From contig JABFGI010000001.1 of the NCBI GenBank assembly GCA_013112535.1, positions 370,414 to 434,413 of the forward strand: a DNA stretch of 64,000 nt, in the 5' to 3' direction. The notes under the pieces were generated by a model that saw nothing but the letters and a program-made list of their open reading frames with translations, was not told the DNA's origin and ran no database searches. The DNA is from Pseudomonadota bacterium (GTDB taxonomy: Bacteria; Pseudomonadota; Gammaproteobacteria; Eutrophobiales; Eutrophobiaceae). The position numbers were made by a program, and so were the translations under genes. Positions 1-64,000 of the stretch are shown one piece after another (position 1 is the stretch's first letter; the number at the start of each line of letters is the position of its first letter).

Positions 1-1279
1 TTTCCCTATCACGGATTTCGCCAATCATGATGATGTCCGGATCTTGTCGGAGCAATGTCCGAACACCTGTTGCAAAATCAACATCAATCGCTTTTTGTAC
101 CTGCATTTGATTGAATTGTGGATCAACCATTTCTATTGGATCTTCAATTGTGCAAATATTTATTTCCGGTCGGGCAATTTGATTGAGCGCAGAATATAAG
201 GTTGTTGTTTTTCCTGAACCGGTTGGGCCAGTAATTAGGACAATGCCATGTGGGTTATCCAGCATTTCATTTAGTTGCTTTTGATCATGCTGAGTGAAGC
301 CAAGTTGTTTATAACTTTTAACCAACATATCAGGATCAAAAATACGCATAACCAGTTTTTCACCAAACGTTGTTGGCATGGTAGATAATCGCATTTCAAC
401 TTCTTTTCCTGAAGGTGTAATTGTTTTAACTCTTCCATCCTGGGGGCGACGTCGATCAGTAACATCCATACGTCCTAATGATTTTAATCGACTGGTAATC
501 GCTCCCATTAGGGCGACAGGCAGTTCGTGTACAACATGCAAGACGCTATCGATTCTAAAGCGGATACGTCCTTTTTCTCTTCTTGGTTCGAGATGAATAT
601 CGCTGGCTCGTTGTTCAAAAGCAAACTGCAATAACCAATCAACAATACTGACTATATGCTGATCATTAGCATCGGGTTCACCAGCTTTGCCCATTTGAAC
701 CAACTGTTCAAAATTTTGAATCAGTGCAATGGGTTCATCTTTTCTTTCATTTGTTGCACCGATAATCGACTTACTGATGCCATAAAACTCAACCAGATAA
801 CGTTCCAGATCCCTGGGATTAATAATAACTCGTTTAATTTTTCGTCCAGCTATGTGTTCCAGTTCTTTTTCCCATATTGAAATAAAAGGTTCACAAGTAG
901 CTATAGTAAGTTCTGTCTCATTTACCTCTATCGGTAAAATTTTCAATTTTGCCGCGTACGCCTGAGATACAACTGATGTCGTTTTCTGCACATCAATTTT
1001 TAATGGGTCTATACGCAGATAAGGTTGTTGTGTTTTTTCGGCCAGCCATTTTGTTAATGTTTCCAGACTTAACGGATAGCTAGGATTGGTCGAGGATTGC
1101 CAGCCTTGTTCGGCAACTGATATTAATGGATGAATATGAATTTTTGTTTGATCAGCGCTGAGACTGGATAGTTGAACCCGTTGTGATGTGTTGATGAGAC
1201 CATCTTTCTCAAGCAGATCCAGAATATAATCAAGACTAAGTTTGGTTTCTTTGTTTTGTTTTATTACTGTGTTATTCAT
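1..1279 (-). CDS. GspE/PilB-family secretion ATPase (5' part, runs off the left edge)
   Basis: The reading frame starts with ATG at 1279 (a GTG lies one codon upstream) and stays open to base 1, so the C-terminus is missing. The first 150 or so residues resemble the N-terminal domain of type II secretion and type IV pilus assembly ATPases. The core ATPase follows, with a Walker A motif GPTGSGKTTT near residue 351, an Asp box (EDPIEM) and a Walker B-like segment IMIGEIRD just before the edge. It would power pilus or pseudopilus assembly at the inner membrane. No neighbouring gsp or pil genes are visible, so T2SS GspE, MshE-like and PilB assignments cannot be separated. Confidence 0.9.
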   Translation of the reverse strand, partial: MNNTVIKQNKETKLSLDYILDLLEKDGLINTSQRVQLSSLSADQTKIHIHPLISVAEQGWQSSTNPSYPLSLETLTKWLAEKTQQPYLRIDPLKIDVQKTTSVVSQAYAAKLKILPIEVNETELTIATCEPFISIWEKELEHIAGRKIKRVIINPRDLERYLVEFYGISKSIIGATNERKDEPIALIQNFEQLVQMGKAGEPDANDQHIVSIVDWLLQFAFEQRASDIHLEPRREKGRIRFRIDSVLHVVHELPVALMGAITSRLKSLGRMDVTDRRRPQDGRVKTITPSGKEVEMRLSTMPTTFGEKLVMRIFDPDMLVKSYKQLGFTQHDQKQLNEMLDNPHGIVLITGPTGSGKTTTLYSALNQIARPEINICTIEDPIEMVDPQFNQMQVQKAIDVDFATGVRTLLRQDPDIIMIGEIRDRE

Positions 1280-1394
1280 CACAAATTCGTTTTTTGTGGA
1301 TTCAATCCATGGTTCGTGACTTTATCATGGAAAAAACGACACATCGAATGATTATCGATGAAAAATAGTTATGCTGCATGGAACAGACAAGCTG

Positions 1395-1400
1395 TATAAT
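1395..1400 (+). promoter_or_regulatory. Candidate -10 element for dsbC
   Basis: A perfect TATAAT lies about 80 bases upstream of the dsbC start. No convincing -35 hexamer is seen at 16-18 bases. If it is used, transcription begins near 1407, which rules out in-frame starts upstream of 1480. Confidence 0.35.
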
Positions 1401-1479
1401 GGTCAGATTGTTTATCAATATCGCAATATTCGGATGTAAATTAGCTCTTTTTTATTTAACTATTTTTTCTGGAGTCACT

Positions 1480-2193
1480 ATGAAGTTTTGCTCGGTTGTA
1501 TTATTTGGTTTATTTATTTCTTTTTCGGTTTTGGCAGATGATGCTGCTTTAAACGAAGAACTGAGTGCAGCGATATCCCGTTTTTTACCCGATGTTGAAA
1601 TAGATAGTATTCAACCTGCGCCCATAAAGGGGCTTTATCAGATTATTATAGGTCCAGACGTTATTTATATGACTCGAGATGGTGGGTATGTTGTCAAAGG
1701 TGAAATATTGGATATTAATGAACGACGAAATTTAACCGAAGATGTTCGTGCGGCTTCGAGAGTCAAATTGCTTAATAGTATCGAAAATGATGAATATATT
1801 GAATTTACCGGTGAAGATGCACACGATGCTATTTATGTCTTTACAGATATTGATTGCGGGTATTGCAGAAAATTACATCGTGATGTTCCTGAATTAAATG
1901 CCAGAGGTATAAGTGTTCGTTATCTGGCATATCCGCGCGCTGGTGTAGACTCTGCAGCAGGACAGGAAATGAGTAATGTCTGGTGCTCGGAAGATCGCCA
2001 AAGTGCATTAACAGCTGCAAAAAACAGGGAATCAATTGAAGCGAAGACCTGTGATGATCCGGTTGCAAAACAGTATGCACTTGGTCAAAGAATCGGAGTT
2101 CGAGGAACACCATCAATTTATTTAGAAAATGGTCGAAACCTTCCTGGTTATATGCCCCCGGATGAAATCGAAGAACAACTAAAACTTCGATAA
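1480..2193 (+). CDS. dsbC: Periplasmic thiol:disulfide isomerase DsbC
   Basis: DsbC rearranges wrong disulfides in periplasmic proteins. The start was placed at ATG 1480 because GGAG at 1471-1474 precedes it and because the product then opens with a typical signal peptide (MKFCSVVLFGLF..., cleaved near residue 19). An in-frame ATG at 1378 would add a non-signal extension and overlaps a candidate promoter. The 237-residue length fits the family: an N-terminal dimerisation domain (about 20-80), then a thioredoxin fold with active site CGYC at residues 126-129 and a GTPS cis-proline loop near the C-terminus. It stands alone, tail to tail with the next gene. Confidence 0.93.
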   Translation: MKFCSVVLFGLFISFSVLADDAALNEELSAAISRFLPDVEIDSIQPAPIKGLYQIIIGPDVIYMTRDGGYVVKGEILDINERRNLTEDVRAASRVKLLNSIENDEYIEFTGEDAHDAIYVFTDIDCGYCRKLHRDVPELNARGISVRYLAYPRAGVDSAAGQEMSNVWCSEDRQSALTAAKNRESIEAKTCDDPVAKQYALGQRIGVRGTPSIYLENGRNLPGYMPPDEIEEQLKLR

Positions 2194-2196
2194 GTA

Positions 2197-2934
2197 TTAA
2201 CTTTCGTTATTTTTCTTTCCAAGACCTTTTATGGATTTAATGATTGCGGTTGATAGACGATCATCTTTCTCTGTACTGGTCACTTTTATAGGAAGAAAGT
2301 TCAAATCGTAAGCACACCATAAAAAATTTTCCTGTTTTTTATTTTTTTTATGAAGCGAGAGTTTGATCGTTTTAAAGTCACCAAGTGGTGTCGAAACTGT
2401 CTCATCAGCTATTCGTTTGAAAGAATACTGTTTAATTTTACCGCCATCAGCAATCGCGTAGCTTTCGGGAACTTGTCCTGTCATTAGATCAGACATAATG
2501 GTCAATTGATAAAGCAATTTATCCTGTATGCCTTTTTGAGTTTGCATATGCCATGTTGATTCGTTGACACGATTGGTGATTTGCTGCTTGTCCCAGTTGA
2601 AGTTGATTTCGGCATTTCTTTCTTTCTTACCCTTAATATGATGATAAGTGTAATTTAGAGGAGTGAAGTATGAGTCGATTATGTCCCAGGTGCTTTCTTC
2701 TAGTATGTGAACTTTCTTTATCAACGCAATAAAGCCGGTGGTTTTACTTTCAGAGCGAAAGCTATATTGACCATTTTCCAGTTGATAAAAACGCCGTTCC
2801 ATCATACCTACCTGTGTGTCATTGCTGTATAAGGTGTAATTTGCTTCAAAAAAAGCAGGAATTTCATCATTAGCAAGGCAAGTAGACGTGCTAAATAGCA
2901 AGTAAAGTAAAAATAGATGCGTTTTAACCAACAT
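2197..2934 (-). CDS. DUF3108-family exported protein
   Basis: A 245-residue protein with a clear signal peptide (residues 1-21, ending near TCLA). The body has the DUF3108 pattern: a YxLYSN start to the first strand, a FRSESKTTG segment, and a late region on converting an intermediate (TPLGDFKTIKLS) followed by WCAYDLNFLPIKV. Members are periplasmic or outer-membrane-facing beta-rich proteins of unknown function, sometimes encoded near LPS or cell-envelope genes. It is divergent from hldE, with 71 bases between their starts. The family call is fairly firm, the function is not known. Confidence 0.75.
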   Translation of the reverse strand: MLVKTHLFLLYLLFSTSTCLANDEIPAFFEANYTLYSNDTQVGMMERRFYQLENGQYSFRSESKTTGFIALIKKVHILEESTWDIIDSYFTPLNYTYHHIKGKKERNAEINFNWDKQQITNRVNESTWHMQTQKGIQDKLLYQLTIMSDLMTGQVPESYAIADGGKIKQYSFKRIADETVSTPLGDFKTIKLSLHKKNKKQENFLWCAYDLNFLPIKVTSTEKDDRLSTAIIKSIKGLGKKNNES

Positions 2935-3005
2935 ATTGAATACTATGACAATTATCGTGTGTTAAAATTCCTCGAATTGACAGAAATAAGAAATACTCAA
3001 TTGCA

Positions 3006-4433
3006 ATGCAAGAAATCGTTTTTAAGCCAAAAAATTCGGCAAAAGTATTAGTTGTTGGCGACATTATACTTGATCAATATATCTATGGTGAAACCAATCG
3101 TATTTCGCCTGAAGCGCCTGTGCCGGTTGTCCGTGTGGATAACACTGAAGAACGCGCTGGTGGTGCAGCTAATGTCGCCATTAATGTTTCATCACTCGGT
3201 GTTACCGTTCAATTATTAGGCATTACTGGTAATGACAAATCTTCAGAGCGTTTGCAAAAAATACTCGCCGATAAAAAAGTTGAGTGTCATTTTGTTCAGC
3301 AAGATGATTATCCAACTATAACCAAGCAACGCGTTTTAAGTCGACATCAGCAATTAATTCGACTCGATTATGAAAAAGAAAAAGCTTTTCTGGATAATAG
3401 TGAGCTTATTGACAGGTATCAGGAATTGATTGAATCAGTCGATATTGTCATTTTATCCGATTATGCAAAAGGCAGTCTGGATAAAGTGCAAACACTGATT
3501 AAATACGCAAATGATAAGAACGTAGCAGTGCTGGTTGATCCTAAATCATCTGATTTTAGTATTTATAATAATGCCAGTATCGTTACACCAAACTTAAAAG
3601 AGTTCGAAACTGTTGTCGGTGAGTGTAAGTCTAGTCAGGTCTTGATTGAAAAGGGCAATCAATTATGTAAAGAATTAAAGCTGGATGCTTTATTGGTGAC
3701 ACGTGGTGAAAAAGGTATGACGTTAATACGCAATAATGCAAAACCATTTCATCTCAAGGCTGAAACGCATGAAGTTTACGATGTTACCGGTGCAGGAGAT
3801 ACAGTGATTGCTGTGTTGGCAGCAGCATTAGCTTGTAATTCAACTTTAGAGCAAGCAACAACATTAGCAAATACGGCTGCCGGTCTGGTAGTCGAAAAAC
3901 TTGGTTCTGCAACGGTTTCTATGGAAGAACTTAACGGAGCTAGTATCAATAAATATCAATCATCTATATCGATGGATCGCGATTCTGTATTACATATGAT
4001 AAATCAGGCAAAACGTAATGGAGAACAAATTGTCATGACGAATGGATGCTTTGATATTTTACATATGGGGCATATTAATTATTTAATCAAAGCCAAATCA
4101 TTAGGCGATCGTTTAATAGTCGCTGTTAATGATGATCAGTCAGTAAAACGGTTGAAAGGTAATTCAAGACCAATCAATCCGTTAAAGAATAGAATGACAG
4201 TTTTGGCAGCATTATCCTGTGTTGACTGGGTTGTGCCATTTAATGAAGACACGCCAGAAGAACTAATTTCGTTGTTTGGACCTGATATTTTAGTGAAAGG
4301 TGGTGATTATACTGAGGAGCAAATTGCCGGTGCTGAATTTGTTAGAAAATCCGGCGGCGATGTTATTATTTTGCCATTTGAAGATGGTTGTTCAACAACG
4401 TCGATGTTAGAGAAATTAAAGACTAATACATAG
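3006..4433 (+). CDS. hldE: Bifunctional heptose-7-phosphate kinase / heptose-1-phosphate adenylyltransferase HldE
   Basis: HldE makes ADP-glycero-manno-heptose for the LPS inner core. The 475-residue product has the normal full-length fusion. The N-terminal ribokinase-like kinase (about 1-320) shows the GGAANVA substrate loop and the catalytic DVTGAGD motif near residue 259. The C-terminal cytidylyltransferase-like domain (about 340-475) has TNGCFDILHMGH with the HxGH nucleotide motif. It is followed after 8 bases by hldD with an AGAGG ribosome site between, so hldE-hldD-waaA form an LPS core operon. Confidence 0.97.
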   Translation: MQEIVFKPKNSAKVLVVGDIILDQYIYGETNRISPEAPVPVVRVDNTEERAGGAANVAINVSSLGVTVQLLGITGNDKSSERLQKILADKKVECHFVQQDDYPTITKQRVLSRHQQLIRLDYEKEKAFLDNSELIDRYQELIESVDIVILSDYAKGSLDKVQTLIKYANDKNVAVLVDPKSSDFSIYNNASIVTPNLKEFETVVGECKSSQVLIEKGNQLCKELKLDALLVTRGEKGMTLIRNNAKPFHLKAETHEVYDVTGAGDTVIAVLAAALACNSTLEQATTLANTAAGLVVEKLGSATVSMEELNGASINKYQSSISMDRDSVLHMINQAKRNGEQIVMTNGCFDILHMGHINYLIKAKSLGDRLIVAVNDDQSVKRLKGNSRPINPLKNRMTVLAALSCVDWVVPFNEDTPEELISLFGPDILVKGGDYTEEQIAGAEFVRKSGGDVIILPFEDGCSTTSMLEKLKTNT

Positions 4434-4441
4434 AGGTCAAA

Positions 4442-5401
4442 ATGATAGTTGTTACAGGTGGAGCTGGTTTTATAGGTAGTCAACTTGTTGCTGGCTTAAA
4501 TAGAGTTGGTCGGGAAGATATTCTTGTTGTTGATGATTTAAAAGATGGTAAAAAATTTGAAAATCTGGTTTTAAACAAGATAGCTGATTATATTGATAAA
4601 GCTGACTTTAGACGTTTGATTGCTGAACGGAATAATGTGTTTGATGATATTGAATATGTTTTTCATCAAGGTGCTTGTTCTACGACGACGGAGTGGGATG
4701 GACAATACATGATGGACAATAATTATACCTACTCGAAGGAGTTGCTTCACTTTTGTCTGGAACGTTCAATTCCGTTTGTTTACGCCTCAAGTGCTTCAGT
4801 GTACGGCGTTAACACAGAGTTTGCCGAAGAACCTGAAAATGAATCACCCGTTAATGTCTATGGTTATTCAAAATTATTGTTTGATAATTATGTAAGAAAA
4901 TTTTGTGCTGATATTAATACGCAGGTTGTCGGCTTGCGTTATTTTAATGTGTTTGGTTCAAGAGAATCACACAAAAAAGGAATGGCAAGTGTGGTGTATC
5001 ATTTTAATAATCAAATAAATGAAACAAACGAATTGAAACTGTTTGAAGGTAGTCATGGCTATGCTGACGGTGAGCAATTAAGAGACTTTGTTTTCGTAGA
5101 TGATGTAGTAAACGTTAATTTATGGATGATGGAACACAAAGATGTGACGGGCATATTTAATGTAGGTACAGGAAAGACAAATAGTTTTAATGATGTTGCC
5201 AGGCAAGTTATTGATTGGCATAAAAATGGCGCTATAAGCTATATTCCATTCCCGGAATCACTAAAAGGAAGCTATCAAAGTTTTACTCAAGCAAATCTTG
5301 TTAAATTGCGATCAGTAGGATGCGATTATGAATTCACTTCATTGGATAAAGGTGTTAATTCATATCTGGATGAGCTAAATGCTAAGAATTCATTAACTTA
5401 A
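4442..5401 (+). CDS. hldD: ADP-L-glycero-D-manno-heptose 6-epimerase HldD
   Basis: This is the last step of ADP-heptose synthesis: epimerisation at C6 of ADP-D,D-heptose. The 319-residue extended short-chain dehydrogenase begins with the NAD(P)-binding GGAGFIG motif at residues 6-12. The HldD-typical HQGACSTTTEWDG segment follows, then the catalytic Tyr-x3-Lys (YGYSK, about 139-143). It lies between hldE and waaA, only 13 bases before the latter. Confidence 0.97.
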   Translation: MIVVTGGAGFIGSQLVAGLNRVGREDILVVDDLKDGKKFENLVLNKIADYIDKADFRRLIAERNNVFDDIEYVFHQGACSTTTEWDGQYMMDNNYTYSKELLHFCLERSIPFVYASSASVYGVNTEFAEEPENESPVNVYGYSKLLFDNYVRKFCADINTQVVGLRYFNVFGSRESHKKGMASVVYHFNNQINETNELKLFEGSHGYADGEQLRDFVFVDDVVNVNLWMMEHKDVTGIFNVGTGKTNSFNDVARQVIDWHKNGAISYIPFPESLKGSYQSFTQANLVKLRSVGCDYEFTSLDKGVNSYLDELNAKNSLT

Positions 5402-5414
5402 ACAGCTTATTCAA

Positions 5415-6695
5415 TTGCGATTTCTTTATACTCTAGTTATTTATTTTCTGGCACCTTTTGTTCTATTAAGACTGTTTTGGCTGGGTTTAAAAAATCCTGC
5501 TTATAGAACAAGATGGCATGAAAGATTTGGATTTCTTTCATGGACTAGTAACAGTAAGCCTGTTCTCTGGATTCATGCTGTATCTGTAGGCGAAGTCAAT
5601 GCTGCAACGCCGATTATTACTCGTCTTCTTAAAAAATATACGCATTATCAAATTCTGGTAACGACAGTTACACCAACGGGTGCATATACAATTGAACAGC
5701 ATTTTGGGGATGAAATAAGACATCTATACTTGCCTTATGATTTGCCGTTTTCAGTAAAACGGTTTTTAAAAATAGTCAAACCATCTCTGTTAATAACAAT
5801 GGAAACAGAAATCTGGCCAAATTTATATGAAGCTTGTCAAAATAAAGGTATTCCTATACTCATTATTAATGCACGGTTAAGTCAAAAGTCTTCTAAAGGT
5901 TATCAGTTAGTTGCAACGTTGATGAAGCAAACCTTATCAAAAGTAAGTGTAATTGCAGCACAAACTAACCAGGATGCTGAACGTTTTATCTCATTTGGTG
6001 CTGATCAGAACAAAGTGGTCGTTACAGGTAATTTAAAATTTGATGTTAAGGTTCCGCACAGTATCACAGAACAGGCTCAATCGCTTAAGCGTTATTTTTC
6101 CTTAAATAGACCTATCTGGATTGCTGCCAGTACCCAGGAAGGAGAAGAAGAAATAGTTCTAAAAGCACATGAAATGGTTTTAAAAAAATATCCTCAAGCA
6201 ATTTTAATTCTTGCGCCGCGGCATCCTGAAAGAGCAAGTAAAGTATCGATATTATGTGAGGCAGCGGGGCTAAACTATGTTAAGCGTACTGATGAAATGA
6301 ATTTTTCCCAAGAATTTAGTGTCTATATTCTGGATACTTTAGGAGAGTTACAATTACACTATGCTGCATCACAAATTGCATTCGTTGGCGGAAGTCTTGT
6401 TAATAACGGCGGACAAAATATGATGGAACCGGCAAGTCTAGGTTTGCCGGTAATTTCTGGTTTGCATACTTATAATTTTACTGAAATCACAAGCTTACTT
6501 TTAGAAAATGATGCTTTACTTTGTGTCTCTGAATCTGAGGAATTAGCAAATGAAATCTGTATGTTATTAAACGATGCCAATCGTAGGCATAATATGGGAG
6601 AAAGAGGACGACAGGTAATCGAGTCAAATAGGGGGAATTTAACGAGATTAATGGAAGTCATTGAGCCTTATTTATCTCAACATGCAACTTATTAA
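5415..6695 (+). CDS. waaA: 3-deoxy-D-manno-octulosonic acid (Kdo) transferase WaaA
   Basis: A membrane-anchored glycosyltransferase that adds Kdo to lipid IVA. The start codon is TTG at 5415. The frame from there gives the family's N-terminal anchor MRFLYTLVIYFLAPFVLL, and no good ATG or strong ribosome site offers an alternative. The N-terminal half has WIHAVSVGEVNAA and TVTPTGA; the C-terminal half has the nucleotide-sugar region with GGSLVNNGGQNMMEPASLGLP. Length (426) is normal. It is the last gene of the hldE-hldD-waaA run. Confidence 0.95.
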   Translation: MRFLYTLVIYFLAPFVLLRLFWLGLKNPAYRTRWHERFGFLSWTSNSKPVLWIHAVSVGEVNAATPIITRLLKKYTHYQILVTTVTPTGAYTIEQHFGDEIRHLYLPYDLPFSVKRFLKIVKPSLLITMETEIWPNLYEACQNKGIPILIINARLSQKSSKGYQLVATLMKQTLSKVSVIAAQTNQDAERFISFGADQNKVVVTGNLKFDVKVPHSITEQAQSLKRYFSLNRPIWIAASTQEGEEEIVLKAHEMVLKKYPQAILILAPRHPERASKVSILCEAAGLNYVKRTDEMNFSQEFSVYILDTLGELQLHYAASQIAFVGGSLVNNGGQNMMEPASLGLPVISGLHTYNFTEITSLLLENDALLCVSESEELANEICMLLNDANRRHNMGERGRQVIESNRGNLTRLMEVIEPYLSQHATY

Positions 6696-6774
6696 AAAGA
6701 AGTTATCTAAATAGTTAACTTCAGGCTAAAAATAATATTTATATGTAAATAAAATAAATTTAGGAGATATAACG

Positions 6775-7161
6775 ATGAGAGAAATATTTGTGGCAATTAT
6801 GTTATTGCTTGGCAGTGGTTCAGTTATAGCAAATGAATATCCAACTAATGAAACGGTTCATTTTGCACTACGTTGTATGGATGAACTAGGTGGGCAGACA
6901 GAAGAAAACCTCTATACCTGTGCTTGTCGATATGATGCGATAAGAGAAGCGATGACTTATAGTGATTATGAAGAAGGTTATACTTTTGAAAGAAACAAAA
7001 AGATGCCTGGTGAAAAGGGAGCTGCGTTTAGAGATAATGAAAGAGGAAAACGTTTTTATGAAGTATTATTAAAGGCAAGGGAAGCAGCAAATGCAAGTTG
7101 CATCGTGGTTAAACATGTCAAGATGGTTAAACCAACTGTTGTTGAACATCAAAGGAAATAA
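6775..7161 (+). CDS. Small exported Cys-containing protein of unknown function
   Basis: A 128-residue product with a good ribosome site (TAGGAGA, 8 bases before ATG) and a signal peptide of about 19 residues ending SVIA. The mature part has four cysteines (RCMDE, TCAC and ASC), probably two disulfides in the periplasm, and many charged residues. I do not recognise the family. It is convergent with the SoxYZ-like gene and close to xoxF, so a role around periplasmic methanol oxidation is possible, but this rests only on position. Confidence 0.7.
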   Translation: MREIFVAIMLLLGSGSVIANEYPTNETVHFALRCMDELGGQTEENLYTCACRYDAIREAMTYSDYEEGYTFERNKKMPGEKGAAFRDNERGKRFYEVLLKAREAANASCIVVKHVKMVKPTVVEHQRK

Positions 7162-7186
7162 AACAAAAGCCGAATATTTTTTAATA

Positions 7187-7228
7187 AACGACAGCGAGGT
7201 TCTACCTCACTGTCGTTAAAGCTTTTTT
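7187..7228. terminator. Terminator between convergent genes
   Basis: Arms at 7187-7200 and 7204-7217 pair over 14 positions with one mismatch and a 3-base loop. A run of six T follows at 7223-7228 on the plus strand. It closes the 6775 gene; the T-rich side on the minus strand is weaker but may also serve the SoxYZ-like gene. Confidence 0.8.
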
Positions 7229-8084
7229 AAGAATTAACTGAGATATCGAAAGTAGAACTAAATTCATTCTTCTTTGTATCGGTTCCTTTCACTGTTATGA
7301 CGCCTTCTTCTTTCGGCGTAAAGTAAAAACGTAAAGCCGGATCCATACTTACTGAAAAAGTTAAAGATGCTTTGACAATCGGTTTATCGTTATAAGTTAT
7401 TTCCAATGTGTCAACAAAAAAGGCAGGAGGAATTATGCGCGAGCCAATTTTAAGAGGGGCCATACCGGTGATATTGGGGTGACGTACTTTCATTTGCATC
7501 AGGTTTGGTTCTCCCAAAATAACATCACCTACTACTTTCATTTTCATCTTTCCCAACAACTTTCTGGAATCCTCCATACTAGCAGGAGGAGGAGCAGAGC
7601 AGGCACCTTTAGCACGAACAAAACTTTTGGTCATATAAAGTTCGCCTGAATTCAATTCCGCGACGACGCGAACATAGGCAAAGGTATCTACACGGATACG
7701 CATGGCCAGGTCAGCTTTTCCGCTGTCAGGGGTGAATTCGAAGATACCTACTAATGGCATAGGGTTCATATCAACGAATACATGCATTTTTTTTATAAAG
7801 CGATCTTCAGTTTGAGGTATTTTTGTGTGAATCGATATAGGAACAACAGATGCATCTTCTGCTGTATAGGGTGCTTTCAATTCCAGTATATTTTGTTCCA
7901 CGCCTTCAATTATTTTTCTATCCTGAAAATTCTGCTTCCTAAGGTTCTCTTCCCAGGCTTTGTCCGAAATTTTATGCCGATGATCAGCCGGTTGAACATC
8001 GGACAGGCAGGGAACCGAAAAGACTAAACTGATAAGTAATAATGATAATTTATTTATGTGTGAGCAGTTCATTTCATTCCTCAT
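7227..8084 (-). CDS. Quinoprotein dehydrogenase-associated SoxYZ-like carrier protein
   Basis: A 285-residue exported protein (signal peptide through about residue 28) that fuses a SoxY-like domain to a SoxZ-like domain. The first part ends in VRAKGACSAPP, the position where SoxY carries its substrate-bearing Cys arm. The second part has KVRHPNITGMAP and a SoxZ-like C-terminal beta-sandwich. Fused proteins of this kind are a known companion of PQQ-dependent alcohol dehydrogenases, where their cargo is not established. It is divergent from xoxF across a 742-base regulatory region. No other sox gene is present, so thiosulfate oxidation is not implied. Confidence 0.85.
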   Translation of the reverse strand: MRNEMNCSHINKLSLLLISLVFSVPCLSDVQPADHRHKISDKAWEENLRKQNFQDRKIIEGVEQNILELKAPYTAEDASVVPISIHTKIPQTEDRFIKKMHVFVDMNPMPLVGIFEFTPDSGKADLAMRIRVDTFAYVRVVAELNSGELYMTKSFVRAKGACSAPPPASMEDSRKLLGKMKMKVVGDVILGEPNLMQMKVRHPNITGMAPLKIGSRIIPPAFFVDTLEITYNDKPIVKASLTFSVSMDPALRFYFTPKEEGVITVKGTDTKKNEFSSTFDISVNS

Positions 8085-8186
8085 TTAATGGCATAGTTTT
8101 TAGACACCATATATAAAAATAGTTTTATCAGATACTGTAATAAAAATATGTTTTTTTTTAACATAAGAAAAGCACTATTAGCATGA

Positions 8187-8303
8187 ATGTTGCGACGCAA
8201 CATAAAGCGCAGCATAAAATAAATTTAGGTTTCAATAAGATACTGCACTGCAGTAAAAATGATTCCTGACTGTTATTATTGATAAATGATGCTGCAATGC
8301 AAT
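8187..8303. promoter_or_regulatory. Three iterated TGC-N3-GCA dyads upstream of soxYZ-like gene and xoxF
   Basis: Three related dyads are centred at 8195 (ATGTTGCGACGCAACAT, perfect 8-base arms), 8248 (TACTGCACTGCAGTA, perfect 7-base arms) and 8297 (TGCAATGCA). Each is followed by an A-rich TAAAA-like stretch. Their spacing of 53 and 49 bases is close to five helical turns. This looks like an operator array for a dimeric regulator; which gene it serves (SoxYZ-like on minus, xoxF on plus) is inferred. Confidence 0.5.
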
Positions 8304-8380
8304 AAAAAACATATAAAAATAAACATCTTTATATAAAATCTAGACATTTTATTTTCATATTAAAAATACCTTGCGCCATG

Positions 8381-8395
8381 TAGGAAAATTTCCTA
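8381..8395. promoter_or_regulatory. Perfect palindrome TAGGAAA-N-TTTCCTA in the xoxF upstream region
   Basis: A 15-base sequence with perfect 7-base arms, about 110 bases upstream of the candidate xoxF -10. The form resembles operators of NarL/LuxR-type response regulators, a class known to control methanol dehydrogenase genes, but no regulator gene is seen in this window. Confidence 0.4.
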
Positions 8396-8459
8396 AACTC
8401 GTGCGACTGATTGGTACTTAATAATTAGCGAAATTAGTATTTTAAGTCGTATTTTTATT

Positions 8460-8510
8460 AAACATTTTTATTAATAAAATGTTTTAAAAAAAGATGATTC
8501 GCACTATAAT
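8460..8510 (+). promoter_or_regulatory. Candidate xoxF promoter with adjacent AT-rich inverted repeat
   Basis: TATAAT lies at 8505-8510. There is no consensus -35, which would fit an activator-dependent promoter. An inverted repeat (AAACATTTT at 8460-8468, AAAATGTTT at 8476-8484) occupies the expected -35/-50 zone. Starting near 8517 the transcript would have a leader of about 310 bases before xoxF. Confidence 0.4.
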
Positions 8511-8609
8511 GTACTGAGATATAGTTAGATAAAAAAAATATAAACAATAAAAGATCCAGATACGTTTCTGGGTTACTAATTATCGAAGGAATTGGCTATA
8601 AATAATAAT

Positions 8610-8747
8610 ATGCATTCATCTGCATTACTTTTGTTAAATCCATTCAAGCTTGCTGAAGTCTCAGCGGCCAGTTCCTATGTTCATTTCAAACGTTTTTCTG
8701 CTGTTGTTGGTTTCACAACAGTATCTACCAGTTTTAAAACTCTATAA
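8610..8747 (+). CDS. Possible 45-residue leader ORF in the xoxF 5' region
   Basis: An ATG-to-TAA frame inside the long xoxF leader encodes 45 residues beginning MHSSALLLLNPFKLAEV. There is no well-placed ribosome site: AAGGA at 8586-8590 is about 20 bases upstream. It may be chance, or a translated leader peptide. I know no family for it. Confidence 0.2.
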   Translation: MHSSALLLLNPFKLAEVSAASSYVHFKRFSAVVGFTTVSTSFKTL

Positions 8748-8826
8748 CACTTTATGATCTCGAGGTGTTATATAGTTATTTGTTTTAAGAGATCAAAACA
8801 TGATCAACTAAATAGAGGAGGAGGTC

Positions 8827-10764
8827 ATGAGTAAACTATCAATTAAGAACTGCCTTATTGCCTTATTGGCATTAGGACTTTCGACATCAGTACTTGCGAA
8901 TGATGAAGTTCGTAAACTGAATGAAAATCCTAATTATTGGGCTTTCCCTGGTGGTGACTACAATAACTGGCGTTATACCGAGTTGAACCAAATCAACACG
9001 AAAAATGCTAGCAAAATTGTTACCGCTTGGACATTTTCAACCGGCCGTTTACAGGGTCATGAAGGTGGACCTTTGGTTCTACCATCAAGCGCAACTGGCT
9101 TGAGTGGTGATACCTTATATATCCATTCATCATTCCCTAATGACGTATTTGCTATCAGCTTAGATACCCTTGAAATCGTATGGTATTTCGAGCCACAACA
9201 AGACGAAGCGGAAACCGTTCCTGTCATGTGTTGTGACATCGTAAACCGTGGTTTAGGTTACAGCATGGGTCAAATCTATCTGCAACAAGCTGACACCACT
9301 TTGGTCGCATTAAGCGCTAAAGACGGTTCTGTTAAGTGGAAAGCAGAAAACGGTCGTGACATCGGTTACGGTCCTGCTGCAGGTGATACTAACACCAACG
9401 CACCACATCCAATGAAAGACAAAGTCATCACTGGTTGTTCTGGTGCTGAATTTGGTGTTCGTTGTTGGTTAGCGGCTTTCAATGCGAAAGACGGCTCTCT
9501 AGCATGGCGTGCATTTAGCATGGGTCCTGATGAAGATATTCTTTTCGACGCAAATACCACGTCTTTAGGTAAAAAAGTCGGTAAAGATTCTTCATTGAAA
9601 ACCTGGTGTACTAATGCTGACTGGAAAGCGCCTGCACGTGGTCCTAGCAAATGTAAGGGCTTAAGTGACGCATGGAAATCAGGTGGTGGTTCAACCTGGG
9701 GTTGGTGGCCAGCAGATTTTGAAGAAAATCTAGTCTACTACGGCTCTGGTAACCCATCTACCTGGAACCCTGTTGTACGTCCTGGTGACAATAAATGGTC
9801 TATGACCATGTTCGCTCGTGACATCGACACAGGTGTTGCTCGTTGGGTTTATCAAATGACTCCACATGATGAGTGGGATTATGATGGCATTAACGAAATG
9901 ATCCTGGCTGACATCAAAGTGAAAGGTAAAATGACCCCAGCTTTGGTTCACTTCGATCGTAACGGTTATGGCTATACCATGAATCGTAAAACCGGTGCAT
10001 TACTTGTTGCTGAAAAGTATGATCCTGCTGTTAACTGGTCTACCCACGTTGACATGAAAACGGGTTATCCTCAAACGCTTGACAAGTATTCTACCCACCA
10101 CAACGGTGAAGACGTAGTGTCTAAGGACGTTTGCCCTGCAGCTCTAGGTACCAAAGATCAGCAGCCTGCTGCTTTCTCTCCACGTACCAATCTGTTCTAT
10201 GTCCCAACCAACCACGTATGTATGACTTATGAACCTGTAAGTTATGCTGCGGGTGGTAACCAATACACTGCAGGTCAAGCTTATGTTAACGCTAACTTGA
10301 CCATGTATCCTGCTGGCGCTGTATGCCCAGATTGTCCTAACAATAACTCTGCTAAGGACAACATGGGTAACTTCATCGCATGGGATGCAGGCACTGGTAA
10401 AATCGTATGGAACATTGTTGAACAATGGTCTGTATGGTCAGGTGTTCTTGCTACCGCTGGTGACGTTGTGTTCTACGGTACTTTAGATGCATATGCTAAA
10501 GCAGTTGACGCTAAGTCTGGTAAGTTACTTTGGAAATTCAAAGTACCTTCAGGCATTATCGGCAACTTCAACTCTTGGGCACATAAAGGCAAGCAATACG
10601 TTGGTATCCTTTCAGGTATCGGCGGTTGGGCTGGCGCGGTTGTCGCTATCCCAGGCTTAGCTGCTGCTCCAGGTGAAGCTGCACTAGGTGCTGTTGGTGG
10701 TTATCGTAAACTTCTTAATTCATCACGTAACAGTGGTGTATTAATGGTTTTCTCACTACCATAA
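8827..10764 (+). CDS. xoxF: PQQ- and lanthanide-dependent methanol dehydrogenase XoxF
   Basis: This periplasmic eight-bladed quinoprotein oxidises methanol. The 645-residue precursor has a signal peptide of about 24 residues (ending SVLA) and the vicinal Cys135-Cys136 pair that stacks against PQQ. The [10 protein letters not shown] segment is typical of methanol dehydrogenases. The decisive motif is WDYDG: catalytic Asp351 followed by Asp353. XoxF enzymes have this extra Asp as a lanthanide ligand where calcium MxaF has Ala. A strong GAGGAGGAGG ribosome site and codon use biased to GGT, CGT and GCT fit very high expression. It ends in a strong terminator, so downstream genes need their own promoter or read-through. 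Confidence 0.96.
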
Positions 10765-10796
10765 GTATTAGACAGACGTAAGTTTGTTATAATAGT

Positions 10797-10828
10797 CCCC
10801 GACACCTCGGTGTCGGGGATTTTTTTTA
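10797..10828 (+). terminator. Rho-independent terminator of xoxF
   Basis: The stem CCCCGACACC (10797-10806) pairs perfectly with GGTGTCGGGG (10809-10818), followed by AT and a T-rich tract. It lies 32 bases past the xoxF stop. Confidence 0.95.
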
Positions 10829-11051
10829 TTGATGATGTGTTTTATATAAAACAGATTAAAAATGTTTCTTTCTAAGAATAAATTAAATGTTAGAACTTGT
10901 TGCAATTTAAGAAGTCAGAAATTGTATAGTTATAAAGTACTCAAATTTATGCTTAATAAAACTGCTATATCATAATAATAAAAAGAATTTTCTAGCATAA
11001 GAGATTAATTTAAGATTAGTAAAATCGTTATAATTGTTTGGAGTGATTAAT

Positions 11052-11492
11052 ATGAACTTGAAAAATATTCTAACTGCAGTTTTGGCAGTATTGGTGTACA
11101 TGTTGCCCACATTTGTAAGTGCAGCAGACCATGTGATAAAAGCTGGTGCTCGCGAATTTAAGCCGGCAACTATATATGTTGCAGAAGGCGATAAAGTAAA
11201 ATTTTCTAATATGAATTCACATAACTCGGTTTCAGTAGAAGGTCTGATCCCTGAAGGTGCAACTGCCTGGATAGGTGCTATGGGTGAGAATGTTGCGCCT
11301 GATCTGAGCAAACCAGGGATTTATTCCTATGTTTGTCAGCCACATATCGGTTTTGGTATGGTCGGTGTTATAGTAGTTGGCGATATTAGTGCTGAAGATA
11401 TTGCAGCTTATAAACAAAATGCAATAGATACATTAAAAGGTCCATACCGCCGTTTAATTGGTAAAATTAATAAATTAAAACCAACTAAATAG
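11052..11492 (+). CDS. Pseudoazurin-type blue copper protein, candidate XoxF electron acceptor
   Basis: A 146-residue precursor whose mature part (after about residue 24, ending VSA) is a type 1 copper domain. The four ligands His57, Cys95, His98 and Met103 have the same spacing as in pseudoazurins (40, 78, 81, 86 in mature numbering, a constant offset of 17). The Cys loop reads CQPHIGFGM. The start was set at ATG 11052 with GGAG eight bases upstream; an earlier in-frame start would break the signal peptide. It sits exactly between xoxF and xoxJ, where xoxG (cytochrome cL) usually lies. I infer it takes electrons from XoxF; no cytochrome gene is adjacent. Confidence 0.88.
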   Translation: MNLKNILTAVLAVLVYMLPTFVSAADHVIKAGAREFKPATIYVAEGDKVKFSNMNSHNSVSVEGLIPEGATAWIGAMGENVAPDLSKPGIYSYVCQPHIGFGMVGVIVVGDISAEDIAAYKQNAIDTLKGPYRRLIGKINKLKPTK

Positions 11493-11519
11493 ACATTTTA
11501 TTCACATAATTTTATGAGT

Positions 11520-11541
11520 AGTCCGCTCTTATGAGCGGACT
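11520..11541 (+). other. Intercistronic hairpin between cupredoxin gene and xoxJ
   Basis: AGTCCGCTC and GAGCGGACT form a perfect 9-base stem with a TTAT loop, 11 bases before the xoxJ ATG. No T-tract follows, so a transcript-stabilising or processing stem is more likely than a terminator. xoxJ has no clear Shine-Dalgarno sequence, so the stem may also affect its translation. Confidence 0.6.
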
Positions 11542-11552
11542 AATTAAATACT

Positions 11553-12395
11553 ATGAAAAAAATTAACGCAATTTTAGCTACTTTATTTTTATGTCAGCTA
11601 ACTGTCTCAGTAAAGGCTGAGTTACCAGACACAGAATATCTAAAAGTTTGTGCTGATCCCTATATGCTTCCAATGTCAAATAAGAAAGGAGAGGGATATG
11701 AAAATAAAATTGCAGAATTGTTTGCTAAAAAACTGGGATTAAAACTCAAGTATGAATTTTTTCCACAATGTATGGGGTTTATTCGAAATACTCTTCGTGC
11801 TGAATCAGAAGAAGGTCCTGGTTATAAGTGTGATCTGGTAATTAATGTTCCTTCAAATTTTGAGTTAGCAGCAACGACAGAGCCTTATTATAGTACGAGC
11901 TATGTATTGGTTTATGCAAAAGGCAGGAAACTGGACGATGTTAGCGTTGCAGAAAATTTAGCTAAGATAGTTGAAGATCAAAAAATAGATTTGAAAATTG
12001 GTGTTGCTGATCGTGGCCCGGCGCAGCTCTGGGTTTTCTTTCAAAACCTGATGGGATATATGGTGCCTTATCAAGGGCAGCCGGGTGATGCTAAAATTGC
12101 TCCGGGTCATTCTCAAATTATAGATATAGTTGATGGCAAAATTGATGCAGCCGTAGTGTGGGGACCAACAGCTGGTTATTATGCAATTCAATACAAAGAT
12201 AAAGCTGAATTAATTATGCTGCCCGTTAAAGATGATGTAAAAACTAATCGTGAAATGAAGTTTACATATAGTAATGCAATGGCGGTTAGATACGGAGAAA
12301 AAGAATGGAAAGATACAATTAATAAGTTAATCAAGGAAAATAAAACTGAAATTGAAAAAATACTAACAGACTATGGTGTTCCCTTAATTAATTAA
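11553..12395 (+). CDS. xoxJ: XoxJ/MxaJ-like periplasmic substrate-binding-type protein
   Basis: A 280-residue protein with a signal peptide (through about residue 22, ending VKA) and a type 2 periplasmic binding fold. It contains LKVCADPYMLPMSN near the mature start, a SNFELAATTEPYY stretch and VVWGPTAGYYA. This is the family of quinoprotein dehydrogenase-associated solute-binding proteins; XoxJ and MxaJ are thought to help activate or mature methanol dehydrogenase rather than feed an ABC transporter. No permease gene is nearby, which agrees. The context after xoxF and a cupredoxin supports XoxJ. Confidence 0.9.
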   Translation: MKKINAILATLFLCQLTVSVKAELPDTEYLKVCADPYMLPMSNKKGEGYENKIAELFAKKLGLKLKYEFFPQCMGFIRNTLRAESEEGPGYKCDLVINVPSNFELAATTEPYYSTSYVLVYAKGRKLDDVSVAENLAKIVEDQKIDLKIGVADRGPAQLWVFFQNLMGYMVPYQGQPGDAKIAPGHSQIIDIVDGKIDAAVVWGPTAGYYAIQYKDKAELIMLPVKDDVKTNREMKFTYSNAMAVRYGEKEWKDTINKLIKENKTEIEKILTDYGVPLIN

Positions 12396-12408
12396 TAGAG
12401 ATGTTTTT

Positions 12409-13191
12409 ATGAAAAGTGTAGTTAGCGTTGTATTTATTATTGCAAGCATATTAACCAGTGTTAATTTATTTGCTGAAGAAACGAAATTAGGTGAAGCTCC
12501 TGCGGTAACAGGTAGAGGTACGCCTTTAACTGAGGAAGAGATGAAAGTTGGTCGGTATGGCGATGTTGATGAAGTTCCAGATGATTTTAAATTTAATGAT
12601 GCTGAAGTTAAATTATGGCTAAGTGATCATTTAGGTAATATCAAAAAGCCAGTTAGCTTATATTATGAATTTGTTAAGTCAGGTTCGTTTGAAGAAGGAT
12701 TTACTGATTCAGTTTATCTTAAAATACTGGAGTTAAATGAGGATGGTACTAAAAATGCCGCACTCGATTTTTTTACTGCGGAAAAGAAACAGGCAGTAAC
12801 GCCTGATAATGTTACCAACATTATAGGTAATCCGGTATTAGGTATTTTTTTACAGGGTGATGTTTATGAGATGGGACGTTTAACAGAAGGACATTGGCGC
12901 TACTTTCATAAGCAACTTAAAGTCGCTTTAAGGGAAGCCGCGGTTATTGAACCGACCACATTTGACTATAATGGCAAAGAATATAACGGTGAAAAGATAT
13001 ACTTTTCTCCTTATCTGGAAGATCCTCACAGACGTGATTTTGAGAAATATGCTGAAAAATATTATGAATTTATTTTCTCAGATCAAATACCTGGTAGTCT
13101 GTACCAAATTAAAACAGTAATTCCGGATAAATCTAAAGAAAATAATGAGCCGTTAATTCTGGAAACATTAACATTAATGGATGTAAAATAA
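12409..13191 (+). CDS. Exported protein of unknown function in the xox cluster
   Basis: A 260-residue product with a signal peptide (about 22 residues, ending LFA) and no transmembrane segment after it. The mature protein is acidic and beta/alpha mixed, with no cysteine pair or cofactor motif that I recognise; segments such as GHWRYFHKQLKVALREAA and YFSPYLEDPHRRDFEKYAEKYYEF look conserved in character. It starts 13 bases after xoxJ and ends in a shared terminator, so it is probably co-transcribed with the cupredoxin gene and xoxJ. A periplasmic accessory role in methanol oxidation is inferred from position only. Confidence 0.75.
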   Translation: MKSVVSVVFIIASILTSVNLFAEETKLGEAPAVTGRGTPLTEEEMKVGRYGDVDEVPDDFKFNDAEVKLWLSDHLGNIKKPVSLYYEFVKSGSFEEGFTDSVYLKILELNEDGTKNAALDFFTAEKKQAVTPDNVTNIIGNPVLGIFLQGDVYEMGRLTEGHWRYFHKQLKVALREAAVIEPTTFDYNGKEYNGEKIYFSPYLEDPHRRDFEKYAEKYYEFIFSDQIPGSLYQIKTVIPDKSKENNEPLILETLTLMDVK

Positions 13192-13211
13192 GACCATCAA
13201 GAAATAAAAAA

Positions 13212-13247
13212 AACCGGGATCTGATTAAATCAGACCCCGGTTTTTTT
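13212..13247. terminator. Bidirectional terminator between xox cluster and fdhA
   Basis: A long GC-capped stem (AACCGGG...CCCGGTT with an inner TCTGAT/ATCAGA pairing) is flanked by A8 on the left and T7 on the right. It can therefore end transcription from both sides, between the 12409 gene and the 3' end of the formate dehydrogenase operon. Confidence 0.92.
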
Positions 13248-13249
13248 AT

Positions 13250-16054
13250 TTAAGAAGAAACTTCTATTTTCTTTCGGCTGATTTGATCATTAGCTCGATT
13301 TCCTTTTCTTAACTTCACCGAGCAAAATTTAAACTCGGGTATTTTCCCAAAAGGATCCAATGCATCATTAGTAATGAGATTGGCCGCCGCTTCATTAAAA
13401 GCGAATGGCATCAAAACTACACCTTTTTGCATTCCTTCGTCAGCACGTGCCGTTGCTGCAAGTGTTCCTCTACGAGATTCTACTACTAGCATATCTCCAG
13501 ATTTGAGACCATGAGAACGAAGGTCTTCTGGGTTAATAATAATACAAGGTCCAGGTTCAATAGCATCTAAAACACGCGAGTGTCGTGTCATTGTGCCAGT
13601 GTGCCAGTGTTCCAGTTGTCTGCCTGTGATAAATACAACTGGATACTCTTCATTAGGTAATTCTGCCGGCTCAGTATATTCAGCAGGAATAAAACGGCCT
13701 CTACCATCTTCTGTAGGGAATATACCATCTTTAAAGATAACAGGTTCACCTGGATCACCAACATTTAACAGTGGGTAAGTTACCGAGTTTTCTTCTTCAA
13801 GTCGTTCCCATGTGATACCAGCCATACTAGGAATAGCGAGTCTTATTTCCTGAAATACATCTTTTGCATGTTCGTAATTCCACTCTAGTCCCATACGGTT
13901 TGCTATTTGCTGGATTATCCATAAATCCTGTTTTGCTTCGCCTGGAGGGGTAATAGCTTGTCTTCCAAGTTGTACACGACGATCTGTATTCGTGAAGGTA
14001 CCGTCTTTTTCTGGAAATGCTGATGCGGGTAAAATAACATCGGCATAGCTGCAAGTTTCAGTAAAAAAGATATCCTGCACTACTAAATGATCCAGTTTGG
14101 ATAATGCCCCACGGGCATGATTAAGATTAGGATCTGACATTGCCGGATTTTCACCCATGATGTAAAGACCATTAATATCGCCATCATGGAATGCGTGCAT
14201 CATTTCTACTACAGTTTTACCTGTATTAGGATCTAATGTCGTACCCCACAAGCTTTCAAATTTCTTTCTTACTGCTTCATCTGTAACAGGCTGGTAATCA
14301 GGGTAGACCATCGGAATAAGGCCGACATCAGAGGTTCCCTGAACATTATTCTGTCCTCTTAAAGGGTGTAATCCTGTACTGGTTCTACCAATTTGACCTG
14401 TCATTAAAGCAAGCGCAATTAAACAACGGGAGTTGTCAGTTCCATGAACATGTTGTGAAATACCCATACCCCAAAAAATAATGGCAGTTTTAGCTGTTGC
14501 GTACAGTCGTGCAACCTCTTTAATTGTTTCTGGAGGGATGCAACAGATAGGGGCTACTTTTTCAGGCGAATAATCTTTTACGTTTTCGATGATGCCTTCA
14601 AAGCCATCTGTATGTTCGTCAATGAACTTCTGGTTTTGAAGGTTTTCTTCGATAATCACGTGCATCATAGCGTTTAGCAAAAGCACATCTGTACCTGGTC
14701 TTAACTGCATAAAATGTGATGCATGTAATGACATATCGGAACCGTAGGGTTCTATAACAATAAGCTTACTACCACGTTCAGTTGCATTCTTGATAAATGT
14801 TGCTGCAACAGGATGATTGTCATTGGGTCGTGAACCAATAATGATAATGACTTCAGCATATGAACCATCAGACACTTGATTTGAAACGGCACCAGAACCA
14901 ATTGTTTCTAGCAACGCCGCAACTGATGATGCATGGCATAGTCTTGTACAATGATCGACATTATTTGTTCCAAAACCTGTTCGAACTAATTTTTGAACAA
15001 GATAAGCTTCTTCGTTGCTGCCTTTGGCACAGCCCAGTCCGGCAAGTGCTTGACTGCCATTTTGGTTTTTAATTTTATTTAAACCTTCAGCTGCAAAATC
15101 TAACGCTTCTTCCCACGTTGCCTCACGGAAGTACTTGTGCATTTCAAGTGGATCTATCAGTGCAGGTGTTTTTTCTACATCTTCACGCCTGATCAACGGC
15201 TTTGATAGGCGATCTGGGTGATGAATATAATCAAAACCGTAGCGGCCTTTAACACATAATCTGCTCTTATTAGCAGGGCCATCTCGACCTTCTACATACT
15301 GTATATGATTATTTTTTACATTAAATGAAAGTAAACAACCTACTCCGCAATAAGGACAAACTGAATCAACAACCTTATCCGGTTCAATTAATCCCACATT
15401 TTTTGCTGGCATTAATGCACCGGTAGGGCAGGCTTGAACACATTCACCACATGCTACACAGGTACTCTCACCCATGGGCTCTGCCATGTCAAAAATGATT
15501 TCTGAGTGTTTTCCCCGGAAAGCATAACCAATGACATCATTAACCTGTTCTTCACGACAGGCTCTGACACAGCGAGTACATTGAATACAGGCATCAAGGT
15601 TTACAGCAATAGCAGGATGAGATAAGTCTGGTTTAGGCTGTTCATTACGCGTTTCAAAGCGAGGATGAAATATATTAAGTTTTTCTGCCCAATAATCAAG
15701 TTCTGAATTTAATTTATAAGGTGATTTGCCTTGCTGAGGCATATCAGAAAGCAAGAGTTCCAGAACCATTTTTTGAGAATTCTGGGCGCGTTCATTATCA
15801 CTATTAACTTCCATACCTTCTGTTGGTTGTCGACAACAAGACGGTGCCAACACGCGTTCACCATCAATTTCGACCATACAAGCACGACAGTTACCATCAG
15901 GACGGTAGCCTTCTTTATAGCAAAGATGTGGAATTTCTACGTCATTACGTTTTGCTGCTTGTAGAATAGTTTCATCACTATAAGCTTCAACGTCTTTACC
16001 ATTTAATTTGAAGTTTATCGCTTTTTCATTGATTAACTTTGGGTTTGCAGCCAT
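13250..16054 (-). CDS. fdhA: NAD-dependent formate dehydrogenase, molybdopterin (alpha) subunit
   Basis: This 934-residue catalytic subunit oxidises formate to CO2. The N-terminus is a NuoG-like [2Fe-2S] ferredoxin domain (Cys45, 56, 59, 73/74). Two [4Fe-4S] sets follow (CIQCTRCVRAC near 156-166 and CVACGECVQAC near 199-209), then the molybdopterin domain with CPYCGVGC at 233-240 and LCVKG near 267. The catalytic residue is Cys373 in CTRLCHASSV, where some formate dehydrogenases have selenocysteine. The C-terminal MGD-binding domain begins near residue 810. Its ATG shares one base with the stop of fdhB (TAATG), so the two are translationally coupled. Metal (Mo or W) cannot be told from sequence. 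Confidence 0.95.
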   Translation of the reverse strand: MAANPKLINEKAINFKLNGKDVEAYSDETILQAAKRNDVEIPHLCYKEGYRPDGNCRACMVEIDGERVLAPSCCRQPTEGMEVNSDNERAQNSQKMVLELLLSDMPQQGKSPYKLNSELDYWAEKLNIFHPRFETRNEQPKPDLSHPAIAVNLDACIQCTRCVRACREEQVNDVIGYAFRGKHSEIIFDMAEPMGESTCVACGECVQACPTGALMPAKNVGLIEPDKVVDSVCPYCGVGCLLSFNVKNNHIQYVEGRDGPANKSRLCVKGRYGFDYIHHPDRLSKPLIRREDVEKTPALIDPLEMHKYFREATWEEALDFAAEGLNKIKNQNGSQALAGLGCAKGSNEEAYLVQKLVRTGFGTNNVDHCTRLCHASSVAALLETIGSGAVSNQVSDGSYAEVIIIIGSRPNDNHPVAATFIKNATERGSKLIVIEPYGSDMSLHASHFMQLRPGTDVLLLNAMMHVIIEENLQNQKFIDEHTDGFEGIIENVKDYSPEKVAPICCIPPETIKEVARLYATAKTAIIFWGMGISQHVHGTDNSRCLIALALMTGQIGRTSTGLHPLRGQNNVQGTSDVGLIPMVYPDYQPVTDEAVRKKFESLWGTTLDPNTGKTVVEMMHAFHDGDINGLYIMGENPAMSDPNLNHARGALSKLDHLVVQDIFFTETCSYADVILPASAFPEKDGTFTNTDRRVQLGRQAITPPGEAKQDLWIIQQIANRMGLEWNYEHAKDVFQEIRLAIPSMAGITWERLEEENSVTYPLLNVGDPGEPVIFKDGIFPTEDGRGRFIPAEYTEPAELPNEEYPVVFITGRQLEHWHTGTMTRHSRVLDAIEPGPCIIINPEDLRSHGLKSGDMLVVESRRGTLAATARADEGMQKGVVLMPFAFNEAAANLITNDALDPFGKIPEFKFCSVKLRKGNRANDQISRKKIEVSS

Positions 16055-17721
16055 TATTCAAATTCCTTAGGAAAATATTTCATTGCACAAAGTAAGGGGT
16101 TTGGTGCAGCTTGTCCTAAACCACATATAGATGCATCTATCATTGCTGTAGATAATTCTTCCAGTAATGCTTGATCCCACTCATCTTTTTCCATTAATTT
16201 AACTGCCTTAGATGTTCCTACACGGCAAGGTGTGCATTGACCGCAAGACTCGTCTTCAAAAAACCGCATTGAATTTAATGCCATTTGTTTAGCACTATCT
16301 TTATCAGATAAAACAACGATTGCAGCGGAACCAATAAAACAACCATGTTTTTGTAATGTATCAAAGTCTAATGGTTCATCACCCAGGGAAGCAGGTAAAA
16401 TTCCACCTGATGCACCTCCCGGGAAATAGCCATAAAATTCATGTCCATCAAGCATGCCATCACAATACTCGTTAATTAATTCACGCATACTAATGCCCGC
16501 AGGAGCTACGTGAACACCTGGTTTCTTAACTCGCCCACTCACTGAAAAAGACCGTAAGCCTTTCCGATCTCGACGTCCATTCGATGAAAACCAATCAGGA
16601 CCATTTTCAATAATATCTCTGATCCAATGCATACTTTCCATATTTTGCTCAAGGGTAGGATGACCAAATAAGCCAACTTGAGCAACATAGGGAGGTCGTA
16701 AACGAGGCATGCCACGTTTACCCTCTATTGATTCAATCATGGCAGATTCTTCACCACAGATATAAGCACCTGCACCTCTGCGTAAATGAATTTTAGGTAA
16801 TTGACAGGGAGGATTGCTTTGGAGTTCAGCTAGTTCTTTTTCAAGTAATAATCGACAGCCGGCATATTCATCACGTAGATAAATATAAATTTCTTCAGCT
16901 TGAATAGCCCAATGGGCAATTAAGGTTCCTTCAATAAATCGATGTGGATCAGTTTCAAGATAATGACGATCTTTGAACGTTCCTGGTTCGCCTTCATCAA
17001 TATTTATAGCGATCATTTTTGGTGCTGCTTGTTCGCTTAATATTCGCCATTTACGACCGGTAGGAAATCCAGCTCCGCCTAAACCTCGTAAATTAGAATC
17101 TTCCAGTAACTTGATTATATCTTCGGCTTGATGCTTACCATCAATACAGTCAATCAGAGTTTTATAACCACCTCTATCTTTATAAGAAACGTAATCAATA
17201 TAGTTTGGAGGTAAAGAATCCGATGTTTCATTCTTTTCAATAGCAGAAAGGACTGTTTCTTTATTCGCTTTTTCTATTGGGTTTGTACCTACAACTGCAA
17301 CGGGAGCAGACGCACAGCGACCTACACAAGGTACGTGTTGTATACGTACGTGTTTTTTATCTATTTCCGAGCCTAATTCTTCAATTAGTTTTTTTGCTCC
17401 TGACATTTCACAGCTTAATGACTCACAGACGCGAACAGTAATAGCTGGAGGAGGGACTTCATCTTCTTTAGTAACATCGAAATGATGATAGAAGGTTGCA
17501 GTTTCGTAGACTTCAGCCATTGGTAAATTCATTTCTTTCGCCAATGAAAGGATATGTCTATTTGAGATATGATGATATTTATCCTGGATTTTATGCAGGT
17601 GCTCTATCAACATGTCACGAGTTTTTGCTTCATCGCTGATCAACTCCTGCACTTGCAAAAGTGCATGTTGATCCATGACTCTGCCGAGAATTCGGCCTTT
17701 CTTACCACGAGTACGTTTCAT
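16054..17721 (-). CDS. fdhB: NAD-dependent formate dehydrogenase beta subunit (NuoE-NuoF fusion)
   Basis: This subunit passes formate electrons to NAD+. At 555 residues it fuses a thioredoxin-like [2Fe-2S] NuoE domain (about 1-160; CESLSC and CVGRC motifs) to a NuoF domain. The NuoF part has the NADH/FMN loop RGLGGAGFPTGRKW and, near the C-terminus, the [4Fe-4S] motif ESCGQCTPCR. The same fusion occurs in the two-subunit formate dehydrogenase of Methylobacterium. It starts 3 bases after the stop of fhcC, tying formate oxidation to the formyl-hydrolase operon. Confidence 0.94.
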   Translation of the reverse strand: MKRTRGKKGRILGRVMDQHALLQVQELISDEAKTRDMLIEHLHKIQDKYHHISNRHILSLAKEMNLPMAEVYETATFYHHFDVTKEDEVPPPAITVRVCESLSCEMSGAKKLIEELGSEIDKKHVRIQHVPCVGRCASAPVAVVGTNPIEKANKETVLSAIEKNETSDSLPPNYIDYVSYKDRGGYKTLIDCIDGKHQAEDIIKLLEDSNLRGLGGAGFPTGRKWRILSEQAAPKMIAINIDEGEPGTFKDRHYLETDPHRFIEGTLIAHWAIQAEEIYIYLRDEYAGCRLLLEKELAELQSNPPCQLPKIHLRRGAGAYICGEESAMIESIEGKRGMPRLRPPYVAQVGLFGHPTLEQNMESMHWIRDIIENGPDWFSSNGRRDRKGLRSFSVSGRVKKPGVHVAPAGISMRELINEYCDGMLDGHEFYGYFPGGASGGILPASLGDEPLDFDTLQKHGCFIGSAAIVVLSDKDSAKQMALNSMRFFEDESCGQCTPCRVGTSKAVKLMEKDEWDQALLEELSTAMIDASICGLGQAAPNPLLCAMKYFPKEFE

Positions 17722-17724
17722 TTA

Positions 17725-18555
17725 TTATCGTTTATTCATTGTTTTTAAAATTAAAATTTCACCCTTACCATTTCTTGCTAAATCACCGGAAAAACGGTGG
17801 GCAACTGGTCCATATTTACTAAAGAACAGAAAGTCATCATCTATTTTTGATAATTGAGTAAACAATAAACGTAGAAATTGCATCTTTAGATTACCGCAAC
17901 TTTTAAATGTTGAAGAAATATGAGCTGGTTTTTTTGCTAAAATGATTGTTCCACGACGCATGCTTTCTCCAGGCCGTTGGCCAACTTTATCTAACACGAT
18001 GATTGTTCCAGCGTGAATTCGGCTGCCACAATAATCACCAGATTTACCCTGGATAACAATGATGCCTCTTCGCATACGATCACCGACACGATCGCCAGCA
18101 TCACCAGTAATATTGATCAGACCATTAGTCATGCCAAAGGCATCTCCCGGTAAACCGGCACCTGTATAATCAAGAACATTACCTTTGACATTAATACGTC
18201 CACCTGACATACCATTGCCTGTCCATGAACCTGCATTTCCATTTACTGTAATATTACCGTCTTTCATTAATTGACCAAGAAAATCACCAACATTTCCTTT
18301 AACAGTAATGTTGCCCATACTCATATCCTTGCCAATACAAATTAATTGTTCACAACTTTTATTGATGATAATTGTATTTTTATCACTTCCATTTACTGTA
18401 AATAATGAGTCAACGCTGACTTTTTCTTTACCGTATGCCAGTTTTAATTTTTTAATTTTATCAAGCGTCAAATTCTGAAGTTTATCCGATGTAATCGGAG
18501 ACATATCCAGATTAAACTTAGGTTTTGACTTTAAAGTAAATGTTAATGCGCTCAT
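17725..18555 (-). CDS. fhcC: Formyltransferase/hydrolase complex subunit C (FhcC), hydrolase-type set
   Basis: A structural subunit of the formyltransferase/hydrolase complex, homologous to FwdC/FmdC. Its 276 residues contain many imperfect G-N-x-G / G-x-x-G repeats of the right-handed beta-helix seen in this family and in the glutamate synthase C-terminal domain (for example GNAGSWTGNGMSGGRINVKGN). It overlaps the fhcD stop by four bases (ATGA) and is followed after 3 bases by fdhB. A second, diverged copy is at 24321-25133. Confidence 0.92.
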   Translation of the reverse strand: MSALTFTLKSKPKFNLDMSPITSDKLQNLTLDKIKKLKLAYGKEKVSVDSLFTVNGSDKNTIIINKSCEQLICIGKDMSMGNITVKGNVGDFLGQLMKDGNITVNGNAGSWTGNGMSGGRINVKGNVLDYTGAGLPGDAFGMTNGLINITGDAGDRVGDRMRRGIIVIQGKSGDYCGSRIHAGTIIVLDKVGQRPGESMRRGTIILAKKPAHISSTFKSCGNLKMQFLRLLFTQLSKIDDDFLFFSKYGPVAHRFSGDLARNGKGEILILKTMNKR

Positions 18556-19448
18556 TTCAACAACTTCCTTAAATGAAATAAATGAGGGCCAAGGCTGCCG
18601 CCATAGTTTCCTGCGCTAATACTACAGATGCCTTTTGAATAACCAAAAGAACAAGCTGCCTTTATTCCAACACGCATGGCTTCACTAATAGATTCTTCAT
18701 TCAATCCATCAATGACTATTTCTAAAACAGAACCAACTTCATCACTAAGTTCAGATTTAACTTGCCCTTTTATCGTTGGGCAATAAGCTTCATTTGTTGA
18801 AGCTGTCAGAAAACCATATTTCGATCCAACTTTAGAGCCAGATCCGACAACACCTCCAGGAAAAGCAGTTATTACGCCAGGAAGTTTTTGAATTTCATCT
18901 ACTGCTTTCTCGCAGGCAACAAGTCCTTGTCTTGCTGTTTTTGCAAGTACAAGAAAGTTTCCGCCACCAACCGCTTTAGTTACGCCAGAAGTATCTTCAC
19001 AAATAAATTCGCCATGCATTACTGGAATACGCCAGAAACGTTTACCATTAATCACTTTTGATATTTGAAACCCATCACCAAAGAATCGAAGGCTTTTACC
19101 CATAGAAACTTTTTGTTCACCATCCAGTCCGGAAAAACAGGCTGTTGTTGCTGTTGTCATTACTGATTGACCAACTCTTGTCGGTACATGTTTTTCCAGT
19201 TCTTTAATAGACATTGCAAATATCATGACCGATATTCCTGGGCGACCATCCGGTGTTTCTGAAGGTTTTAACTCTCGTTCTATATCTGCTTCAATGCCAC
19301 ATGCTATTACTGAAGAGGCGAAGCCACGAATTGCATTCGCTGCTTGATAAGCCCATTTTAAAGTCATAGCGGTGATAATGATTCGTGTTGCCTTCATTGG
19401 AAAGGCTTCAGCAAATGTGTCTACTATTTCTACGCCGTTAATCTTCAT
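18552..19448 (-). CDS. fhcD: Formylmethanofuran:H4MPT formyltransferase (FhcD/Ftr), hydrolase-type set
   Basis: This subunit moves the formyl group from N5 of tetrahydromethanopterin to the methanofuran analogue. The 298-residue protein aligns along its whole length with the Ftr family: it opens MKINGVEIVDTFAEAFPMKA and contains TACFSGLDG, FRIPVMHGEF-like and ASTNEAYCPT segments. It lies between fhcA (9-base gap) and fhcC (overlap). Its paralogue at 25135 shares most of these blocks. Confidence 0.95.
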   Translation of the reverse strand: MKINGVEIVDTFAEAFPMKATRIIITAMTLKWAYQAANAIRGFASSVIACGIEADIERELKPSETPDGRPGISVMIFAMSIKELEKHVPTRVGQSVMTTATTACFSGLDGEQKVSMGKSLRFFGDGFQISKVINGKRFWRIPVMHGEFICEDTSGVTKAVGGGNFLVLAKTARQGLVACEKAVDEIQKLPGVITAFPGGVVGSGSKVGSKYGFLTASTNEAYCPTIKGQVKSELSDEVGSVLEIVIDGLNEESISEAMRVGIKAACSFGYSKGICSISAGNYGGSLGPHLFHLRKLLK

Positions 19449-19457
19449 GAATATTTT

Positions 19458-21113
19458 TTACATACAAGGTTGTACGATGATTTTTCCATTGCCATGTTCA
19501 ATAATCTCATCGTCATCAATTTTAAAGTTACCAAGACTCATGGTTTGATATTTATCGAAATAGAGATTAAGTGATTTTTCTATCCCCATATCAAATTCAG
19601 GTCTCAGAGTATGAGTAGCGCCTTGAACTACTTTGACAATTTTTCCATTGCGTACGATTAGTTCACCATTTTTAAAAACATAATCTGGTTTACTAAACAT
19701 TTTTTCTTTGTTTTTTTTATCAGTATAGACTGTTATATCGGCAACCGCGCCGGAGCCTAAATGACCACGATTTTTCAAGCCAAGACTTCTTGCTGGAGCC
19801 GCTCGAGTCATGATAGCTATTTCATATAATGAATATTCTCTGTCGATACTGGATAGCGTACTAGCAGCAGCAGCTTCCTTATTAATAGTAGAAAGCATAT
19901 CGTTTCTAAAGCTCTTATCCATTAATAAGCGTATAAGATGAGGATAACTGGTAAATGGCGCACCGTTTGGATGATCAGTTGTAAGAAATATCCGCCATGG
20001 ATCATCGACTAGTAAAAATAACTCAAGACCTATTGCCCATTGCAATGCATTAACAAAGTTTTTGTCACGATATTTAAAGGGCACAACACCACAACCGGCA
20101 TCACATTCAATATCCATGACAACCCATTTTTTTGGATGAGCATGCCAATGACCAGCATACTGTCGCATGGAGTCGCCAGATGCGGTAACAGTCTGGCCAA
20201 AGAGTATTTGTCCAACATCAATTGAAATGTTTGGATTTTTATTTACTGCTTCAGCAATTTCAGCAGCGCCTGATGAGAATTGTTTATCACCTTCTGTTCC
20301 ATAACTATGAAATTGAATGTGAGTAATATGCATACGCATACCTTCAGCTGCACGAATTGTTTCAAGGGTCGTTTCGACATTGCCGGGAACGCCAAGATTA
20401 CACCCATGTACATGTAGCGGATGGGGGATGCCTAACTCGGTAACGGCCCTCATTAATGCAACAAGTATCTCTCTGGGAGAAATACCGTAATGTTGGTTTT
20501 GTTCGTCCAGATCAAGCTGACGTTGATTAAATTTAAAGGCACTGATACCACCGGGATTAACAACTTTAATACCAAGAGCCTGAGTAGCATTTATTATCCA
20601 ACCGACATAGTCACTTATAGCAGCCTGGTCTTTTTTTGATGCAAGCATACGCAAAAAGAAATCATCGCTGCCAATCATGGCATAGGCACCTTTATCAACC
20701 ATTGGCGTGTCTGCCATTTCCATATGAGCCTGACGCGCATTGGCAGGTAACATGGCTGGTTCAAAGCAGGCGGTATAACCCATTTCAGCGTAACGATAAC
20801 CTGCTGTCAGAGTTGATGGTGCGGCATATCCGCAGCCTGAACGTGTTAATTCAGTTTTGTTTACTAAGTCTGCTTTATGATCTTCTGGCAACATCATACG
20901 TGCAATATTGACTTTGCCGCCGCCAATATGGGTATGAAGGTCTATGGCTCCCGCCATAATGATCTTGCCTTGCATATCATAGGTTTGATCAATTTTTACG
21001 TTGCTGGATGGTTTGCGTGTTATATATCCATCACGAATATAGATGTCACGATACTCGCCATTAATTCCGTGAACAGGATCGTAGACTTTACCGTTTGTTA
21101 ATTTTGTATACAT
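19458..21113 (-). CDS. fhcA: Formyltransferase/hydrolase complex subunit A (FhcA), hydrolase-type set
   Basis: The amidohydrolase subunit, which cleaves formyl-methanofuran to formate. The 551-residue protein has the metal-binding HxH of the family in DLHTHIGGGKVNIAR near residue 60. An HGCNLG segment and HITHIQFHSYG follow, then TTDHPNG with the catalytic Asp near residue 370. These are the landmarks of FwdA/FmdA/FhcA. It sits 10 bases downstream of fhcB. Confidence 0.95.
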   Translation of the reverse strand: MYTKLTNGKVYDPVHGINGEYRDIYIRDGYITRKPSSNVKIDQTYDMQGKIIMAGAIDLHTHIGGGKVNIARMMLPEDHKADLVNKTELTRSGCGYAAPSTLTAGYRYAEMGYTACFEPAMLPANARQAHMEMADTPMVDKGAYAMIGSDDFFLRMLASKKDQAAISDYVGWIINATQALGIKVVNPGGISAFKFNQRQLDLDEQNQHYGISPREILVALMRAVTELGIPHPLHVHGCNLGVPGNVETTLETIRAAEGMRMHITHIQFHSYGTEGDKQFSSGAAEIAEAVNKNPNISIDVGQILFGQTVTASGDSMRQYAGHWHAHPKKWVVMDIECDAGCGVVPFKYRDKNFVNALQWAIGLELFLLVDDPWRIFLTTDHPNGAPFTSYPHLIRLLMDKSFRNDMLSTINKEAAAASTLSSIDREYSLYEIAIMTRAAPARSLGLKNRGHLGSGAVADITVYTDKKNKEKMFSKPDYVFKNGELIVRNGKIVKVVQGATHTLRPEFDMGIEKSLNLYFDKYQTMSLGNFKIDDDEIIEHGNGKIIVQPCM

Positions 21114-21123
21114 TAGAGTCTGC

Positions 21124-22401
21124 CTACATCCTTTCTATAACTTGTTTAATAACTGAATGAACACTGGAGTAAGGTGATTGTCGAATCTTCTTTAGTGGCA
21201 ATGATACAACGCTATCAGTACGAATTATCTGGCCGCTATGATCTATGCCTGGCGTTGATACAGGAATAAAAACATCAGGCTTAAAGTTTAATTTAGTTTC
21301 CGGTTTACCCATAACAATGGTGGGGATAGATGCCCTGGGTGAATTAATATCTGAATTGAAACTGTTTATCCAAAGCAGGGAATCAACTTCTTTGTTTTTT
21401 AAAACATTCTGGGTTGAATAACGATGCGCATCGTAATCCGGATAGCCTTTGTTAAAGTTAACGCGTAATGGATAACCACTTTGCCATGCACAAACACTGT
21501 TTGCTGTCATGCCACCATCATTACCACCTAAAGCGAAACCGGCAAATCGTGTAAAGCGAGTTAAATATTTTACTGTTTCACAAAAATTTTGAATGATGAG
21601 ATCAGCATGAGGAACATTTAGTTCACCTGGCGCCCAAACGATCACGCCATATTTAGTTGATTTCATTTTTTCAGCTAATGTTTGCAGTGTTTTTATTTTA
21701 ATCCCGGCTACTTCTTTTACATCGAGGACAGCGCCGCTAACCAAAGCATGTAAACTGGAAATGATTTCGCCAATTTGTTCAGTTTTACAATTAAGAACAG
21801 TAGGACGTTTGCCGTTTGGATTTATTCCTGATTTGGAATTAAGATTATCACCAATGTAAACAATTTCACGGTCATCATTTTTCTTCTTGAACATTGCATT
21901 TTCGTTCCAGATGACACGTTCATAAAAGCGCGGATAATTGCAAGCATCGGTTCCGGCAAAAATAACAAGCTCAGAACGATTTTTTATTTCAGACATAGTT
22001 GTCATCATCCAGCCAAGATCTTGTAATACCAAAGTATTACGTATGAGACCATTACCATGCATGTGATCCAAAATGGCACCGGACTTGTCAGCGAGCTCCA
22101 TAACACTGCGCATACCTGATACATCTGTACCTAATCCTGCTATCAAGGGAGTGTGTGATTTTTTAAGTATTTTACAAGCAGAGCTTATGGCTTCATCGAG
22201 CGAAACATTTTTGCCCTTGAGTTTTGCAGAGACTTCTGAAGGTTCTATTTCAAATGAACTAATAGCTTTAGCACAACCATTTTCCAGAACTTTTAAGCTA
22301 TTATTTTTATTTTCAATAACGAGGTCGTCACATAATATTCCGCAAAATGGACACGGAACGTCATTACTTATAGTCGAGTTAATTTTTGATTGTTTATTCA
22401 A
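21124..22401 (-). CDS. fhcB: Formyltransferase/hydrolase complex subunit B (FhcB), catalytic Cys replaced
   Basis: An FwdB homologue of 425 residues. At the position of the FwdB active-site Cys-His-Gly it reads HMHGNG, with Met114 instead of Cys, so it should not carry a working Mo/W centre. This is the bacterial Fhc situation, where the complex only hydrolyses and transfers formyl groups. The N-terminal iron-sulfur motif is still present (CPFCGILCDD, Cys17, 20, 24, and Cys43), which is worth comparing with other FhcB proteins. No D subunit accompanies this set. It is the first gene of fhcBADC-fdhBA; a TATAAT on the minus strand (22513-22508) lies about 110 bases upstream, without a clear -35. 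Confidence 0.92.
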   Translation of the reverse strand: MNKQSKINSTISNDVPCPFCGILCDDLVIENKNNSLKVLENGCAKAISSFEIEPSEVSAKLKGKNVSLDEAISSACKILKKSHTPLIAGLGTDVSGMRSVMELADKSGAILDHMHGNGLIRNTLVLQDLGWMMTTMSEIKNRSELVIFAGTDACNYPRFYERVIWNENAMFKKKNDDREIVYIGDNLNSKSGINPNGKRPTVLNCKTEQIGEIISSLHALVSGAVLDVKEVAGIKIKTLQTLAEKMKSTKYGVIVWAPGELNVPHADLIIQNFCETVKYLTRFTRFAGFALGGNDGGMTANSVCAWQSGYPLRVNFNKGYPDYDAHRYSTQNVLKNKEVDSLLWINSFNSDINSPRASIPTIVMGKPETKLNFKPDVFIPVSTPGIDHSGQIIRTDSVVSLPLKKIRQSPYSSVHSVIKQVIERM

Positions 22402-22553
22402 TTGATAATTCCTTAAAAATCCTATGCTTATTATATTTCTGTAGAATTATACTTAACAACTCTTAGCTCAATAATAACAGCTAACAGAATTGAAATAGCT
22501 TCAACAGATTATAGCGGAACTTCTAAGGTGTATACTGTGATGGCATCAAGAAC

Positions 22554-23936
22554 TTATTTAAGTTCTGAAAGCATTTCATCAATATAGGTGTATTTCTCTC
22601 TCGGTTTCCCTTTGAGTTTTCCACGCTCAATTTCTTTTTTATCTATTTTCTTCCAATCATCATAACATATATGACGAATATTCTTTCTATCTAAAATTGT
22701 ATAAATTGCTTTCGCGCCCGCTTTATTTGTTTCACTATCGAGTTTAGCAATATCCTCCAATAGGCATTCAACTGTTTCAACACTGCATGCGCGATTCGTG
22801 CCAATAATGCCACTAGGGCCGCGCTTAATCCAGCCTGCAGTATAAAGTTGCGGAATATTACTACCGTTATTATCAGTAATTCTACCTTTTTCGTTCGGAA
22901 TTGTTCCCCAACTATCATTAAAAGGAATATTGGCAATCGGTACGCCACGATAACCTATACTGCGAAATAAAATGCCAGCTTCAAGTTCAATGGTTTCTTC
23001 CGTTCCTCTGGCGGACTGTTTAAATGCTTCGCCCGAGAGTTGATTTTTTTCTAGGATTATTTTTTCCAGCTTGGTGCTACCAATGAGTTCTTTTGGACCC
23101 ATAAGAAACTGGAAAAAACAGTTTTTTGACTTACCAATGTCAATTTCGCGCTTCGAAAACTCACAAAATTGGTCATAGATTTTTTTACTGGCGATATTAC
23201 TTTTTTCTTGTAGTTCGGTTTCACTTTCAGGATTAAGGATCAGATCTTCTGCGCGAACAACTGAATTACAATCAGCAAGTTCGCCAAATTCTCGTAATTC
23301 TTTTGGTGTAAATTTAGCTTGTGCCGGCCCACGTCGACCAATAACGTGAATTTCCTTTATTTTACTTTCTGCTAATACATCTAAAGCATGTTGTGCGATA
23401 TCAGTATGCTTTAATTCATCGACTGTCTTGGACAATATGCGACTGACATCTGCCGCCACATTGCCCTGGCCAATAATCACTGCGACATCGTGCGAGAGAT
23501 CAAATTCACGGTTCCTATAATCAGGATGACCGTTATACCAACCAACAAATTCGGTTGCGGTATAACTTCCGTTTAAATCTTCACCGGGAACACCTAGTTT
23601 TCTGTCAGTTTCGGCACCTGAAGTGATGATAACGGCGTGATGCGACTGACATAGTTCTTCAATAGATATATCTGTTCCAACATTAACATTCGCAATCAGA
23701 TTAAAATCAGGTGATTCAGCCGTTTTTTGGTATAGCGCAATAACCTGTTTTAACTTCTGATGATCAGGTGCAACACCACTTCGAACCAGTCCGTAAGGAG
23801 AGGGGAGTCGTTCGAGTACATCGACCTTCACATTAATGTCGGATTTAATTAGCGCTTCAGCTGCGTAAAATCCACTAGGACCACTACCTACAATTGCAAC
23901 CAGTAACGGGTTTTCTTGAGTGCCAAGATTAGCCAT
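22554..23936 (-). CDS. fprA: FprA-type ferredoxin-NADP+ reductase
   Basis: A 460-residue flavoprotein of the adrenodoxin reductase/FprA family. An N-terminal FAD motif VGSGPSGFYAAE is followed by the family-specific PYGLVRSGVAPDH. The NADP-binding motif is IIGQGNVAADVSRIL near residue 155, followed by IGRRGPAQAKFTPKEL. The C-terminal FAD segment is YTAGWIKRGPSGIIGTNR. It swaps electrons between ferredoxin and NADP(H). It lies 32 bases after fdxA in the fwd operon, so its natural partner here is that ferredoxin. Length is normal for the family. Confidence 0.94.
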   Translation of the reverse strand: MANLGTQENPLLVAIVGSGPSGFYAAEALIKSDINVKVDVLERLPSPYGLVRSGVAPDHQKLKQVIALYQKTAESPDFNLIANVNVGTDISIEELCQSHHAVIITSGAETDRKLGVPGEDLNGSYTATEFVGWYNGHPDYRNREFDLSHDVAVIIGQGNVAADVSRILSKTVDELKHTDIAQHALDVLAESKIKEIHVIGRRGPAQAKFTPKELREFGELADCNSVVRAEDLILNPESETELQEKSNIASKKIYDQFCEFSKREIDIGKSKNCFFQFLMGPKELIGSTKLEKIILEKNQLSGEAFKQSARGTEETIELEAGILFRSIGYRGVPIANIPFNDSWGTIPNEKGRITDNNGSNIPQLYTAGWIKRGPSGIIGTNRACSVETVECLLEDIAKLDSETNKAGAKAIYTILDRKNIRHICYDDWKKIDKKEIERGKLKGKPREKYTYIDEMLSELK

Positions 23937-23968
23937 AATTTATAAACTATTTTATTTTGAAATAAAAA

Positions 23969-24274
23969 CTAGAAACCAAGTGCAGCTTTACGTTCTTCAG
24001 CACCAGGTAAGGGTTCCATTTGTTCTTCACAAACAGGGAGTGCTGCTGACTTTTCAGCATTGATTTCAACCCAGTGCTCTTGATCTTCAGGTATATCATC
24101 ACCTTCAAAAATTGCTTGTACAGGGCATTCCGGTATACAGGCACTGCAATCAATACAAGTATCTGGATCGATGTATAACATTTCGTCGTCATAATGAAAG
24201 CAAGCGACTGGACAAACTGTCACACAGTCAGTGAATCGGCAGTTTTTACAATTATCAGTTACGATTGTCGTCAT
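23969..24274 (-). CDS. fdxA: FdxA-type seven-iron ferredoxin
   Basis: A 101-residue ferredoxin with a first cluster motif Cys9, 12, 17, 21-Pro and a second Cys40, 43, 46, 50-Pro. The layout and the acidic C-terminal tail (EPLPGAEERKAALGF) are those of FdxA [3Fe-4S][4Fe-4S] proteins. Placed between fwdC (46 bases upstream) and fprA, it is the obvious candidate to take low-potential electrons from the formylmethanofuran dehydrogenase; archaeal enzymes use FwdF/FwdG polyferredoxins, which are absent here. The link is inferred from the operon. Confidence 0.93.
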   Translation of the reverse strand: MTTIVTDNCKNCRFTDCVTVCPVACFHYDDEMLYIDPDTCIDCSACIPECPVQAIFEGDDIPEDQEHWVEINAEKSAALPVCEEQMEPLPGAEERKAALGF

Positions 24275-24320
24275 CGTTTTCTCCTCAGCCTTTCGGCAGT
24301 TCCTCTTGTGATGTTGTGTG

Positions 24321-25133
24321 TTACTTCCCCGCGTATAAAAGAATTTCTCCTCGGTTTAACTCTACTGAGTCTCCACACCAACGTTCAAAAGGTCCATCCA
24401 GAAATGAGTCGTTGATAGTGAGTCCCATGCTTTTTAAATACTTATAATATTGTCTAAGAAAAGAAGGTTGATAGTCACAACTACGGCTAAATGTTGGCAG
24501 TATATCGATTATGTTTTGACAAATTATAGAACCGCGCTTCATTCCTGCACCGGTTCGGATTCCCATGTCACCTAGTACAATAATGGTGCCGGCAAGCATA
24601 TTAACCCCGGCAAAATCATCTGCATTACCACCAACAGCAATTAATCCTCGTCGCATGGCATGTCCCATCTCATTTCTGACATTGCCGTGAACAATAATTT
24701 CGCCGCCCTGCATACCTTGTGCACTACCACGATAAGCACTACCTACCATATGACCAGCATCACCTTTTACGGTGATTCTACCGCCGAGCATTTCAGCTCC
24801 TAGCCAATCAGCACCACTACCTTCAATATTTATTTCGCCACCGCTCATTACTGCGCCAGTGTGTGTGCCGACATCACCTTCAATCGTAATTTGGCCAAAA
24901 GACATGGCTGTACCAATATGTTTTATATTGCTGCAATCACCTTCAATGATAATTTCGTTATCAAAGTCACCAATACAGTCAAAGAAATCACCTAAATTAA
25001 CCTGACGATTACCATGAAATATAGTTTGTTTACTTATTTCTGAATTACTAAGAGATTGCAATCTATCTGGACTAATACAGTCCACTTCCAAGGGTACATC
25101 GGGTTGGGTATGTAATTTGAGTTTAAGAGCCAT
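24321..25133 (-). CDS. fwdC: Formylmethanofuran dehydrogenase subunit C (FwdC-like)
   Basis: Second FwdC/FhcC homologue in the window, 270 residues, with glycine-rich beta-helix repeats (GDVGTHTGAVMSGGEINIEGS and similar). It follows the ftr gene after one base and precedes fdxA by 46 bases. Because its operon also holds a FwdB with the catalytic Cys and a FwdD, I assign it to the dehydrogenase set rather than the hydrolase set. Confidence 0.9.
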   Translation of the reverse strand: MALKLKLHTQPDVPLEVDCISPDRLQSLSNSEISKQTIFHGNRQVNLGDFFDCIGDFDNEIIIEGDCSNIKHIGTAMSFGQITIEGDVGTHTGAVMSGGEINIEGSGADWLGAEMLGGRITVKGDAGHMVGSAYRGSAQGMQGGEIIVHGNVRNEMGHAMRRGLIAVGGNADDFAGVNMLAGTIIVLGDMGIRTGAGMKRGSIICQNIIDILPTFSRSCDYQPSFLRQYYKYLKSMGLTINDSFLDGPFERWCGDSVELNRGEILLYAGK

Positions 25134-25134
25134 T

Positions 25135-26028
25135 TTACTTAGCTCCTATTAATTCGTGTAACTTGATATGGTATTGCCCGAGATTGCCACCATAGTTACC
25201 GGCAGATATTTTTTTGATTCCGGGTTTGGCTGCTGCTGTCATGCCTACGCGCATGGCTTCTTCGACTGCTTCTATGTTCAAGCCATCTATAACAATTTCG
25301 AGAACACTATTGATACCTTCATCAAGCTCTGTGTTTTTAATAACGCTGCGTAATGTCGGACAATAAGCATGATTTGTTGAAGCAATTAATGATTTATATT
25401 TTGAACCCACTTTGCTACCACTACGAACAACACCGTTAGGAAAGGGTAGAATGATATCCTTCAATTGACGCATCGCTTTAGTCGCGGCACTAGCTGCTTT
25501 AAGCGTAGCTTTTTGATTCTTGCCCAGTATTAAAATGTTTCCACCACCAACAGATTTTTGAACATTAAAACTGTTATCAATGAGAAATTCACCGTCCATA
25601 ACCGGAATGCGCCAGAATTTATTATCAGCCATAACCTTGCTGCTTTGATAACCATCGCCAAAGTAACGTAATTGGCCTCCTACAGTGACAGCTGTTCCTT
25701 CGTCGATACCGTTATAACAAGCAGTACTGGGACAGGTCATGACGCATTGGCCAATGCGTTCAACTAAACGCTTACCCAAACTTTCTGCGTCCATGGCAAA
25801 AAATAAAACGCTAACACCGGGTCTCAAATCAGGTGAATCTTCTGTTGCGATTTCAGCTTCAATACCCGCTTCACATTTACAACCAATAACAGATGTTGCA
25901 AAACCGGTGATCGATTGTGCTGCGGCCATGGCCCATTCTTTTGTTTCAGCCGTAATAATGACTCGGCTGCCATACATTTTAAAAGCTTCTGCAAAGGTAT
26001 CGACAATTTCTGTTGACTTAATTTTCAT
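25135..26028 (-). CDS. ftr: Formylmethanofuran:H4MPT formyltransferase (Ftr), dehydrogenase-type set
   Basis: Second Ftr/FhcD paralogue, 297 residues, opening MKIKSTEIVDTFAEAFKMYG and holding TACYNGIDEG, WRIPVMDGEF and ASTNHAYCPT. It transfers formyl between H4MPT and methanofuran. It sits 2 bases after fwdA and 1 base before fwdC. In archaea Ftr is a separate enzyme from Fwd, while in methylotrophic bacteria it is a subunit of Fhc; here it is embedded in the dehydrogenase operon. Confidence 0.93.
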   Translation of the reverse strand: MKIKSTEIVDTFAEAFKMYGSRVIITAETKEWAMAAAQSITGFATSVIGCKCEAGIEAEIATEDSPDLRPGVSVLFFAMDAESLGKRLVERIGQCVMTCPSTACYNGIDEGTAVTVGGQLRYFGDGYQSSKVMADNKFWRIPVMDGEFLIDNSFNVQKSVGGGNILILGKNQKATLKAASAATKAMRQLKDIILPFPNGVVRSGSKVGSKYKSLIASTNHAYCPTLRSVIKNTELDEGINSVLEIVIDGLNIEAVEEAMRVGMTAAAKPGIKKISAGNYGGNLGQYHIKLHELIGAK

Positions 26029-26030
26029 GC

Positions 26031-27671
26031 TTAAGCTTGTCCGGTTGGTATGATTTCATGATCGTGTAAATAACTATCATCAACAGCATAGTTAGAAAAT
26101 TCGATCGAATAATAACTTTCAAAGAAGGGTTGTACGATTTCTTCAATTTTTTTGTCATATTCCGGTACGATATGTAATAACTTGCCGGTAAAGTCATTTT
26201 TGAATTCATGATTTTCAATAATGCTATTGCCCGACTTAATGACATAACGCGGTGCGTTAAACATCATCTCTTTATCTTCCATTTCATCGTATATGGTAAT
26301 ATCAGCATCAGCACCTACACCCAGGTGCCCTTTATTTGGCAAACCCAGAACCTTGGCTGGTCCGGCTCGTGTAATAATAGCAATTTCATATAAACTATAT
26401 TCACGTTCCAGATCCCGTAATGAACAGCTATCCAATGCTTTTTGATTAACGCGTTTCATTTCTTCGTGACGGAATGATTTATCCATTAACAGCTTGATGA
26501 GTTTTGGGTAACTCATAAACGAACCACCATTTGGATGATCGGTAGATAAAAGAACTCGCCACGGATCTTCTGACATCAAAAATAATTCAAGTCCAATAGC
26601 CCATTGCAGGGTATGCATGTAAATATGTTCTTGATAACTAAAAGGCACAATACCGCAGCCACTTTCACATTCAGTATCGGCATTGACCCACTTCCCCTTA
26701 CTATGTCCTTTCAAGACATAGGCTAGTGGCGCATCTGCGGTCATGATCGTGGCCTTGCCAAACATCACTTGACCGACATCGCAGGTAATATTTGGATGAT
26801 TATTAATATACTCAATTATTTCAGCTGCTTTAGACGTTGGGTTTTTACCCAGTTCGCCACCGTAGCTGTGGAACTGGATATGTGCCAGATGAGCGCGCAT
26901 GTCACCGGCTGTTTTCATAGTTTCCAGCGTCGTAATGTAATTACCGCTATGACCTAAGTTATTGCAGTGTATGTGTGGAGGATGAGGAAAGCCCTGTTTA
27001 TGAACTGATTTTATAAATGCTTCAATAATCTGACGTGGACTAAGTTCTTCATCTGTTTTTTCATCAATATCAGCGACATTCGAGTTTTTCTTACCCTTCC
27101 ATGGTTCATCTCCACCCGGATTAACCAATTTTACGGTATAGGCTTTAGTGGAACTGACCCACCAGGCAACAGCTTGATCAAATTCTTCCAGGCGATTCTC
27201 TCGTAGTAAATTCTGCAAAAAGATATTGTTAGCAAGTAATACGTAAAAGCCTTTATCTATAACTGGGGTATCATGAAATTCTTCGAGAGTATGACGAGCA
27301 CCAATCGGTGTAACAGCCGCTTCCATTGCTGTTGTATAACCTAAAGTGGCATAACGATAACCAGTGGTAAATGTCGAAGGTACGGTGCCACCAGTTCCAG
27401 AGCGAGTAAAAGGCGTTGATTCGTGTACATCGTGGCGATGGTCTTCAGGTTGAAGCTTTCTTGCAGCATTAACTTTGGGGCCAGCAATATGACAATGGAT
27501 ATCAACAGCACCTGGCATGATGACCATACCTTTTGCATCGATTACTGTCGCATCATCAGCAACTGATTCGACGATCTTGCCATCTTTGATGCAAATTTCT
27601 TTTACTTCGCCATCAATATTATTAGTCGGGTCATAAACACGACCATTGATGATGCGCATTGAAGACGCCAT
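26031..27671 (-). CDS. fwdA: Formylmethanofuran dehydrogenase subunit A (FwdA-like amidohydrolase)
   Basis: An amidohydrolase subunit that interconverts formyl-methanofuran and formate. The start was placed at ATG 27671, with AGGGG six bases upstream; the frame can be extended by one TTG codon, and an alternative ATG at 27659 starts MRIINGRVYDP. The product has the HxH metal motif in DIHCHIAGPKVNAAR, HIAHIQFHSYGGE-like and STDHPNGG segments. A 212-base stretch with no gene separates it from fwdB, unusual inside this operon, and could hold an internal promoter. In the archaeal complex the formate made here is channelled internally to subunit B. Confidence 0.93.
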   Translation of the reverse strand: MASSMRIINGRVYDPTNNIDGEVKEICIKDGKIVESVADDATVIDAKGMVIMPGAVDIHCHIAGPKVNAARKLQPEDHRHDVHESTPFTRSGTGGTVPSTFTTGYRYATLGYTTAMEAAVTPIGARHTLEEFHDTPVIDKGFYVLLANNIFLQNLLRENRLEEFDQAVAWWVSSTKAYTVKLVNPGGDEPWKGKKNSNVADIDEKTDEELSPRQIIEAFIKSVHKQGFPHPPHIHCNNLGHSGNYITTLETMKTAGDMRAHLAHIQFHSYGGELGKNPTSKAAEIIEYINNHPNITCDVGQVMFGKATIMTADAPLAYVLKGHSKGKWVNADTECESGCGIVPFSYQEHIYMHTLQWAIGLELFLMSEDPWRVLLSTDHPNGGSFMSYPKLIKLLMDKSFRHEEMKRVNQKALDSCSLRDLEREYSLYEIAIITRAGPAKVLGLPNKGHLGVGADADITIYDEMEDKEMMFNAPRYVIKSGNSIIENHEFKNDFTGKLLHIVPEYDKKIEEIVQPFFESYYSIEFSNYAVDDSYLHDHEIIPTGQA

Positions 27672-27883
27672 CAAATACCCCTAAATATTATGTTATATTT
27701 TGTTGAGTAATTTTACGATGACTGTTTATTGACGTTTTCTAACCAAAATAATCAACATTAAAACCTGTTAAAAATTATGTTTAGTTTGTAATTCTCGTAA
27801 ATGGTCTCACTAACTTACTTACTAAAAATCAATGTAGCAAAAACTATCATGTTTGAGCACTAAATTAAATAACAGTAGCAATT

Positions 27884-29254
27884 TTATTCCTGGATTCTGG
27901 CTGCCGCTACCTTTGCTTCACCACGAGCCCCGTTTGCATTATGTCTGGCTAGCATTAATTCCTGAACCCGTTTTTTAATCCCTTTTAATACCTCTTCATC
28001 ACCTGGGAATGGTGAGTCAAACGCTGGATTTAATGTTATCGGCACATCATCCATGCGATAAACCGTACCAGTTGTATTAATACCATAAGTAGAAACACGG
28101 AAGGCGACGTGCGCATCTTTACTGGTAAGTGTGCTCTTGGTATCCAATGAAATAACCGGAATACTTTTTAAATGTTCAATTGCCTTCTTTGGAAAGTTTG
28201 ATGCAGGGTCACTGGCTATAATCATGGCAGCATCTGCTTCACCTTTAGACAAAAGGTCTACGGTACTGAATTCGCCCGGGTTAAATCTTGGGTAGCCACG
28301 ATTGAAATTTACAGAAAACGGGTAACCCGTTTGCCAGGAAACGACATTGTCAGCACCAGTTACATTGCCATGACCACGTAAAGGTTTGGCAACAAAGTGT
28401 GTGAATTCGTTTAAATCTGTAGCTAATGCAAGTAGGGCACCAGTATTAAAATGACGACCACGCGGCATAGTTAAACCCATACCAAAGAAAAACACACCAA
28501 AACGACAGTTTTTCATGCGTTCTACTAAATCTTCCAGTGTTTCCAGAGAGATGCCTGTTTGTTCTTCAATATCATCGGCAACCTTTTTGCCTTTGACCAG
28601 AGCACGCAGTGCCCATAATATTTCAAAATCTTTACCAATTTTGGGTCTAATATTAATATCGGCGACGGGTGAGCTTTTTGTTTTGCGTACATCAACGATG
28701 ACGACAGTGCGATCTTTCTTACCGTTAGGTGTAAACATGCCCTTGGCAGTAACGGAATATCGTCCAAAATGTCGAGGATGTGATTCTGCCGGGTTAGCAC
28801 CCCAATAGATGACTAAATCAGCTCTATTTTTAACTTCGCCCAAGGTGCTCGTGCTCTCGCCAACTCCCTGAAAAGCCATGCCAGTAGGACCATGACAAAC
28901 AGAAGAAGTGGTATCTACATTGCCTTTTACAATATCACTAATTGCCACCGCCTGACGTTGCGCCTCAGAAGTTGAGTCACTGAGACCATAAGTAATAGGA
29001 AATTTTGCTTTGACCAGTGTTTGAGCCGCTTCTTCGATGGCTTCTTCCATAGAAACCTTTTTACCATCAATCATTGCGGCGTGAGCATCTTTTTCAATAG
29101 TGTGCTCTAAAAACCAGGCTTTACCCAGCACACAGGCCTTTTTTGTCTTTACAATGCGGTTTTCATCAAGGTCAACGTGTAATTCCATATCATCGCAGAC
29201 ACAGCCGCAAAATGTGCAAGTGGCATTTTTTACAATCTTGATGTTTTCACTCAT
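27884..29254 (-). CDS. fwdB: Formylmethanofuran dehydrogenase catalytic subunit B (FwdB/FmdB-like) with intact active-site Cys
   Basis: A 456-residue molybdopterin-type subunit. The N-terminus has the [4Fe-4S] motif CTFCGCVCDD (Cys13, 16, 20) with a fourth Cys at 41. Around Cys120 it reads TSSVCHGPTG, followed by STLGEVKNRADLVIYWGANP and SHPRHFGRYS. These are the archaeal FwdB active-site blocks, in which this Cys coordinates W or Mo. Bacterial FhcB proteins known to be hydrolase-only lack this Cys, as does the paralogue at 21124. Together with fwdD 40 bases upstream this argues for a redox-active enzyme oxidising formyl-methanofuran to CO2. Activity is inferred. Confidence 0.9.
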   Translation of the reverse strand: MSENIKIVKNATCTFCGCVCDDMELHVDLDENRIVKTKKACVLGKAWFLEHTIEKDAHAAMIDGKKVSMEEAIEEAAQTLVKAKFPITYGLSDSTSEAQRQAVAISDIVKGNVDTTSSVCHGPTGMAFQGVGESTSTLGEVKNRADLVIYWGANPAESHPRHFGRYSVTAKGMFTPNGKKDRTVVIVDVRKTKSSPVADINIRPKIGKDFEILWALRALVKGKKVADDIEEQTGISLETLEDLVERMKNCRFGVFFFGMGLTMPRGRHFNTGALLALATDLNEFTHFVAKPLRGHGNVTGADNVVSWQTGYPFSVNFNRGYPRFNPGEFSTVDLLSKGEADAAMIIASDPASNFPKKAIEHLKSIPVISLDTKSTLTSKDAHVAFRVSTYGINTTGTVYRMDDVPITLNPAFDSPFPGDEEVLKGIKKRVQELMLARHNANGARGEAKVAAARIQE

Positions 29255-29294
29255 TCGGACTTACCTCGGTATCATCCAGAAGTATAGTATGCAT

Positions 29295-29642
29295 TTATGC
29301 AGAAATTTTCTCAATTTCTACTTCCATGTGTTTCGATAGGGGCATACCGCTTCCAGCAGTATCACTTGCCATTAACTGGCTGGATGGTGGTCCGTATGGG
29401 ATAAAAGCAGTGCCATGGGGTAGATCTTCCGGTTTTTTACCCAGACACCGAACAATTGTTTCGCCTACGTCATTTATCAGACGAACTTCATCGCCATCAA
29501 CCAGTTTAAGTCTATCCATGTCATCCTGATTCATTTCCAGAGTAGAGGTTACTGCTATATATTCGTCTTTAAGCTTACCCTGGTTCAAAGAGGTTCCCTG
29601 TTTGCTGGAACGGCCTGGGATTAGAATTATTTTTTCAGCCAC
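29295..29642 (-). CDS. fwdD: Formylmethanofuran dehydrogenase subunit D (FwdD/FmdD-like molybdopterin-binding domain)
   Basis: A 115-residue protein with a GTG start, preceded by GAGGG. It corresponds to the separate molybdopterin-dinucleotide-binding domain found as subunit D in archaeal formylmethanofuran dehydrogenases. It has an early NQGKLKDEY region, then VDGDEVRL and the late GTAFIPYGPPSSQL...GSGMP segment that contacts the pterin. The hydrolase-type Fhc complexes have no such subunit, so its presence is strong evidence that the neighbouring FwdB binds a pterin cofactor. It is the first gene of the minus-strand run. Confidence 0.9.
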   Translation of the reverse strand: MAEKIILIPGRSSKQGTSLNQGKLKDEYIAVTSTLEMNQDDMDRLKLVDGDEVRLINDVGETIVRCLGKKPEDLPHGTAFIPYGPPSSQLMASDTAGSGMPLSKHMEVEIEKISA

Positions 29643-29671
29643 AAACTTGCCCTCAATTGATATTTAATCTG

Positions 29672-29701
29672 ATTATAATCTGGTCTGTTCACTAAGAACA
29701 A
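29672..29701 (-). promoter_or_regulatory. Candidate promoter for the fwdDB-fwdA operon
   Basis: On the minus strand a perfect TATAAT (29677-29672) is preceded at 18 bases by TTGTTC (29701-29696). Its start site would lie about 20-25 bases before the fwdD GTG. The -35 matches only half the consensus. Confidence 0.4.
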
Positions 29702-29811
29702 ATAATTTCAATGAGATTTAATATCTTCTTGAATTACTATCTCAAGTTAGCCACTTACAGTATAATAATTCGTTTTTTGTTGTCTTAACTCAGACCTTTT
29801 CCCAAATCATA

Positions 29812-30840
29812 ATGAAAGATAATCAAGCTAATATAAATTCAAGGTATGTAAGTATCCATGCGCCAGCCCGTCTGCATTTAGGTTTTCTGGATATGCATGG
29901 TGGAGTTGGCAGAAAATTTGGCAGTTTAGGACTCTCGATTTCAGGTGTTGAAACCTCGCTTCTTGCTGAATATTCTAATGATATTGATATCACAGGCCCA
30001 TCATCTAAAAGAGCGGAAGATTATGCCGAGCAGGTTTTGACGCATTTTGGTGTTGATGGTGGTGTGAAAATGACAATTAATTCTGCCATTCCGGAACATG
30101 CAGGGTTGGGATCTGGGACTCAATTATCTCTGGCTGTTGCATCAGCCATCGTTAATTTATATCAATTACCAGAGCAACAAGCGGGTCATCTTGCGGCGAT
30201 GTTACATCGCGGAGCCAGATCAGGTATCGGTATAGGTACTTTTATGCATGGCGGTTTCATCGTTGATGGTGGCAGAGGCGAAAATACTGAAGTACCGCCG
30301 GTTATCAGTCATATGTCATTTCCGGAACATTGGCGCATTGTATTGATATTTGATGATGAAGCGGAAGGCATGAATGGCGTTCCAGAACGTCGTGCGTTTA
30401 ACACGCTGTCACCGATGAATGAAGAAACGGCTGGTATGTTGAGTAGATTGACACTAATGCAGGCTCTACCCGCCATCAGTGAGAATGATTGTTCACGGTT
30501 TGGGGAAGCAATTACGCAAATACAAAATATTGTCGGTGATTATTTTTCCGGGGCACAGGGCGGACGTTATACCTCACCATTACTTAAACCCATACTGGAA
30601 TCCATGACGAATGATGGCGCAACTGGTTTAGGACAAAGTTCCTGGGGGCCGACGGGCTTTGCAATTTTTCCCGACGAAACGATGGCATTTCAAGCAATGA
30701 AAAAAAGACGTGATGAATGGCAGTCTGAACCAAGACTCCGGTTTATTATGAGTAAAGCTTGTAATAATAAGGCAATAATAACAATTGATAGTACAAAGCC
30801 ATCACTTCAAAACGAAAGCTTACAAGTAAATAATTTATAA
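29812..30840 (+). CDS. mptG: Beta-ribofuranosylaminobenzene 5'-phosphate synthase (MptG-like)
   Basis: First committed step of methanopterin synthesis: joining p-aminobenzoate to phosphoribosyl pyrophosphate with loss of CO2. The 342-residue protein is of the GHMP-kinase superfamily, with PARLHLGFLDMHGG near residue 20 and the ATP-loop-like PEHAGLGSGTQLSLA near residue 95. GARSGIGIGTF and the C-terminal GLGQSSWGPTGFA also match the family. It leads the plus-strand cofactor genes, divergent from fwdD; pabB in the same island supplies its substrate. Confidence 0.92.
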   Translation: MKDNQANINSRYVSIHAPARLHLGFLDMHGGVGRKFGSLGLSISGVETSLLAEYSNDIDITGPSSKRAEDYAEQVLTHFGVDGGVKMTINSAIPEHAGLGSGTQLSLAVASAIVNLYQLPEQQAGHLAAMLHRGARSGIGIGTFMHGGFIVDGGRGENTEVPPVISHMSFPEHWRIVLIFDDEAEGMNGVPERRAFNTLSPMNEETAGMLSRLTLMQALPAISENDCSRFGEAITQIQNIVGDYFSGAQGGRYTSPLLKPILESMTNDGATGLGQSSWGPTGFAIFPDETMAFQAMKKRRDEWQSEPRLRFIMSKACNNKAIITIDSTKPSLQNESLQVNNL

Positions 30841-30870
30841 ATATAAAATAATTAATCAGGAAAAGGTAAA

Positions 30871-31779
30871 ATGAAAGATCCATATTTGTTACACATGTTT
30901 AATCCAACCAAAAACGTTAGTCCATTCGATGTCAACATGGCTTATGAAGCTGAGTTTGATGGTGTCATTCCTTATTCAGAAGTTGCGCTGGATGATATTC
31001 ATACATTAACCCAGGACACTATTTTTTCTCGTGGTAAGAAAGGTGTTAAACGCACAGGGATATTTATTGGTGGAAGGGAGTTTGGTTTGGCAATCGATAT
31101 GCTCAATAGAGCTAAAATAGCAATGGTACCTCCGTTTGAAGTATCTGTTTTTGCAGATCCTAGCGGTGCGATAACAACTGCTGCGGCATTAATGGCTTGT
31201 ATTGAAGTGCAATTAAAGAAAAAAACAGGTGCCTCACTTGATGGACAGCGTATCGATATTATTGGAGGCACGGGGCCTGTCGGTGTTTGCGCCGGTATAC
31301 TAGCGTCAAACTGCGGTGCAAAGGTTTACTTGACGAGTCGTAGAGGTAAGAAAGTCGCAACCGAATATGCTTCAGAATATAACTCACGTTTTGGTGTGGA
31401 AATGTTCGGTGAAGATAGTAGTACTGATGATAAAGTTATGGAATTCCTTCCGCAAACAAATATCGTTATTGGTGCAGCAAAAGCCGGAATTCAGGTTCTT
31501 TCCAGTAAACAATTAGATAAAGCCTCTAACTTGCAAATCGCTGCAGACGTTAATGCCGTTCCTCCTTTGGGAATCGAAGGCGTTGATGTACATGATATGG
31601 GTGTGGAATTAGAAAGTACGCCACAAAAAGCACTTGGTCTAGGTGCTCTGGCAGTCGGTGACATCAAGTACAAAGTTCACTTTAAAATGTTCGAGATGAT
31701 GAAAAATACGGATGAGCCTCTCTACCTTGATCATGAAAAGGCATTTGATGTTGCCAGAGAATTTGCCGCCGCAGTTTGA
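30871..31779 (+). CDS. mtdB: NAD(P)-dependent methylene-H4MPT dehydrogenase MtdB
   Basis: Oxidises methylene-H4MPT to methenyl-H4MPT. The 302-residue protein opens MKDPYLLHMFNPTKNVSPFD, with a Rossmann motif IIGGTGPVGVCAG near residue 130 and VYLTSRRGKKV after it. These blocks are those of MtdB rather than MtdA. A good AGGAAAAGG ribosome site precedes it. A strong hairpin after its stop separates it from the biosynthetic genes downstream, probably keeping mtdB message more abundant. Confidence 0.95.
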   Translation: MKDPYLLHMFNPTKNVSPFDVNMAYEAEFDGVIPYSEVALDDIHTLTQDTIFSRGKKGVKRTGIFIGGREFGLAIDMLNRAKIAMVPPFEVSVFADPSGAITTAAALMACIEVQLKKKTGASLDGQRIDIIGGTGPVGVCAGILASNCGAKVYLTSRRGKKVATEYASEYNSRFGVEMFGEDSSTDDKVMEFLPQTNIVIGAAKAGIQVLSSKQLDKASNLQIAADVNAVPPLGIEGVDVHDMGVELESTPQKALGLGALAVGDIKYKVHFKMFEMMKNTDEPLYLDHEKAFDVAREFAAAV

Positions 31780-31791
31780 TTTAGAAAGTTT

Positions 31792-31824
31792 TGCATAGAG
31801 TTATGATGTAAATAACTCTATGCA
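31792..31824 (+). other. Intercistronic hairpin after mtdB
   Basis: TGCATAGAGTTA and TAACTCTATGCA form a perfect 12-base stem around a 9-base loop, starting 12 bases after the mtdB stop. No T-tract follows. It may protect upstream mtdB mRNA from 3' decay or attenuate entry into the ATP-grasp gene 14 bases further on. Confidence 0.7.
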
Positions 31825-31838
31825 TCAGACTTAGTGCA

Positions 31839-32966
31839 ATGGCGGACTATCTTATTATTGCCCGTTCAGGTAGAGCATTAGCGGCTTCCGCAAACAGAGC
31901 AGGATACAAGGTTTGTGTTGCTGACTGTTTTACTGATGAAGATACAATCTCTTTTTCAGAATCAGTATTTCAACTTCAATATAATAATGATGGCTTTGTC
32001 GAAGAAGAATTATTGTGTCACGCACGGGAAATAATTTCACAATATCCGAATATTAAACTTGTTCCTGGTTCAGGAATTGAATTCAAGCCTGAATTAATAA
32101 GTAAGCTGAGTGAATTGGCTCCGGTAGTATGTAATAACAAAGAATCGATACTTGCAGTAAAAGAACCGCATGTTTTTTTTAAGATGTTGAAAAAAAATAC
32201 GATTGCTTATCCTGATGTTTCGTTTAATAAACCGGATAGTCTCAAAGGCTATCTGATTAAAAAAAACATGGGTATAGGTGGCGTTCATGTTAATTGGGCT
32301 GAGCAGATTAATTTTGAATTTGACTCAGATTACTATTTTCAGAAATATGTCTCTGGTGTTGTATATAGCGTTCTTTTTCTAGCTAATGGAACTAAGGCAA
32401 ACCTTGTTGGTTTTAATCAACAGTTTCAGTCTAATGAATTTACTGACATGCCGTTTCTGTATCAAGGTGCCGTTAGTCTTAGTCAAAAATCTGTTGGACA
32501 AAAAGAGATTGTTAAAAATATTGTTAATACAATAGTCAAAGAAACAGGATTAATGGGTCTTTGTGGAATTGATTACATAGTTAATGAATCAGGCAAGGTC
32601 GTTGTTCTTGAAGTTAATCCAAGACCACCGGCAACATTTGAATTACATGAAACACAGCGATCATTGTTTGCAGCCCATATAGCTTGTTTTACTGGAAATT
32701 TAATAGATTATAATCAGGATAGAAATAAGCTTTTATACAGGGCTTATGCAATTTTATATGCTAAAGAAAATTGTTTCATCAGCGATAAGGTAGAATGGTC
32801 AGATTGGGTTAAGGACAGACCGCAAGCAGGAAAACGTATACCGATAAAATTTCCTGTGTGTACAGTACATGCGAGGGAAAATTCATTAGACAAAGTGAAA
32901 GCCATGCTATTTAATCGTTTGCACCAAGTCGAAACAATGATTGCTGCAACGCAAAATTCAGTATAA
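31839..32966 (+). CDS. ATP-grasp ligase-like protein of the H4MPT/methanofuran island
   Basis: A 375-residue protein of the ATP-grasp superfamily (carboxylate-amine ligase type). An N-terminal nucleotide-like fold begins ADYLIIARSGRALAASA. The ATP-grasp core has IKKNMGIGGVHV and a C-terminal metal site VLEVNPRPPAT near residue 265. Such proteins are a regular part of bacterial H4MPT gene islands, but the reaction of this one has not been established as far as I know. It lies between mtdB and mch, and most likely joins an amino acid or other carboxylate in methanofuran or methanopterin synthesis. Confidence 0.85.
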   Translation: MADYLIIARSGRALAASANRAGYKVCVADCFTDEDTISFSESVFQLQYNNDGFVEEELLCHAREIISQYPNIKLVPGSGIEFKPELISKLSELAPVVCNNKESILAVKEPHVFFKMLKKNTIAYPDVSFNKPDSLKGYLIKKNMGIGGVHVNWAEQINFEFDSDYYFQKYVSGVVYSVLFLANGTKANLVGFNQQFQSNEFTDMPFLYQGAVSLSQKSVGQKEIVKNIVNTIVKETGLMGLCGIDYIVNESGKVVVLEVNPRPPATFELHETQRSLFAAHIACFTGNLIDYNQDRNKLLYRAYAILYAKENCFISDKVEWSDWVKDRPQAGKRIPIKFPVCTVHARENSLDKVKAMLFNRLHQVETMIAATQNSV

Positions 32967-33006
32967 GTAAACATTATAAACATAAAATATTTAGAGGATA
33001 ACGAGA

Positions 33007-33984
33007 GTGAATCAGGAATTATCATTGCCAAGCCTAAACAAATTAACCGCGCCTTTAGTTGAATATCTTATTTCAAATGCCGAGTCATTAAGACTTGGTA
33101 TTTCTGAAATGGAAAATGGATGCCGTATTATTGATGCAGGAATCAATGTTCCAGGTGGACTTGAAGCGGGTCGTATTATTGCTGAAATATGTATGGGTGG
33201 GTTAGGTACGGTTAAGTTAAGAGCATCAACTAATTTTCGCAACTGGTCATGGCATCTTGATGTGCATAGCTCTAATCCAGTGTTGTCATGTTTAGGTAGT
33301 CAATATGCTGGCTGGAGTCTTAATCATGGGAAAGGCAAAGAAGCCTTTAATGCGCTTGGTTCGGGGCCAGCCCGTGCTATCGGAAGTAGCGAAGAACTTT
33401 ATGATGAATTGGGTTATCGTGATTCAGCCGACAATGCTTATATTGTTATTGAAGCAGATAAAATACCGCCTGTTGAAATAGCCGATAAAATTGCTGATAA
33501 ATGTGGTATTCCTGCCAGTGCGTTAACAATTATACTGACACCAACATCAAGCCTTGCTGGTTCAGTCCAGGTTGTAGGACGAGTTTTGGAAACGTCATTA
33601 CATAAAGCTCACGCTTTACATTTCCCGTTAGATAAAATTATTGATGGGGCAGGTAGTGCGCCAGTGTGTCCACCGTCAAAAGATTTTTTAATAGCAATGA
33701 GTCGTACTAATGATTCAATTTTATTTGCAGGACAAATTCAATTATTTGTTGAAGCAAGTGATGATGATGCTGAAGAGTTAGCTAATAAATTGCCCAGTAG
33801 TGCTTCAAATGATTACGGCAAACCTTTTGGTGAAATATTTAAAGCTGTTGAATATGATTTTTACAAAATCGACCCTATGTTATTTAGTCCCGCCCGTGTT
33901 GCTGTCAGTTCATTAACAACCGGAAATACTTTTCATGCCGGTAAAATTGATCTTGATTTACTGGATAAGTCTTTCAATATGTAA
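33007..33984 (+). CDS. mch: Methenyl-H4MPT cyclohydrolase Mch
   Basis: Converts methenyl-H4MPT to formyl-H4MPT. The 325-residue protein has a GTG start, preceded by AGAGGATAACGAGA. Family blocks are [13 protein letters not shown] near residue 38, [12 protein letters not shown] near residue 95, GSGPARA and the later [12 protein letters not shown]. It lies between two ATP-grasp genes. Confidence 0.95.
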
Positions 33985-33990
33985 AACGAC

Positions 33991-34914
33991 GTGGATGAAC
34001 TACAAAGAAAGGTTGCAATTGTTACCGATGATCCGGGTTGGCATGGTAGACAATTAGTCGCAGCACTAAAGGATCATGGTCTGGATAGCCAATATTTATC
34101 ATTAACGGACTGTACCATCGAAATTGGTGGAAATGGACAAGAACTTCATTTTCCCGGTTTTGAACAAATACCTTTTGCTTTTTTTATTAGAGGCGTTCCC
34201 GGTGGAACGCTTGAGCAAGTTATTTTTCGACTCGATATTTTACATGCACTGCATGATTCAGGCATAACAGTCTATAACACCCCCAGAGCAATTGAACGTA
34301 CCGTCGATAAACCACTTACCAGTCTGCTACTAAGTCGTGCAGGTTTGCCGACGCCAACGACATGGATATGTGAATCAATAGATAAAGCAGAAGCTATACT
34401 GGATAAAGAAACTCGAGACGGTCATAAACTTGTACTAAAACCACTTTTTGGTTCACAAGGAATAGGGGTGCACCTGGTCGATAAACAAAGCGGTTTAATT
34501 CACGATGAAAATTTTGCCGGTATTTATTATTTACAGCGTTTTATTGAGCGTAAAAATAATGAGTTTACCGATATTAGAGTTTTAGTAATTGATGGCATAG
34601 CTAAAGCTGCCATGTTAAGGCGCGGCGTAGACTGGATTACCAATCGTGCTCAGGGCGCAAGTTGTGAAGCAATTAAACTTGATGCGAATATAGCAACACT
34701 GGCCGAATCAGCCTGTAAAGTACTGGATATTGATTATGCTGGCGTTGATCTTATGCAGGATAAACAGGGGCAATTTTATATTATTGAGGTAAACAGCATT
34801 CCAGCATGGTACGGTTTACAGAATGTCGTCGATTTTAATATTGCCTCATGTTTGATTGATTCCTTCGTGAAGCGTATTGCTGATTATAATCAGCTTAAAG
34901 TCTGTTCTAATTAG
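33991..34914 (+). CDS. RimK-type ATP-grasp ligase
   Basis: A 307-residue RimK-like ligase with a GTG start six bases after the mch stop. The ATP-grasp core holds LVLKPLFGSQGIGVHLV near residue 150, RVLVIDG near 200, and the metal motif YIIEVNSIPAWYG near 265. In archaea, RimK-type MptN adds glutamate to tetrahydromethanopterin. In methylotrophic bacteria the methanofuran analogue carries a long polyglutamate tail, so glutamate ligation to one of the two cofactors is a sound guess. The exact substrate is not visible in the sequence. Confidence 0.87.
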   Translation: MDELQRKVAIVTDDPGWHGRQLVAALKDHGLDSQYLSLTDCTIEIGGNGQELHFPGFEQIPFAFFIRGVPGGTLEQVIFRLDILHALHDSGITVYNTPRAIERTVDKPLTSLLLSRAGLPTPTTWICESIDKAEAILDKETRDGHKLVLKPLFGSQGIGVHLVDKQSGLIHDENFAGIYYLQRFIERKNNEFTDIRVLVIDGIAKAAMLRRGVDWITNRAQGASCEAIKLDANIATLAESACKVLDIDYAGVDLMQDKQGQFYIIEVNSIPAWYGLQNVVDFNIASCLIDSFVKRIADYNQLKVCSN

Positions 34915-34918
34915 TCGA

Positions 34919-35770
34919 ATGGATAGACGAAGTATAGAAGCAGCCGTTATGGCGAGCTTTACCGGAGAAATTGAAGCATTTAAGCCGGGAAATGTTAGCG
35001 TCTATGCCGATGGTCATGACATGACGGTTAAAGATTTTATCAAGAGCGCTGAAGTTTCAACCCCTTTACTTTGCCAACCAGGAGCGAGTTTAGGGCAGCG
35101 AATTCTGGATAGTGTTAAAGCAACGCATACTGCTGTTGGATGTAATACTAACTTGGGAATGTTGTTGTTGTTTGCGCCGATTGTTATGGCTGCTGAAACA
35201 ACAGTCAATGATGTCAATAACTTGCGTCAGAATCTGAAATTGATTTTAGCTTCATTAAACCAAGACGATGCTAATCAAGTCTATACTGCCATTCGACTAG
35301 CAAATCCTGGTGGCTTAGGCAGTGTTGATTCACAAGATGTTAATAAAAACCCTGACTGTTCATTGATTGAAGCGATGCAGTTAGCCAGCAATCGCGATGT
35401 TGTTGCGCTGCAATATACAAATAATTTCAAAGAAATATTCGAGACAGGCTTTTCGACTATTAAATGCTTTGACAAATCTTGGAATAGTGTAAAATGGGCG
35501 ACCGTTTCGAGCTACCTGATGTTTATGTCATCAATTCTCGACTCACATATTCAACGTAAGTATGGGGCGCAAGTAGCAGAAAAAATTAAAATAAAAAGCG
35601 GAATAATTGCTGAAAAGTTCCATATAGCCTCAGATCCGGAAGCAGAAATAGATCTGATACAAAGGTTTGACGAAGAACTTAAAGCTGAAAGTATTAACCC
35701 AGGGACTAGCGCAGATTTAACAGCTGCTGGTCTATTGGTATTTAAAATTGCGGAAAAGATGAAATTATAA
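34919..35770 (+). CDS. CitG/MdcB-like (triphosphoribosyl-dephospho-CoA synthase family) protein
   Basis: A 283-residue protein from ATG 34919, four bases after the RimK-like stop; an upstream in-frame start at 34877 would overlap that gene. Blocks EAFKPGNVSVYADGHDM and VGCNTNLGMLLLFAP are those of the triphosphoribosyl-dephospho-CoA synthase family. A standard member of bacterial H4MPT islands falls in this family, where a role in citrate lyase cofactor synthesis makes no sense. It probably forms a phosphoribosyl bond in making the cofactor side chain, but this is inference. Confidence 0.85.
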   Translation: MDRRSIEAAVMASFTGEIEAFKPGNVSVYADGHDMTVKDFIKSAEVSTPLLCQPGASLGQRILDSVKATHTAVGCNTNLGMLLLFAPIVMAAETTVNDVNNLRQNLKLILASLNQDDANQVYTAIRLANPGGLGSVDSQDVNKNPDCSLIEAMQLASNRDVVALQYTNNFKEIFETGFSTIKCFDKSWNSVKWATVSSYLMFMSSILDSHIQRKYGAQVAEKIKIKSGIIAEKFHIASDPEAEIDLIQRFDEELKAESINPGTSADLTAAGLLVFKIAEKMKL

Positions 35771-35917
35771 AAAATGCGGATGGGGAGACTCGCTCTTCCT
35801 GTCAGTAAAACTGGATGGGATTCTTCCCTTTAATTTAACTTTATACAACACAATAGGAAGGCGGCGATGTCTATATTAGGAAAACTCTTAGGCTTTCTAG
35901 GTGGAGGAGACAAAAAA

Positions 35918-36427
35918 ATGGCGGTTATTGACAGAACTTTAGTTGGTGAAGCATTAGTGGGTGACGGTAATGAAGTTGCTCATATCGATTTAATGATGGG
36001 TCCACGTGGTAGTGCTGCTGAATCAGCATTCGCTAACGCATTGACTAACAACAAAGATGGTTTCAGCACCTTGTTAGCTGTTGTTGCTCCAAACCTGCTT
36101 TGTAAACCTGCAACAATCCTTTTCAACAAAGTAACCATTAAAGGTGCTAAGCAAGCAGTACAAATGTTTGGCCCTGCACAACGTGCTGTTGCTATGGCGG
36201 TTATGGATTGTGTTGAAGATGGAACTATTCCTGCTGATGAAGCGGATGATATCTTCATCTCTGTAGGTGTATTCATTCACTGGTTAGCTGACGACGATGC
36301 TAAAATCCAGGAATACAACTACGAAGCAACCAAGCTTTCAATCAAACGTGCTGTTGCTCGTGAGCCAAAAGCTGCAGAAGTAGTTAGCAAAAAAGGTTCA
36401 GCTGAACATCCATTCGCAGCAGGCTAA
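35918..36427 (+). CDS. fae: Formaldehyde-activating enzyme Fae
   Basis: Condenses formaldehyde with H4MPT to methylene-H4MPT. From ATG 35918 the product is 169 residues, the family's usual length, and begins [17 protein letters not shown] with the NEVAHIDL active-site block and MMGPRGS. GGAGGAG lies 8 bases upstream. A longer frame from ATG 35867, which also has AGGAAGG before it, adds 17 residues ([17 protein letters not shown]). Both starts are usable on sequence alone. Codon use is strongly biased like xoxF, in line with one of the most abundant methylotroph proteins. A terminator follows. Confidence 0.95.
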
Positions 36428-36485
36428 TTATTTCTAGTAAGAAATAAAAGTTTGTTGTTGAATTAGTTTTCAGCAATGTATTAAA

Positions 36486-36512
36486 AGCCCCGATTTATCG
36501 GGGCTTTTTTTA
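36486..36512 (+). terminator. Rho-independent terminator of fae
   Basis: AGCCCCGAT and ATCGGGGCT form a perfect 9-base stem with a TT loop, followed by a run of T. It ends the plus-strand run from mptG to fae. Confidence 0.95.
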
Positions 36513-36543
36513 TCTCCATGGATGGAGTGTATGTCGCGAGAGG

Positions 36544-36670
36544 ACAGGAGTCCGAAGCGACGTTTTTATTTAAGGATGTAGGCGGTAGACAGCGTCGGGA
36601 ACAAGCTGTCGAAGATGTATAGGAAATCGATAATTTCAAAAAGAATGAAACAGGAGTCCGAAGCGACGTT
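36544..36670. repeat. Intergenic 21-bp direct repeat pair
   Basis: An identical 21-base sequence beginning ACAGGAGTCCGAAGCG occurs at 36544-36564 and 36650-36670, 106 bases apart. Between them lie GACAGC...GCTGTC inverted arms and two GGATGTA/AGATGTA-like stretches. The second copy abuts the stop codon of the minus-strand HisA-like gene. It looks like a dispersed intergenic repeat of this genome; no gene is visible here. Confidence 0.6.
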
Positions 36671-37375
36671 CTATTCATCTAGAAATACTTTTAATTCATC
36701 TTTTGTAATTGCGCCGTTATGTAACGCAGTTGCAAGCAATACACCTTTTACTGATGTTGATTTTAATTGCAGAAGATCATCAGTGTTTCTTATGCCACCA
36801 GCTGCATAAACTATCTTGTTTGCTGCAAGACTCAAAACATTGTTTAATTGCAGTACATCAACACCATTATTTGAACCAACTTGAGAAAGCGACATTGCAA
36901 TAATTTGTTCTGGCCAAAGAGAACTGTTTTCCAGTAAATAAGGGTTTTCAATTAAACCTTGTTCATTAAAATCAAGAGAAAGAATCAGATCGGCCTTGTT
37001 TTTTATCAGAGATGTAAATTCATGTTCCGGAAGTTTATTCTCGGAACCTAATATAAATTTTATATTGTCAGCTGAATATTCTGATTTTTTTTCTTTTATG
37101 GCTTCAATACCGGCATCAAGCCAGAACTCACACTGTTGATATTGAGAAGCTAACTCTAGAATTAATTCACTGTGTGAGCCTGTTTTCTGAATCGCATCAA
37201 GATCTGCAATATAAATTATTCTGAAAGGGTATAATTCTAAAAAAGAAGTAACAACAGTTAAGGGGTCGGCAGTTGCTGCTATTACAGATGTAATAGGCTG
37301 GTATGACTTACGGAGCCCCTGTTTTGCATGAACAACCAAGCCATGACTTAAATCAATTACCGGAATAATTAACAT
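36671..37375 (-). CDS. HisA-like TIM-barrel protein of the H4MPT/methanofuran island
   Basis: A 234-residue protein related to phosphoribosylformimino-AICAR isomerase HisA. It has IPVIDLSHGLVVHA at the N-terminus, IIYIADLDAIQKTG in the middle and YAAGGIRNTDDLL near the C-terminus. No histidine genes are near, and HisA-like paralogues of unproven function are known in H4MPT gene clusters. A barrel acting on a phosphorylated sugar or furan precursor is plausible. It is divergent from the next gene with only 8 bases between the start codons, so the two promoters must lie inside the opposite coding regions. Confidence 0.85.
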   Translation of the reverse strand: MLIIPVIDLSHGLVVHAKQGLRKSYQPITSVIAATADPLTVVTSFLELYPFRIIYIADLDAIQKTGSHSELILELASQYQQCEFWLDAGIEAIKEKKSEYSADNIKFILGSENKLPEHEFTSLIKNKADLILSLDFNEQGLIENPYLLENSSLWPEQIIAMSLSQVGSNNGVDVLQLNNVLSLAANKIVYAAGGIRNTDDLLQLKSTSVKGVLLATALHNGAITKDELKVFLDE

Positions 37376-37383
37376 ACTTTCTT

Positions 37384-38361
37384 ATGCGCCATTTTTTATT
37401 TGAGTTTATCACAGGAGGGGGGCTTTCCGAGGAACCTTTGCCTGATTCTTTAATTGGTGAGGGCGAACTGATGATGCAGACACTTATAAAAGAGTTAAAT
37501 GAATTAAATGATTCAGAGCTATCATTATGTCGCGATAGTCGATTAGCTTTATATGAGACTGATGTGGAGCAACATGTAGTTGCAAGTAATGTTGATGCCA
37601 TATTAGTTGATTTGATAAAAAAATCTGATGTGTGCTGGTTAATCGCGCCAGAAACCGGTGCCTGTCTGGAAAAATACGCAAGATTATTTACTGAACATGG
37701 AAAGTTATTCATTGGTTCCAGTGCTGATGCGATTAAGCTTACAACCAGTAAATATTTAACCAATAAAGTTTTGTCTGAAAATGGTATCAATGTTGTTGAG
37801 ACAAAATGGATGCATCAAACATTACCTGAAAGTAACAGGGGTTGGGTTATTAAAGCTGATGATGGGGCTGGGGCTGAAGATACTTGTCTAATTAAAGATA
37901 AAAATAAATTATTAAAAATTATTGAGAGTAACGCTTCGGAAAATTTAATTGTGCAGCCTTACATTGAAGGAAAACATATGAGTATGTCATTGTTAGTCTT
38001 TGATGGTGATGTGAGCTTACTTGCATGTAATCAACAATATATCGAAATAATTGATGGTTATTTTAAACTAAAAGGAATAGGAGTTAATGAATGTCTGTCA
38101 TATAAAGAAGAAATGTTGTTGCTTGCAAAAAAAATTATTTCAACAATACCAGGCCTGGCCGGGTATATCGGTGTTGATTTAATAGAAGTAGACAGGGAAT
38201 TACTGGTGTTTGAAATTAATCCTCGATTTACAACGGCCTATAGCGGAATTTCCGATTCAATTGGTTGCAATATCACCTCTGAAATTCTAGATACATTTGT
38301 ACATAAAAAACTACCGGATATTAGTTTAGGTTCAGCAATACCGATAAGAGTAGATGTATAA
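37384..38361 (+). CDS. ATP-grasp ligase, MfnD-like
   Basis: A 325-residue ATP-grasp protein opening MRHFLFEFITGGGL, with WVIKADDGAGAEDT near residue 155 and the metal motif VFEINPRFTTAYSG near residue 275. This resembles MfnD, the archaeal tyramine-glutamate ligase of methanofuran synthesis. The adjacent genes resemble MfnF and MfnE of the same pathway. In bacteria the acceptor may be tyrosine rather than tyramine. The call rests on family resemblance and context. Confidence 0.82.
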   Translation: MRHFLFEFITGGGLSEEPLPDSLIGEGELMMQTLIKELNELNDSELSLCRDSRLALYETDVEQHVVASNVDAILVDLIKKSDVCWLIAPETGACLEKYARLFTEHGKLFIGSSADAIKLTTSKYLTNKVLSENGINVVETKWMHQTLPESNRGWVIKADDGAGAEDTCLIKDKNKLLKIIESNASENLIVQPYIEGKHMSMSLLVFDGDVSLLACNQQYIEIIDGYFKLKGIGVNECLSYKEEMLLLAKKIISTIPGLAGYIGVDLIEVDRELLVFEINPRFTTAYSGISDSIGCNITSEILDTFVHKKLPDISLGSAIPIRVDV

Positions 38362-38372
38362 TTAAACCTATT

Positions 38373-39413
38373 ATGTATGACTCTAATTATATTGGTTGGG
38401 ATATAGGTGGTGCACATTTAAAGATTGCTGCTGTCAATGAGACAGGTAAACTTATTTTTGTTGAGCAATATGCTTTGCCTATATGGCAAGGTATAAGTCA
38501 ACTAGAGGACTTGATTCCAAAAGTATTAAAGATGTTGCCATCCGGTTCTAATTCCCACGCCGTTACAATAACTGCCGAATTATCAGATATTTTTAAAGAT
38601 AGAGAAGAAGGTGTGCATTTATTAATTAATGTCTTGAAAAATAAGCTTGGTGCAGATGTTAATTTATATGCTGTTGATAATGGTTTGCTTGATTTAGATA
38701 ATGCTAAAAATAGCCCAAGCCAAATTGCTTCAGCTAACTGGCATGCAAGTGCAAGTTATACTGCATTATTAACTGGTTCGGGGGTCTTTATCGATATTGG
38801 TAGTACGACAACAGACATTATTTCTTTTTCTGATAATAAAATTAATAATCGTGGGGTTGATGATCAAAGTCGCTTACGTTTTGATGAGTTAGTCTATACC
38901 GGTGTTATTAGAACACCGTTAATGGCCCTGGCTAACAAAGTACCATTCAATGGAGAATGGCAAAATATTGCAGCAGAAAATTTTGCGACTACCGCTGATA
39001 TTAATCGGATCCTGTCTTACTTAAATGAAGGTGATGATTTAATGGAAACTGCAGATGGTAACAATAAGGATGTCGAAGGAAGCCTTAGACGGCTTGCCAG
39101 AATGTTGGGCATGGATTTTATTAATTCAGACGATACTAAATCTTTATATGAGTTAGCAGAATACTTTGAAAAATTGCAATTGCAATTATTAACAAAATCA
39201 GTATTAACAGTGTTGTCAAACTTCCCTGACAATGATACTAAAATAATAGGGGCAGGAGTGGGTAGTTTTTTAATAAAGAAAATTGCACAAAAAATTAATG
39301 TTCCTTTTAGACCATTTAGTGATTTATGTGATAGTGACGAAAAGTTGCATCATAAATGTAACGTTTGTGCGCCAGCAGTTGCTGTCGCTCAATTAAATAG
39401 ACAGAATTTATAA
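38373..39413 (+). CDS. ASKHA-fold H4MPT-linked protein, MfnF-like
   Basis: A 346-residue protein of the hydantoinase/oxoprolinase-like actin-fold family. A phosphate-binding start IGWDIGGAHLKIA is followed by a second phosphate loop FIDIGSTTTDIISF near residue 140. The C-terminal IIGAGVGSFL is followed by a CNVCAPAVAVA segment. It corresponds to the protein of bacterial H4MPT islands homologous to archaeal MfnF, which joins the aminomethylfuran phosphate to the tyramine-glutamate part of methanofuran. It stands 12 bases after the MfnD-like gene and 5 before pabB. Confidence 0.85.
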   Translation: MYDSNYIGWDIGGAHLKIAAVNETGKLIFVEQYALPIWQGISQLEDLIPKVLKMLPSGSNSHAVTITAELSDIFKDREEGVHLLINVLKNKLGADVNLYAVDNGLLDLDNAKNSPSQIASANWHASASYTALLTGSGVFIDIGSTTTDIISFSDNKINNRGVDDQSRLRFDELVYTGVIRTPLMALANKVPFNGEWQNIAAENFATTADINRILSYLNEGDDLMETADGNNKDVEGSLRRLARMLGMDFINSDDTKSLYELAEYFEKLQLQLLTKSVLTVLSNFPDNDTKIIGAGVGSFLIKKIAQKINVPFRPFSDLCDSDEKLHHKCNVCAPAVAVAQLNRQNL

Positions 39414-39417
39414 GCTA

Positions 39418-40791
39418 ATGAAAGTTTCTGAACTACCATATTGTCGCGATTCTGCAAAATTGTTTGACAAAATTGCAGACGAATCATGGAGTATGTTTCT
39501 TGATAGTGCTCATCCGGAAATAGATCTTGGTCGATACGATATAATGGTTTCCAGACCGGTTGTAACACTTGAGACATACGGTGATACGACCCATATTTTT
39601 GATACAGATAAAAATAAAAAAATATTATCAAACGAAGATCCTTTTATGCTGGTTAAACAATACCTTGGCGATAAGGATATGAATTTAAGTGGCTTACCTT
39701 TTTGTGGCGGTGCATTAGGTTATTTTTCATATGATTTAGGCAGAAAAATAGAAACTCTACCCGAAACAGCAGAGCAAGATGTTCATATGCCTGACATGGC
39801 TATAGGAATTTATGATTGGGCAGTGATAGTTGATCATCATGTTCGTCGTGCATGGTTAGCCAGCTTCTGCCGTTTCGAACAAACCAATCATTGTTGGGCA
39901 GAGTTACACAAATTATTTTCTTCGGTTTCTACTCATGAACCGAAAGGTTTTCAAATTAAAACCGATGTCGAGTCGAATATGTCGAAAGAAAACTATGCCA
40001 AAGCATTCGATCGAATAAAAAATTACATTCTTGAGGGTGATTGTTATCAGGTTAATCTGGCTCAACGATTTTCCGCTGAATTTGAGGGTGATAGTTGGAG
40101 TGCCTATTTAAAACTAAGAGAATTTAATCCTGCACCTTTTTCTGCTTATATAAATATACCAGCTGGTTCTGTATTGAGTTCATCACCGGAACGTTTTTTA
40201 CTGGTTAATGGAAACCAGGTTGAGACAAAACCGATTAAAGGAACAACTCCACGTTCCAGTTTTGCTTATGAAGATAAGGCGCTTGCCGTTTCTTTACTTG
40301 AAAGTGAAAAAGATCGCGCAGAAAACCTGATGATTGTCGATTTATTGAGAAATGATATTAGCAAATCCTGCGAATCAGGATCGGTTCTGGTACCAAAATT
40401 ATTTTCACTGGAATCTTATGCTACGGTTCATCATTTAGTCAGTACCATTTCAGGTCGTTTATCAAAAGATAAACATGCACTTGATTTGCTTCGGGATTGT
40501 TTTCCTGGTGGTTCTATAACAGGAGCACCAAAACATAGATCAATGGAAATTATTGAAGAACTCGAACCACATCGACGTTCGGTTTATTGTGGCTCGATCA
40601 CTTATATTGGCTTTGATGGAAATATGGATAGTAATATTTGCATTAGAACCCTGGTTCAAACTCAAAATAAACTATATTTTCATGCAGGCGGCGGCATAGT
40701 TTGGGACTCCAAGGTAGATTCAGAATATAAGGAATGTTTTGATAAAGCAGCCGCGATGTTGAAATTAGTTAGTCACGAGAGGACTCATTGA
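39418..40791 (+). CDS. pabB: Aminodeoxychorismate synthase component I (PabB)
   Basis: Makes 4-amino-4-deoxychorismate for p-aminobenzoate, needed both for folate and for the methanopterin ring arm. The 457-residue chorismate-binding enzyme has EGDCYQVNLAQRF near 205, SSPERFL near 258, ETKPIKGTTPR near 275 and the C-terminal CFPGGSITGAPKHR. The Lys in PIKGT marks the PabB class over TrpE. No pabA or pabC is adjacent. Its TGA stop overlaps the TTG start of the next gene, so the pair is coupled. Confidence 0.92.
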   Translation: MKVSELPYCRDSAKLFDKIADESWSMFLDSAHPEIDLGRYDIMVSRPVVTLETYGDTTHIFDTDKNKKILSNEDPFMLVKQYLGDKDMNLSGLPFCGGALGYFSYDLGRKIETLPETAEQDVHMPDMAIGIYDWAVIVDHHVRRAWLASFCRFEQTNHCWAELHKLFSSVSTHEPKGFQIKTDVESNMSKENYAKAFDRIKNYILEGDCYQVNLAQRFSAEFEGDSWSAYLKLREFNPAPFSAYINIPAGSVLSSSPERFLLVNGNQVETKPIKGTTPRSSFAYEDKALAVSLLESEKDRAENLMIVDLLRNDISKSCESGSVLVPKLFSLESYATVHHLVSTISGRLSKDKHALDLLRDCFPGGSITGAPKHRSMEIIEELEPHRRSVYCGSITYIGFDGNMDSNICIRTLVQTQNKLYFHAGGGIVWDSKVDSEYKECFDKAAAMLKLVSHERTH

Positions 40792-41363
40792 ATTTAAGTG
40801 TAATTAAACTTGGTGGCAGCCTGATGGGATGTCCAGAATTACCTTTATGGTTGGACTGTATTGAATCAGCTGCAAAGAATTCAAACATTATTATTGTCCC
40901 TGGCGGCGGAAAATTTGCAGATTCGATCCGAACTTTACAAAAAACGTATCATTTTAATGACCTTGTTGCACATCGCATGGCGTTGTTAGCAATGAGTCAA
41001 TTTGGCTATTTGCTGACGAGCATGAACCCGCAAATTAACGTTGTCAGCAATTTTCATGATCTCTCGTCTAATTTAGGCAAACAATCTCCATTGCTCTGGA
41101 TGCCATTAAGCCTGTGTGATGATGATTCTGAAATAGAAAGCAGCTGGGATTTTACATCTGACAGTATTGCATTATGGCTGGCGATTAAATTAGATGCAGG
41201 AAAATTGATTTTAGTAAAATCAAAATCGTTAAATAATGATAGATCATTAATAATAAATCACATTAATAATAATGATATAGATCAAGGATTTCAAAAGCTT
41301 ATAGATAATTACTCAGGAGAAATATCTTTTTTGCTAAAAGATCAGTATCAGTTTTTAGCGTAA
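40788..41363 (+). CDS. Amino acid kinase-family protein, MfnE-like
   Basis: A 191-residue kinase of the aspartokinase/uridylate-kinase fold. The TTG start at 40788 overlaps the pabB stop (TTGA). Motifs are LSVIKLGGSL at the start and IIIVPGGGKFADSIR near residue 35; the C-terminal half is short and acidic. Archaeal MfnE of this type phosphorylates (5-(aminomethyl)furan-3-yl)methyl phosphate in methanofuran synthesis, and this gene is the usual H4MPT-island homologue. Last gene of the island. Confidence 0.83.
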   Translation: MNLSVIKLGGSLMGCPELPLWLDCIESAAKNSNIIIVPGGGKFADSIRTLQKTYHFNDLVAHRMALLAMSQFGYLLTSMNPQINVVSNFHDLSSNLGKQSPLLWMPLSLCDDDSEIESSWDFTSDSIALWLAIKLDAGKLILVKSKSLNNDRSLIINHINNNDIDQGFQKLIDNYSGEISFLLKDQYQFLA

Positions 41364-41471
41364 TTAATAACTTTCAGACAAATTTTTTTAAAGTTTTTCC
41401 TATTATTCCTCCCCCAGGAACCTTCAGTATTCCCGAGAATGTCACCTGTAGTACGTATTTTAAAAAAATTG

Positions 41472-41498
41472 TAAAGATTTTGTAACATTTGCCGAAAT
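41472..41498 (+). promoter_or_regulatory. Sigma-28 (FliA)-type promoter of the chemoreceptor gene
   Basis: TAAAGATT, an 11-base spacer and GCCGAAAT closely match the flagellar sigma-28 pattern TAAAGTTT-N11-GCCGATAA. Transcription would start near 41505, about 125 bases before the chemoreceptor ATG. Confidence 0.75.
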
Positions 41499-41631
41499 TA
41501 TACGTATGGCAATTTGCAACACTGCTAATTTAAACGAGATTGACCAGGTTACAACAACATGAATAGTGCAATACAGAAAACTACATATAGAAAGAGATTG
41601 CCGAAGTCACATATTACAAAGAGGGTGTAAG

Positions 41632-42810
41632 ATGGAAAAGTTAATAACACAGCTTAATATTCGTAAACAATTTTATTTATTTACCGCATTTGTTTGCGTC
41701 GGATTAGTTGCTCTTCAAAGTGTTGTTCATTTTGCGGCGCTTGGTTTGATGGGTAGCATGATTGCAACTGCAATCTTGGCAGTATTAACGTTTACGCTTT
41801 CTCATTATTTGGGGAAACTAAATGGCAAACGGGCTGAGCTTATCGTTAATGGCCTACATGCGCTTTCTCAGGGAGATTTAACTCATAAGGTAAGTATCTC
41901 CGGTAAGGATGAATTTGCCTGGATGTGCTGGGAATATTCGCAAGGACGGAAAGGGTTTACGGCATTAGTTAAAGATATACTGGGTAATGCAGGACAACTC
42001 GCCGCCGCAGCTGAAGAATTATCAGCAATTACTGAACAAAGTAATACTGGTGTCATGCGTCAGGAAGGTGAAATTGGTCAAGTCGCTACAGCGATGAATG
42101 AAATGTCAGCAACAGTAGCAGAAGTTTCAAAGAATGCAGCCAGTGCAGCAACAGCAGCACAGGAAGCTGATGATCAGGCAAAAGATGGTTGGAGTGTTGT
42201 AAACACAACAGTTGAAACAATTAATAATCTTGCATCTGAAGTTGAGCGTACTTCAGAAGTAATCGAAAATCTTAAGGGAGATAGTCTAAGCATTGGTACA
42301 GTGTTGGATGTTATCAGGGATATTGCCGAACAAACTAACTTGTTGGCACTGAATGCAGCGATTGAAGCAGCACGAGCGGGTGAACAGGGTAGAGGTTTTG
42401 CGGTTGTTGCAGATGAAGTAAGAACGCTGGCAAGTCGCACCCAACAATCAACGCGAGAAATTAACGATATGATTGAACGTTTACAGAATGGTGCTAATCA
42501 GGCTGTAACTGTAATGGAAATGGGACGTGCTAAAGCCGTTGAAAGTGTTGAACAGGCGGCCAAAGCAGGTGAAGCATTACAATCCATTACCGGTGTTGTT
42601 GATAATATTAAAAGTATGAATATGCAAATCGCCAGTGCGGCGGAAGAGCAGAGCGCAACAGCAGAAGAGATTAATCGCAATATTGTGAATATCAGTGAAG
42701 TTGCTCAGGAAACAGCTGGCGGTTCGCAACAAACAGCAAGTGCCAGTGATGAATTAGCCAGATTAGCTTCAGATCTTCAAAATCAGGTTGGCAAATTTAA
42801 AGTTGCCTAG
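41632..42810 (+). CDS. Methyl-accepting chemotaxis protein
   Basis: A 392-residue chemoreceptor from ATG 41632, with GAGGG before it; an in-frame start at 41566 has no ribosome site. Two membrane segments close together (about residues 14-35 and 38-60) leave almost no periplasmic part, so it cannot hold a usual periplasmic ligand domain. A HAMP-like stretch follows, then the methylation helices and the highly conserved tip [19 protein letters not shown] near residue 240. It may sense membrane or cytoplasmic energy state. The sigma-28 promoter fits flagellar co-regulation. Confidence 0.93.
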
Positions 42811-42813
42811 AAA

Positions 42814-42984
42814 TCAATTATCAATAGCAATTGACTCTTCACTTATCTGTGTCGATTCAATTGCTAGTTTTTCGTAAGCTTTAAGTGCAGCGGGCATACC
42901 AAAATCAATAGCGATACGATAACAATCCAATAAACTGGAATTATCCGTTTCATCAACGTCGACTTTATTAAGTTCCTGTTGCAT
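42814..42984 (-). CDS. 56-residue ORF downstream of nrdB, function unknown
   Basis: An ATG-to-TGA frame with a good GGAG ribosome site 7 bases upstream. The peptide begins MQQELNKVDVDETDNSSLLD and has a core CYRIAIDFGMPAALKAYEKLA that looks like a short helical domain. It follows nrdA and nrdB on the same strand, after 189 bases holding strong hairpins, and ends 3 bases from the chemoreceptor stop. It is not the YfaE ferredoxin often found after nrdB, since it has a single Cys. A real small gene is likely; its role is unknown. Confidence 0.6.
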   Translation of the reverse strand: MQQELNKVDVDETDNSSLLDCYRIAIDFGMPAALKAYEKLAIESTQISEESIAIDN

Positions 42985-43051
42985 CCTTTTTCTCCATGTT
43001 AGTTTGATAAAAAATACAAACCTGACTAAGGTCTGTTTACTGAATAAGAAG

Positions 43052-43108
43052 GCCTGGTATCCGGAAGAGGCTGGAGATACCAGGCAATAACCGAGCGTCC
43101 CTCTCGGT
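43052..43108. other. Structured intergenic region between nrdB and the 56-residue ORF
   Basis: GCCTGGTATC (43052-43061) pairs perfectly with GATACCAGGC (43076-43085). Directly beside it ACCGAG (43090-43095) pairs with CTCGGT (43103-43108). On the minus strand a small CCGC/GCGG stem adjoins these. No T-tract follows on either strand. It could be an RNA processing or regulatory element; it matches no riboswitch that I can identify. Confidence 0.5.
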
Positions 43109-43173
43109 TCCCGCTAAGGCGGTCACGGTAAAACGGTAATTTATAGTTGAAAGTGTTCATAGTGTGCTTTCAA

Positions 43174-44313
43174 TTAATCCCAAGTTAGTGCACCACCGGT
43201 TTGATATTCTGTTACTCGTGTTTCAAAGAAATTTTTCTCTTTCCTAAGATTTGCCTGTTCGTCTAACCACGGTAAAGCTGATTCAGCTCCCGGAAATGGA
43301 TCTTCCAGTGCAAGTTGATTAGCACGTCTATTGGCTATGTATTTAAATTGTGCAAGGTGTGTCTCAGCTGAATACCCCAGTATTGGATCTCTCAAGATAT
43401 AACCCGCGTAAGCTTTTTCTGCTTCATAGGCTTCGTCCCACATGTCGCGTATTTCTTTCGGATCCAACGTGATATTTTCTTCTTGTATGATTTGTTTTAC
43501 GACACGGATTCCAAAAGCAGCATGCATGACTTCATCGCGCATGATGTATTGCAGCTGTTCCGCTGTCCCTTTCATCAAACCGCGTCGTTGTAATGCAAAG
43601 ATAGGACTAAAACCGTTATAGAACCAGCATCCTTCAAAAATGCCGGCAAAGAACATATATGAAATAACAAAGTTATGTAACTCATCACGATCAGTTAAAT
43701 CAATATCTGAACGTAATACCGAATCAATGCGACGATTAGCCACGGATATTTTTTGATGTATTTCGGGTACGACGCGATAACGATTATAAATTTCACTTTG
43801 ATCAAGGCCAATCGTTTCAATGCAATGTTGATAAGTCCAGGTATGTAATGCTTCTTCATAAACCTGACGCGCCTGATAGATCTGTAATTCAGGTGCGGAC
43901 ATTTTTTCCATGACAGCAAGACCAATATTACGCATTGCCAGAATGTCGGAGGTCGTTAAATAAGACAATACATTTTCGTACACATGTATTTCTTCATCAG
44001 TCAGTTTGTTGCGATAGTCGGCTACATCCTGAGCCATGTTTATATCTAAAGGTGTCCAGTGGTTTTTATTTGCATTAAGAAAATAATTCCACGCCCAGGG
44101 ATATTTAAATGGTGCCAATTGATTGATATCGGTATGTCCATTAATGACACGTTTGTCTTCCGCATTTACCGGCTCGAGTTTCTTTGCAGCAGCCTTTAGT
44201 TCAGGAGTGCTACTTGTTTCTACAGTCGATTCATTTAACGCGGTTTCAACAATTGCAGCTTCGACATTATTTGTTTGTGCCGGTTTTGCTAATGGGTCAT
44301 TCCAGTCTAACAT
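43174..44313 (-). CDS. nrdB: Class Ia ribonucleoside-diphosphate reductase beta subunit NrdB
   Basis: The 379-residue radical-bearing subunit. About 60 N-terminal residues are low-complexity and precede the ferritin-like core. The iron ligands and radical site are visible: Asp in TTSDILAMRN, then EEALHTWTY, in which the Glu and His bind metal and the Tyr four residues after His fits the radical site. RDEVMHAAFG holds the later Glu and His. It follows nrdA after 32 bases. Confidence 0.94.
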   Translation of the reverse strand: MLDWNDPLAKPAQTNNVEAAIVETALNESTVETSSTPELKAAAKKLEPVNAEDKRVINGHTDINQLAPFKYPWAWNYFLNANKNHWTPLDINMAQDVADYRNKLTDEEIHVYENVLSYLTTSDILAMRNIGLAVMEKMSAPELQIYQARQVYEEALHTWTYQHCIETIGLDQSEIYNRYRVVPEIHQKISVANRRIDSVLRSDIDLTDRDELHNFVISYMFFAGIFEGCWFYNGFSPIFALQRRGLMKGTAEQLQYIMRDEVMHAAFGIRVVKQIIQEENITLDPKEIRDMWDEAYEAEKAYAGYILRDPILGYSAETHLAQFKYIANRRANQLALEDPFPGAESALPWLDEQANLRKEKNFFETRVTEYQTGGALTWD

Positions 44314-44345
44314 TCAATCTATACCTCGTATCTTGTTATGGTTGC

Positions 44346-47240
44346 CTACTGACAGGCTTCGCAATCCGGGTCCAGTATTGAACAGACCTTGGGTTCTTCA
44401 ATAGTTTCATTTTGAGGCTCGCTACCTGAACTTTTTTCCATATGTGTCGCGCCAAGTGAGCGTAAGTAATAGGTTGTTTTTAACCCTCGTACCCATGCAA
44501 GCTTGTATAAGTTGTCGAGTTTGGTGCCACTGGGTTCAGCCATATAAAGGTTCAAAGACTGTCCTTGATCTATCCACTTTTGTCGTCGTGATGCTGCTTC
44601 AACTAACCAGCGAGGGTCAACTTCAAATGCAGTAGCATAGATTTTCTTTAACTCATCAGGAACACGATCTATTTTTTGTACACTGCCATCAAAATACTTG
44701 AGATCATTCACCATGACATCATCCCAAATACCGAGTTCTTTCATGTCTTTTGCAAGATAAGGATTAACAACAGTAAATTCACCGGACAGATTCGATTTAA
44801 CAAACAGATTCTGATAAGTCGGTTCGATTGATTGACTAATGCCACAAATATTGGAAATGGTTGCTGTGGGTGCAATAGCCATGCAATTTGAATTACGCAT
44901 GCCGACTGTCATAACGCGTTCACGCAAGTCATCCCAGTTTAAGGTTTGTTCAAAATCGGCTTGCAAATAATCGCCACGTTCATCTGCCAGACGTTGCATT
45001 GAATCAATCGGCAGAACGCCCTGACTCCATAATGAACCGTTATAAGTAGAATAAGCACCACGTTCTTCAGCCAGATCAGTTGAAGCTTTGATCGCATAGT
45101 AGCTAACCGCTTCCATACTGGTGTCTGCAAAATTAATCGCTTCTTCAGAACTATAAGGTAAACGCAGTTTATATAATGCGTCCTGAAAACCCATAATGCC
45201 CAGACCAATAGGGCGGTGACGTAAATTGGAACGTCTTGCCTTGGGTACGCTGTAATAGTTGTAGTCAATGACGTTATCCAGCATACGAATTGCTGTATTA
45301 ATGGTTTTTTCCAGTTTTTCGGCGTTTAAACCATTTTCATCAATATGTTGTGGCAAATTGACAGATCCCAGATTACAAACCGCGATCTCGTCATCATTGG
45401 TATTCAATGTGATCTCTGTGCAAAGATTTGACGAATGGACAACACCGGCATGGGATTGTGGTGAACGTATGTTGCAAGGATCTTTATAGGTAATCCAGGG
45501 ATGACCTGTTTCAAACAACATGGACAACATCTTGCGCCACAAATCATTTGCTGCAATAACTTTAAAGTTACTAATCTTGCCTTCGGCTGCTTGTTGTTCG
45601 TATTCGGTATAACGTTCTTCGAACGCTTTACCATAAAGATCATGTAAATCAGGTGTTTCATGTGGCGAAAACAAGGTCCAGTTACCTTCTTCAGCAACAC
45701 GCTTCATGAAAAGATCCGGAATCCAGTTCGCTGTATTCATATCATGTGTACGACGTCGCTCATCACCCGTGTTCTTACGTAAATCGAGGAATTCTTCGAT
45801 ATCTAAATGCCATGTTTCAAGATAGGCACACATGGCACCTTTACGTTTACCGCCCTGATTCACTGCGACAGCGGTATCGTTTGCCACTTTAAGGAAAGGA
45901 ACAACACCTTGTGATTTACCATTAGTGCCTTTGATGTGCGCACCTAAAGCGCGAACTGGCGTCCAGTCATTACCGAGGCCACCTGCAAATTTAGATAGCA
46001 TGGCATCATCTTTAATGGCACAAAAAATACCGTCAAGATCATCAGGTACGGTCGTGAGGTAACAACTTGATAATTGAGGTCGACAAGTCCCCGAGTTAAA
46101 CAGGGTAGGGGTTGAACTCATGAAATCAAACGAAGACAGTAATTCATAAAATTCTATCGCACGTGCTTCACGATCCAGTTCATTAATAGCCAGACCCATA
46201 GCCACACGCATAAAAAAGGCTTGTGGTAATTCAAAGCGAACATCATCTTCCGAATGAATGAAATAACGATCATAAAGCGTTTGCAGGCTAAGATAAGTAA
46301 ACTGATGATCACGATCTGCATTTAATGCCGCACCGAGTCGTTCCAAATCATATTTAGCCAGCTCATGATCAACTAAACCTAGTTCATCACCTCGTTGAAT
46401 ATAGGATTTAAAGTAACCGGCATAGAGTTCTTTCATTTCCGCATGGGTTGCCTGGGTATTTGTACCATTGATAAAAGACAGGGCCTCCTGGCGCAATTTA
46501 TCGAGTAATAACCCTGCCGCGGCATAACTATAATCCGGATCTTTTTCAATTAAGGTTCTGGCACTCATGACTAACGCATGATTCACATCAGCTTCATCGA
46601 TACCATCGAATAAATTACTCATGGTTTCTTTGGTGATTAACGAGGCCTCGACTTCAGTCAGGTTTTCACAGGACTCATTGATGATGGCTTGCAAACGCAC
46701 CATGTCCAGGGGTGCTTTACTACCATCAGTACGCTTAACATTAATCTCAAGCGGTTGTGTTTCTTGAGAGGAATCCTGTTTTGTAGACGCTGCTTCTTCG
46801 GCTGCAATTCGCTCACGATAACGTTCTTCACGGTAAATGACATAAGCACGCGCTACTTTTTGTGCGCCGGTACGCATCAAGGACAATTCAACCTGATCCT
46901 GAATATCTTCAATATGCAGGGTGCCGCCGTCTGGCATACGTCGCGTCAAGGCATTAACGACCTGTTTTGTCAGGGCTTCTACGGTTTGATGAATACGAGT
47001 TGAGGCTGCTGCTGTGCCACCTTCGACATTGATAAATGCCTTGGTCATGGCAACAGAGATTTTACTTAAATCGAAAGAAGTAACCTTACCGTTACGTCGA
47101 ATAACACGATAATGCCCCAGTTGATTGGCTAAATGGTCGGTCTGATAAAGGTTTGGATTAGCGTCAGTCGCACCAGTGTTTATATTGCTATCGGCTGTTC
47201 CAGTCGACATCGCTGTATTAGCAGAACCTTCCGCCTCCAT
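44346..47240 (-). CDS. nrdA: Class Ia ribonucleoside-diphosphate reductase alpha subunit NrdA with two ATP-cones
   Basis: The 964-residue catalytic subunit that reduces ribonucleotides. After a low-complexity start it has two successive ATP-cone regulatory domains (about 43-150 and about 170-260), where E. coli-type NrdA has one. The barrel holds NSGTCRPQLSSCYL, SSNLCTEI and AVCNLGSVNL, with the reductive and radical cysteines. The C-terminus ends CEACQ, the redox-active tail pair. Two NrdR boxes lie about 95-142 bases upstream. Confidence 0.96.
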   Translation of the reverse strand: MEAEGSANTAMSTGTADSNINTGATDANPNLYQTDHLANQLGHYRVIRRNGKVTSFDLSKISVAMTKAFINVEGGTAAASTRIHQTVEALTKQVVNALTRRMPDGGTLHIEDIQDQVELSLMRTGAQKVARAYVIYREERYRERIAAEEAASTKQDSSQETQPLEINVKRTDGSKAPLDMVRLQAIINESCENLTEVEASLITKETMSNLFDGIDEADVNHALVMSARTLIEKDPDYSYAAAGLLLDKLRQEALSFINGTNTQATHAEMKELYAGYFKSYIQRGDELGLVDHELAKYDLERLGAALNADRDHQFTYLSLQTLYDRYFIHSEDDVRFELPQAFFMRVAMGLAINELDREARAIEFYELLSSFDFMSSTPTLFNSGTCRPQLSSCYLTTVPDDLDGIFCAIKDDAMLSKFAGGLGNDWTPVRALGAHIKGTNGKSQGVVPFLKVANDTAVAVNQGGKRKGAMCAYLETWHLDIEEFLDLRKNTGDERRRTHDMNTANWIPDLFMKRVAEEGNWTLFSPHETPDLHDLYGKAFEERYTEYEQQAAEGKISNFKVIAANDLWRKMLSMLFETGHPWITYKDPCNIRSPQSHAGVVHSSNLCTEITLNTNDDEIAVCNLGSVNLPQHIDENGLNAEKLEKTINTAIRMLDNVIDYNYYSVPKARRSNLRHRPIGLGIMGFQDALYKLRLPYSSEEAINFADTSMEAVSYYAIKASTDLAEERGAYSTYNGSLWSQGVLPIDSMQRLADERGDYLQADFEQTLNWDDLRERVMTVGMRNSNCMAIAPTATISNICGISQSIEPTYQNLFVKSNLSGEFTVVNPYLAKDMKELGIWDDVMVNDLKYFDGSVQKIDRVPDELKKIYATAFEVDPRWLVEAASRRQKWIDQGQSLNLYMAEPSGTKLDNLYKLAWVRGLKTTYYLRSLGATHMEKSSGSEPQNETIEEPKVCSILDPDCEACQ

Positions 47241-47334
47241 TTATTACCCCTCCAGATTATTTTTTTTATTGTTTCAAGTTAATGAAAATAGCTCGAAACT
47301 TGTTGATGTTTACTTTATAAGCGAATGTATAACA

Positions 47335-47382
47335 CCACAATAAAATGTGGTCAAGCGCTTATTAAACCACAAGATGATGTGG
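47335..47382 (-). promoter_or_regulatory. Pair of NrdR boxes upstream of nrdA
   Basis: CCACAATAAAATGTGG (47335-47350) and CCACAAGATGATGTGG (47367-47382) are two 16-base dyads whose starts are 32 bases apart. This is the NrdR arrangement: paired boxes about three helical turns apart upstream of ribonucleotide reductase genes. Repression by NrdR when dATP is ample is expected. Confidence 0.8.
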
Positions 47383-47431
47383 AATGCCCTGTGATTTAAC
47401 TACGTATTACCTGTGGATAAGCTGGGTAAAA

Positions 47432-47596
47432 AATGCTGTATTGGCGAAAAATGACGGCAAAATTTTAAGTAATTCAGAAACTTAACCTGGATCAAGAATC
47501 AGGTGTTTTTTGAATAAGAAAAATGTGCAAAACTTTCGAAAAAATAGATCAAATAAGTGATTTTATTTGTCTAAACAGTGACATAGTCGACTTTTT
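47432..47596 (+). repeat. 165-bp direct repeat, left copy (island boundary)
   Basis: This stretch recurs at 56426-56590 in the same orientation, without gaps and with a single mismatch (A47513 versus C56507). It lies upstream of nrdA and the NrdR boxes. The two copies enclose the 8.8-kb contact-dependent-inhibition island. Confidence 0.95.
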
Positions 47597-47725
47597 ATTC
47601 TTTACCAAATTAGTGAATAAAATTGTGAAATTATTTGAAATAAAACCTTTCTGTATTCTTCAATTTTTATGAAATTTAATTTAGGAATTATTCCTGCTAG
47701 CCCTCACTGAATAAAATTCAAAAAG

Positions 47726-47758
47726 TTGACACAGTTCACATTTTTAAAATTATATACT
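47726..47758 (+). promoter_or_regulatory. Candidate promoter for the cdiBAI genes
   Basis: A perfect TTGACA (47726-47731) is followed by TATATACT at 47751-47758. The spacing of 19-21 bases is long, so this is tentative. It lies inside the island, about 60 bases before cdiB. Confidence 0.35.
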
Positions 47759-47818
47759 TCGACTAAATTAATCTTTCATTTAGTTTAAATACATAATAAA
47801 AATTGAAGATGTTCTTAT

Positions 47819-49624
47819 ATGGATATACATGGGGGAAGGTGCCGATATATCGGTGCTCGTGTTTTTGTTTACGAAAAACGGAAAATAATTAAGCGCTTTC
47901 AAAATATTTTCGGAATATTTTTCATATTTTATTCAACTGTTCTTGCTGCACCACCTACATTACCGGAACAAACTCAAATTCTACGTGAACAGGACAGTTT
48001 GTTAAGACAACAGCAGCAGCAGCAGGATGCAATTGACCGTGATCGTTTATTAAAAGAACAAGCGCCTTCATCAATTGATATCAAAATTCCTATACCTGTA
48101 TCAATACAGGAGTCTGCTGAAGAGTTGTCGTGTTTTGAAGTCAATATAATTGCATTTGAAAACTCAACGCTACTTTCGTCAAAAATAAAAGCAGAGTTAA
48201 CAGGGCCATACCTGGATCGTTGTATCACCCTGGTTGATATCGAGCAGTTGGTAGATGATGTAACACATCATTATATTGATAATGGATTTGTAACCAGTCG
48301 TGCTTTTCTACAAGAACAGGACATCAGTCAAGGGCAGTTAAGTATTCATGTTCTGGAAGGGCAAATTTATGGAGTCCAACTTGGAGAAGGTTCGCAGCAA
48401 GAGCAAAGGCAAATCAGGTCTGCATCGCCTGTCGCAGCGGATGATGTTTTAAATATTCGAGATATTGAACAAACGCTGGATCAATTAAATCGACTTTCTT
48501 CTAACAATGCGACAGTTGAGTTGATTCCTGCAGAAAGGTCTGGTGGTACCGACGTTAAAATAAATAATACACCTGGCAGAACTTGGAGAGTCTCTTTAGG
48601 AGCAGATAATTCAGGGCAGTCTTCAACAGGCACTGTTCAACGTAAGTTACGTTTCGAAAAAGATAATTTATTCGATGTTAATGACTTATGGGTATTCAAT
48701 TACAGCACAGACAATTTAAGTTCAAATTTGCGCAAAAGTCGTAGTCTGTCTGCTTTAATGTCAGTGCCATGGGGATATTGGACATTAACGGCAAACAGTA
48801 GTTACTTCGAATATGTTACGCCAATTACCGGGCTTAATACTTTGTTTGAAACATCAGGTGATAGTTTTACTTATACTGTTAAGGTAAACCGAATATTGCA
48901 TCGTGATAAAAACAGTAAAACAAGCATAGATGCCGGACTAACAACGAAAAAGATTAATAACTTCATTGAAGGTAATCGTATTGAAGTAGGAAGTCGAAAG
49001 TTAGCAATAGGTTCTGTTTCTATAAATCACAGTAACCTGCTGTTAGGAGGAGTGATACAAGTTGGCTTAGGCTATGAGCGTGGTCTTCGTGCATTTTCTG
49101 CATTAAAAGATCCGGATAACCTGGCTCCGGATACGCCAGAAGCGCAATTTGATAAATATACGCTGGACTTAAATTATCAACGCCCCATATCTATTAGCGA
49201 ATGGCCATTACAATGGCAAAGTCAATTTCATTTTCAACATAGTGATAACCATCTTTATGGTTCTGAACAATTAAGCCTGGGAAGTCAATACACTGTTCAA
49301 GGATTTAAAAACGAAACGATATCCGGCGACACGGGTGGTTATTTAAGAAATTCACTTCATTTATCTTTACCTTCTTTGCCAGAGTCAAAAATAAAAACAA
49401 TTGTTGGTGATTTAAGTTTGTCTTTAGCTCATGACGTAGGTGCAATTAAGAAAGACGATACTGATACGCTTGAACGCGGATTTATGCAGGGTATCGCTGC
49501 AGGCATACACAGTCATGGAAAGTATTTAACAACGCAATGGATTTTTGCAAAAGCAATATCATCCCCCGGCTTTATCACTCAGGAAAGTTACGAAACATAT
49601 TTCAATGTCGCATTGAATTATTAA
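47819..49624 (+). CDS. cdiB: Outer-membrane two-partner secretion transporter (CdiB/ShlB family)
   Basis: A 601-residue transporter that exports the large partner across the outer membrane. A possible signal region (about residues 24-43, ending VLA) lies behind an unusually charged start, so a later start is possible. Next come a Gln-rich helix (LREQDSLLRQQQQQQD), a ShlB-type POTRA domain (about 105-185) and a beta-barrel. The conserved QGF of the L6 loop is seen in YTVQGFKN near residue 500, and it ends in a C-terminal Tyr strand. It directly precedes its substrate gene. Confidence 0.93.
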   Translation: MDIHGGRCRYIGARVFVYEKRKIIKRFQNIFGIFFIFYSTVLAAPPTLPEQTQILREQDSLLRQQQQQQDAIDRDRLLKEQAPSSIDIKIPIPVSIQESAEELSCFEVNIIAFENSTLLSSKIKAELTGPYLDRCITLVDIEQLVDDVTHHYIDNGFVTSRAFLQEQDISQGQLSIHVLEGQIYGVQLGEGSQQEQRQIRSASPVAADDVLNIRDIEQTLDQLNRLSSNNATVELIPAERSGGTDVKINNTPGRTWRVSLGADNSGQSSTGTVQRKLRFEKDNLFDVNDLWVFNYSTDNLSSNLRKSRSLSALMSVPWGYWTLTANSSYFEYVTPITGLNTLFETSGDSFTYTVKVNRILHRDKNSKTSIDAGLTTKKINNFIEGNRIEVGSRKLAIGSVSINHSNLLLGGVIQVGLGYERGLRAFSALKDPDNLAPDTPEAQFDKYTLDLNYQRPISISEWPLQWQSQFHFQHSDNHLYGSEQLSLGSQYTVQGFKNETISGDTGGYLRNSLHLSLPSLPESKIKTIVGDLSLSLAHDVGAIKKDDTDTLERGFMQGIAAGIHSHGKYLTTQWIFAKAISSPGFITQESYETYFNVALNY

Positions 49625-49659
49625 AGGAAAAATATAGATATGTATAAGGATGTTTTATA

Positions 49660-52600
49660 ATGGTTAAATCTCGCATATTAACGTTAGTATGGTTTCTATT
49701 TACCAGTACATTAACGTTCGCAGCAGGTATTAATGTCGTTCCAACTGCAGCTGCATCTCAACAAGGACAACTTCTAAATGCACCGAATGGTGTGCCTATC
49801 ATTAATATCGCGCCACCAAATGCAAAAGGCTTATCGCATAATAAATACCACGATTTTAATGTTGAACAACAAGGTCTTATTTTAAATAACAGCCAAACAG
49901 TACAACGATCTCAGATTGGAGGCGTCATTGCTAACAACCCACGGTTAATGGGAGGTAGTGCGGCGAGCGTCATTTTGAATGAGGTAACGGGTACCAGGAG
50001 ATCATCATTAAATGGTCCATTGGAAGTTCATGGTCAACGTGCTGAAGTCATTATTGCTAATCCAAACGGAATTAATGTAAATGGTGGCTCATTCATTAAT
50101 ACACCAAGAGCAACGCTAACAACGGGTCTTCCACAAATTACTGATGGAGCGTTACAAGGATTTGATGTGAATGGAGGAGATGTTGCAATTGAAGGATTGG
50201 GTTTAAATACAACGCAAGCAGATGTTGTCGACATTATGGCGCGAAGTATTTCACTTAATGCTGAACTACATGCAAATACAGTGAATATGGTTACTGGACG
50301 AACTGAAATTGATTACGCAACAAGAGCGGCAACAAAGAAAGCCGATAATGGAAGCGCTAAACCAACATTTGCACTGGATTCTTCAGCACTTGGCGGTATG
50401 TATGTTGGCCGTATAGCGTTAGTCGGAACAGAGCAGGGTGTGGGTGTCAACCTGCAAGGTTTTGTTACAACAAATGTAGGTGATATGTCATTATCCGCTG
50501 ATGGCAAAATCACATTAAAAAAGATAACAGCAGAAGGCGCGGTTAAATTAAATGCTGCAAATAATGATATTGATATTACTGAAACTATAGCAAAACAAAA
50601 TATAGAATTCACAGGAAACTTTATTAGCCTTGCCGATCAGGGAAAACTGGAAGCCGGTGCAGAATTAAAAGTAAATAGCACAACGTTTAGCGCGACGAAT
50701 GCAAAAATCAATGCAAATGAGGCAACGTTAAATACAACGGCTATAAATAATAACGGTTCAATTATTAATGTTGTCGATAGACTTACCATAGCCACATCCA
50801 CGTTAGATAACCAGGGCGATATTGTAGCAGGTGGCGAAACGGAAATAACCGCAACAACAAGATTAACAAATCAAAAACCCATTCAGTCAGGTGACACATT
50901 AAAACTGACAACAGCTTTATTAGAAAATCAAACTAATGCTGAAATTATTTCTGATGGTTCACAAACTCTATTAATTGATACACTCAATAACGATGGGACT
51001 ATAAGTAGTAATAACGATGTCGACATTAATAGCACTACTGTAAATAACACTGGGAAGGTTAGTGCAGATGGAAAACTAAATCTAACGGCAGCATCACTTA
51101 GTAATACTTCAAGTGCAAAGCTGTTGTCCCAGCTTGATATGCAATTAGATGTCACCGATATCGATAATGCCGGTGAAATTGCAACGGCAAAAAACTTATT
51201 AGCAAATGTTAATAACAATTTAACCAACAGTGGTTTGCTTTATAGTCAGGATGACATGTCGTTGTATGTCAATAATGTATTACATAACAATGAAGGTGCA
51301 ATTTATTTAGTAAATGGTGATCTAATGATCGCCAAGAATACTGTAGGTGAAAAAACGGAACGTATTACTAATGATTCAGGCATTATCGAAACTGAAGTTG
51401 GCGACATAACTTTAAAAACAAAGGTGCTGGAAAATAAACGCGCCCGATTCAATATCATTCAAAATACTACGTTTAACCAAACCCATGTAACACAATGGGG
51501 AACATTACCCGCGCTTGGTAGTACACCAGATTTTATCGCAAGTCCTGCATGGTATGCCTACTTTAATAATTATTTTATCACGGTACCTGATCCTGCTGAT
51601 CCAGTAACGTATAACCCGAGTTACTACAGTATGGCCGATGATGATGGTGCCCCGGTTTATGGACAAATTCGTGTGCAAGGTAAAACCACAAAACTTGACC
51701 CCGCAAACAGTAGCGCGGCAGCATTAATATCAGCAGGAGATAATCTGAGCATAGATGCAAACACAATAACAAACCATAGCAGTCAAATTGCAGCCGGTGG
51801 TGATATGAATTTGACCGGTAACAGTCTTAGTAATACCGGATATGACCTTTTCACAAATTATTATTATATGGCCGTTGCCAATGATGGTGTGAGAAGGATT
51901 GGTGGACGAGGAATTAACGTTAATTCATTTGCTGATTTAAATGTTTATAAATTAATTTTTAGCACCTCTGAAGGTTCGGTGCGTTCTACCTTTCTTGCGG
52001 AAGGAAGTATCAATGGTGACTTTAACGCACAGATAGATAATACAAATATACAAGCGTTCGCCAACCCGAGTGACATCAATACAGGTGTAACGCCAGCAAG
52101 TATTCAAGGTTTATCCAACCTGCTGCTTGACCCTGCAACGGTTGATGCTGGCCCGGTTCAACAGGCATTAACAGCAATAAATCATTTGAATGGCCTTTTT
52201 ATAACCGCACCAGATTTCGCAGATTATATTGTTGAAACGCGATCGAGTTTTGTTGATTTTGGCAAATTCTTTGGTTCGGACTATTTCTTAAATCAAACAA
52301 ATTATGATCTGGATGATGAAGTTCGTTTTTTAGGCGATGCTTTTTACGAAACAAAGTTAGTTGAGCAACAAGTAAGAGATCAAACAAGTCAACGATTTCT
52401 GTATGGAAGTAATGGCATAGAGCAAATGAAACAGCTTTTAGATAACGGCCTGCAAGTTTCTGAAAATCAAGAACTCGCGTTTGGTGTTGCATTAACTCCC
52501 GCACAAATTGACGCACTTAATTCCGATATCGTTTGGTACGTTGAGCAATCTATAAATGGAAAGAGAGCGATGGTGCCCGTTCTCTATTTGGCAAATAGTA

Positions 52601-55545
52601 CTCGTATGGCATTAACGCCAGGCGGCGCACTTATGGCAGCAAACGATATCGATATTGACGCGGGTTTCGGAATTAACAACAGCGGCACTATTGATGCGGT
52701 TGATGATTTGGTAATGAATGCCCGAATTGGAATTAATAATAATGGTGGTGCAATAACGGCCGGAAATGATTTAGAGCTACGTTCAACATATGGCGATATT
52801 TCCAATGAAGGAGTTTCAGCTACATCAACATATGGTGCCCGTAATTTCGAAACGAGAGAACTTTCTCGCGGAAAAATTGAAGCTGGTCGCGATGTTAAAT
52901 TAGGAGCCGGTAATAATATTCGTAACATCGCTTCAGATATCAAAGCAGGTGGCGATTTAAAACTGGATGCGGGAAACAATGTTCTTATTGGAGCCAGGGA
53001 AGATAAAAGTGAGTATTACTCAGATGTGAATGGAACACATTGGGGTAAATTTACAAGAAACTCTACTTCAAACTTGAATGCAGGTGGAAACCTGGAAATA
53101 GATAGTGATGAACTCACTTTAATCCAGGGTGGTAAATTAAAAAGCGGTGATAACTTAACCGTTCGTACTGGTGGCGACCTGATTGTCGATACTGTTGTTA
53201 ATACTTCTGAACAAGAAGGTAAGAGTGAAAAAAGCGGCGGTTTCTTTGGTGGTAGCAGTAGTCGTTACTTTTATCGCAATCAAGTAACAAACCTTCAGGC
53301 TCAATTAGAATCTGGCGGTGATTTAAATTTAAAAGCGCAAGAAAACCTGGCCTTACTTTCCCCTCAACTTAAAGCTGATGGCAACGTTTCATTAGAAGCT
53401 GTCGATGGCACTGTCACATTAGGTTCAACAAAAGACAGTGACTATGAACATTCCGAATATCACAAACAAGGGTTTGTCAGTTGGAAGTCAGGTAACGAAG
53501 GCCACCATCTAGAAAAAGTTCGACATACAGAAATAACAGCCGGTGGTGACATACTTATCGATGCAGGCAATGGTGTTGTTATTGAACTGAAACACGACGG
53601 CAGTCTGCAAGATTCAATCAAAAGCCTTTCGCAACTCCCCGAACTCGCATGGATGGCCGAGTTACGTGATCGTGATGATATAGATTGGAAAACAATCGAA
53701 GAACAACACAAGTATTGGAGTCAACATGAGTCGGGTATAGGTGGTCCAGGCATCACATTAATCTCCATGGCGATTGGTATTGCTAGCGGGGGATTAGGCT
53801 TTGCTGATTTAGCAACCAGCCTTGGCATAGAAAGCGCAGCCGGAATAGCCGCCTTTGAAGCAGGCATGACAACCTTGGTACAAAATGCCGGGGTAAGCCT
53901 GATTGCCAATGGCGGAGATATTGGCGCGACCTTCAAAGACATCCTTTCATCGGACAATCTCCTTTCCATTGCCACAGCCAGTTTAACCGCAGGCTTAACC
54001 AATAGCATTGATGCCAAACTAAATTTAGATGGCAATAACCTGACTCTGGCTCAACACATCCAGAAAGGCATCGTCGACAGTGTGATTAGTAGCGGTGTGA
54101 ATACCGCATTAAATGGCGGAGACTTTGCAAGTAATTTTCTTAATTCATTTAAAAATGTCACAACAAGTAATTTAGCTACAGAACTAATTGGTAACATTGG
54201 TGATCTGCAACGCAATTCTAATGGTGAAATACAAGAAGGTGGGTTAGTCAAAATTTTATCCCATGCAACTATTGGTTGTACAGCACAATCTTTAGCAGGG
54301 GGTAGCTGTACTGCTGGTGCTTTGGGTGCGGCAACAGCAGAATTTTTGGCACCACATTTAAGTAATAGTGAATTAACGAAAGTTGAATCAGAATTAACGG
54401 TACTTTTCGGAAGTAGTATTGCTGCACTATTAGCGGGAGAAGATTTGGATTCTGCAATAACTGCTGGAATACAAGTTGAACGATTTAATAGACAATTACA
54501 TCTTGAAGAAGCAATAGCGTTAAAAGGTGAAAAGGACAAAGTTAATCAATCAAACCTTTCTGACTCAGAGAAAGAAGAGTTAATAGCTAAACTTGAAGCA
54601 GTCTCCTGTGCCTTTGTGCATTGTTCAGAAGGTGTATCAACCAATGATGCTAATTATGAAAAAATAGCAAAAAAACAAGCTTACGGAGAGCAACTTCGTG
54701 TAAATAATGATCCTGCGTATCAAGCAATTTCAAAGCATTATTATAATGGCCTATTTGTATACACCAACAGAGATAGTATTAATGATTTTTTAACACGACA
54801 TGAAGAAGGTGTTGAAAGAACAGTAGGCACTGTACAGACAATATCTTCAGGTGTTGGCACAGTTGGTGGTGTTGCTTTAACTGTTGCTTCTGCACCAACT
54901 TGTCCAACCACTGGTCTTGGATGTGCAATAACAGTTGGTGGTGTCACTATTACTGGTCTTGAAGCAGCACGGTTTATTGAAGGTCTTTCAAAAACATTTG
55001 GTGAATATGAATTAGCTTCAGGAGAAAATGTATTAGCATCGTTTAATCCTGATACTCATCCGGGAGAAATTAACCCATTAGGTGATGTATTAACCTCAGC
55101 TGGTCTATCAGTTGTTGAATATGGTGTAGGAAAGATATTAATTAAAACAGCTTCTGGATTTAGAGCGTTTATCGATAAGTTTACTGGGAAGAGCTTTGAG
55201 TCAGGACTTGGAAATTCAACTAGATTAACGGATGTAGAATTGGCTACGGGTCAACGACTTGAATCTAAACTTGGTATTAAACTTAAAGAAAGTGAACACA
55301 TAGGCGCTGAATATGTAGATGATTTAGGTCGCTCGTATGATGCTCTTGGTAACCCAAAAGCTTCGGAGTTTTGGAATCCTAACGAGTTTTTTGCATCAAT
55401 TGATGATCATTTATTAAAATCTAATGATTACACGGTCATTGATTTGACAGATTTTACAACTAGTCAAATTGCAGAGGTTAATCAGTATCTCAATGATTTT
55501 CCAGTAGAACATATTAATAAAATAATAAAGATAGGTTTTGAATAG
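49660..55545 (+). CDS. cdiA: Contact-dependent inhibition effector CdiA (filamentous haemagglutinin family)
   Basis: A 1961-residue secreted protein. Signal peptide 1-21, then a TPS secretion domain (about 35-300) with the typical NPNGINVNGG motif. Long haemagglutinin beta-helix repeats (about 320-1300) follow, with GGDLxLxA-type units. A DUF637-like pretoxin region begins near 1370 (SMAIGIASGGLGFADLA). The last 95 or so residues (GAEYVDDLGRSYDALGNP...HLLKSNDYTVIDLTDF) resemble the CdiA C-terminal tRNase domain. Length is short for a CdiA but complete. The immunity candidate starts right after the stop. Confidence 0.92.
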   Translation: MVKSRILTLVWFLFTSTLTFAAGINVVPTAAASQQGQLLNAPNGVPIINIAPPNAKGLSHNKYHDFNVEQQGLILNNSQTVQRSQIGGVIANNPRLMGGSAASVILNEVTGTRRSSLNGPLEVHGQRAEVIIANPNGINVNGGSFINTPRATLTTGLPQITDGALQGFDVNGGDVAIEGLGLNTTQADVVDIMARSISLNAELHANTVNMVTGRTEIDYATRAATKKADNGSAKPTFALDSSALGGMYVGRIALVGTEQGVGVNLQGFVTTNVGDMSLSADGKITLKKITAEGAVKLNAANNDIDITETIAKQNIEFTGNFISLADQGKLEAGAELKVNSTTFSATNAKINANEATLNTTAINNNGSIINVVDRLTIATSTLDNQGDIVAGGETEITATTRLTNQKPIQSGDTLKLTTALLENQTNAEIISDGSQTLLIDTLNNDGTISSNNDVDINSTTVNNTGKVSADGKLNLTAASLSNTSSAKLLSQLDMQLDVTDIDNAGEIATAKNLLANVNNNLTNSGLLYSQDDMSLYVNNVLHNNEGAIYLVNGDLMIAKNTVGEKTERITNDSGIIETEVGDITLKTKVLENKRARFNIIQNTTFNQTHVTQWGTLPALGSTPDFIASPAWYAYFNNYFITVPDPADPVTYNPSYYSMADDDGAPVYGQIRVQGKTTKLDPANSSAAALISAGDNLSIDANTITNHSSQIAAGGDMNLTGNSLSNTGYDLFTNYYYMAVANDGVRRIGGRGINVNSFADLNVYKLIFSTSEGSVRSTFLAEGSINGDFNAQIDNTNIQAFANPSDINTGVTPASIQGLSNLLLDPATVDAGPVQQALTAINHLNGLFITAPDFADYIVETRSSFVDFGKFFGSDYFLNQTNYDLDDEVRFLGDAFYETKLVEQQVRDQTSQRFLYGSNGIEQMKQLLDNGLQVSENQELAFGVALTPAQIDALNSDIVWYVEQSINGKRAMVPVLYLANSTRMALTPGGALMAANDIDIDAGFGINNSGTIDAVDDLVMNARIGINNNGGAITAGNDLELRSTYGDISNEGVSATSTYGARNFETRELSRGKIEAGRDVKLGAGNNIRNIASDIKAGGDLKLDAGNNVLIGAREDKSEYYSDVNGTHWGKFTRNSTSNLNAGGNLEIDSDELTLIQGGKLKSGDNLTVRTGGDLIVDTVVNTSEQEGKSEKSGGFFGGSSSRYFYRNQVTNLQAQLESGGDLNLKAQENLALLSPQLKADGNVSLEAVDGTVTLGSTKDSDYEHSEYHKQGFVSWKSGNEGHHLEKVRHTEITAGGDILIDAGNGVVIELKHDGSLQDSIKSLSQLPELAWMAELRDRDDIDWKTIEEQHKYWSQHESGIGGPGITLISMAIGIASGGLGFADLATSLGIESAAGIAAFEAGMTTLVQNAGVSLIANGGDIGATFKDILSSDNLLSIATASLTAGLTNSIDAKLNLDGNNLTLAQHIQKGIVDSVISSGVNTALNGGDFASNFLNSFKNVTTSNLATELIGNIGDLQRNSNGEIQEGGLVKILSHATIGCTAQSLAGGSCTAGALGAATAEFLAPHLSNSELTKVESELTVLFGSSIAALLAGEDLDSAITAGIQVERFNRQLHLEEAIALKGEKDKVNQSNLSDSEKEELIAKLEAVSCAFVHCSEGVSTNDANYEKIAKKQAYGEQLRVNNDPAYQAISKHYYNGLFVYTNRDSINDFLTRHEEGVERTVGTVQTISSGVGTVGGVALTVASAPTCPTTGLGCAITVGGVTITGLEAARFIEGLSKTFGEYELASGENVLASFNPDTHPGEINPLGDVLTSAGLSVVEYGVGKILIKTASGFRAFIDKFTGKSFESGLGNSTRLTDVELATGQRLESKLGIKLKESEHIGAEYVDDLGRSYDALGNPKASEFWNPNEFFASIDDHLLKSNDYTVIDLTDFTTSQIAEVNQYLNDFPVEHINKIIKIGFE

Positions 55546-55917
55546 ATGTCTAACATAAGTCAAATTGAAGAAAAATTATATTCTAAGAATAAGTCAGTAA
55601 GACTTAAAGCATTAAAGTTAATGTTAAAACATCCTGATTCAACATCTCTTCAGTTAATAAAGTGTTTATGCTCTTCAGATAATAGAAACTTTGAGTTTTT
55701 TAAAATATTTGAGTTAGAGAAGGCTATGCATGCGGCATGGGACAGAATAAAAGGTGTTACTGATGAAAGTATATATATATATTTAACTGATTTTTATAAG
55801 CAAGATGAGCAGGCAAATTTTAGTCTAGTAGAACATATACTTTTAAAAATAGACACCAAAAAAGCTGCCGAACAACTTCAAATAATTAAAAATAGAAAAG
55901 AAGCTGGAAAAAATTAA
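55546..55917 (+). CDS. Candidate CdiI immunity protein
   Basis: A 123-residue, helical, charged protein whose ATG follows the cdiA TAG with no gap. This is the position of the cognate immunity gene in cdiBAI loci. Its sequence has HEAT-like helix pairs (KSVRLKALKLMLKHPDS), is more AT-rich than its neighbours and belongs to no family I recognise. Immunity to the CdiA C-terminal toxin is inferred from order and spacing. Confidence 0.7.
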   Translation: MSNISQIEEKLYSKNKSVRLKALKLMLKHPDSTSLQLIKCLCSSDNRNFEFFKIFELEKAMHAAWDRIKGVTDESIYIYLTDFYKQDEQANFSLVEHILLKIDTKKAAEQLQIIKNRKEAGKN

Positions 55918-56031
55918 TGTTTGCTTATTTGTTGATGCTCATGGGGTCACTCTGGGAATTTAGGTGACAGTTTACTTGATTCTTGCAAAAGATTTTAATC
56001 GTTTGTTTAACTAACTAAACAGGAGTTAAAT

Positions 56032-56425
56032 ATGGCAAGGATGCCTAGATTAGTTGTTCCGGATTATCCACATCATGTAACACAACGTGGAAATCGACGA
56101 ATGAAAACATTTTTTAATACGGGTGACTATTTCATTCATTCGTCATGGACGAGCAATATTTGATGGCAACGGTTCGATATGTTGAGTTAAATCCAGTAAA
56201 AGCAAAGCTATGTGCTAGACCTGAGGATTGGCAGTTGTTGAGTGCACGAGCCCATCTGTTGGCTCAGGATGACCAGGTGGTTTCCGTGTAACCCATGTTG
56301 AAACGTGTTTCCGATTGGAGATATTACATGACATCAGAATTAGTCGAAGAGGAATTAAAAGCAATAAAACGATGTTTCTCATCAGACAGACCCGCTGGCA
56401 ACGAATCGTTTGTTCAAAACTTGGG
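56032..56425 (+). pseudogene. Remnant of a REP-associated (Y1/IS200-like) transposase
   Basis: The start MARMPRLVVPDYPHHVTQRGNRR (from 56032, AGGAG before it) is the conserved HUH-transposase N-terminus of RAYT proteins. The middle is deleted, the frame shifts near 56150, and the later part (EQYLMATVRYVELNPVKAKL) continues in another frame with an in-frame stop at about 56290. The C-terminus (RPAGNESFVQNLG) is cut by the 165-bp repeat. GGGAATTTAGGTGACAG at about 55956 resembles sequence flanking such genes. Not functional. Confidence 0.8.
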
Positions 56426-56590
56426 AATGCTGTATTGGCGAAAAATGACGGCAAAATTTTAAGTAATTCAGAAACTTAACCTGGATCAAGAATCAGGTGT
56501 TTTTTGCATAAGAAAAATGTGCAAAACTTTCGAAAAAATAGATCAAATAAGTGATTTTATTTGTCTAAACAGTGACATAGTCGACTTTTT
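56426..56590 (+). repeat. 165-bp direct repeat, right copy (island boundary)
   Basis: Matches 47432-47596 at 164 of 165 bases. Its right end supplies the last codons and the stop of the minus-strand radical SAM gene; its left end abuts the transposase remnant. Confidence 0.95.
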
Positions 56591-57888
56591 CCCTTTCGCT
56601 TTTTCAGGGGGTATTTTTCCGGGTTTTCTTTCAAAATTTCCGGTTTTTTTTCATAAAATTTTGCCTCAAGCGGATGCCAGAATTTAATTTTTTCTTCGTG
56701 TTTGACGGGTATGGCCTGCAAAATAAATTCATCACGTTTGGCATTATGTAAACACATGCTGACAGGGCCATCTTTGGTCATCGTATTAAATACACAAGCA
56801 TCAACACGTTCTTGTTCAATATTGCATGCATCCATAAAGTTATGAACAAAAAAAGATAAGGTGCTCACGTTACCTTTACTTTTAACTAAATCGTTTTTTG
56901 TTCTTTTCAGAAAACGTAATGCCCATCTTGAAACGGCTAATAAATAAGCAGGGTTCGACAGGTTCCAGTAAATAATTTCTTTTGCGGTTTTCCATTTATG
57001 TTTTCGATCAAGTGTGATGTGTGATGTTTTTGCATGTAGTTCACTAATGAAACCGGATTCAGAAAAAAGATCGTAAGCTGCATCGTTTGTTATCAAACTC
57101 ATGCCATAGCGATTGCAATGTTTATGACCAGCGATAATGGCATTGTGATTCAATTCTGTTTCCAGTCCTTCTTCAATTTTTTTCCAAACCGTATCTTGCG
57201 TAATGATTTCATCACGTTTGTCAGCGACACCACGGCCAGTATCAGCCTGTGATTGGAATGAAACGGTTCTAATCGAATTTGACTGTGATTTAAAGAATTT
57301 AACCAAACCAGGAATTTCATGAAAATTACCCTGATGAACAGTCGTATTAAACATTACAGAAAGATCCAAACCCCTGGTGTTGTTTAAATATTTTAGTCGC
57401 GTTTTATTTAATGATTTTTCATCTGTAGCATGTTTTATGTTTTGTGTTGTATCAACATGAAAAACAACATCAGATAAACCCGCCTCAGCCAGATCGGTTA
57501 ACAACGACCGTGTTGCACGAATACCATTCGTCATTAATGTTGAACGCATATTTTTTTGCTTGATATAACTAATGATAGAGATCAATTCATCTCGCTGTCT
57601 TAACGTCGGATCGCCACCCGTAACTTGCACGTCTGTATTTGGACCAAACAAGGTATAAATTTCATCAATTCGTCTGAATACTTCTTCAATGGGGATATCG
57701 GCAACAGCTTCAGAGTGTTCGGATAGATAACATAAAGTGCAGTCAAGATTACAACGCTGGGTGATTTCAAGCGCGACACATCCTATTGCCCAACGGCGTC
57801 CCATCTGTTGCTGGTTTGACCAGTAGCCGCAATCAATCATTGCTTGCCTGGCAGCTTGCTTTGATTCAGTCCATTTTTTTTGCAGCAT
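56557..57888 (-). CDS. Radical SAM protein, function unknown
   Basis: A 443-residue enzyme with the radical SAM cluster motif CNLDCTLC (Cys46, 50, 53), a GGDPTLR strand and LMTNGIRATR. A C-terminal CVFNTMTKDGPVSMCLHNAKRD region may hold another cluster. The substrate is unknown to me. The last 10 or so residues (SRLCHCLDK and stop) are encoded by the 165-bp repeat, so the original C-terminus may have been altered when the island arrived. It follows the DUF547 gene by 8 bases in the same direction, a probable operon. Confidence 0.88.
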   Translation of the reverse strand: MLQKKWTESKQAARQAMIDCGYWSNQQQMGRRWAIGCVALEITQRCNLDCTLCYLSEHSEAVADIPIEEVFRRIDEIYTLFGPNTDVQVTGGDPTLRQRDELISIISYIKQKNMRSTLMTNGIRATRSLLTDLAEAGLSDVVFHVDTTQNIKHATDEKSLNKTRLKYLNNTRGLDLSVMFNTTVHQGNFHEIPGLVKFFKSQSNSIRTVSFQSQADTGRGVADKRDEIITQDTVWKKIEEGLETELNHNAIIAGHKHCNRYGMSLITNDAAYDLFSESGFISELHAKTSHITLDRKHKWKTAKEIIYWNLSNPAYLLAVSRWALRFLKRTKNDLVKSKGNVSTLSFFVHNFMDACNIEQERVDACVFNTMTKDGPVSMCLHNAKRDEFILQAIPVKHEEKIKFWHPLEAKFYEKKPEILKENPEKYPLKKRKGKSRLCHCLDK

Positions 57889-57896
57889 AATTATTA

Positions 57897-58712
57897 TTAA
57901 AGTTTATTTAATGACCAATCGTAATCAAGAAAAATAATTTTAATCTCATTTTGTTTCAATGAACTTCCTATGCCTGAAGAACTGTTTTTACTATTTTTAT
58001 CATCCTTCAATAGTGATTGAATTTTCGGATCATCGCTGATGTAGGGGGCTATAAAGTTTTGTAAAGAACCGTTTTTAGTAAAATCAGCAGTAAACCAGGT
58101 AAAGATTGATGATATTTCAAGTCGCTTATTATCCGGATCGAAACGATTGTATTTGTTGTTACGCATAAACTGTATGGTCGCATTTTCAAGCTGCTCATCA
58201 AGCTTGTCGGCAATATATGCTCGCTTCTGAAGAGCAGGGCAACTTTTAGAAGCGCAATTTATAGCAAAATGAATCCGGGGTTCGTTGTACTTTTCTCTGA
58301 GCACATCATGTTCGATATAACCTAAACTTGTCTTTTTACCAAATAGATTAAAAAACTTTCTGTCCCATGGACTGGAAAATATTAAACCACCGAGATCACG
58401 AATTGAATCAATCCCGGGATAATTGTTGATTATTAATTTTAAGGTAAAGGCATTGTAGGTATTAATTAAAAAGGCGAGTTGCTGGCTTTTATTCCAGCTA
58501 TCAAAGTCTTGTTTGCTAACCGACTCTAATGTTGCGAGATAACTGTTAAGTGTTTCAGGATTGTTTTTTAAGTAATCATAATCAACCGTGGTTTCAGCGC
58601 CGTTCTCTGTGACAATAGTACTTAATAACCTGTCGTATTCTGCATGAGAATGTTCAAATGAATAACTGGAAAATGAAATAAAAAGTAAAAACAGAAACAA
58701 GGAATAGTGCAT
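57897..58712 (-). CDS. DUF547-domain exported protein
   Basis: A 271-residue protein with a signal peptide (about residues 1-18) and the DUF547 core: AFLINTYNAFTLKLI, SPWDRKFFNLFGK, LGYIEHDVLRE and RIHFAINCASKSCPAL with paired cysteines, then IFTWFTADF. Function of the family is unknown. It precedes the radical SAM gene by 8 bases. Confidence 0.88.
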   Translation of the reverse strand: MHYSLFLFLLFISFSSYSFEHSHAEYDRLLSTIVTENGAETTVDYDYLKNNPETLNSYLATLESVSKQDFDSWNKSQQLAFLINTYNAFTLKLIINNYPGIDSIRDLGGLIFSSPWDRKFFNLFGKKTSLGYIEHDVLREKYNEPRIHFAINCASKSCPALQKRAYIADKLDEQLENATIQFMRNNKYNRFDPDNKRLEISSIFTWFTADFTKNGSLQNFIAPYISDDPKIQSLLKDDKNSKNSSSGIGSSLKQNEIKIIFLDYDWSLNKL

Positions 58713-58789
58713 TCTTTAAAATATAAAAGTAGTCAAAATTAATCATATTGACCAAGCTTTATAATATAAGTTTCTATGTATTCTATTTC

Positions 58790-59485
58790 TCAGGGTAAAT
58801 ACAGGGAAAAACAGCCGCCTCCATCAATACCTTCATTAGTCGTCGTTATGTATCCATTTCTTCCTTTGTTTTTATGAAGTTCAGCGACAAGTCTGGAAAA
58901 ATAAAGGCCGAGCCCCGTATTTGCGTTTTCAAAATTGATGTTTTTTTGATGATCTGATTCATCATGAAAAATTAACATCTCTTCTGGATAACCGGGTCCG
59001 TTATCCAGAACTTTAATTACAAGGTAATCACCTTCCCTGAAGGCACAAACATGTAGTTTGTCTTTAGTATATTTAAACAGGTTATTAACGACATTGCTGA
59101 TTACGCCAGTAATAAGGTCGCAATCAAAAAACCAGTGAAGTTCTTCGTCGCATTCGAGCGTTTCTTCAATATGCTTATGGCGAAGCATTATTTTATGCTG
59201 GCTAATATTCTCTTCAAGAAACTCATGCACAGAGTACTCATCAATGTTTGCATAGTATTGTCCGTTTTCTATCCGGTATATCGCAAGCAAGCCAATAAGA
59301 TCATCATTAACCCGTTTGCCTTCATATTGAATCTGGGAAAAAAGTTTAATGTTACTGTCATTTTGATTAGTAGTCGTTAAAACCTGGTCAACAGAATTCA
59401 GGAGCATGTTAAGCGAGTTTTTTACTTCATGAATTGAACTTGCTATGAGTGTGCCGTAATCAAATTTTGATGCAGAGTTAATCAT
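58790..59485 (-). CDS. Small cytoplasmic histidine kinase
   Basis: A 231-residue kinase without membrane segments or sensor domain. The phosphoacceptor is His19 in SSIHEVKNSLN. The ATPase domain has an N box NVVNNLFKYT, a G1 box DNGPGYP and a G2 box TGLGLYFSRLV. It lies 31 bases after a response regulator with TPR repeats, so the two probably form a signalling pair in which the regulator or its TPR partner supplies the input. Confidence 0.9.
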   Translation of the reverse strand: MINSASKFDYGTLIASSIHEVKNSLNMLLNSVDQVLTTTNQNDSNIKLFSQIQYEGKRVNDDLIGLLAIYRIENGQYYANIDEYSVHEFLEENISQHKIMLRHKHIEETLECDEELHWFFDCDLITGVISNVVNNLFKYTKDKLHVCAFREGDYLVIKVLDNGPGYPEEMLIFHDESDHQKNINFENANTGLGLYFSRLVAELHKNKGRNGYITTTNEGIDGGGCFSLYLP

Positions 59486-59516
59486 TTTGTTGTCCTTGAA
59501 AGCATTATGTTTACAG

Positions 59517-61148
59517 TCAAGCTGCCTTTGTATTTGACTTGATAATAATTTGTTGCAGCATTTCAGTTAACTCATGATATTTTTTATTCGAAGGATCAGC
59601 TTTATTGACTCGCTCCAGATATTCAGAAACACGAGGAGAGTACTTTTTTACTTTCCCGGTTTTTTTCATGTGCATCATAATTGAATAGGCGGTGTTTAAA
59701 TTAACAACGACATTTTCAGGCATCACACGTGCGGCTTTCATAAAAAGGTCGATGGACTCTTTCAGCTTTCCATCTTTAAGCAGGCGAGCGCCTTCGTTAT
59801 TAATCTCAATAATTTCATTCGTTGCATTATCAATTAAGTCAGTACCTATGTCTGACATGTTTGCATCACTGTAAATTTGTTTCGTTTTTTCAATCAGAGC
59901 TTTGTTTTCATGATTATTTTTTATCAGGTTTTTCGTGATTTCTTTTGCCTGTTCTTCTTTCCCCGACGTCAGGCATAAGCTGGTTAATTCAAGAGCTGCA
60001 TCAGATGAAAGACCTTGAGGATGGTGCTTGATTAATTCCAATGCGGTTTCAAGACTTTTTTCAAGGGCATTTGTATCGCCGTTATGTTTACTAATCATGC
60101 TATTTGTAATTGCTGCAACCATTTCAGCATTTGCATTATTTTCAAAATCCCTGAGTATCAAATCGGCAATATTCGCTGCATCATCAGATTTGTCTGAATC
60201 AATCAGTGTTTTAGCCAGGCTGGTATAATCGTCCGTGTTTTTGTAGCAGGAGTATTTGCCAATATCGATAGCTTTTTTATAGGCAGACTCTGCTGTTTCC
60301 AAATCATCGTTCTTATAGGCTAATTGCGCCAGGTTACGTTGTCGTAATAATGACTTTGGAGATTTAGATATGCCTATTGTCAGCATTTCCTCTGCTTTAC
60401 CCAGGTCTTCAAGCGCTTCATAAGTTTTTGCAAGCCAGTCGTATGCGCTTACGTTAGATGGGTTTTCATTAACCAGGCCTTTTAATACGGCTATCGCTTC
60501 ATCGTAGTCTTTCTGAAAATATCTTACTTTGCCTAAAGATAGATAAGCCCACGGGATGTCGCGTTCTTCAATAATGTCTTCGTAAAGATCTGCCGCTTTT
60601 TCGTATTCACCAAGAGTGCTTAATTGCTCGCCCTTTATTTTTAACAGGTCAAGACGGTTTGCCGGTTTGTTTGCCAATAATGAATCACACAGTTGTATTA
60701 CTTTTCTATAGTTTTTTGCTGCTAAGGCCTGTGAAATGTCGCTAAGGTTTTCTTTCTTTTCCAATTGTTTTCTTAAACGCGTATGGATCACAGTTCGGTT
60801 AAAAGGTTTGGAAATATAATCATCGGGAAGATACTCAATTGCGCCCATGACCATGTCAGAGGTGTTTTCTGCAGTGACCATGATGTATATCGATGAATAA
60901 GGCAGTAAATTTCTATGCCTGGCTTCCTCAAGAATTTGTTGACCATCTTTGCCTTTACCGAGGTTGTAGTCACAAAAGACAACATCGAATTTGGTTTCTT
61001 CCATATGCTCAATAGCTTCTTCACCATTTTTAGCAAGTAAAACCAAATCAGGGTTTAGCGGCGCTATCATTGATCTCAACATGAATAGCATTTCCTGAAA
61101 ATCATCGATAATGAGGACTTTCTTACCTTTTAAGCTCCATATGGCCAT
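59517..61148 (-). CDS. Response regulator with TPR repeats
   Basis: A 543-residue protein. The receiver domain (1-125) has acidic pair Asp15-Asp16, phosphoacceptor Asp60 in VFCDYNLG and Lys in ISKPFNR. About ten tetratricopeptide-like repeats follow to near residue 530. There is no DNA-binding domain, so output is by protein contact. It is transcribed just upstream of the histidine kinase. Confidence 0.92.
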   Translation of the reverse strand: MAIWSLKGKKVLIIDDFQEMLFMLRSMIAPLNPDLVLLAKNGEEAIEHMEETKFDVVFCDYNLGKGKDGQQILEEARHRNLLPYSSIYIMVTAENTSDMVMGAIEYLPDDYISKPFNRTVIHTRLRKQLEKKENLSDISQALAAKNYRKVIQLCDSLLANKPANRLDLLKIKGEQLSTLGEYEKAADLYEDIIEERDIPWAYLSLGKVRYFQKDYDEAIAVLKGLVNENPSNVSAYDWLAKTYEALEDLGKAEEMLTIGISKSPKSLLRQRNLAQLAYKNDDLETAESAYKKAIDIGKYSCYKNTDDYTSLAKTLIDSDKSDDAANIADLILRDFENNANAEMVAAITNSMISKHNGDTNALEKSLETALELIKHHPQGLSSDAALELTSLCLTSGKEEQAKEITKNLIKNNHENKALIEKTKQIYSDANMSDIGTDLIDNATNEIIEINNEGARLLKDGKLKESIDLFMKAARVMPENVVVNLNTAYSIMMHMKKTGKVKKYSPRVSEYLERVNKADPSNKKYHELTEMLQQIIIKSNTKAA

Positions 61149-61266
61149 GATATACCCTTAAAAATTGTCGTTATAATTTCTATTAACGGCATTTCAAAGG
61201 TAAATCTTTAGAGAAATTAAAGGCTTGTAGCGTATTTTACTGGAAGTGAATAATGGAAATTAACGA

Positions 61267-62112
61267 TCAAAAAAGACCGGTTTCATAATCATGATTTGCT
61301 TGCATAATCTCCGCTCGCGTATTCATGACAAACGGGCCGCCTCGAGCTACAGGCTCGTTTAAGGGAGGAGCAGACACCAGTAAACAACGTGTCGCCAGAT
61401 TATTCGTAGATAAGACTATTTCGTCTCCTTCATCAAGCACCGCTAGCGTGCCCTGAGATACTGTTTGAAGACCATCAGCACTAAAAAGATTTATTTCACC
61501 ATCAAATACGAATAAAACAGCGTTTAAATCAGACGCAATTGTCTCCTTGAATTCAGCGTTTTTCTCTAATTCGATAATAAACAGGTTTTGTTGGTTCTCA
61601 ATACTCGTAATTGGTCCTTTTGTATTTTGTGAGGTTGTACCAGAAATTACTCTTACCAGGGCACCATTTTCTCTTTGCTCTACAGGAATCGAATCTTTGT
61701 CATATTCCTGATAATCCGGATCAGTCATTTTTTTAGAAGCGGGCAGGTTAATCCAGAGCTGGATACCCCAAAGCAAACCATTTTCCTGTTCTGGAAATTC
61801 AGAGTGAATCACGCCTTTCCCAGCCGTCATCCATTGAACTCCACCGGAACTGATAACGCCACCATGACCGGCATTATCTTTATGCCTTATTTTTCCTTCA
61901 ATCAAATAGGTTACCGTTTCAAAACCACGATGCGGGTGGTCAGGAAAGCCGCCTATATAGTCTTCCGGTTTTAAAGATTTGAACTCATCCAGCAGTAAAA
62001 ATGGATCATGCATATTCAATTCAGATGAACCAATCAATCGTGTTAATTGAACACCTTCACCATCCATAGTAACGGTACCTTTAATTTGTTGTTTTATTTT
62101 TCTTAGTGTCAT
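61267..62112 (-). CDS. Pirin family protein
   Basis: A 281-residue bicupin with FPDHPHRGFETVTYLIEG, HKDNAGHGGVI and WMTAGKGVIHSEFPE, which hold the metal-binding His and Glu of pirins. Members act as quercetinase-like oxygenases or redox sensors; the role here is unknown. It is divergent from the 62244 gene across a Fur box and so may share iron regulation. Confidence 0.93.
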   Translation of the reverse strand: MTLRKIKQQIKGTVTMDGEGVQLTRLIGSSELNMHDPFLLLDEFKSLKPEDYIGGFPDHPHRGFETVTYLIEGKIRHKDNAGHGGVISSGGVQWMTAGKGVIHSEFPEQENGLLWGIQLWINLPASKKMTDPDYQEYDKDSIPVEQRENGALVRVISGTTSQNTKGPITSIENQQNLFIIELEKNAEFKETIASDLNAVLFVFDGEINLFSADGLQTVSQGTLAVLDEGDEIVLSTNNLATRCLLVSAPPLNEPVARGGPFVMNTRAEIMQANHDYETGLF

Positions 62113-62152
62113 TCGCGGATATTACATTATTAAATTTTATATAAGAAATTAT

Positions 62153-62188
62153 TTGACAAGCATTAAAACATAAATGATAATCATTCTC
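62153..62188 (+). promoter_or_regulatory. Sigma-70 promoter overlapped by a Fur box
   Basis: TTGACA (62153-62158), a 17-base spacer and GATAAT (62176-62181) form a strong promoter. The 19 bases 62170-62188 (ATAAATGATAATCATTCTC) match 15 of 19 positions of the Fur consensus and cover the -10. Repression by iron-loaded Fur is therefore expected for the downstream gene. Confidence 0.8.
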
Positions 62189-62243
62189 ATTAGCTTAAAT
62201 AGTGATTTGTATAATACATTTAAAAATAATAAGTTAGAAGATA

Positions 62244-62816
62244 ATGGTAAGAAAAATTATAGCTCTGGATAAAGCCTTTTTAGTGGAATGGACACCAAAT
62301 GAAGTCTGTGATTTATTAAGAAGTAAATCTATTACTGCCGATAATCTTGTTCAATCAAACAAGTTAACGACTAATAAATTAATCAGAGATTTTTTCTTAT
62401 TAGCCTGTCGAGCATCACTTAGTTCATCTCAAAACGATCACAAAAAAGCAGACATATTAAGTAACTACGCAAAAGCCATTAAACAAATCAGTAATGATTA
62501 TGAAAATTTATTCGGGAGTATAAAAATGACAGAAGTTGTAACTGAATCAGAAACTAAAAATGAAGTAATGGAAGATTCTGTAATTAATAATATTGACCGA
62601 ATGCAAGCCCGTTTATTTTATTTAACAACTCAATTTAGTGTGCATCCCTGTACTCATCTGGCAGGACATATTGTCGAATTACTAACAAGCTTATGTAAGC
62701 ATCCTCATATCGAATTATTGCCAGCTCAGCGATATATCTACAGTCAGTCGCTTAACTACTGGCGTTCGCGCTTGATTAATAGCCCAAAACAGGAAAACAG
62801 GCAGATATTGCATTAA
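62244..62816 (+). CDS. Fur-controlled protein of unknown function
   Basis: A 190-residue cytoplasmic protein with no signal peptide or membrane segment. It is helical; a middle acidic linker (EVVTESETKNEVMEDS) divides two parts. The C-terminal part has HPCTHLAGHIVELLTSLCKHPHIELLPAQR, whose clustered His and Cys could bind metal. I recognise no family. A Fur-covered promoter 60 bases upstream points to a job in iron limitation or iron handling. Confidence 0.7.
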   Translation: MVRKIIALDKAFLVEWTPNEVCDLLRSKSITADNLVQSNKLTTNKLIRDFFLLACRASLSSSQNDHKKADILSNYAKAIKQISNDYENLFGSIKMTEVVTESETKNEVMEDSVINNIDRMQARLFYLTTQFSVHPCTHLAGHIVELLTSLCKHPHIELLPAQRYIYSQSLNYWRSRLINSPKQENRQILH

Positions 62817-62932
62817 TAGCGTACTTAAGCGGTGTTTGATAAAAAGTATTTACCAGGTTGTGGAAAAACCAGTATTAAAATAGAAGAAATATCAGGTGTT
62901 TAGCACGTAGGTTCTTTCTAATTGAATTTGGA

Positions 62933-62963
62933 GTATTATTATTTTTTTAAAAAATAATAATAC
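62933..62963. other. Perfect 31-base AT palindrome
   Basis: GTATTATTATTTTTT (62933-62947) and its exact complement (62949-62963) flank a single T. It lies 37 bases before the molybdopterin oxidoreductase ATG and about 120 after the previous gene. It could be an operator, a weak terminator or a cruciform site. Confidence 0.6.
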
Positions 62964-62999
62964 AAAACAATACCAGAGAAAAGAGAGAGGCTAGTTCTT

Positions 63000-64000
63000 A
63001 TGAGTGCGAATCCGAAAGTAGAGACCGCATTTGGCGGTTGTCCCCACGATTGTCCCGATACCTGCGCGATGGTCTTCGATATCGAAGACGGCAAAGTAAT
63101 AGGCGTAAGAGGTAATAAAGACCACCCCATGACACGCGGTGGTCTGTGCGTCAAACTCAAGGATTACGAAAAACGCCATTATCACCCCGATCGAATTCTG
63201 CATCCGATGAAACGCGTCGGCCCGAAAGGCAGCAAGCAATTCGAACAAATTAGCTGGGACGAAGCCATTGGTACCATTACCGATAAATGGAAAGCCCTGA
63301 TAGAAGAATACGGTCCACAATCAATCCTGCCTGTTAGCTACCTTGGCCATCAAGGTTTAGTGCATGGTTTAAACGGCGGCGATGCCTTCTTTAATAAAAT
63401 GGGTGCGACAGTATGTGAACGTACTTATTGTGGTGAAGGTTCCTGTACCGCATGGTTATTAACCGTGGGTCCAACCGCCGGTGTCGATGTCGAAAGTTAT
63501 ATTCATTCAAAATATATTGTTATCTGGGCGTGTAACAGTGTCAGTACCAATCTGCATCACTGGGCGATTGTAAAAGAAGCTCAACAAAAAGGGGCAAAGG
63601 TTGTTGTCATAGATGCGTATAAATCGCGTACAGCAAAACAGGCGGATTGGCACATTGCGCCAAAACCGGCTACCGATGGCGCATTAGCCATGGCGGTCAT
63701 CAACAGCATTATCGAACAAGGTCTGGTCGATCAGGATTATGTTGATAACTACACCGAAGGTTTCGATGATCTAAAAGAACATTCAAAGAAACATACACCG
63801 GAATGGGCAGAAGAAATTACCGGCGTTCCTGCAACCGATATTCGCAAACTGGCAAAAGAACTGGCAACCGAACAACCCGCAGCGATACGTATGGGTGTCG
63901 GTCTGGAACGTCATTACGGCGGTGGTCAAACCATTCGTGCAGTAACCAGTATTCCGGCATTAACCGGCGCATGGCGTCATGTCGGTGGTGGAATCACGCA
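63000..64000 (+). CDS. Molybdopterin oxidoreductase (5' part, runs off the right edge)
   Basis: The frame opens at ATG 63000 after GAGAGAGG and is still open at the edge. It has the N-terminal [4Fe-4S] set of the molybdopterin oxidoreductase family: GGCPHDCPDTCAM (Cys-x3-Cys-x3-Cys) and a fourth Cys in GGLCVKL. ISWDEAIGTI and RTYCGEGSCTAW follow near the active-site region. It resembles assimilatory or broad-specificity members rather than the FdhA of this window. Substrate is unknown. G and C are clearly more common than in the genes to its left, which may reflect expression level or a different origin. Confidence 0.88.
   Translation, partial: MSANPKVETAFGGCPHDCPDTCAMVFDIEDGKVIGVRGNKDHPMTRGGLCVKLKDYEKRHYHPDRILHPMKRVGPKGSKQFEQISWDEAIGTITDKWKALIEEYGPQSILPVSYLGHQGLVHGLNGGDAFFNKMGATVCERTYCGEGSCTAWLLTVGPTAGVDVESYIHSKYIVIWACNSVSTNLHHWAIVKEAQQKGAKVVVIDAYKSRTAKQADWHIAPKPATDGALAMAVINSIIEQGLVDQDYVDNYTEGFDDLKEHSKKHTPEWAEEITGVPATDIRKLAKELATEQPAAIRMGVGLERHYGGGQTIRAVTSIPALTGAWRHVGGGIT

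Follow-up and report, generated by a model that had tools for sequence, protein, structure and literature searches.

Putative PhaR operators upstream of xoxF suggest a link between a lanthanide-type methanol dehydrogenase and PHB stores

Introduction

Proteins of the PhaR family bind both DNA and PHB granules, and the published mechanism of their action is titration by the granules. Operators of PhaR/PhbF have been described in Herbaspirillum seropedicae, Rhodobacter sphaeroides, Paracoccus and Ralstonia, with the regulator gene and phasin genes as targets (PMC3206438). For PhbF of Herbaspirillum the site TG[N]TGC[N]3GCAA was reported with a DNase I footprint, and the R. sphaeroides PhaR site is given as CTGC[N]3GCAG (PMC3206438). 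In Sinorhizobium meliloti, AniA/PhaR recognizes a palindrome with the core YGCRNYGCR; direct binding to promoters, including that of sdhC and to some genes of activated modules, has been reported, and the regulon extends beyond PHB (PMC12542648). The PhaR box of Bradyrhizobium diazoefficiens is GC-N3-GC (PMC10888616), and its regulon is pleiotropic (PMC10888616, PMC6201568). The main text of the S. meliloti report does not contain xoxF, and the main texts of the two B. diazoefficiens papers mention neither xoxF nor methanol.

Work on the timing of lanthanide methanol dehydrogenase synthesis in methylotrophs has treated it as a metal switch. The MxaY/MxaB pair consists of a histidine kinase, MxaY, and a response regulator, MxaB. 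In Methylomicrobium buryatense the switch between methanol dehydrogenases is controlled by MxaY together with MxaB; there too xoxF is under transcriptional control, but the signal is lanthanide (PMC5018670). In Beijerinckiaceae bacterium RH AL1, phaR was down and two phasin genes were up with Nd or a lanthanide cocktail (PMC10848612), and in lanthanide-evolved M. extorquens phaR was among the few pathway genes that fell (PMC8969499). Neither observation, as given in these reports, shows PhaR acting on xoxF, and our literature search for PhaR control of xoxF found no report.

Here we describe three dyads upstream of xoxF in a gammaproteobacterial window (the whole 64,000-nucleotide stretch of DNA that was analyzed). 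They have the same TGC-N3-GCA core and flanks as the PhaR/PhbF operators, and phasin genes and, with one mismatch, the phaR operon carry the motif in this genome too. Unlike the phaP and phaR/phbF operators, the array stands before a lanthanide methanol dehydrogenase gene, consists of three sites, and lies upstream of the core promoter. The kind of site is thus already known, and the target is new. The best reading of the sequence is that PhaR operators may couple the lanthanide methanol dehydrogenase to PHB stores. If PhaR does act on xoxF, methylotrophs would read carbon-storage status alongside the metal switch.

Three dyads upstream of xoxF

The features of the locus, in window coordinates, are as follows.

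7227..8084, minus strand: SoxYZ-like carrier gene, quinoprotein dehydrogenase-associated, divergent (TIGR04557)
8188..8202, no strand: predicted PhaR box 1, TGTTGCGACGCAACA, a perfect dyad
8241..8255, no strand: predicted PhaR box 2, TACTGCACTGCAGTA
8290..8304, no strand: predicted PhaR box 3, TGCTGCAATGCAATA, closest of the three to the conserved xoxF promoter
8371..8399, plus strand: predicted xoxF core promoter TTGCGC-N17-TAAACT, from an alignment of 12 xoxF upstream regions
8827..10764, plus strand: xoxF, lanthanide-type PQQ methanol dehydrogenase (TIGR03075)

The protein is named XoxF by homology to xoxF-annotated records. Transcription would start near 8406, judging from the promoter, and the predicted leader is then 420 nt long. 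The 17-base promoter spacer carries a GGAAAATTTCC dyad (8383-8393), at which another regulator may bind. An AT-rich imperfect palindrome was also observed at 8453-8492, between the promoter and the leader element described below; it is not conserved in the 12-region alignment. Elsewhere in the window a gene set of the formyltransferase/hydrolase type is present twice (17725-22401 and 24321-29254), as recognized by eye in the translations.

A sequence-only reading of this DNA had described three TGC-N3-GCA dyads at intervals of 53 and 49 bases, and both the dyads (cores starting at 8191, 8244 and 8293) and the intervals were confirmed. Its suggestion of whole-turn phasing holds for the 53-bp step (5.05 turns at 10.5 bp per turn) but not for the 49-bp step (4.67 turns), for which strict phasing was dropped; nor does that step agree with the suggested cooperative binding on whole turns. 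The A-rich tails that it counted as common to the dyads lie in a region that is AT-rich; such tails are missing from the boxes at phasin genes and were ruled out as an operator component. What the boxes do have in common is a symmetric flank, T-R-Y...R-Y-A. All three match TRYTGC-RNY-GCARYA, a motif that reads the same as its reverse complement in IUPAC notation, and all fit the extended dyad TRYTGCNNNGCARYA, each with an R-N-Y spacer.

The bare core TGC-N3-GCA is not in excess within the window (19 matches against 18.2 expected in shuffles, sd 3.8) and was discarded as a motif. The extended dyad behaves differently: at its genome-wide rate, at least three copies in 117 bp have a probability of about 1.6e-11. 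Chance, or an RNA or terminator feature, could be argued from the frequency of the bare core and from box 2, which was scored as a terminator-like minus-strand hairpin with six stem pairs. We consider this extremely improbable, given the clustering in 117 bp, the conservation in relatives and the genome-wide counts below; moreover, a hairpin would not need fixed TGC/GCA and RNY base identities. The terminator reading of box 2 was rejected, the hairpin being accounted for by the dyad itself.

The motif across the genome

The sequence-only reading had proposed a genome scan for the motif and held that equal frequency at random positions would speak against it. We ran the scan. Across the 3.05 Mb genome we counted 13 matches to the extended dyad TRYTGCNNNGCARYA, 12 of them with an R-N-Y spacer. 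The RNY form TRYTGCRNYGCARYA was found 12 times and the composition-matched YNR control TRYTGCYNRGCARYA once. The YNR-spacer control replaced a reversed-pattern control, which was poorly matched because it carries CG steps. Without the RNY rule the N3 spacer class is unremarkable (13 of 99 among spacers of 1-10).

All but one of the 12 RNY sites are intergenic. Besides those at xoxF, perfect boxes stand before three phasin genes (two small Phasin_2 genes and the one that heads a phasin-phaE-phaC operon), before a gene that fuses MaoC to a phosphate acyltransferase (PF01575 and PF01515; MaoC/PTA_PTB), before a malate synthase G gene and an MltF-like gene, before a small ORF with a CxxCH motif, and before a sigma-54 activator gene that has a second PQQ alcohol dehydrogenase cluster after it. 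At both small phasin genes the box covers the -35 region and a TATAAT follows nine bases after it. With one mismatch allowed, the motif was found at 42 places; twelve one-mismatch sites with an intact core were placed, six intergenic and six inside ORFs. Upstream of phaA-phaB-phaR lie two one-mismatch boxes at an interval of 46 bp, and one intergenic one-mismatch site lies beside an sdhC-like gene (named by eye). The motif is present at the canonical PHB genes of this genome, namely three phasin promoters, one of which heads phaE-phaC, and, with one mismatch, phaABR. The second PQQ alcohol dehydrogenase cluster (L183 2924-10096, G000:C16) is about 41% identical to XoxF and has its own sigma-54 activator.

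The exception to intergenic placement is also in the window:

35401..35415, no strand: fourth perfect box, within an ORF, about 450 bp before a fae-like gene

This box is possibly a chance occurrence. Genome G030 has a box at a like place (L277 1489), the two boxes lying about 455-466 bp ahead of the fae-like gene, and the differences between the two sequences keep the motif. The name fae is provisional.

PhaR as the candidate regulator

The genes that the boxes precede are those expected of a PhaR regulon. The genome encodes a single PhaR (161 aa), in the phaABR operon (TIGR01848 156 bits, cut-off 109; PF07879 found once); the gene, with PHB_acc_N and PHB_acc domains, lies at G000:C2:361617 (L181 6597-7082). 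Comparison with the published consensus sites showed that boxes 1 and 3 are TGNTGCN3GCAA, that box 2 is CTGCN3GCAG, and that all three contain YGCRNYGCR.

RNY boxes and YNR controls were then counted in 58 genomes (this one and those of its genus, family and class), and the counts were entered by hand for the statistics. The 40 genomes with PhaR hold 220 RNY and 52 YNR sites, the 18 without PhaR 45 and 29 (Mann-Whitney p 2e-4); outside the family, the 14 genomes that lack PhaR give counts of 28 and 23. Three genomes of the family are exceptions: G011, G030 and G034 keep 6, 8 and 3 boxes, and no PhaR was found in them, also when the PhaR protein itself was used as the query. The boxes of G030 stand at a phasin gene, a phasin/PhaE pair and an MltF-like gene (named by likeness to the proteins of this genome). 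Since they are still at phasin and PHA-synthase genes, a phaR lost or unassembled in G030 seems likelier than a different protein binding the boxes.

The sequence-only reading took the dyads for repeated operators of one regulator, which the motif statistics, conservation and intergenic placement support, and supposed that this regulator might sense methanol or lanthanide, which it probably does not. A different protein with a similar TGC-N3-GCA site, such as an MxaB-like (LuxR-type) lanthanide or methanol regulator, would have a precedent in the MxaY/MxaB system and could account for the three genomes that retain boxes without detectable PhaR. We regard it as improbable, because the motif is also found at phasin, PhaE/PhaC and phaABR genes and its excess tracks PhaR across genomes. 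The motif, its other targets in this genome and its association with PhaR all point to PhaR, and it is highly probable, leaving the direction of control aside, that the three dyads are PhaR operators acting on xoxF.

Conservation at other xoxF loci

From 64 xoxF loci, 38 non-redundant ones were kept after removal of 17 repeats and of 9 without a gene start or enough upstream sequence. L139-L149, which are distant relatives (37-38% identity) or fragments, are outside the 64; no strict box was found in the distant relatives among them. Within 700 bp upstream of the 38 xoxF genes TGC-N3-GCA occurs 21 times, 18 times with an RNY spacer, once with YNR and twice with another. Cores with five or six of the six flank matches number 14, all of the RNY class. 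We call an RNY core with at least five of six flank matches, within 700 bp upstream, a good box. Good boxes were found at 11 of the 38 loci (this genome, L047, L051, L052, L061, L063, L066, L072, L073, L074 and L127, the last from the alphaproteobacterium Hansschlegelia). The remaining 27, all six Methylophaga loci among them, have none.

A conserved promoter element, GAAAAT[TC]T[CT]CTA, is present at 14 of the 38 loci. At all eight loci with both box and element, the distance between them, counted from base six of the TGC-N3-GCA core in the nearest upstream box, falls between 84 and 105 bp (86, 98, 105, 84, 97, 97, 97 and 97 bp). In L051 a further box stands 54 bp downstream.

These data bear on whether the PhaR sites serve the divergent soxYZ-like gene instead of xoxF. 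The distance between box 1 and the start codon of soxYZ is about 110 bp, within the range seen for other perfect boxes of the genome (about 29-169 bp), whereas the xoxF start codon is more than 520 bp from the boxes. However, soxYZ was not found in the upstream 1.5 kb of L047, L051, L066, L072, L073 and L074, where the box is nevertheless 97-105 bp from the xoxF promoter element, and many loci with a divergent soxYZ have no box. The box therefore goes with xoxF, and exclusive service to soxYZ is unlikely; the soxYZ-like gene is a possible co-target of box 1. Control of xoxF by PhaR is the reading followed below.

Outside the class the picture is mixed, as judged from 16 plasmid-borne xoxF loci taken out of 155 records. 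Two of them (Rhizobium gallicum and R. leguminosarum) have a box with five of six flanks and a weaker one 21-22 bp away. The other 14 have no box of this grade; four of these (M. extorquens CM4, Ruegeria, Microvirga and Paracoccus) have an RNY core with four of six flanks, and no RNY core was seen at any of three Sinorhizobium plasmid-borne loci. Unlike the xoxF of the window, the one on pSymB of S. meliloti 2011 lacks a box.

In several assemblies (L213, L227, L233, L234 and L254) xoxF is broken at contig ends, often twice per genome, which suggests that duplicated xoxF copies break the assemblies.

A possible mode of control

We infer PhaR binding, the direction of control and the response to PHB. 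When PHB is low, free PhaR would sit on the boxes; as granules form, PhaR would be titrated onto PHB and leave the DNA. If PhaR helps xoxF transcription, a full carbon store would turn methanol oxidation down. Activation by PhaR is roughly an even prospect, and repression through the array is possible, if less favored. Activation was chosen on one ground, namely that a site some 100 bp ahead of the start is more in keeping with an activator or looped complex than with simple occlusion. In most relatives the xoxF boxes lie upstream of the promoter, not on it, in contrast to the phasin boxes over the -35 region.

A conserved RNA element in the xoxF leader

The last 108 nt before xoxF are highly conserved, and the predicted structure of this region includes the following features.

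8723..8829, plus strand: xoxF leader RNA element (model R1), supported by covariation, adjoining the start codon
8738-8750/8765-8777: leader hairpin
8756-8761/8789-8794: pseudoknot
8799-8805/8823-8829: alternative start-codon helix

Leaders from 30 of the 38 loci were aligned (alignment A1); L049, which has a weak 31.8-bit match to the leader model, L127, L128, L129, L130, L131, L133 and L137 were left out. In A1 the 12-pair hairpin shows changes on both sides at 12 of 12 pairs, with 87.5% of cells paired. Between the loop GATCTC and GAGATC (8789-8794), 98.3% of cells are paired, and in L121 and L126 this pairing takes the form GGTCTC/GAGACC. None of 500 shuffle controls reached any of the measures, and slid controls were 35-45% paired. 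By sequence complementarity, GAGGTC just 5' of the start codon is an alternative partner for the loop, and GGTCATG (8823-8829), in which the start codon lies, could pair with CATGATC (8799-8805). The case for the structure rests on covariation, because the single-sequence fold of the leader is not unusually stable (z -0.96).

A covariance model matched the element in 30 of the 58 genomes. Among 29 strong leader loci (L197-L225), 28 lie directly before xoxF and one ends at a contig edge. A class-wide search of 369 genomes gave a match in 23. All 20 class matches with E up to 3.2e-6 precede xoxF and span eight gammaproteobacterial families (f1, f12, f29, f67, f92, f120, f133 and f140); for seven weaker matches no xoxF was seen in the surrounding DNA examined. 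Fifteen model-aligned sequences (14 from the class search) again show changes on both sides in all 12 hairpin pairs, with 80.5% of cells paired, in an alignment that leans to the model; the pseudoknot, which is outside the model, is complete in all 15. The element was not found at 21 alphaproteobacterial, betaproteobacterial and Methylophaga xoxF loci. In the window Rfam 15 yielded nothing at gathering scores, and a search of 8380-8850 with E up to 1 gave no match either.

A covarying structure beside the start codon and tied to one gene is what is expected of a cis-regulatory RNA, and the xoxF leader is a candidate for a new one. It lies outside the coordinates of the sequence-only reading, is a stranger object than the dyads and would be a second candidate control point on xoxF in several gammaproteobacterial families. 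One could imagine two undescribed controls on xoxF, PhaR boxes reporting PHB and a leader riboswitch that responds to an enzyme ligand such as lanthanide, PQQ or a C1 metabolite, a combination that we regard as doubtful; for the leader, a lanthanide riboswitch is an idea taken from the identity of the gene. Our literature search for an xoxF or lanthanide riboswitch found no report. We know of no earlier riboswitch for a lanthanide enzyme, so that the leader, if the idea is true, would be the first.

A possible 45-codon leader peptide was noted at 8610-8747; it ends in FKTL, with its stop codon in the 5' arm of the hairpin. The loop motif is present in 29 of the 38 upstream regions, and 10 of these 29 have a frame that stops 11-14 nt before the loop, with frames resembling the leader peptide in the nearest relatives only. 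We do not claim a conserved leader peptide, because the hairpin arm dictates the common C-terminus. Finally, an antitoxin-like (HTH) ORF in genome G019 has at its start a copy of the xoxF leader's 3' end, with the ribosome site (L228 1468-1541).
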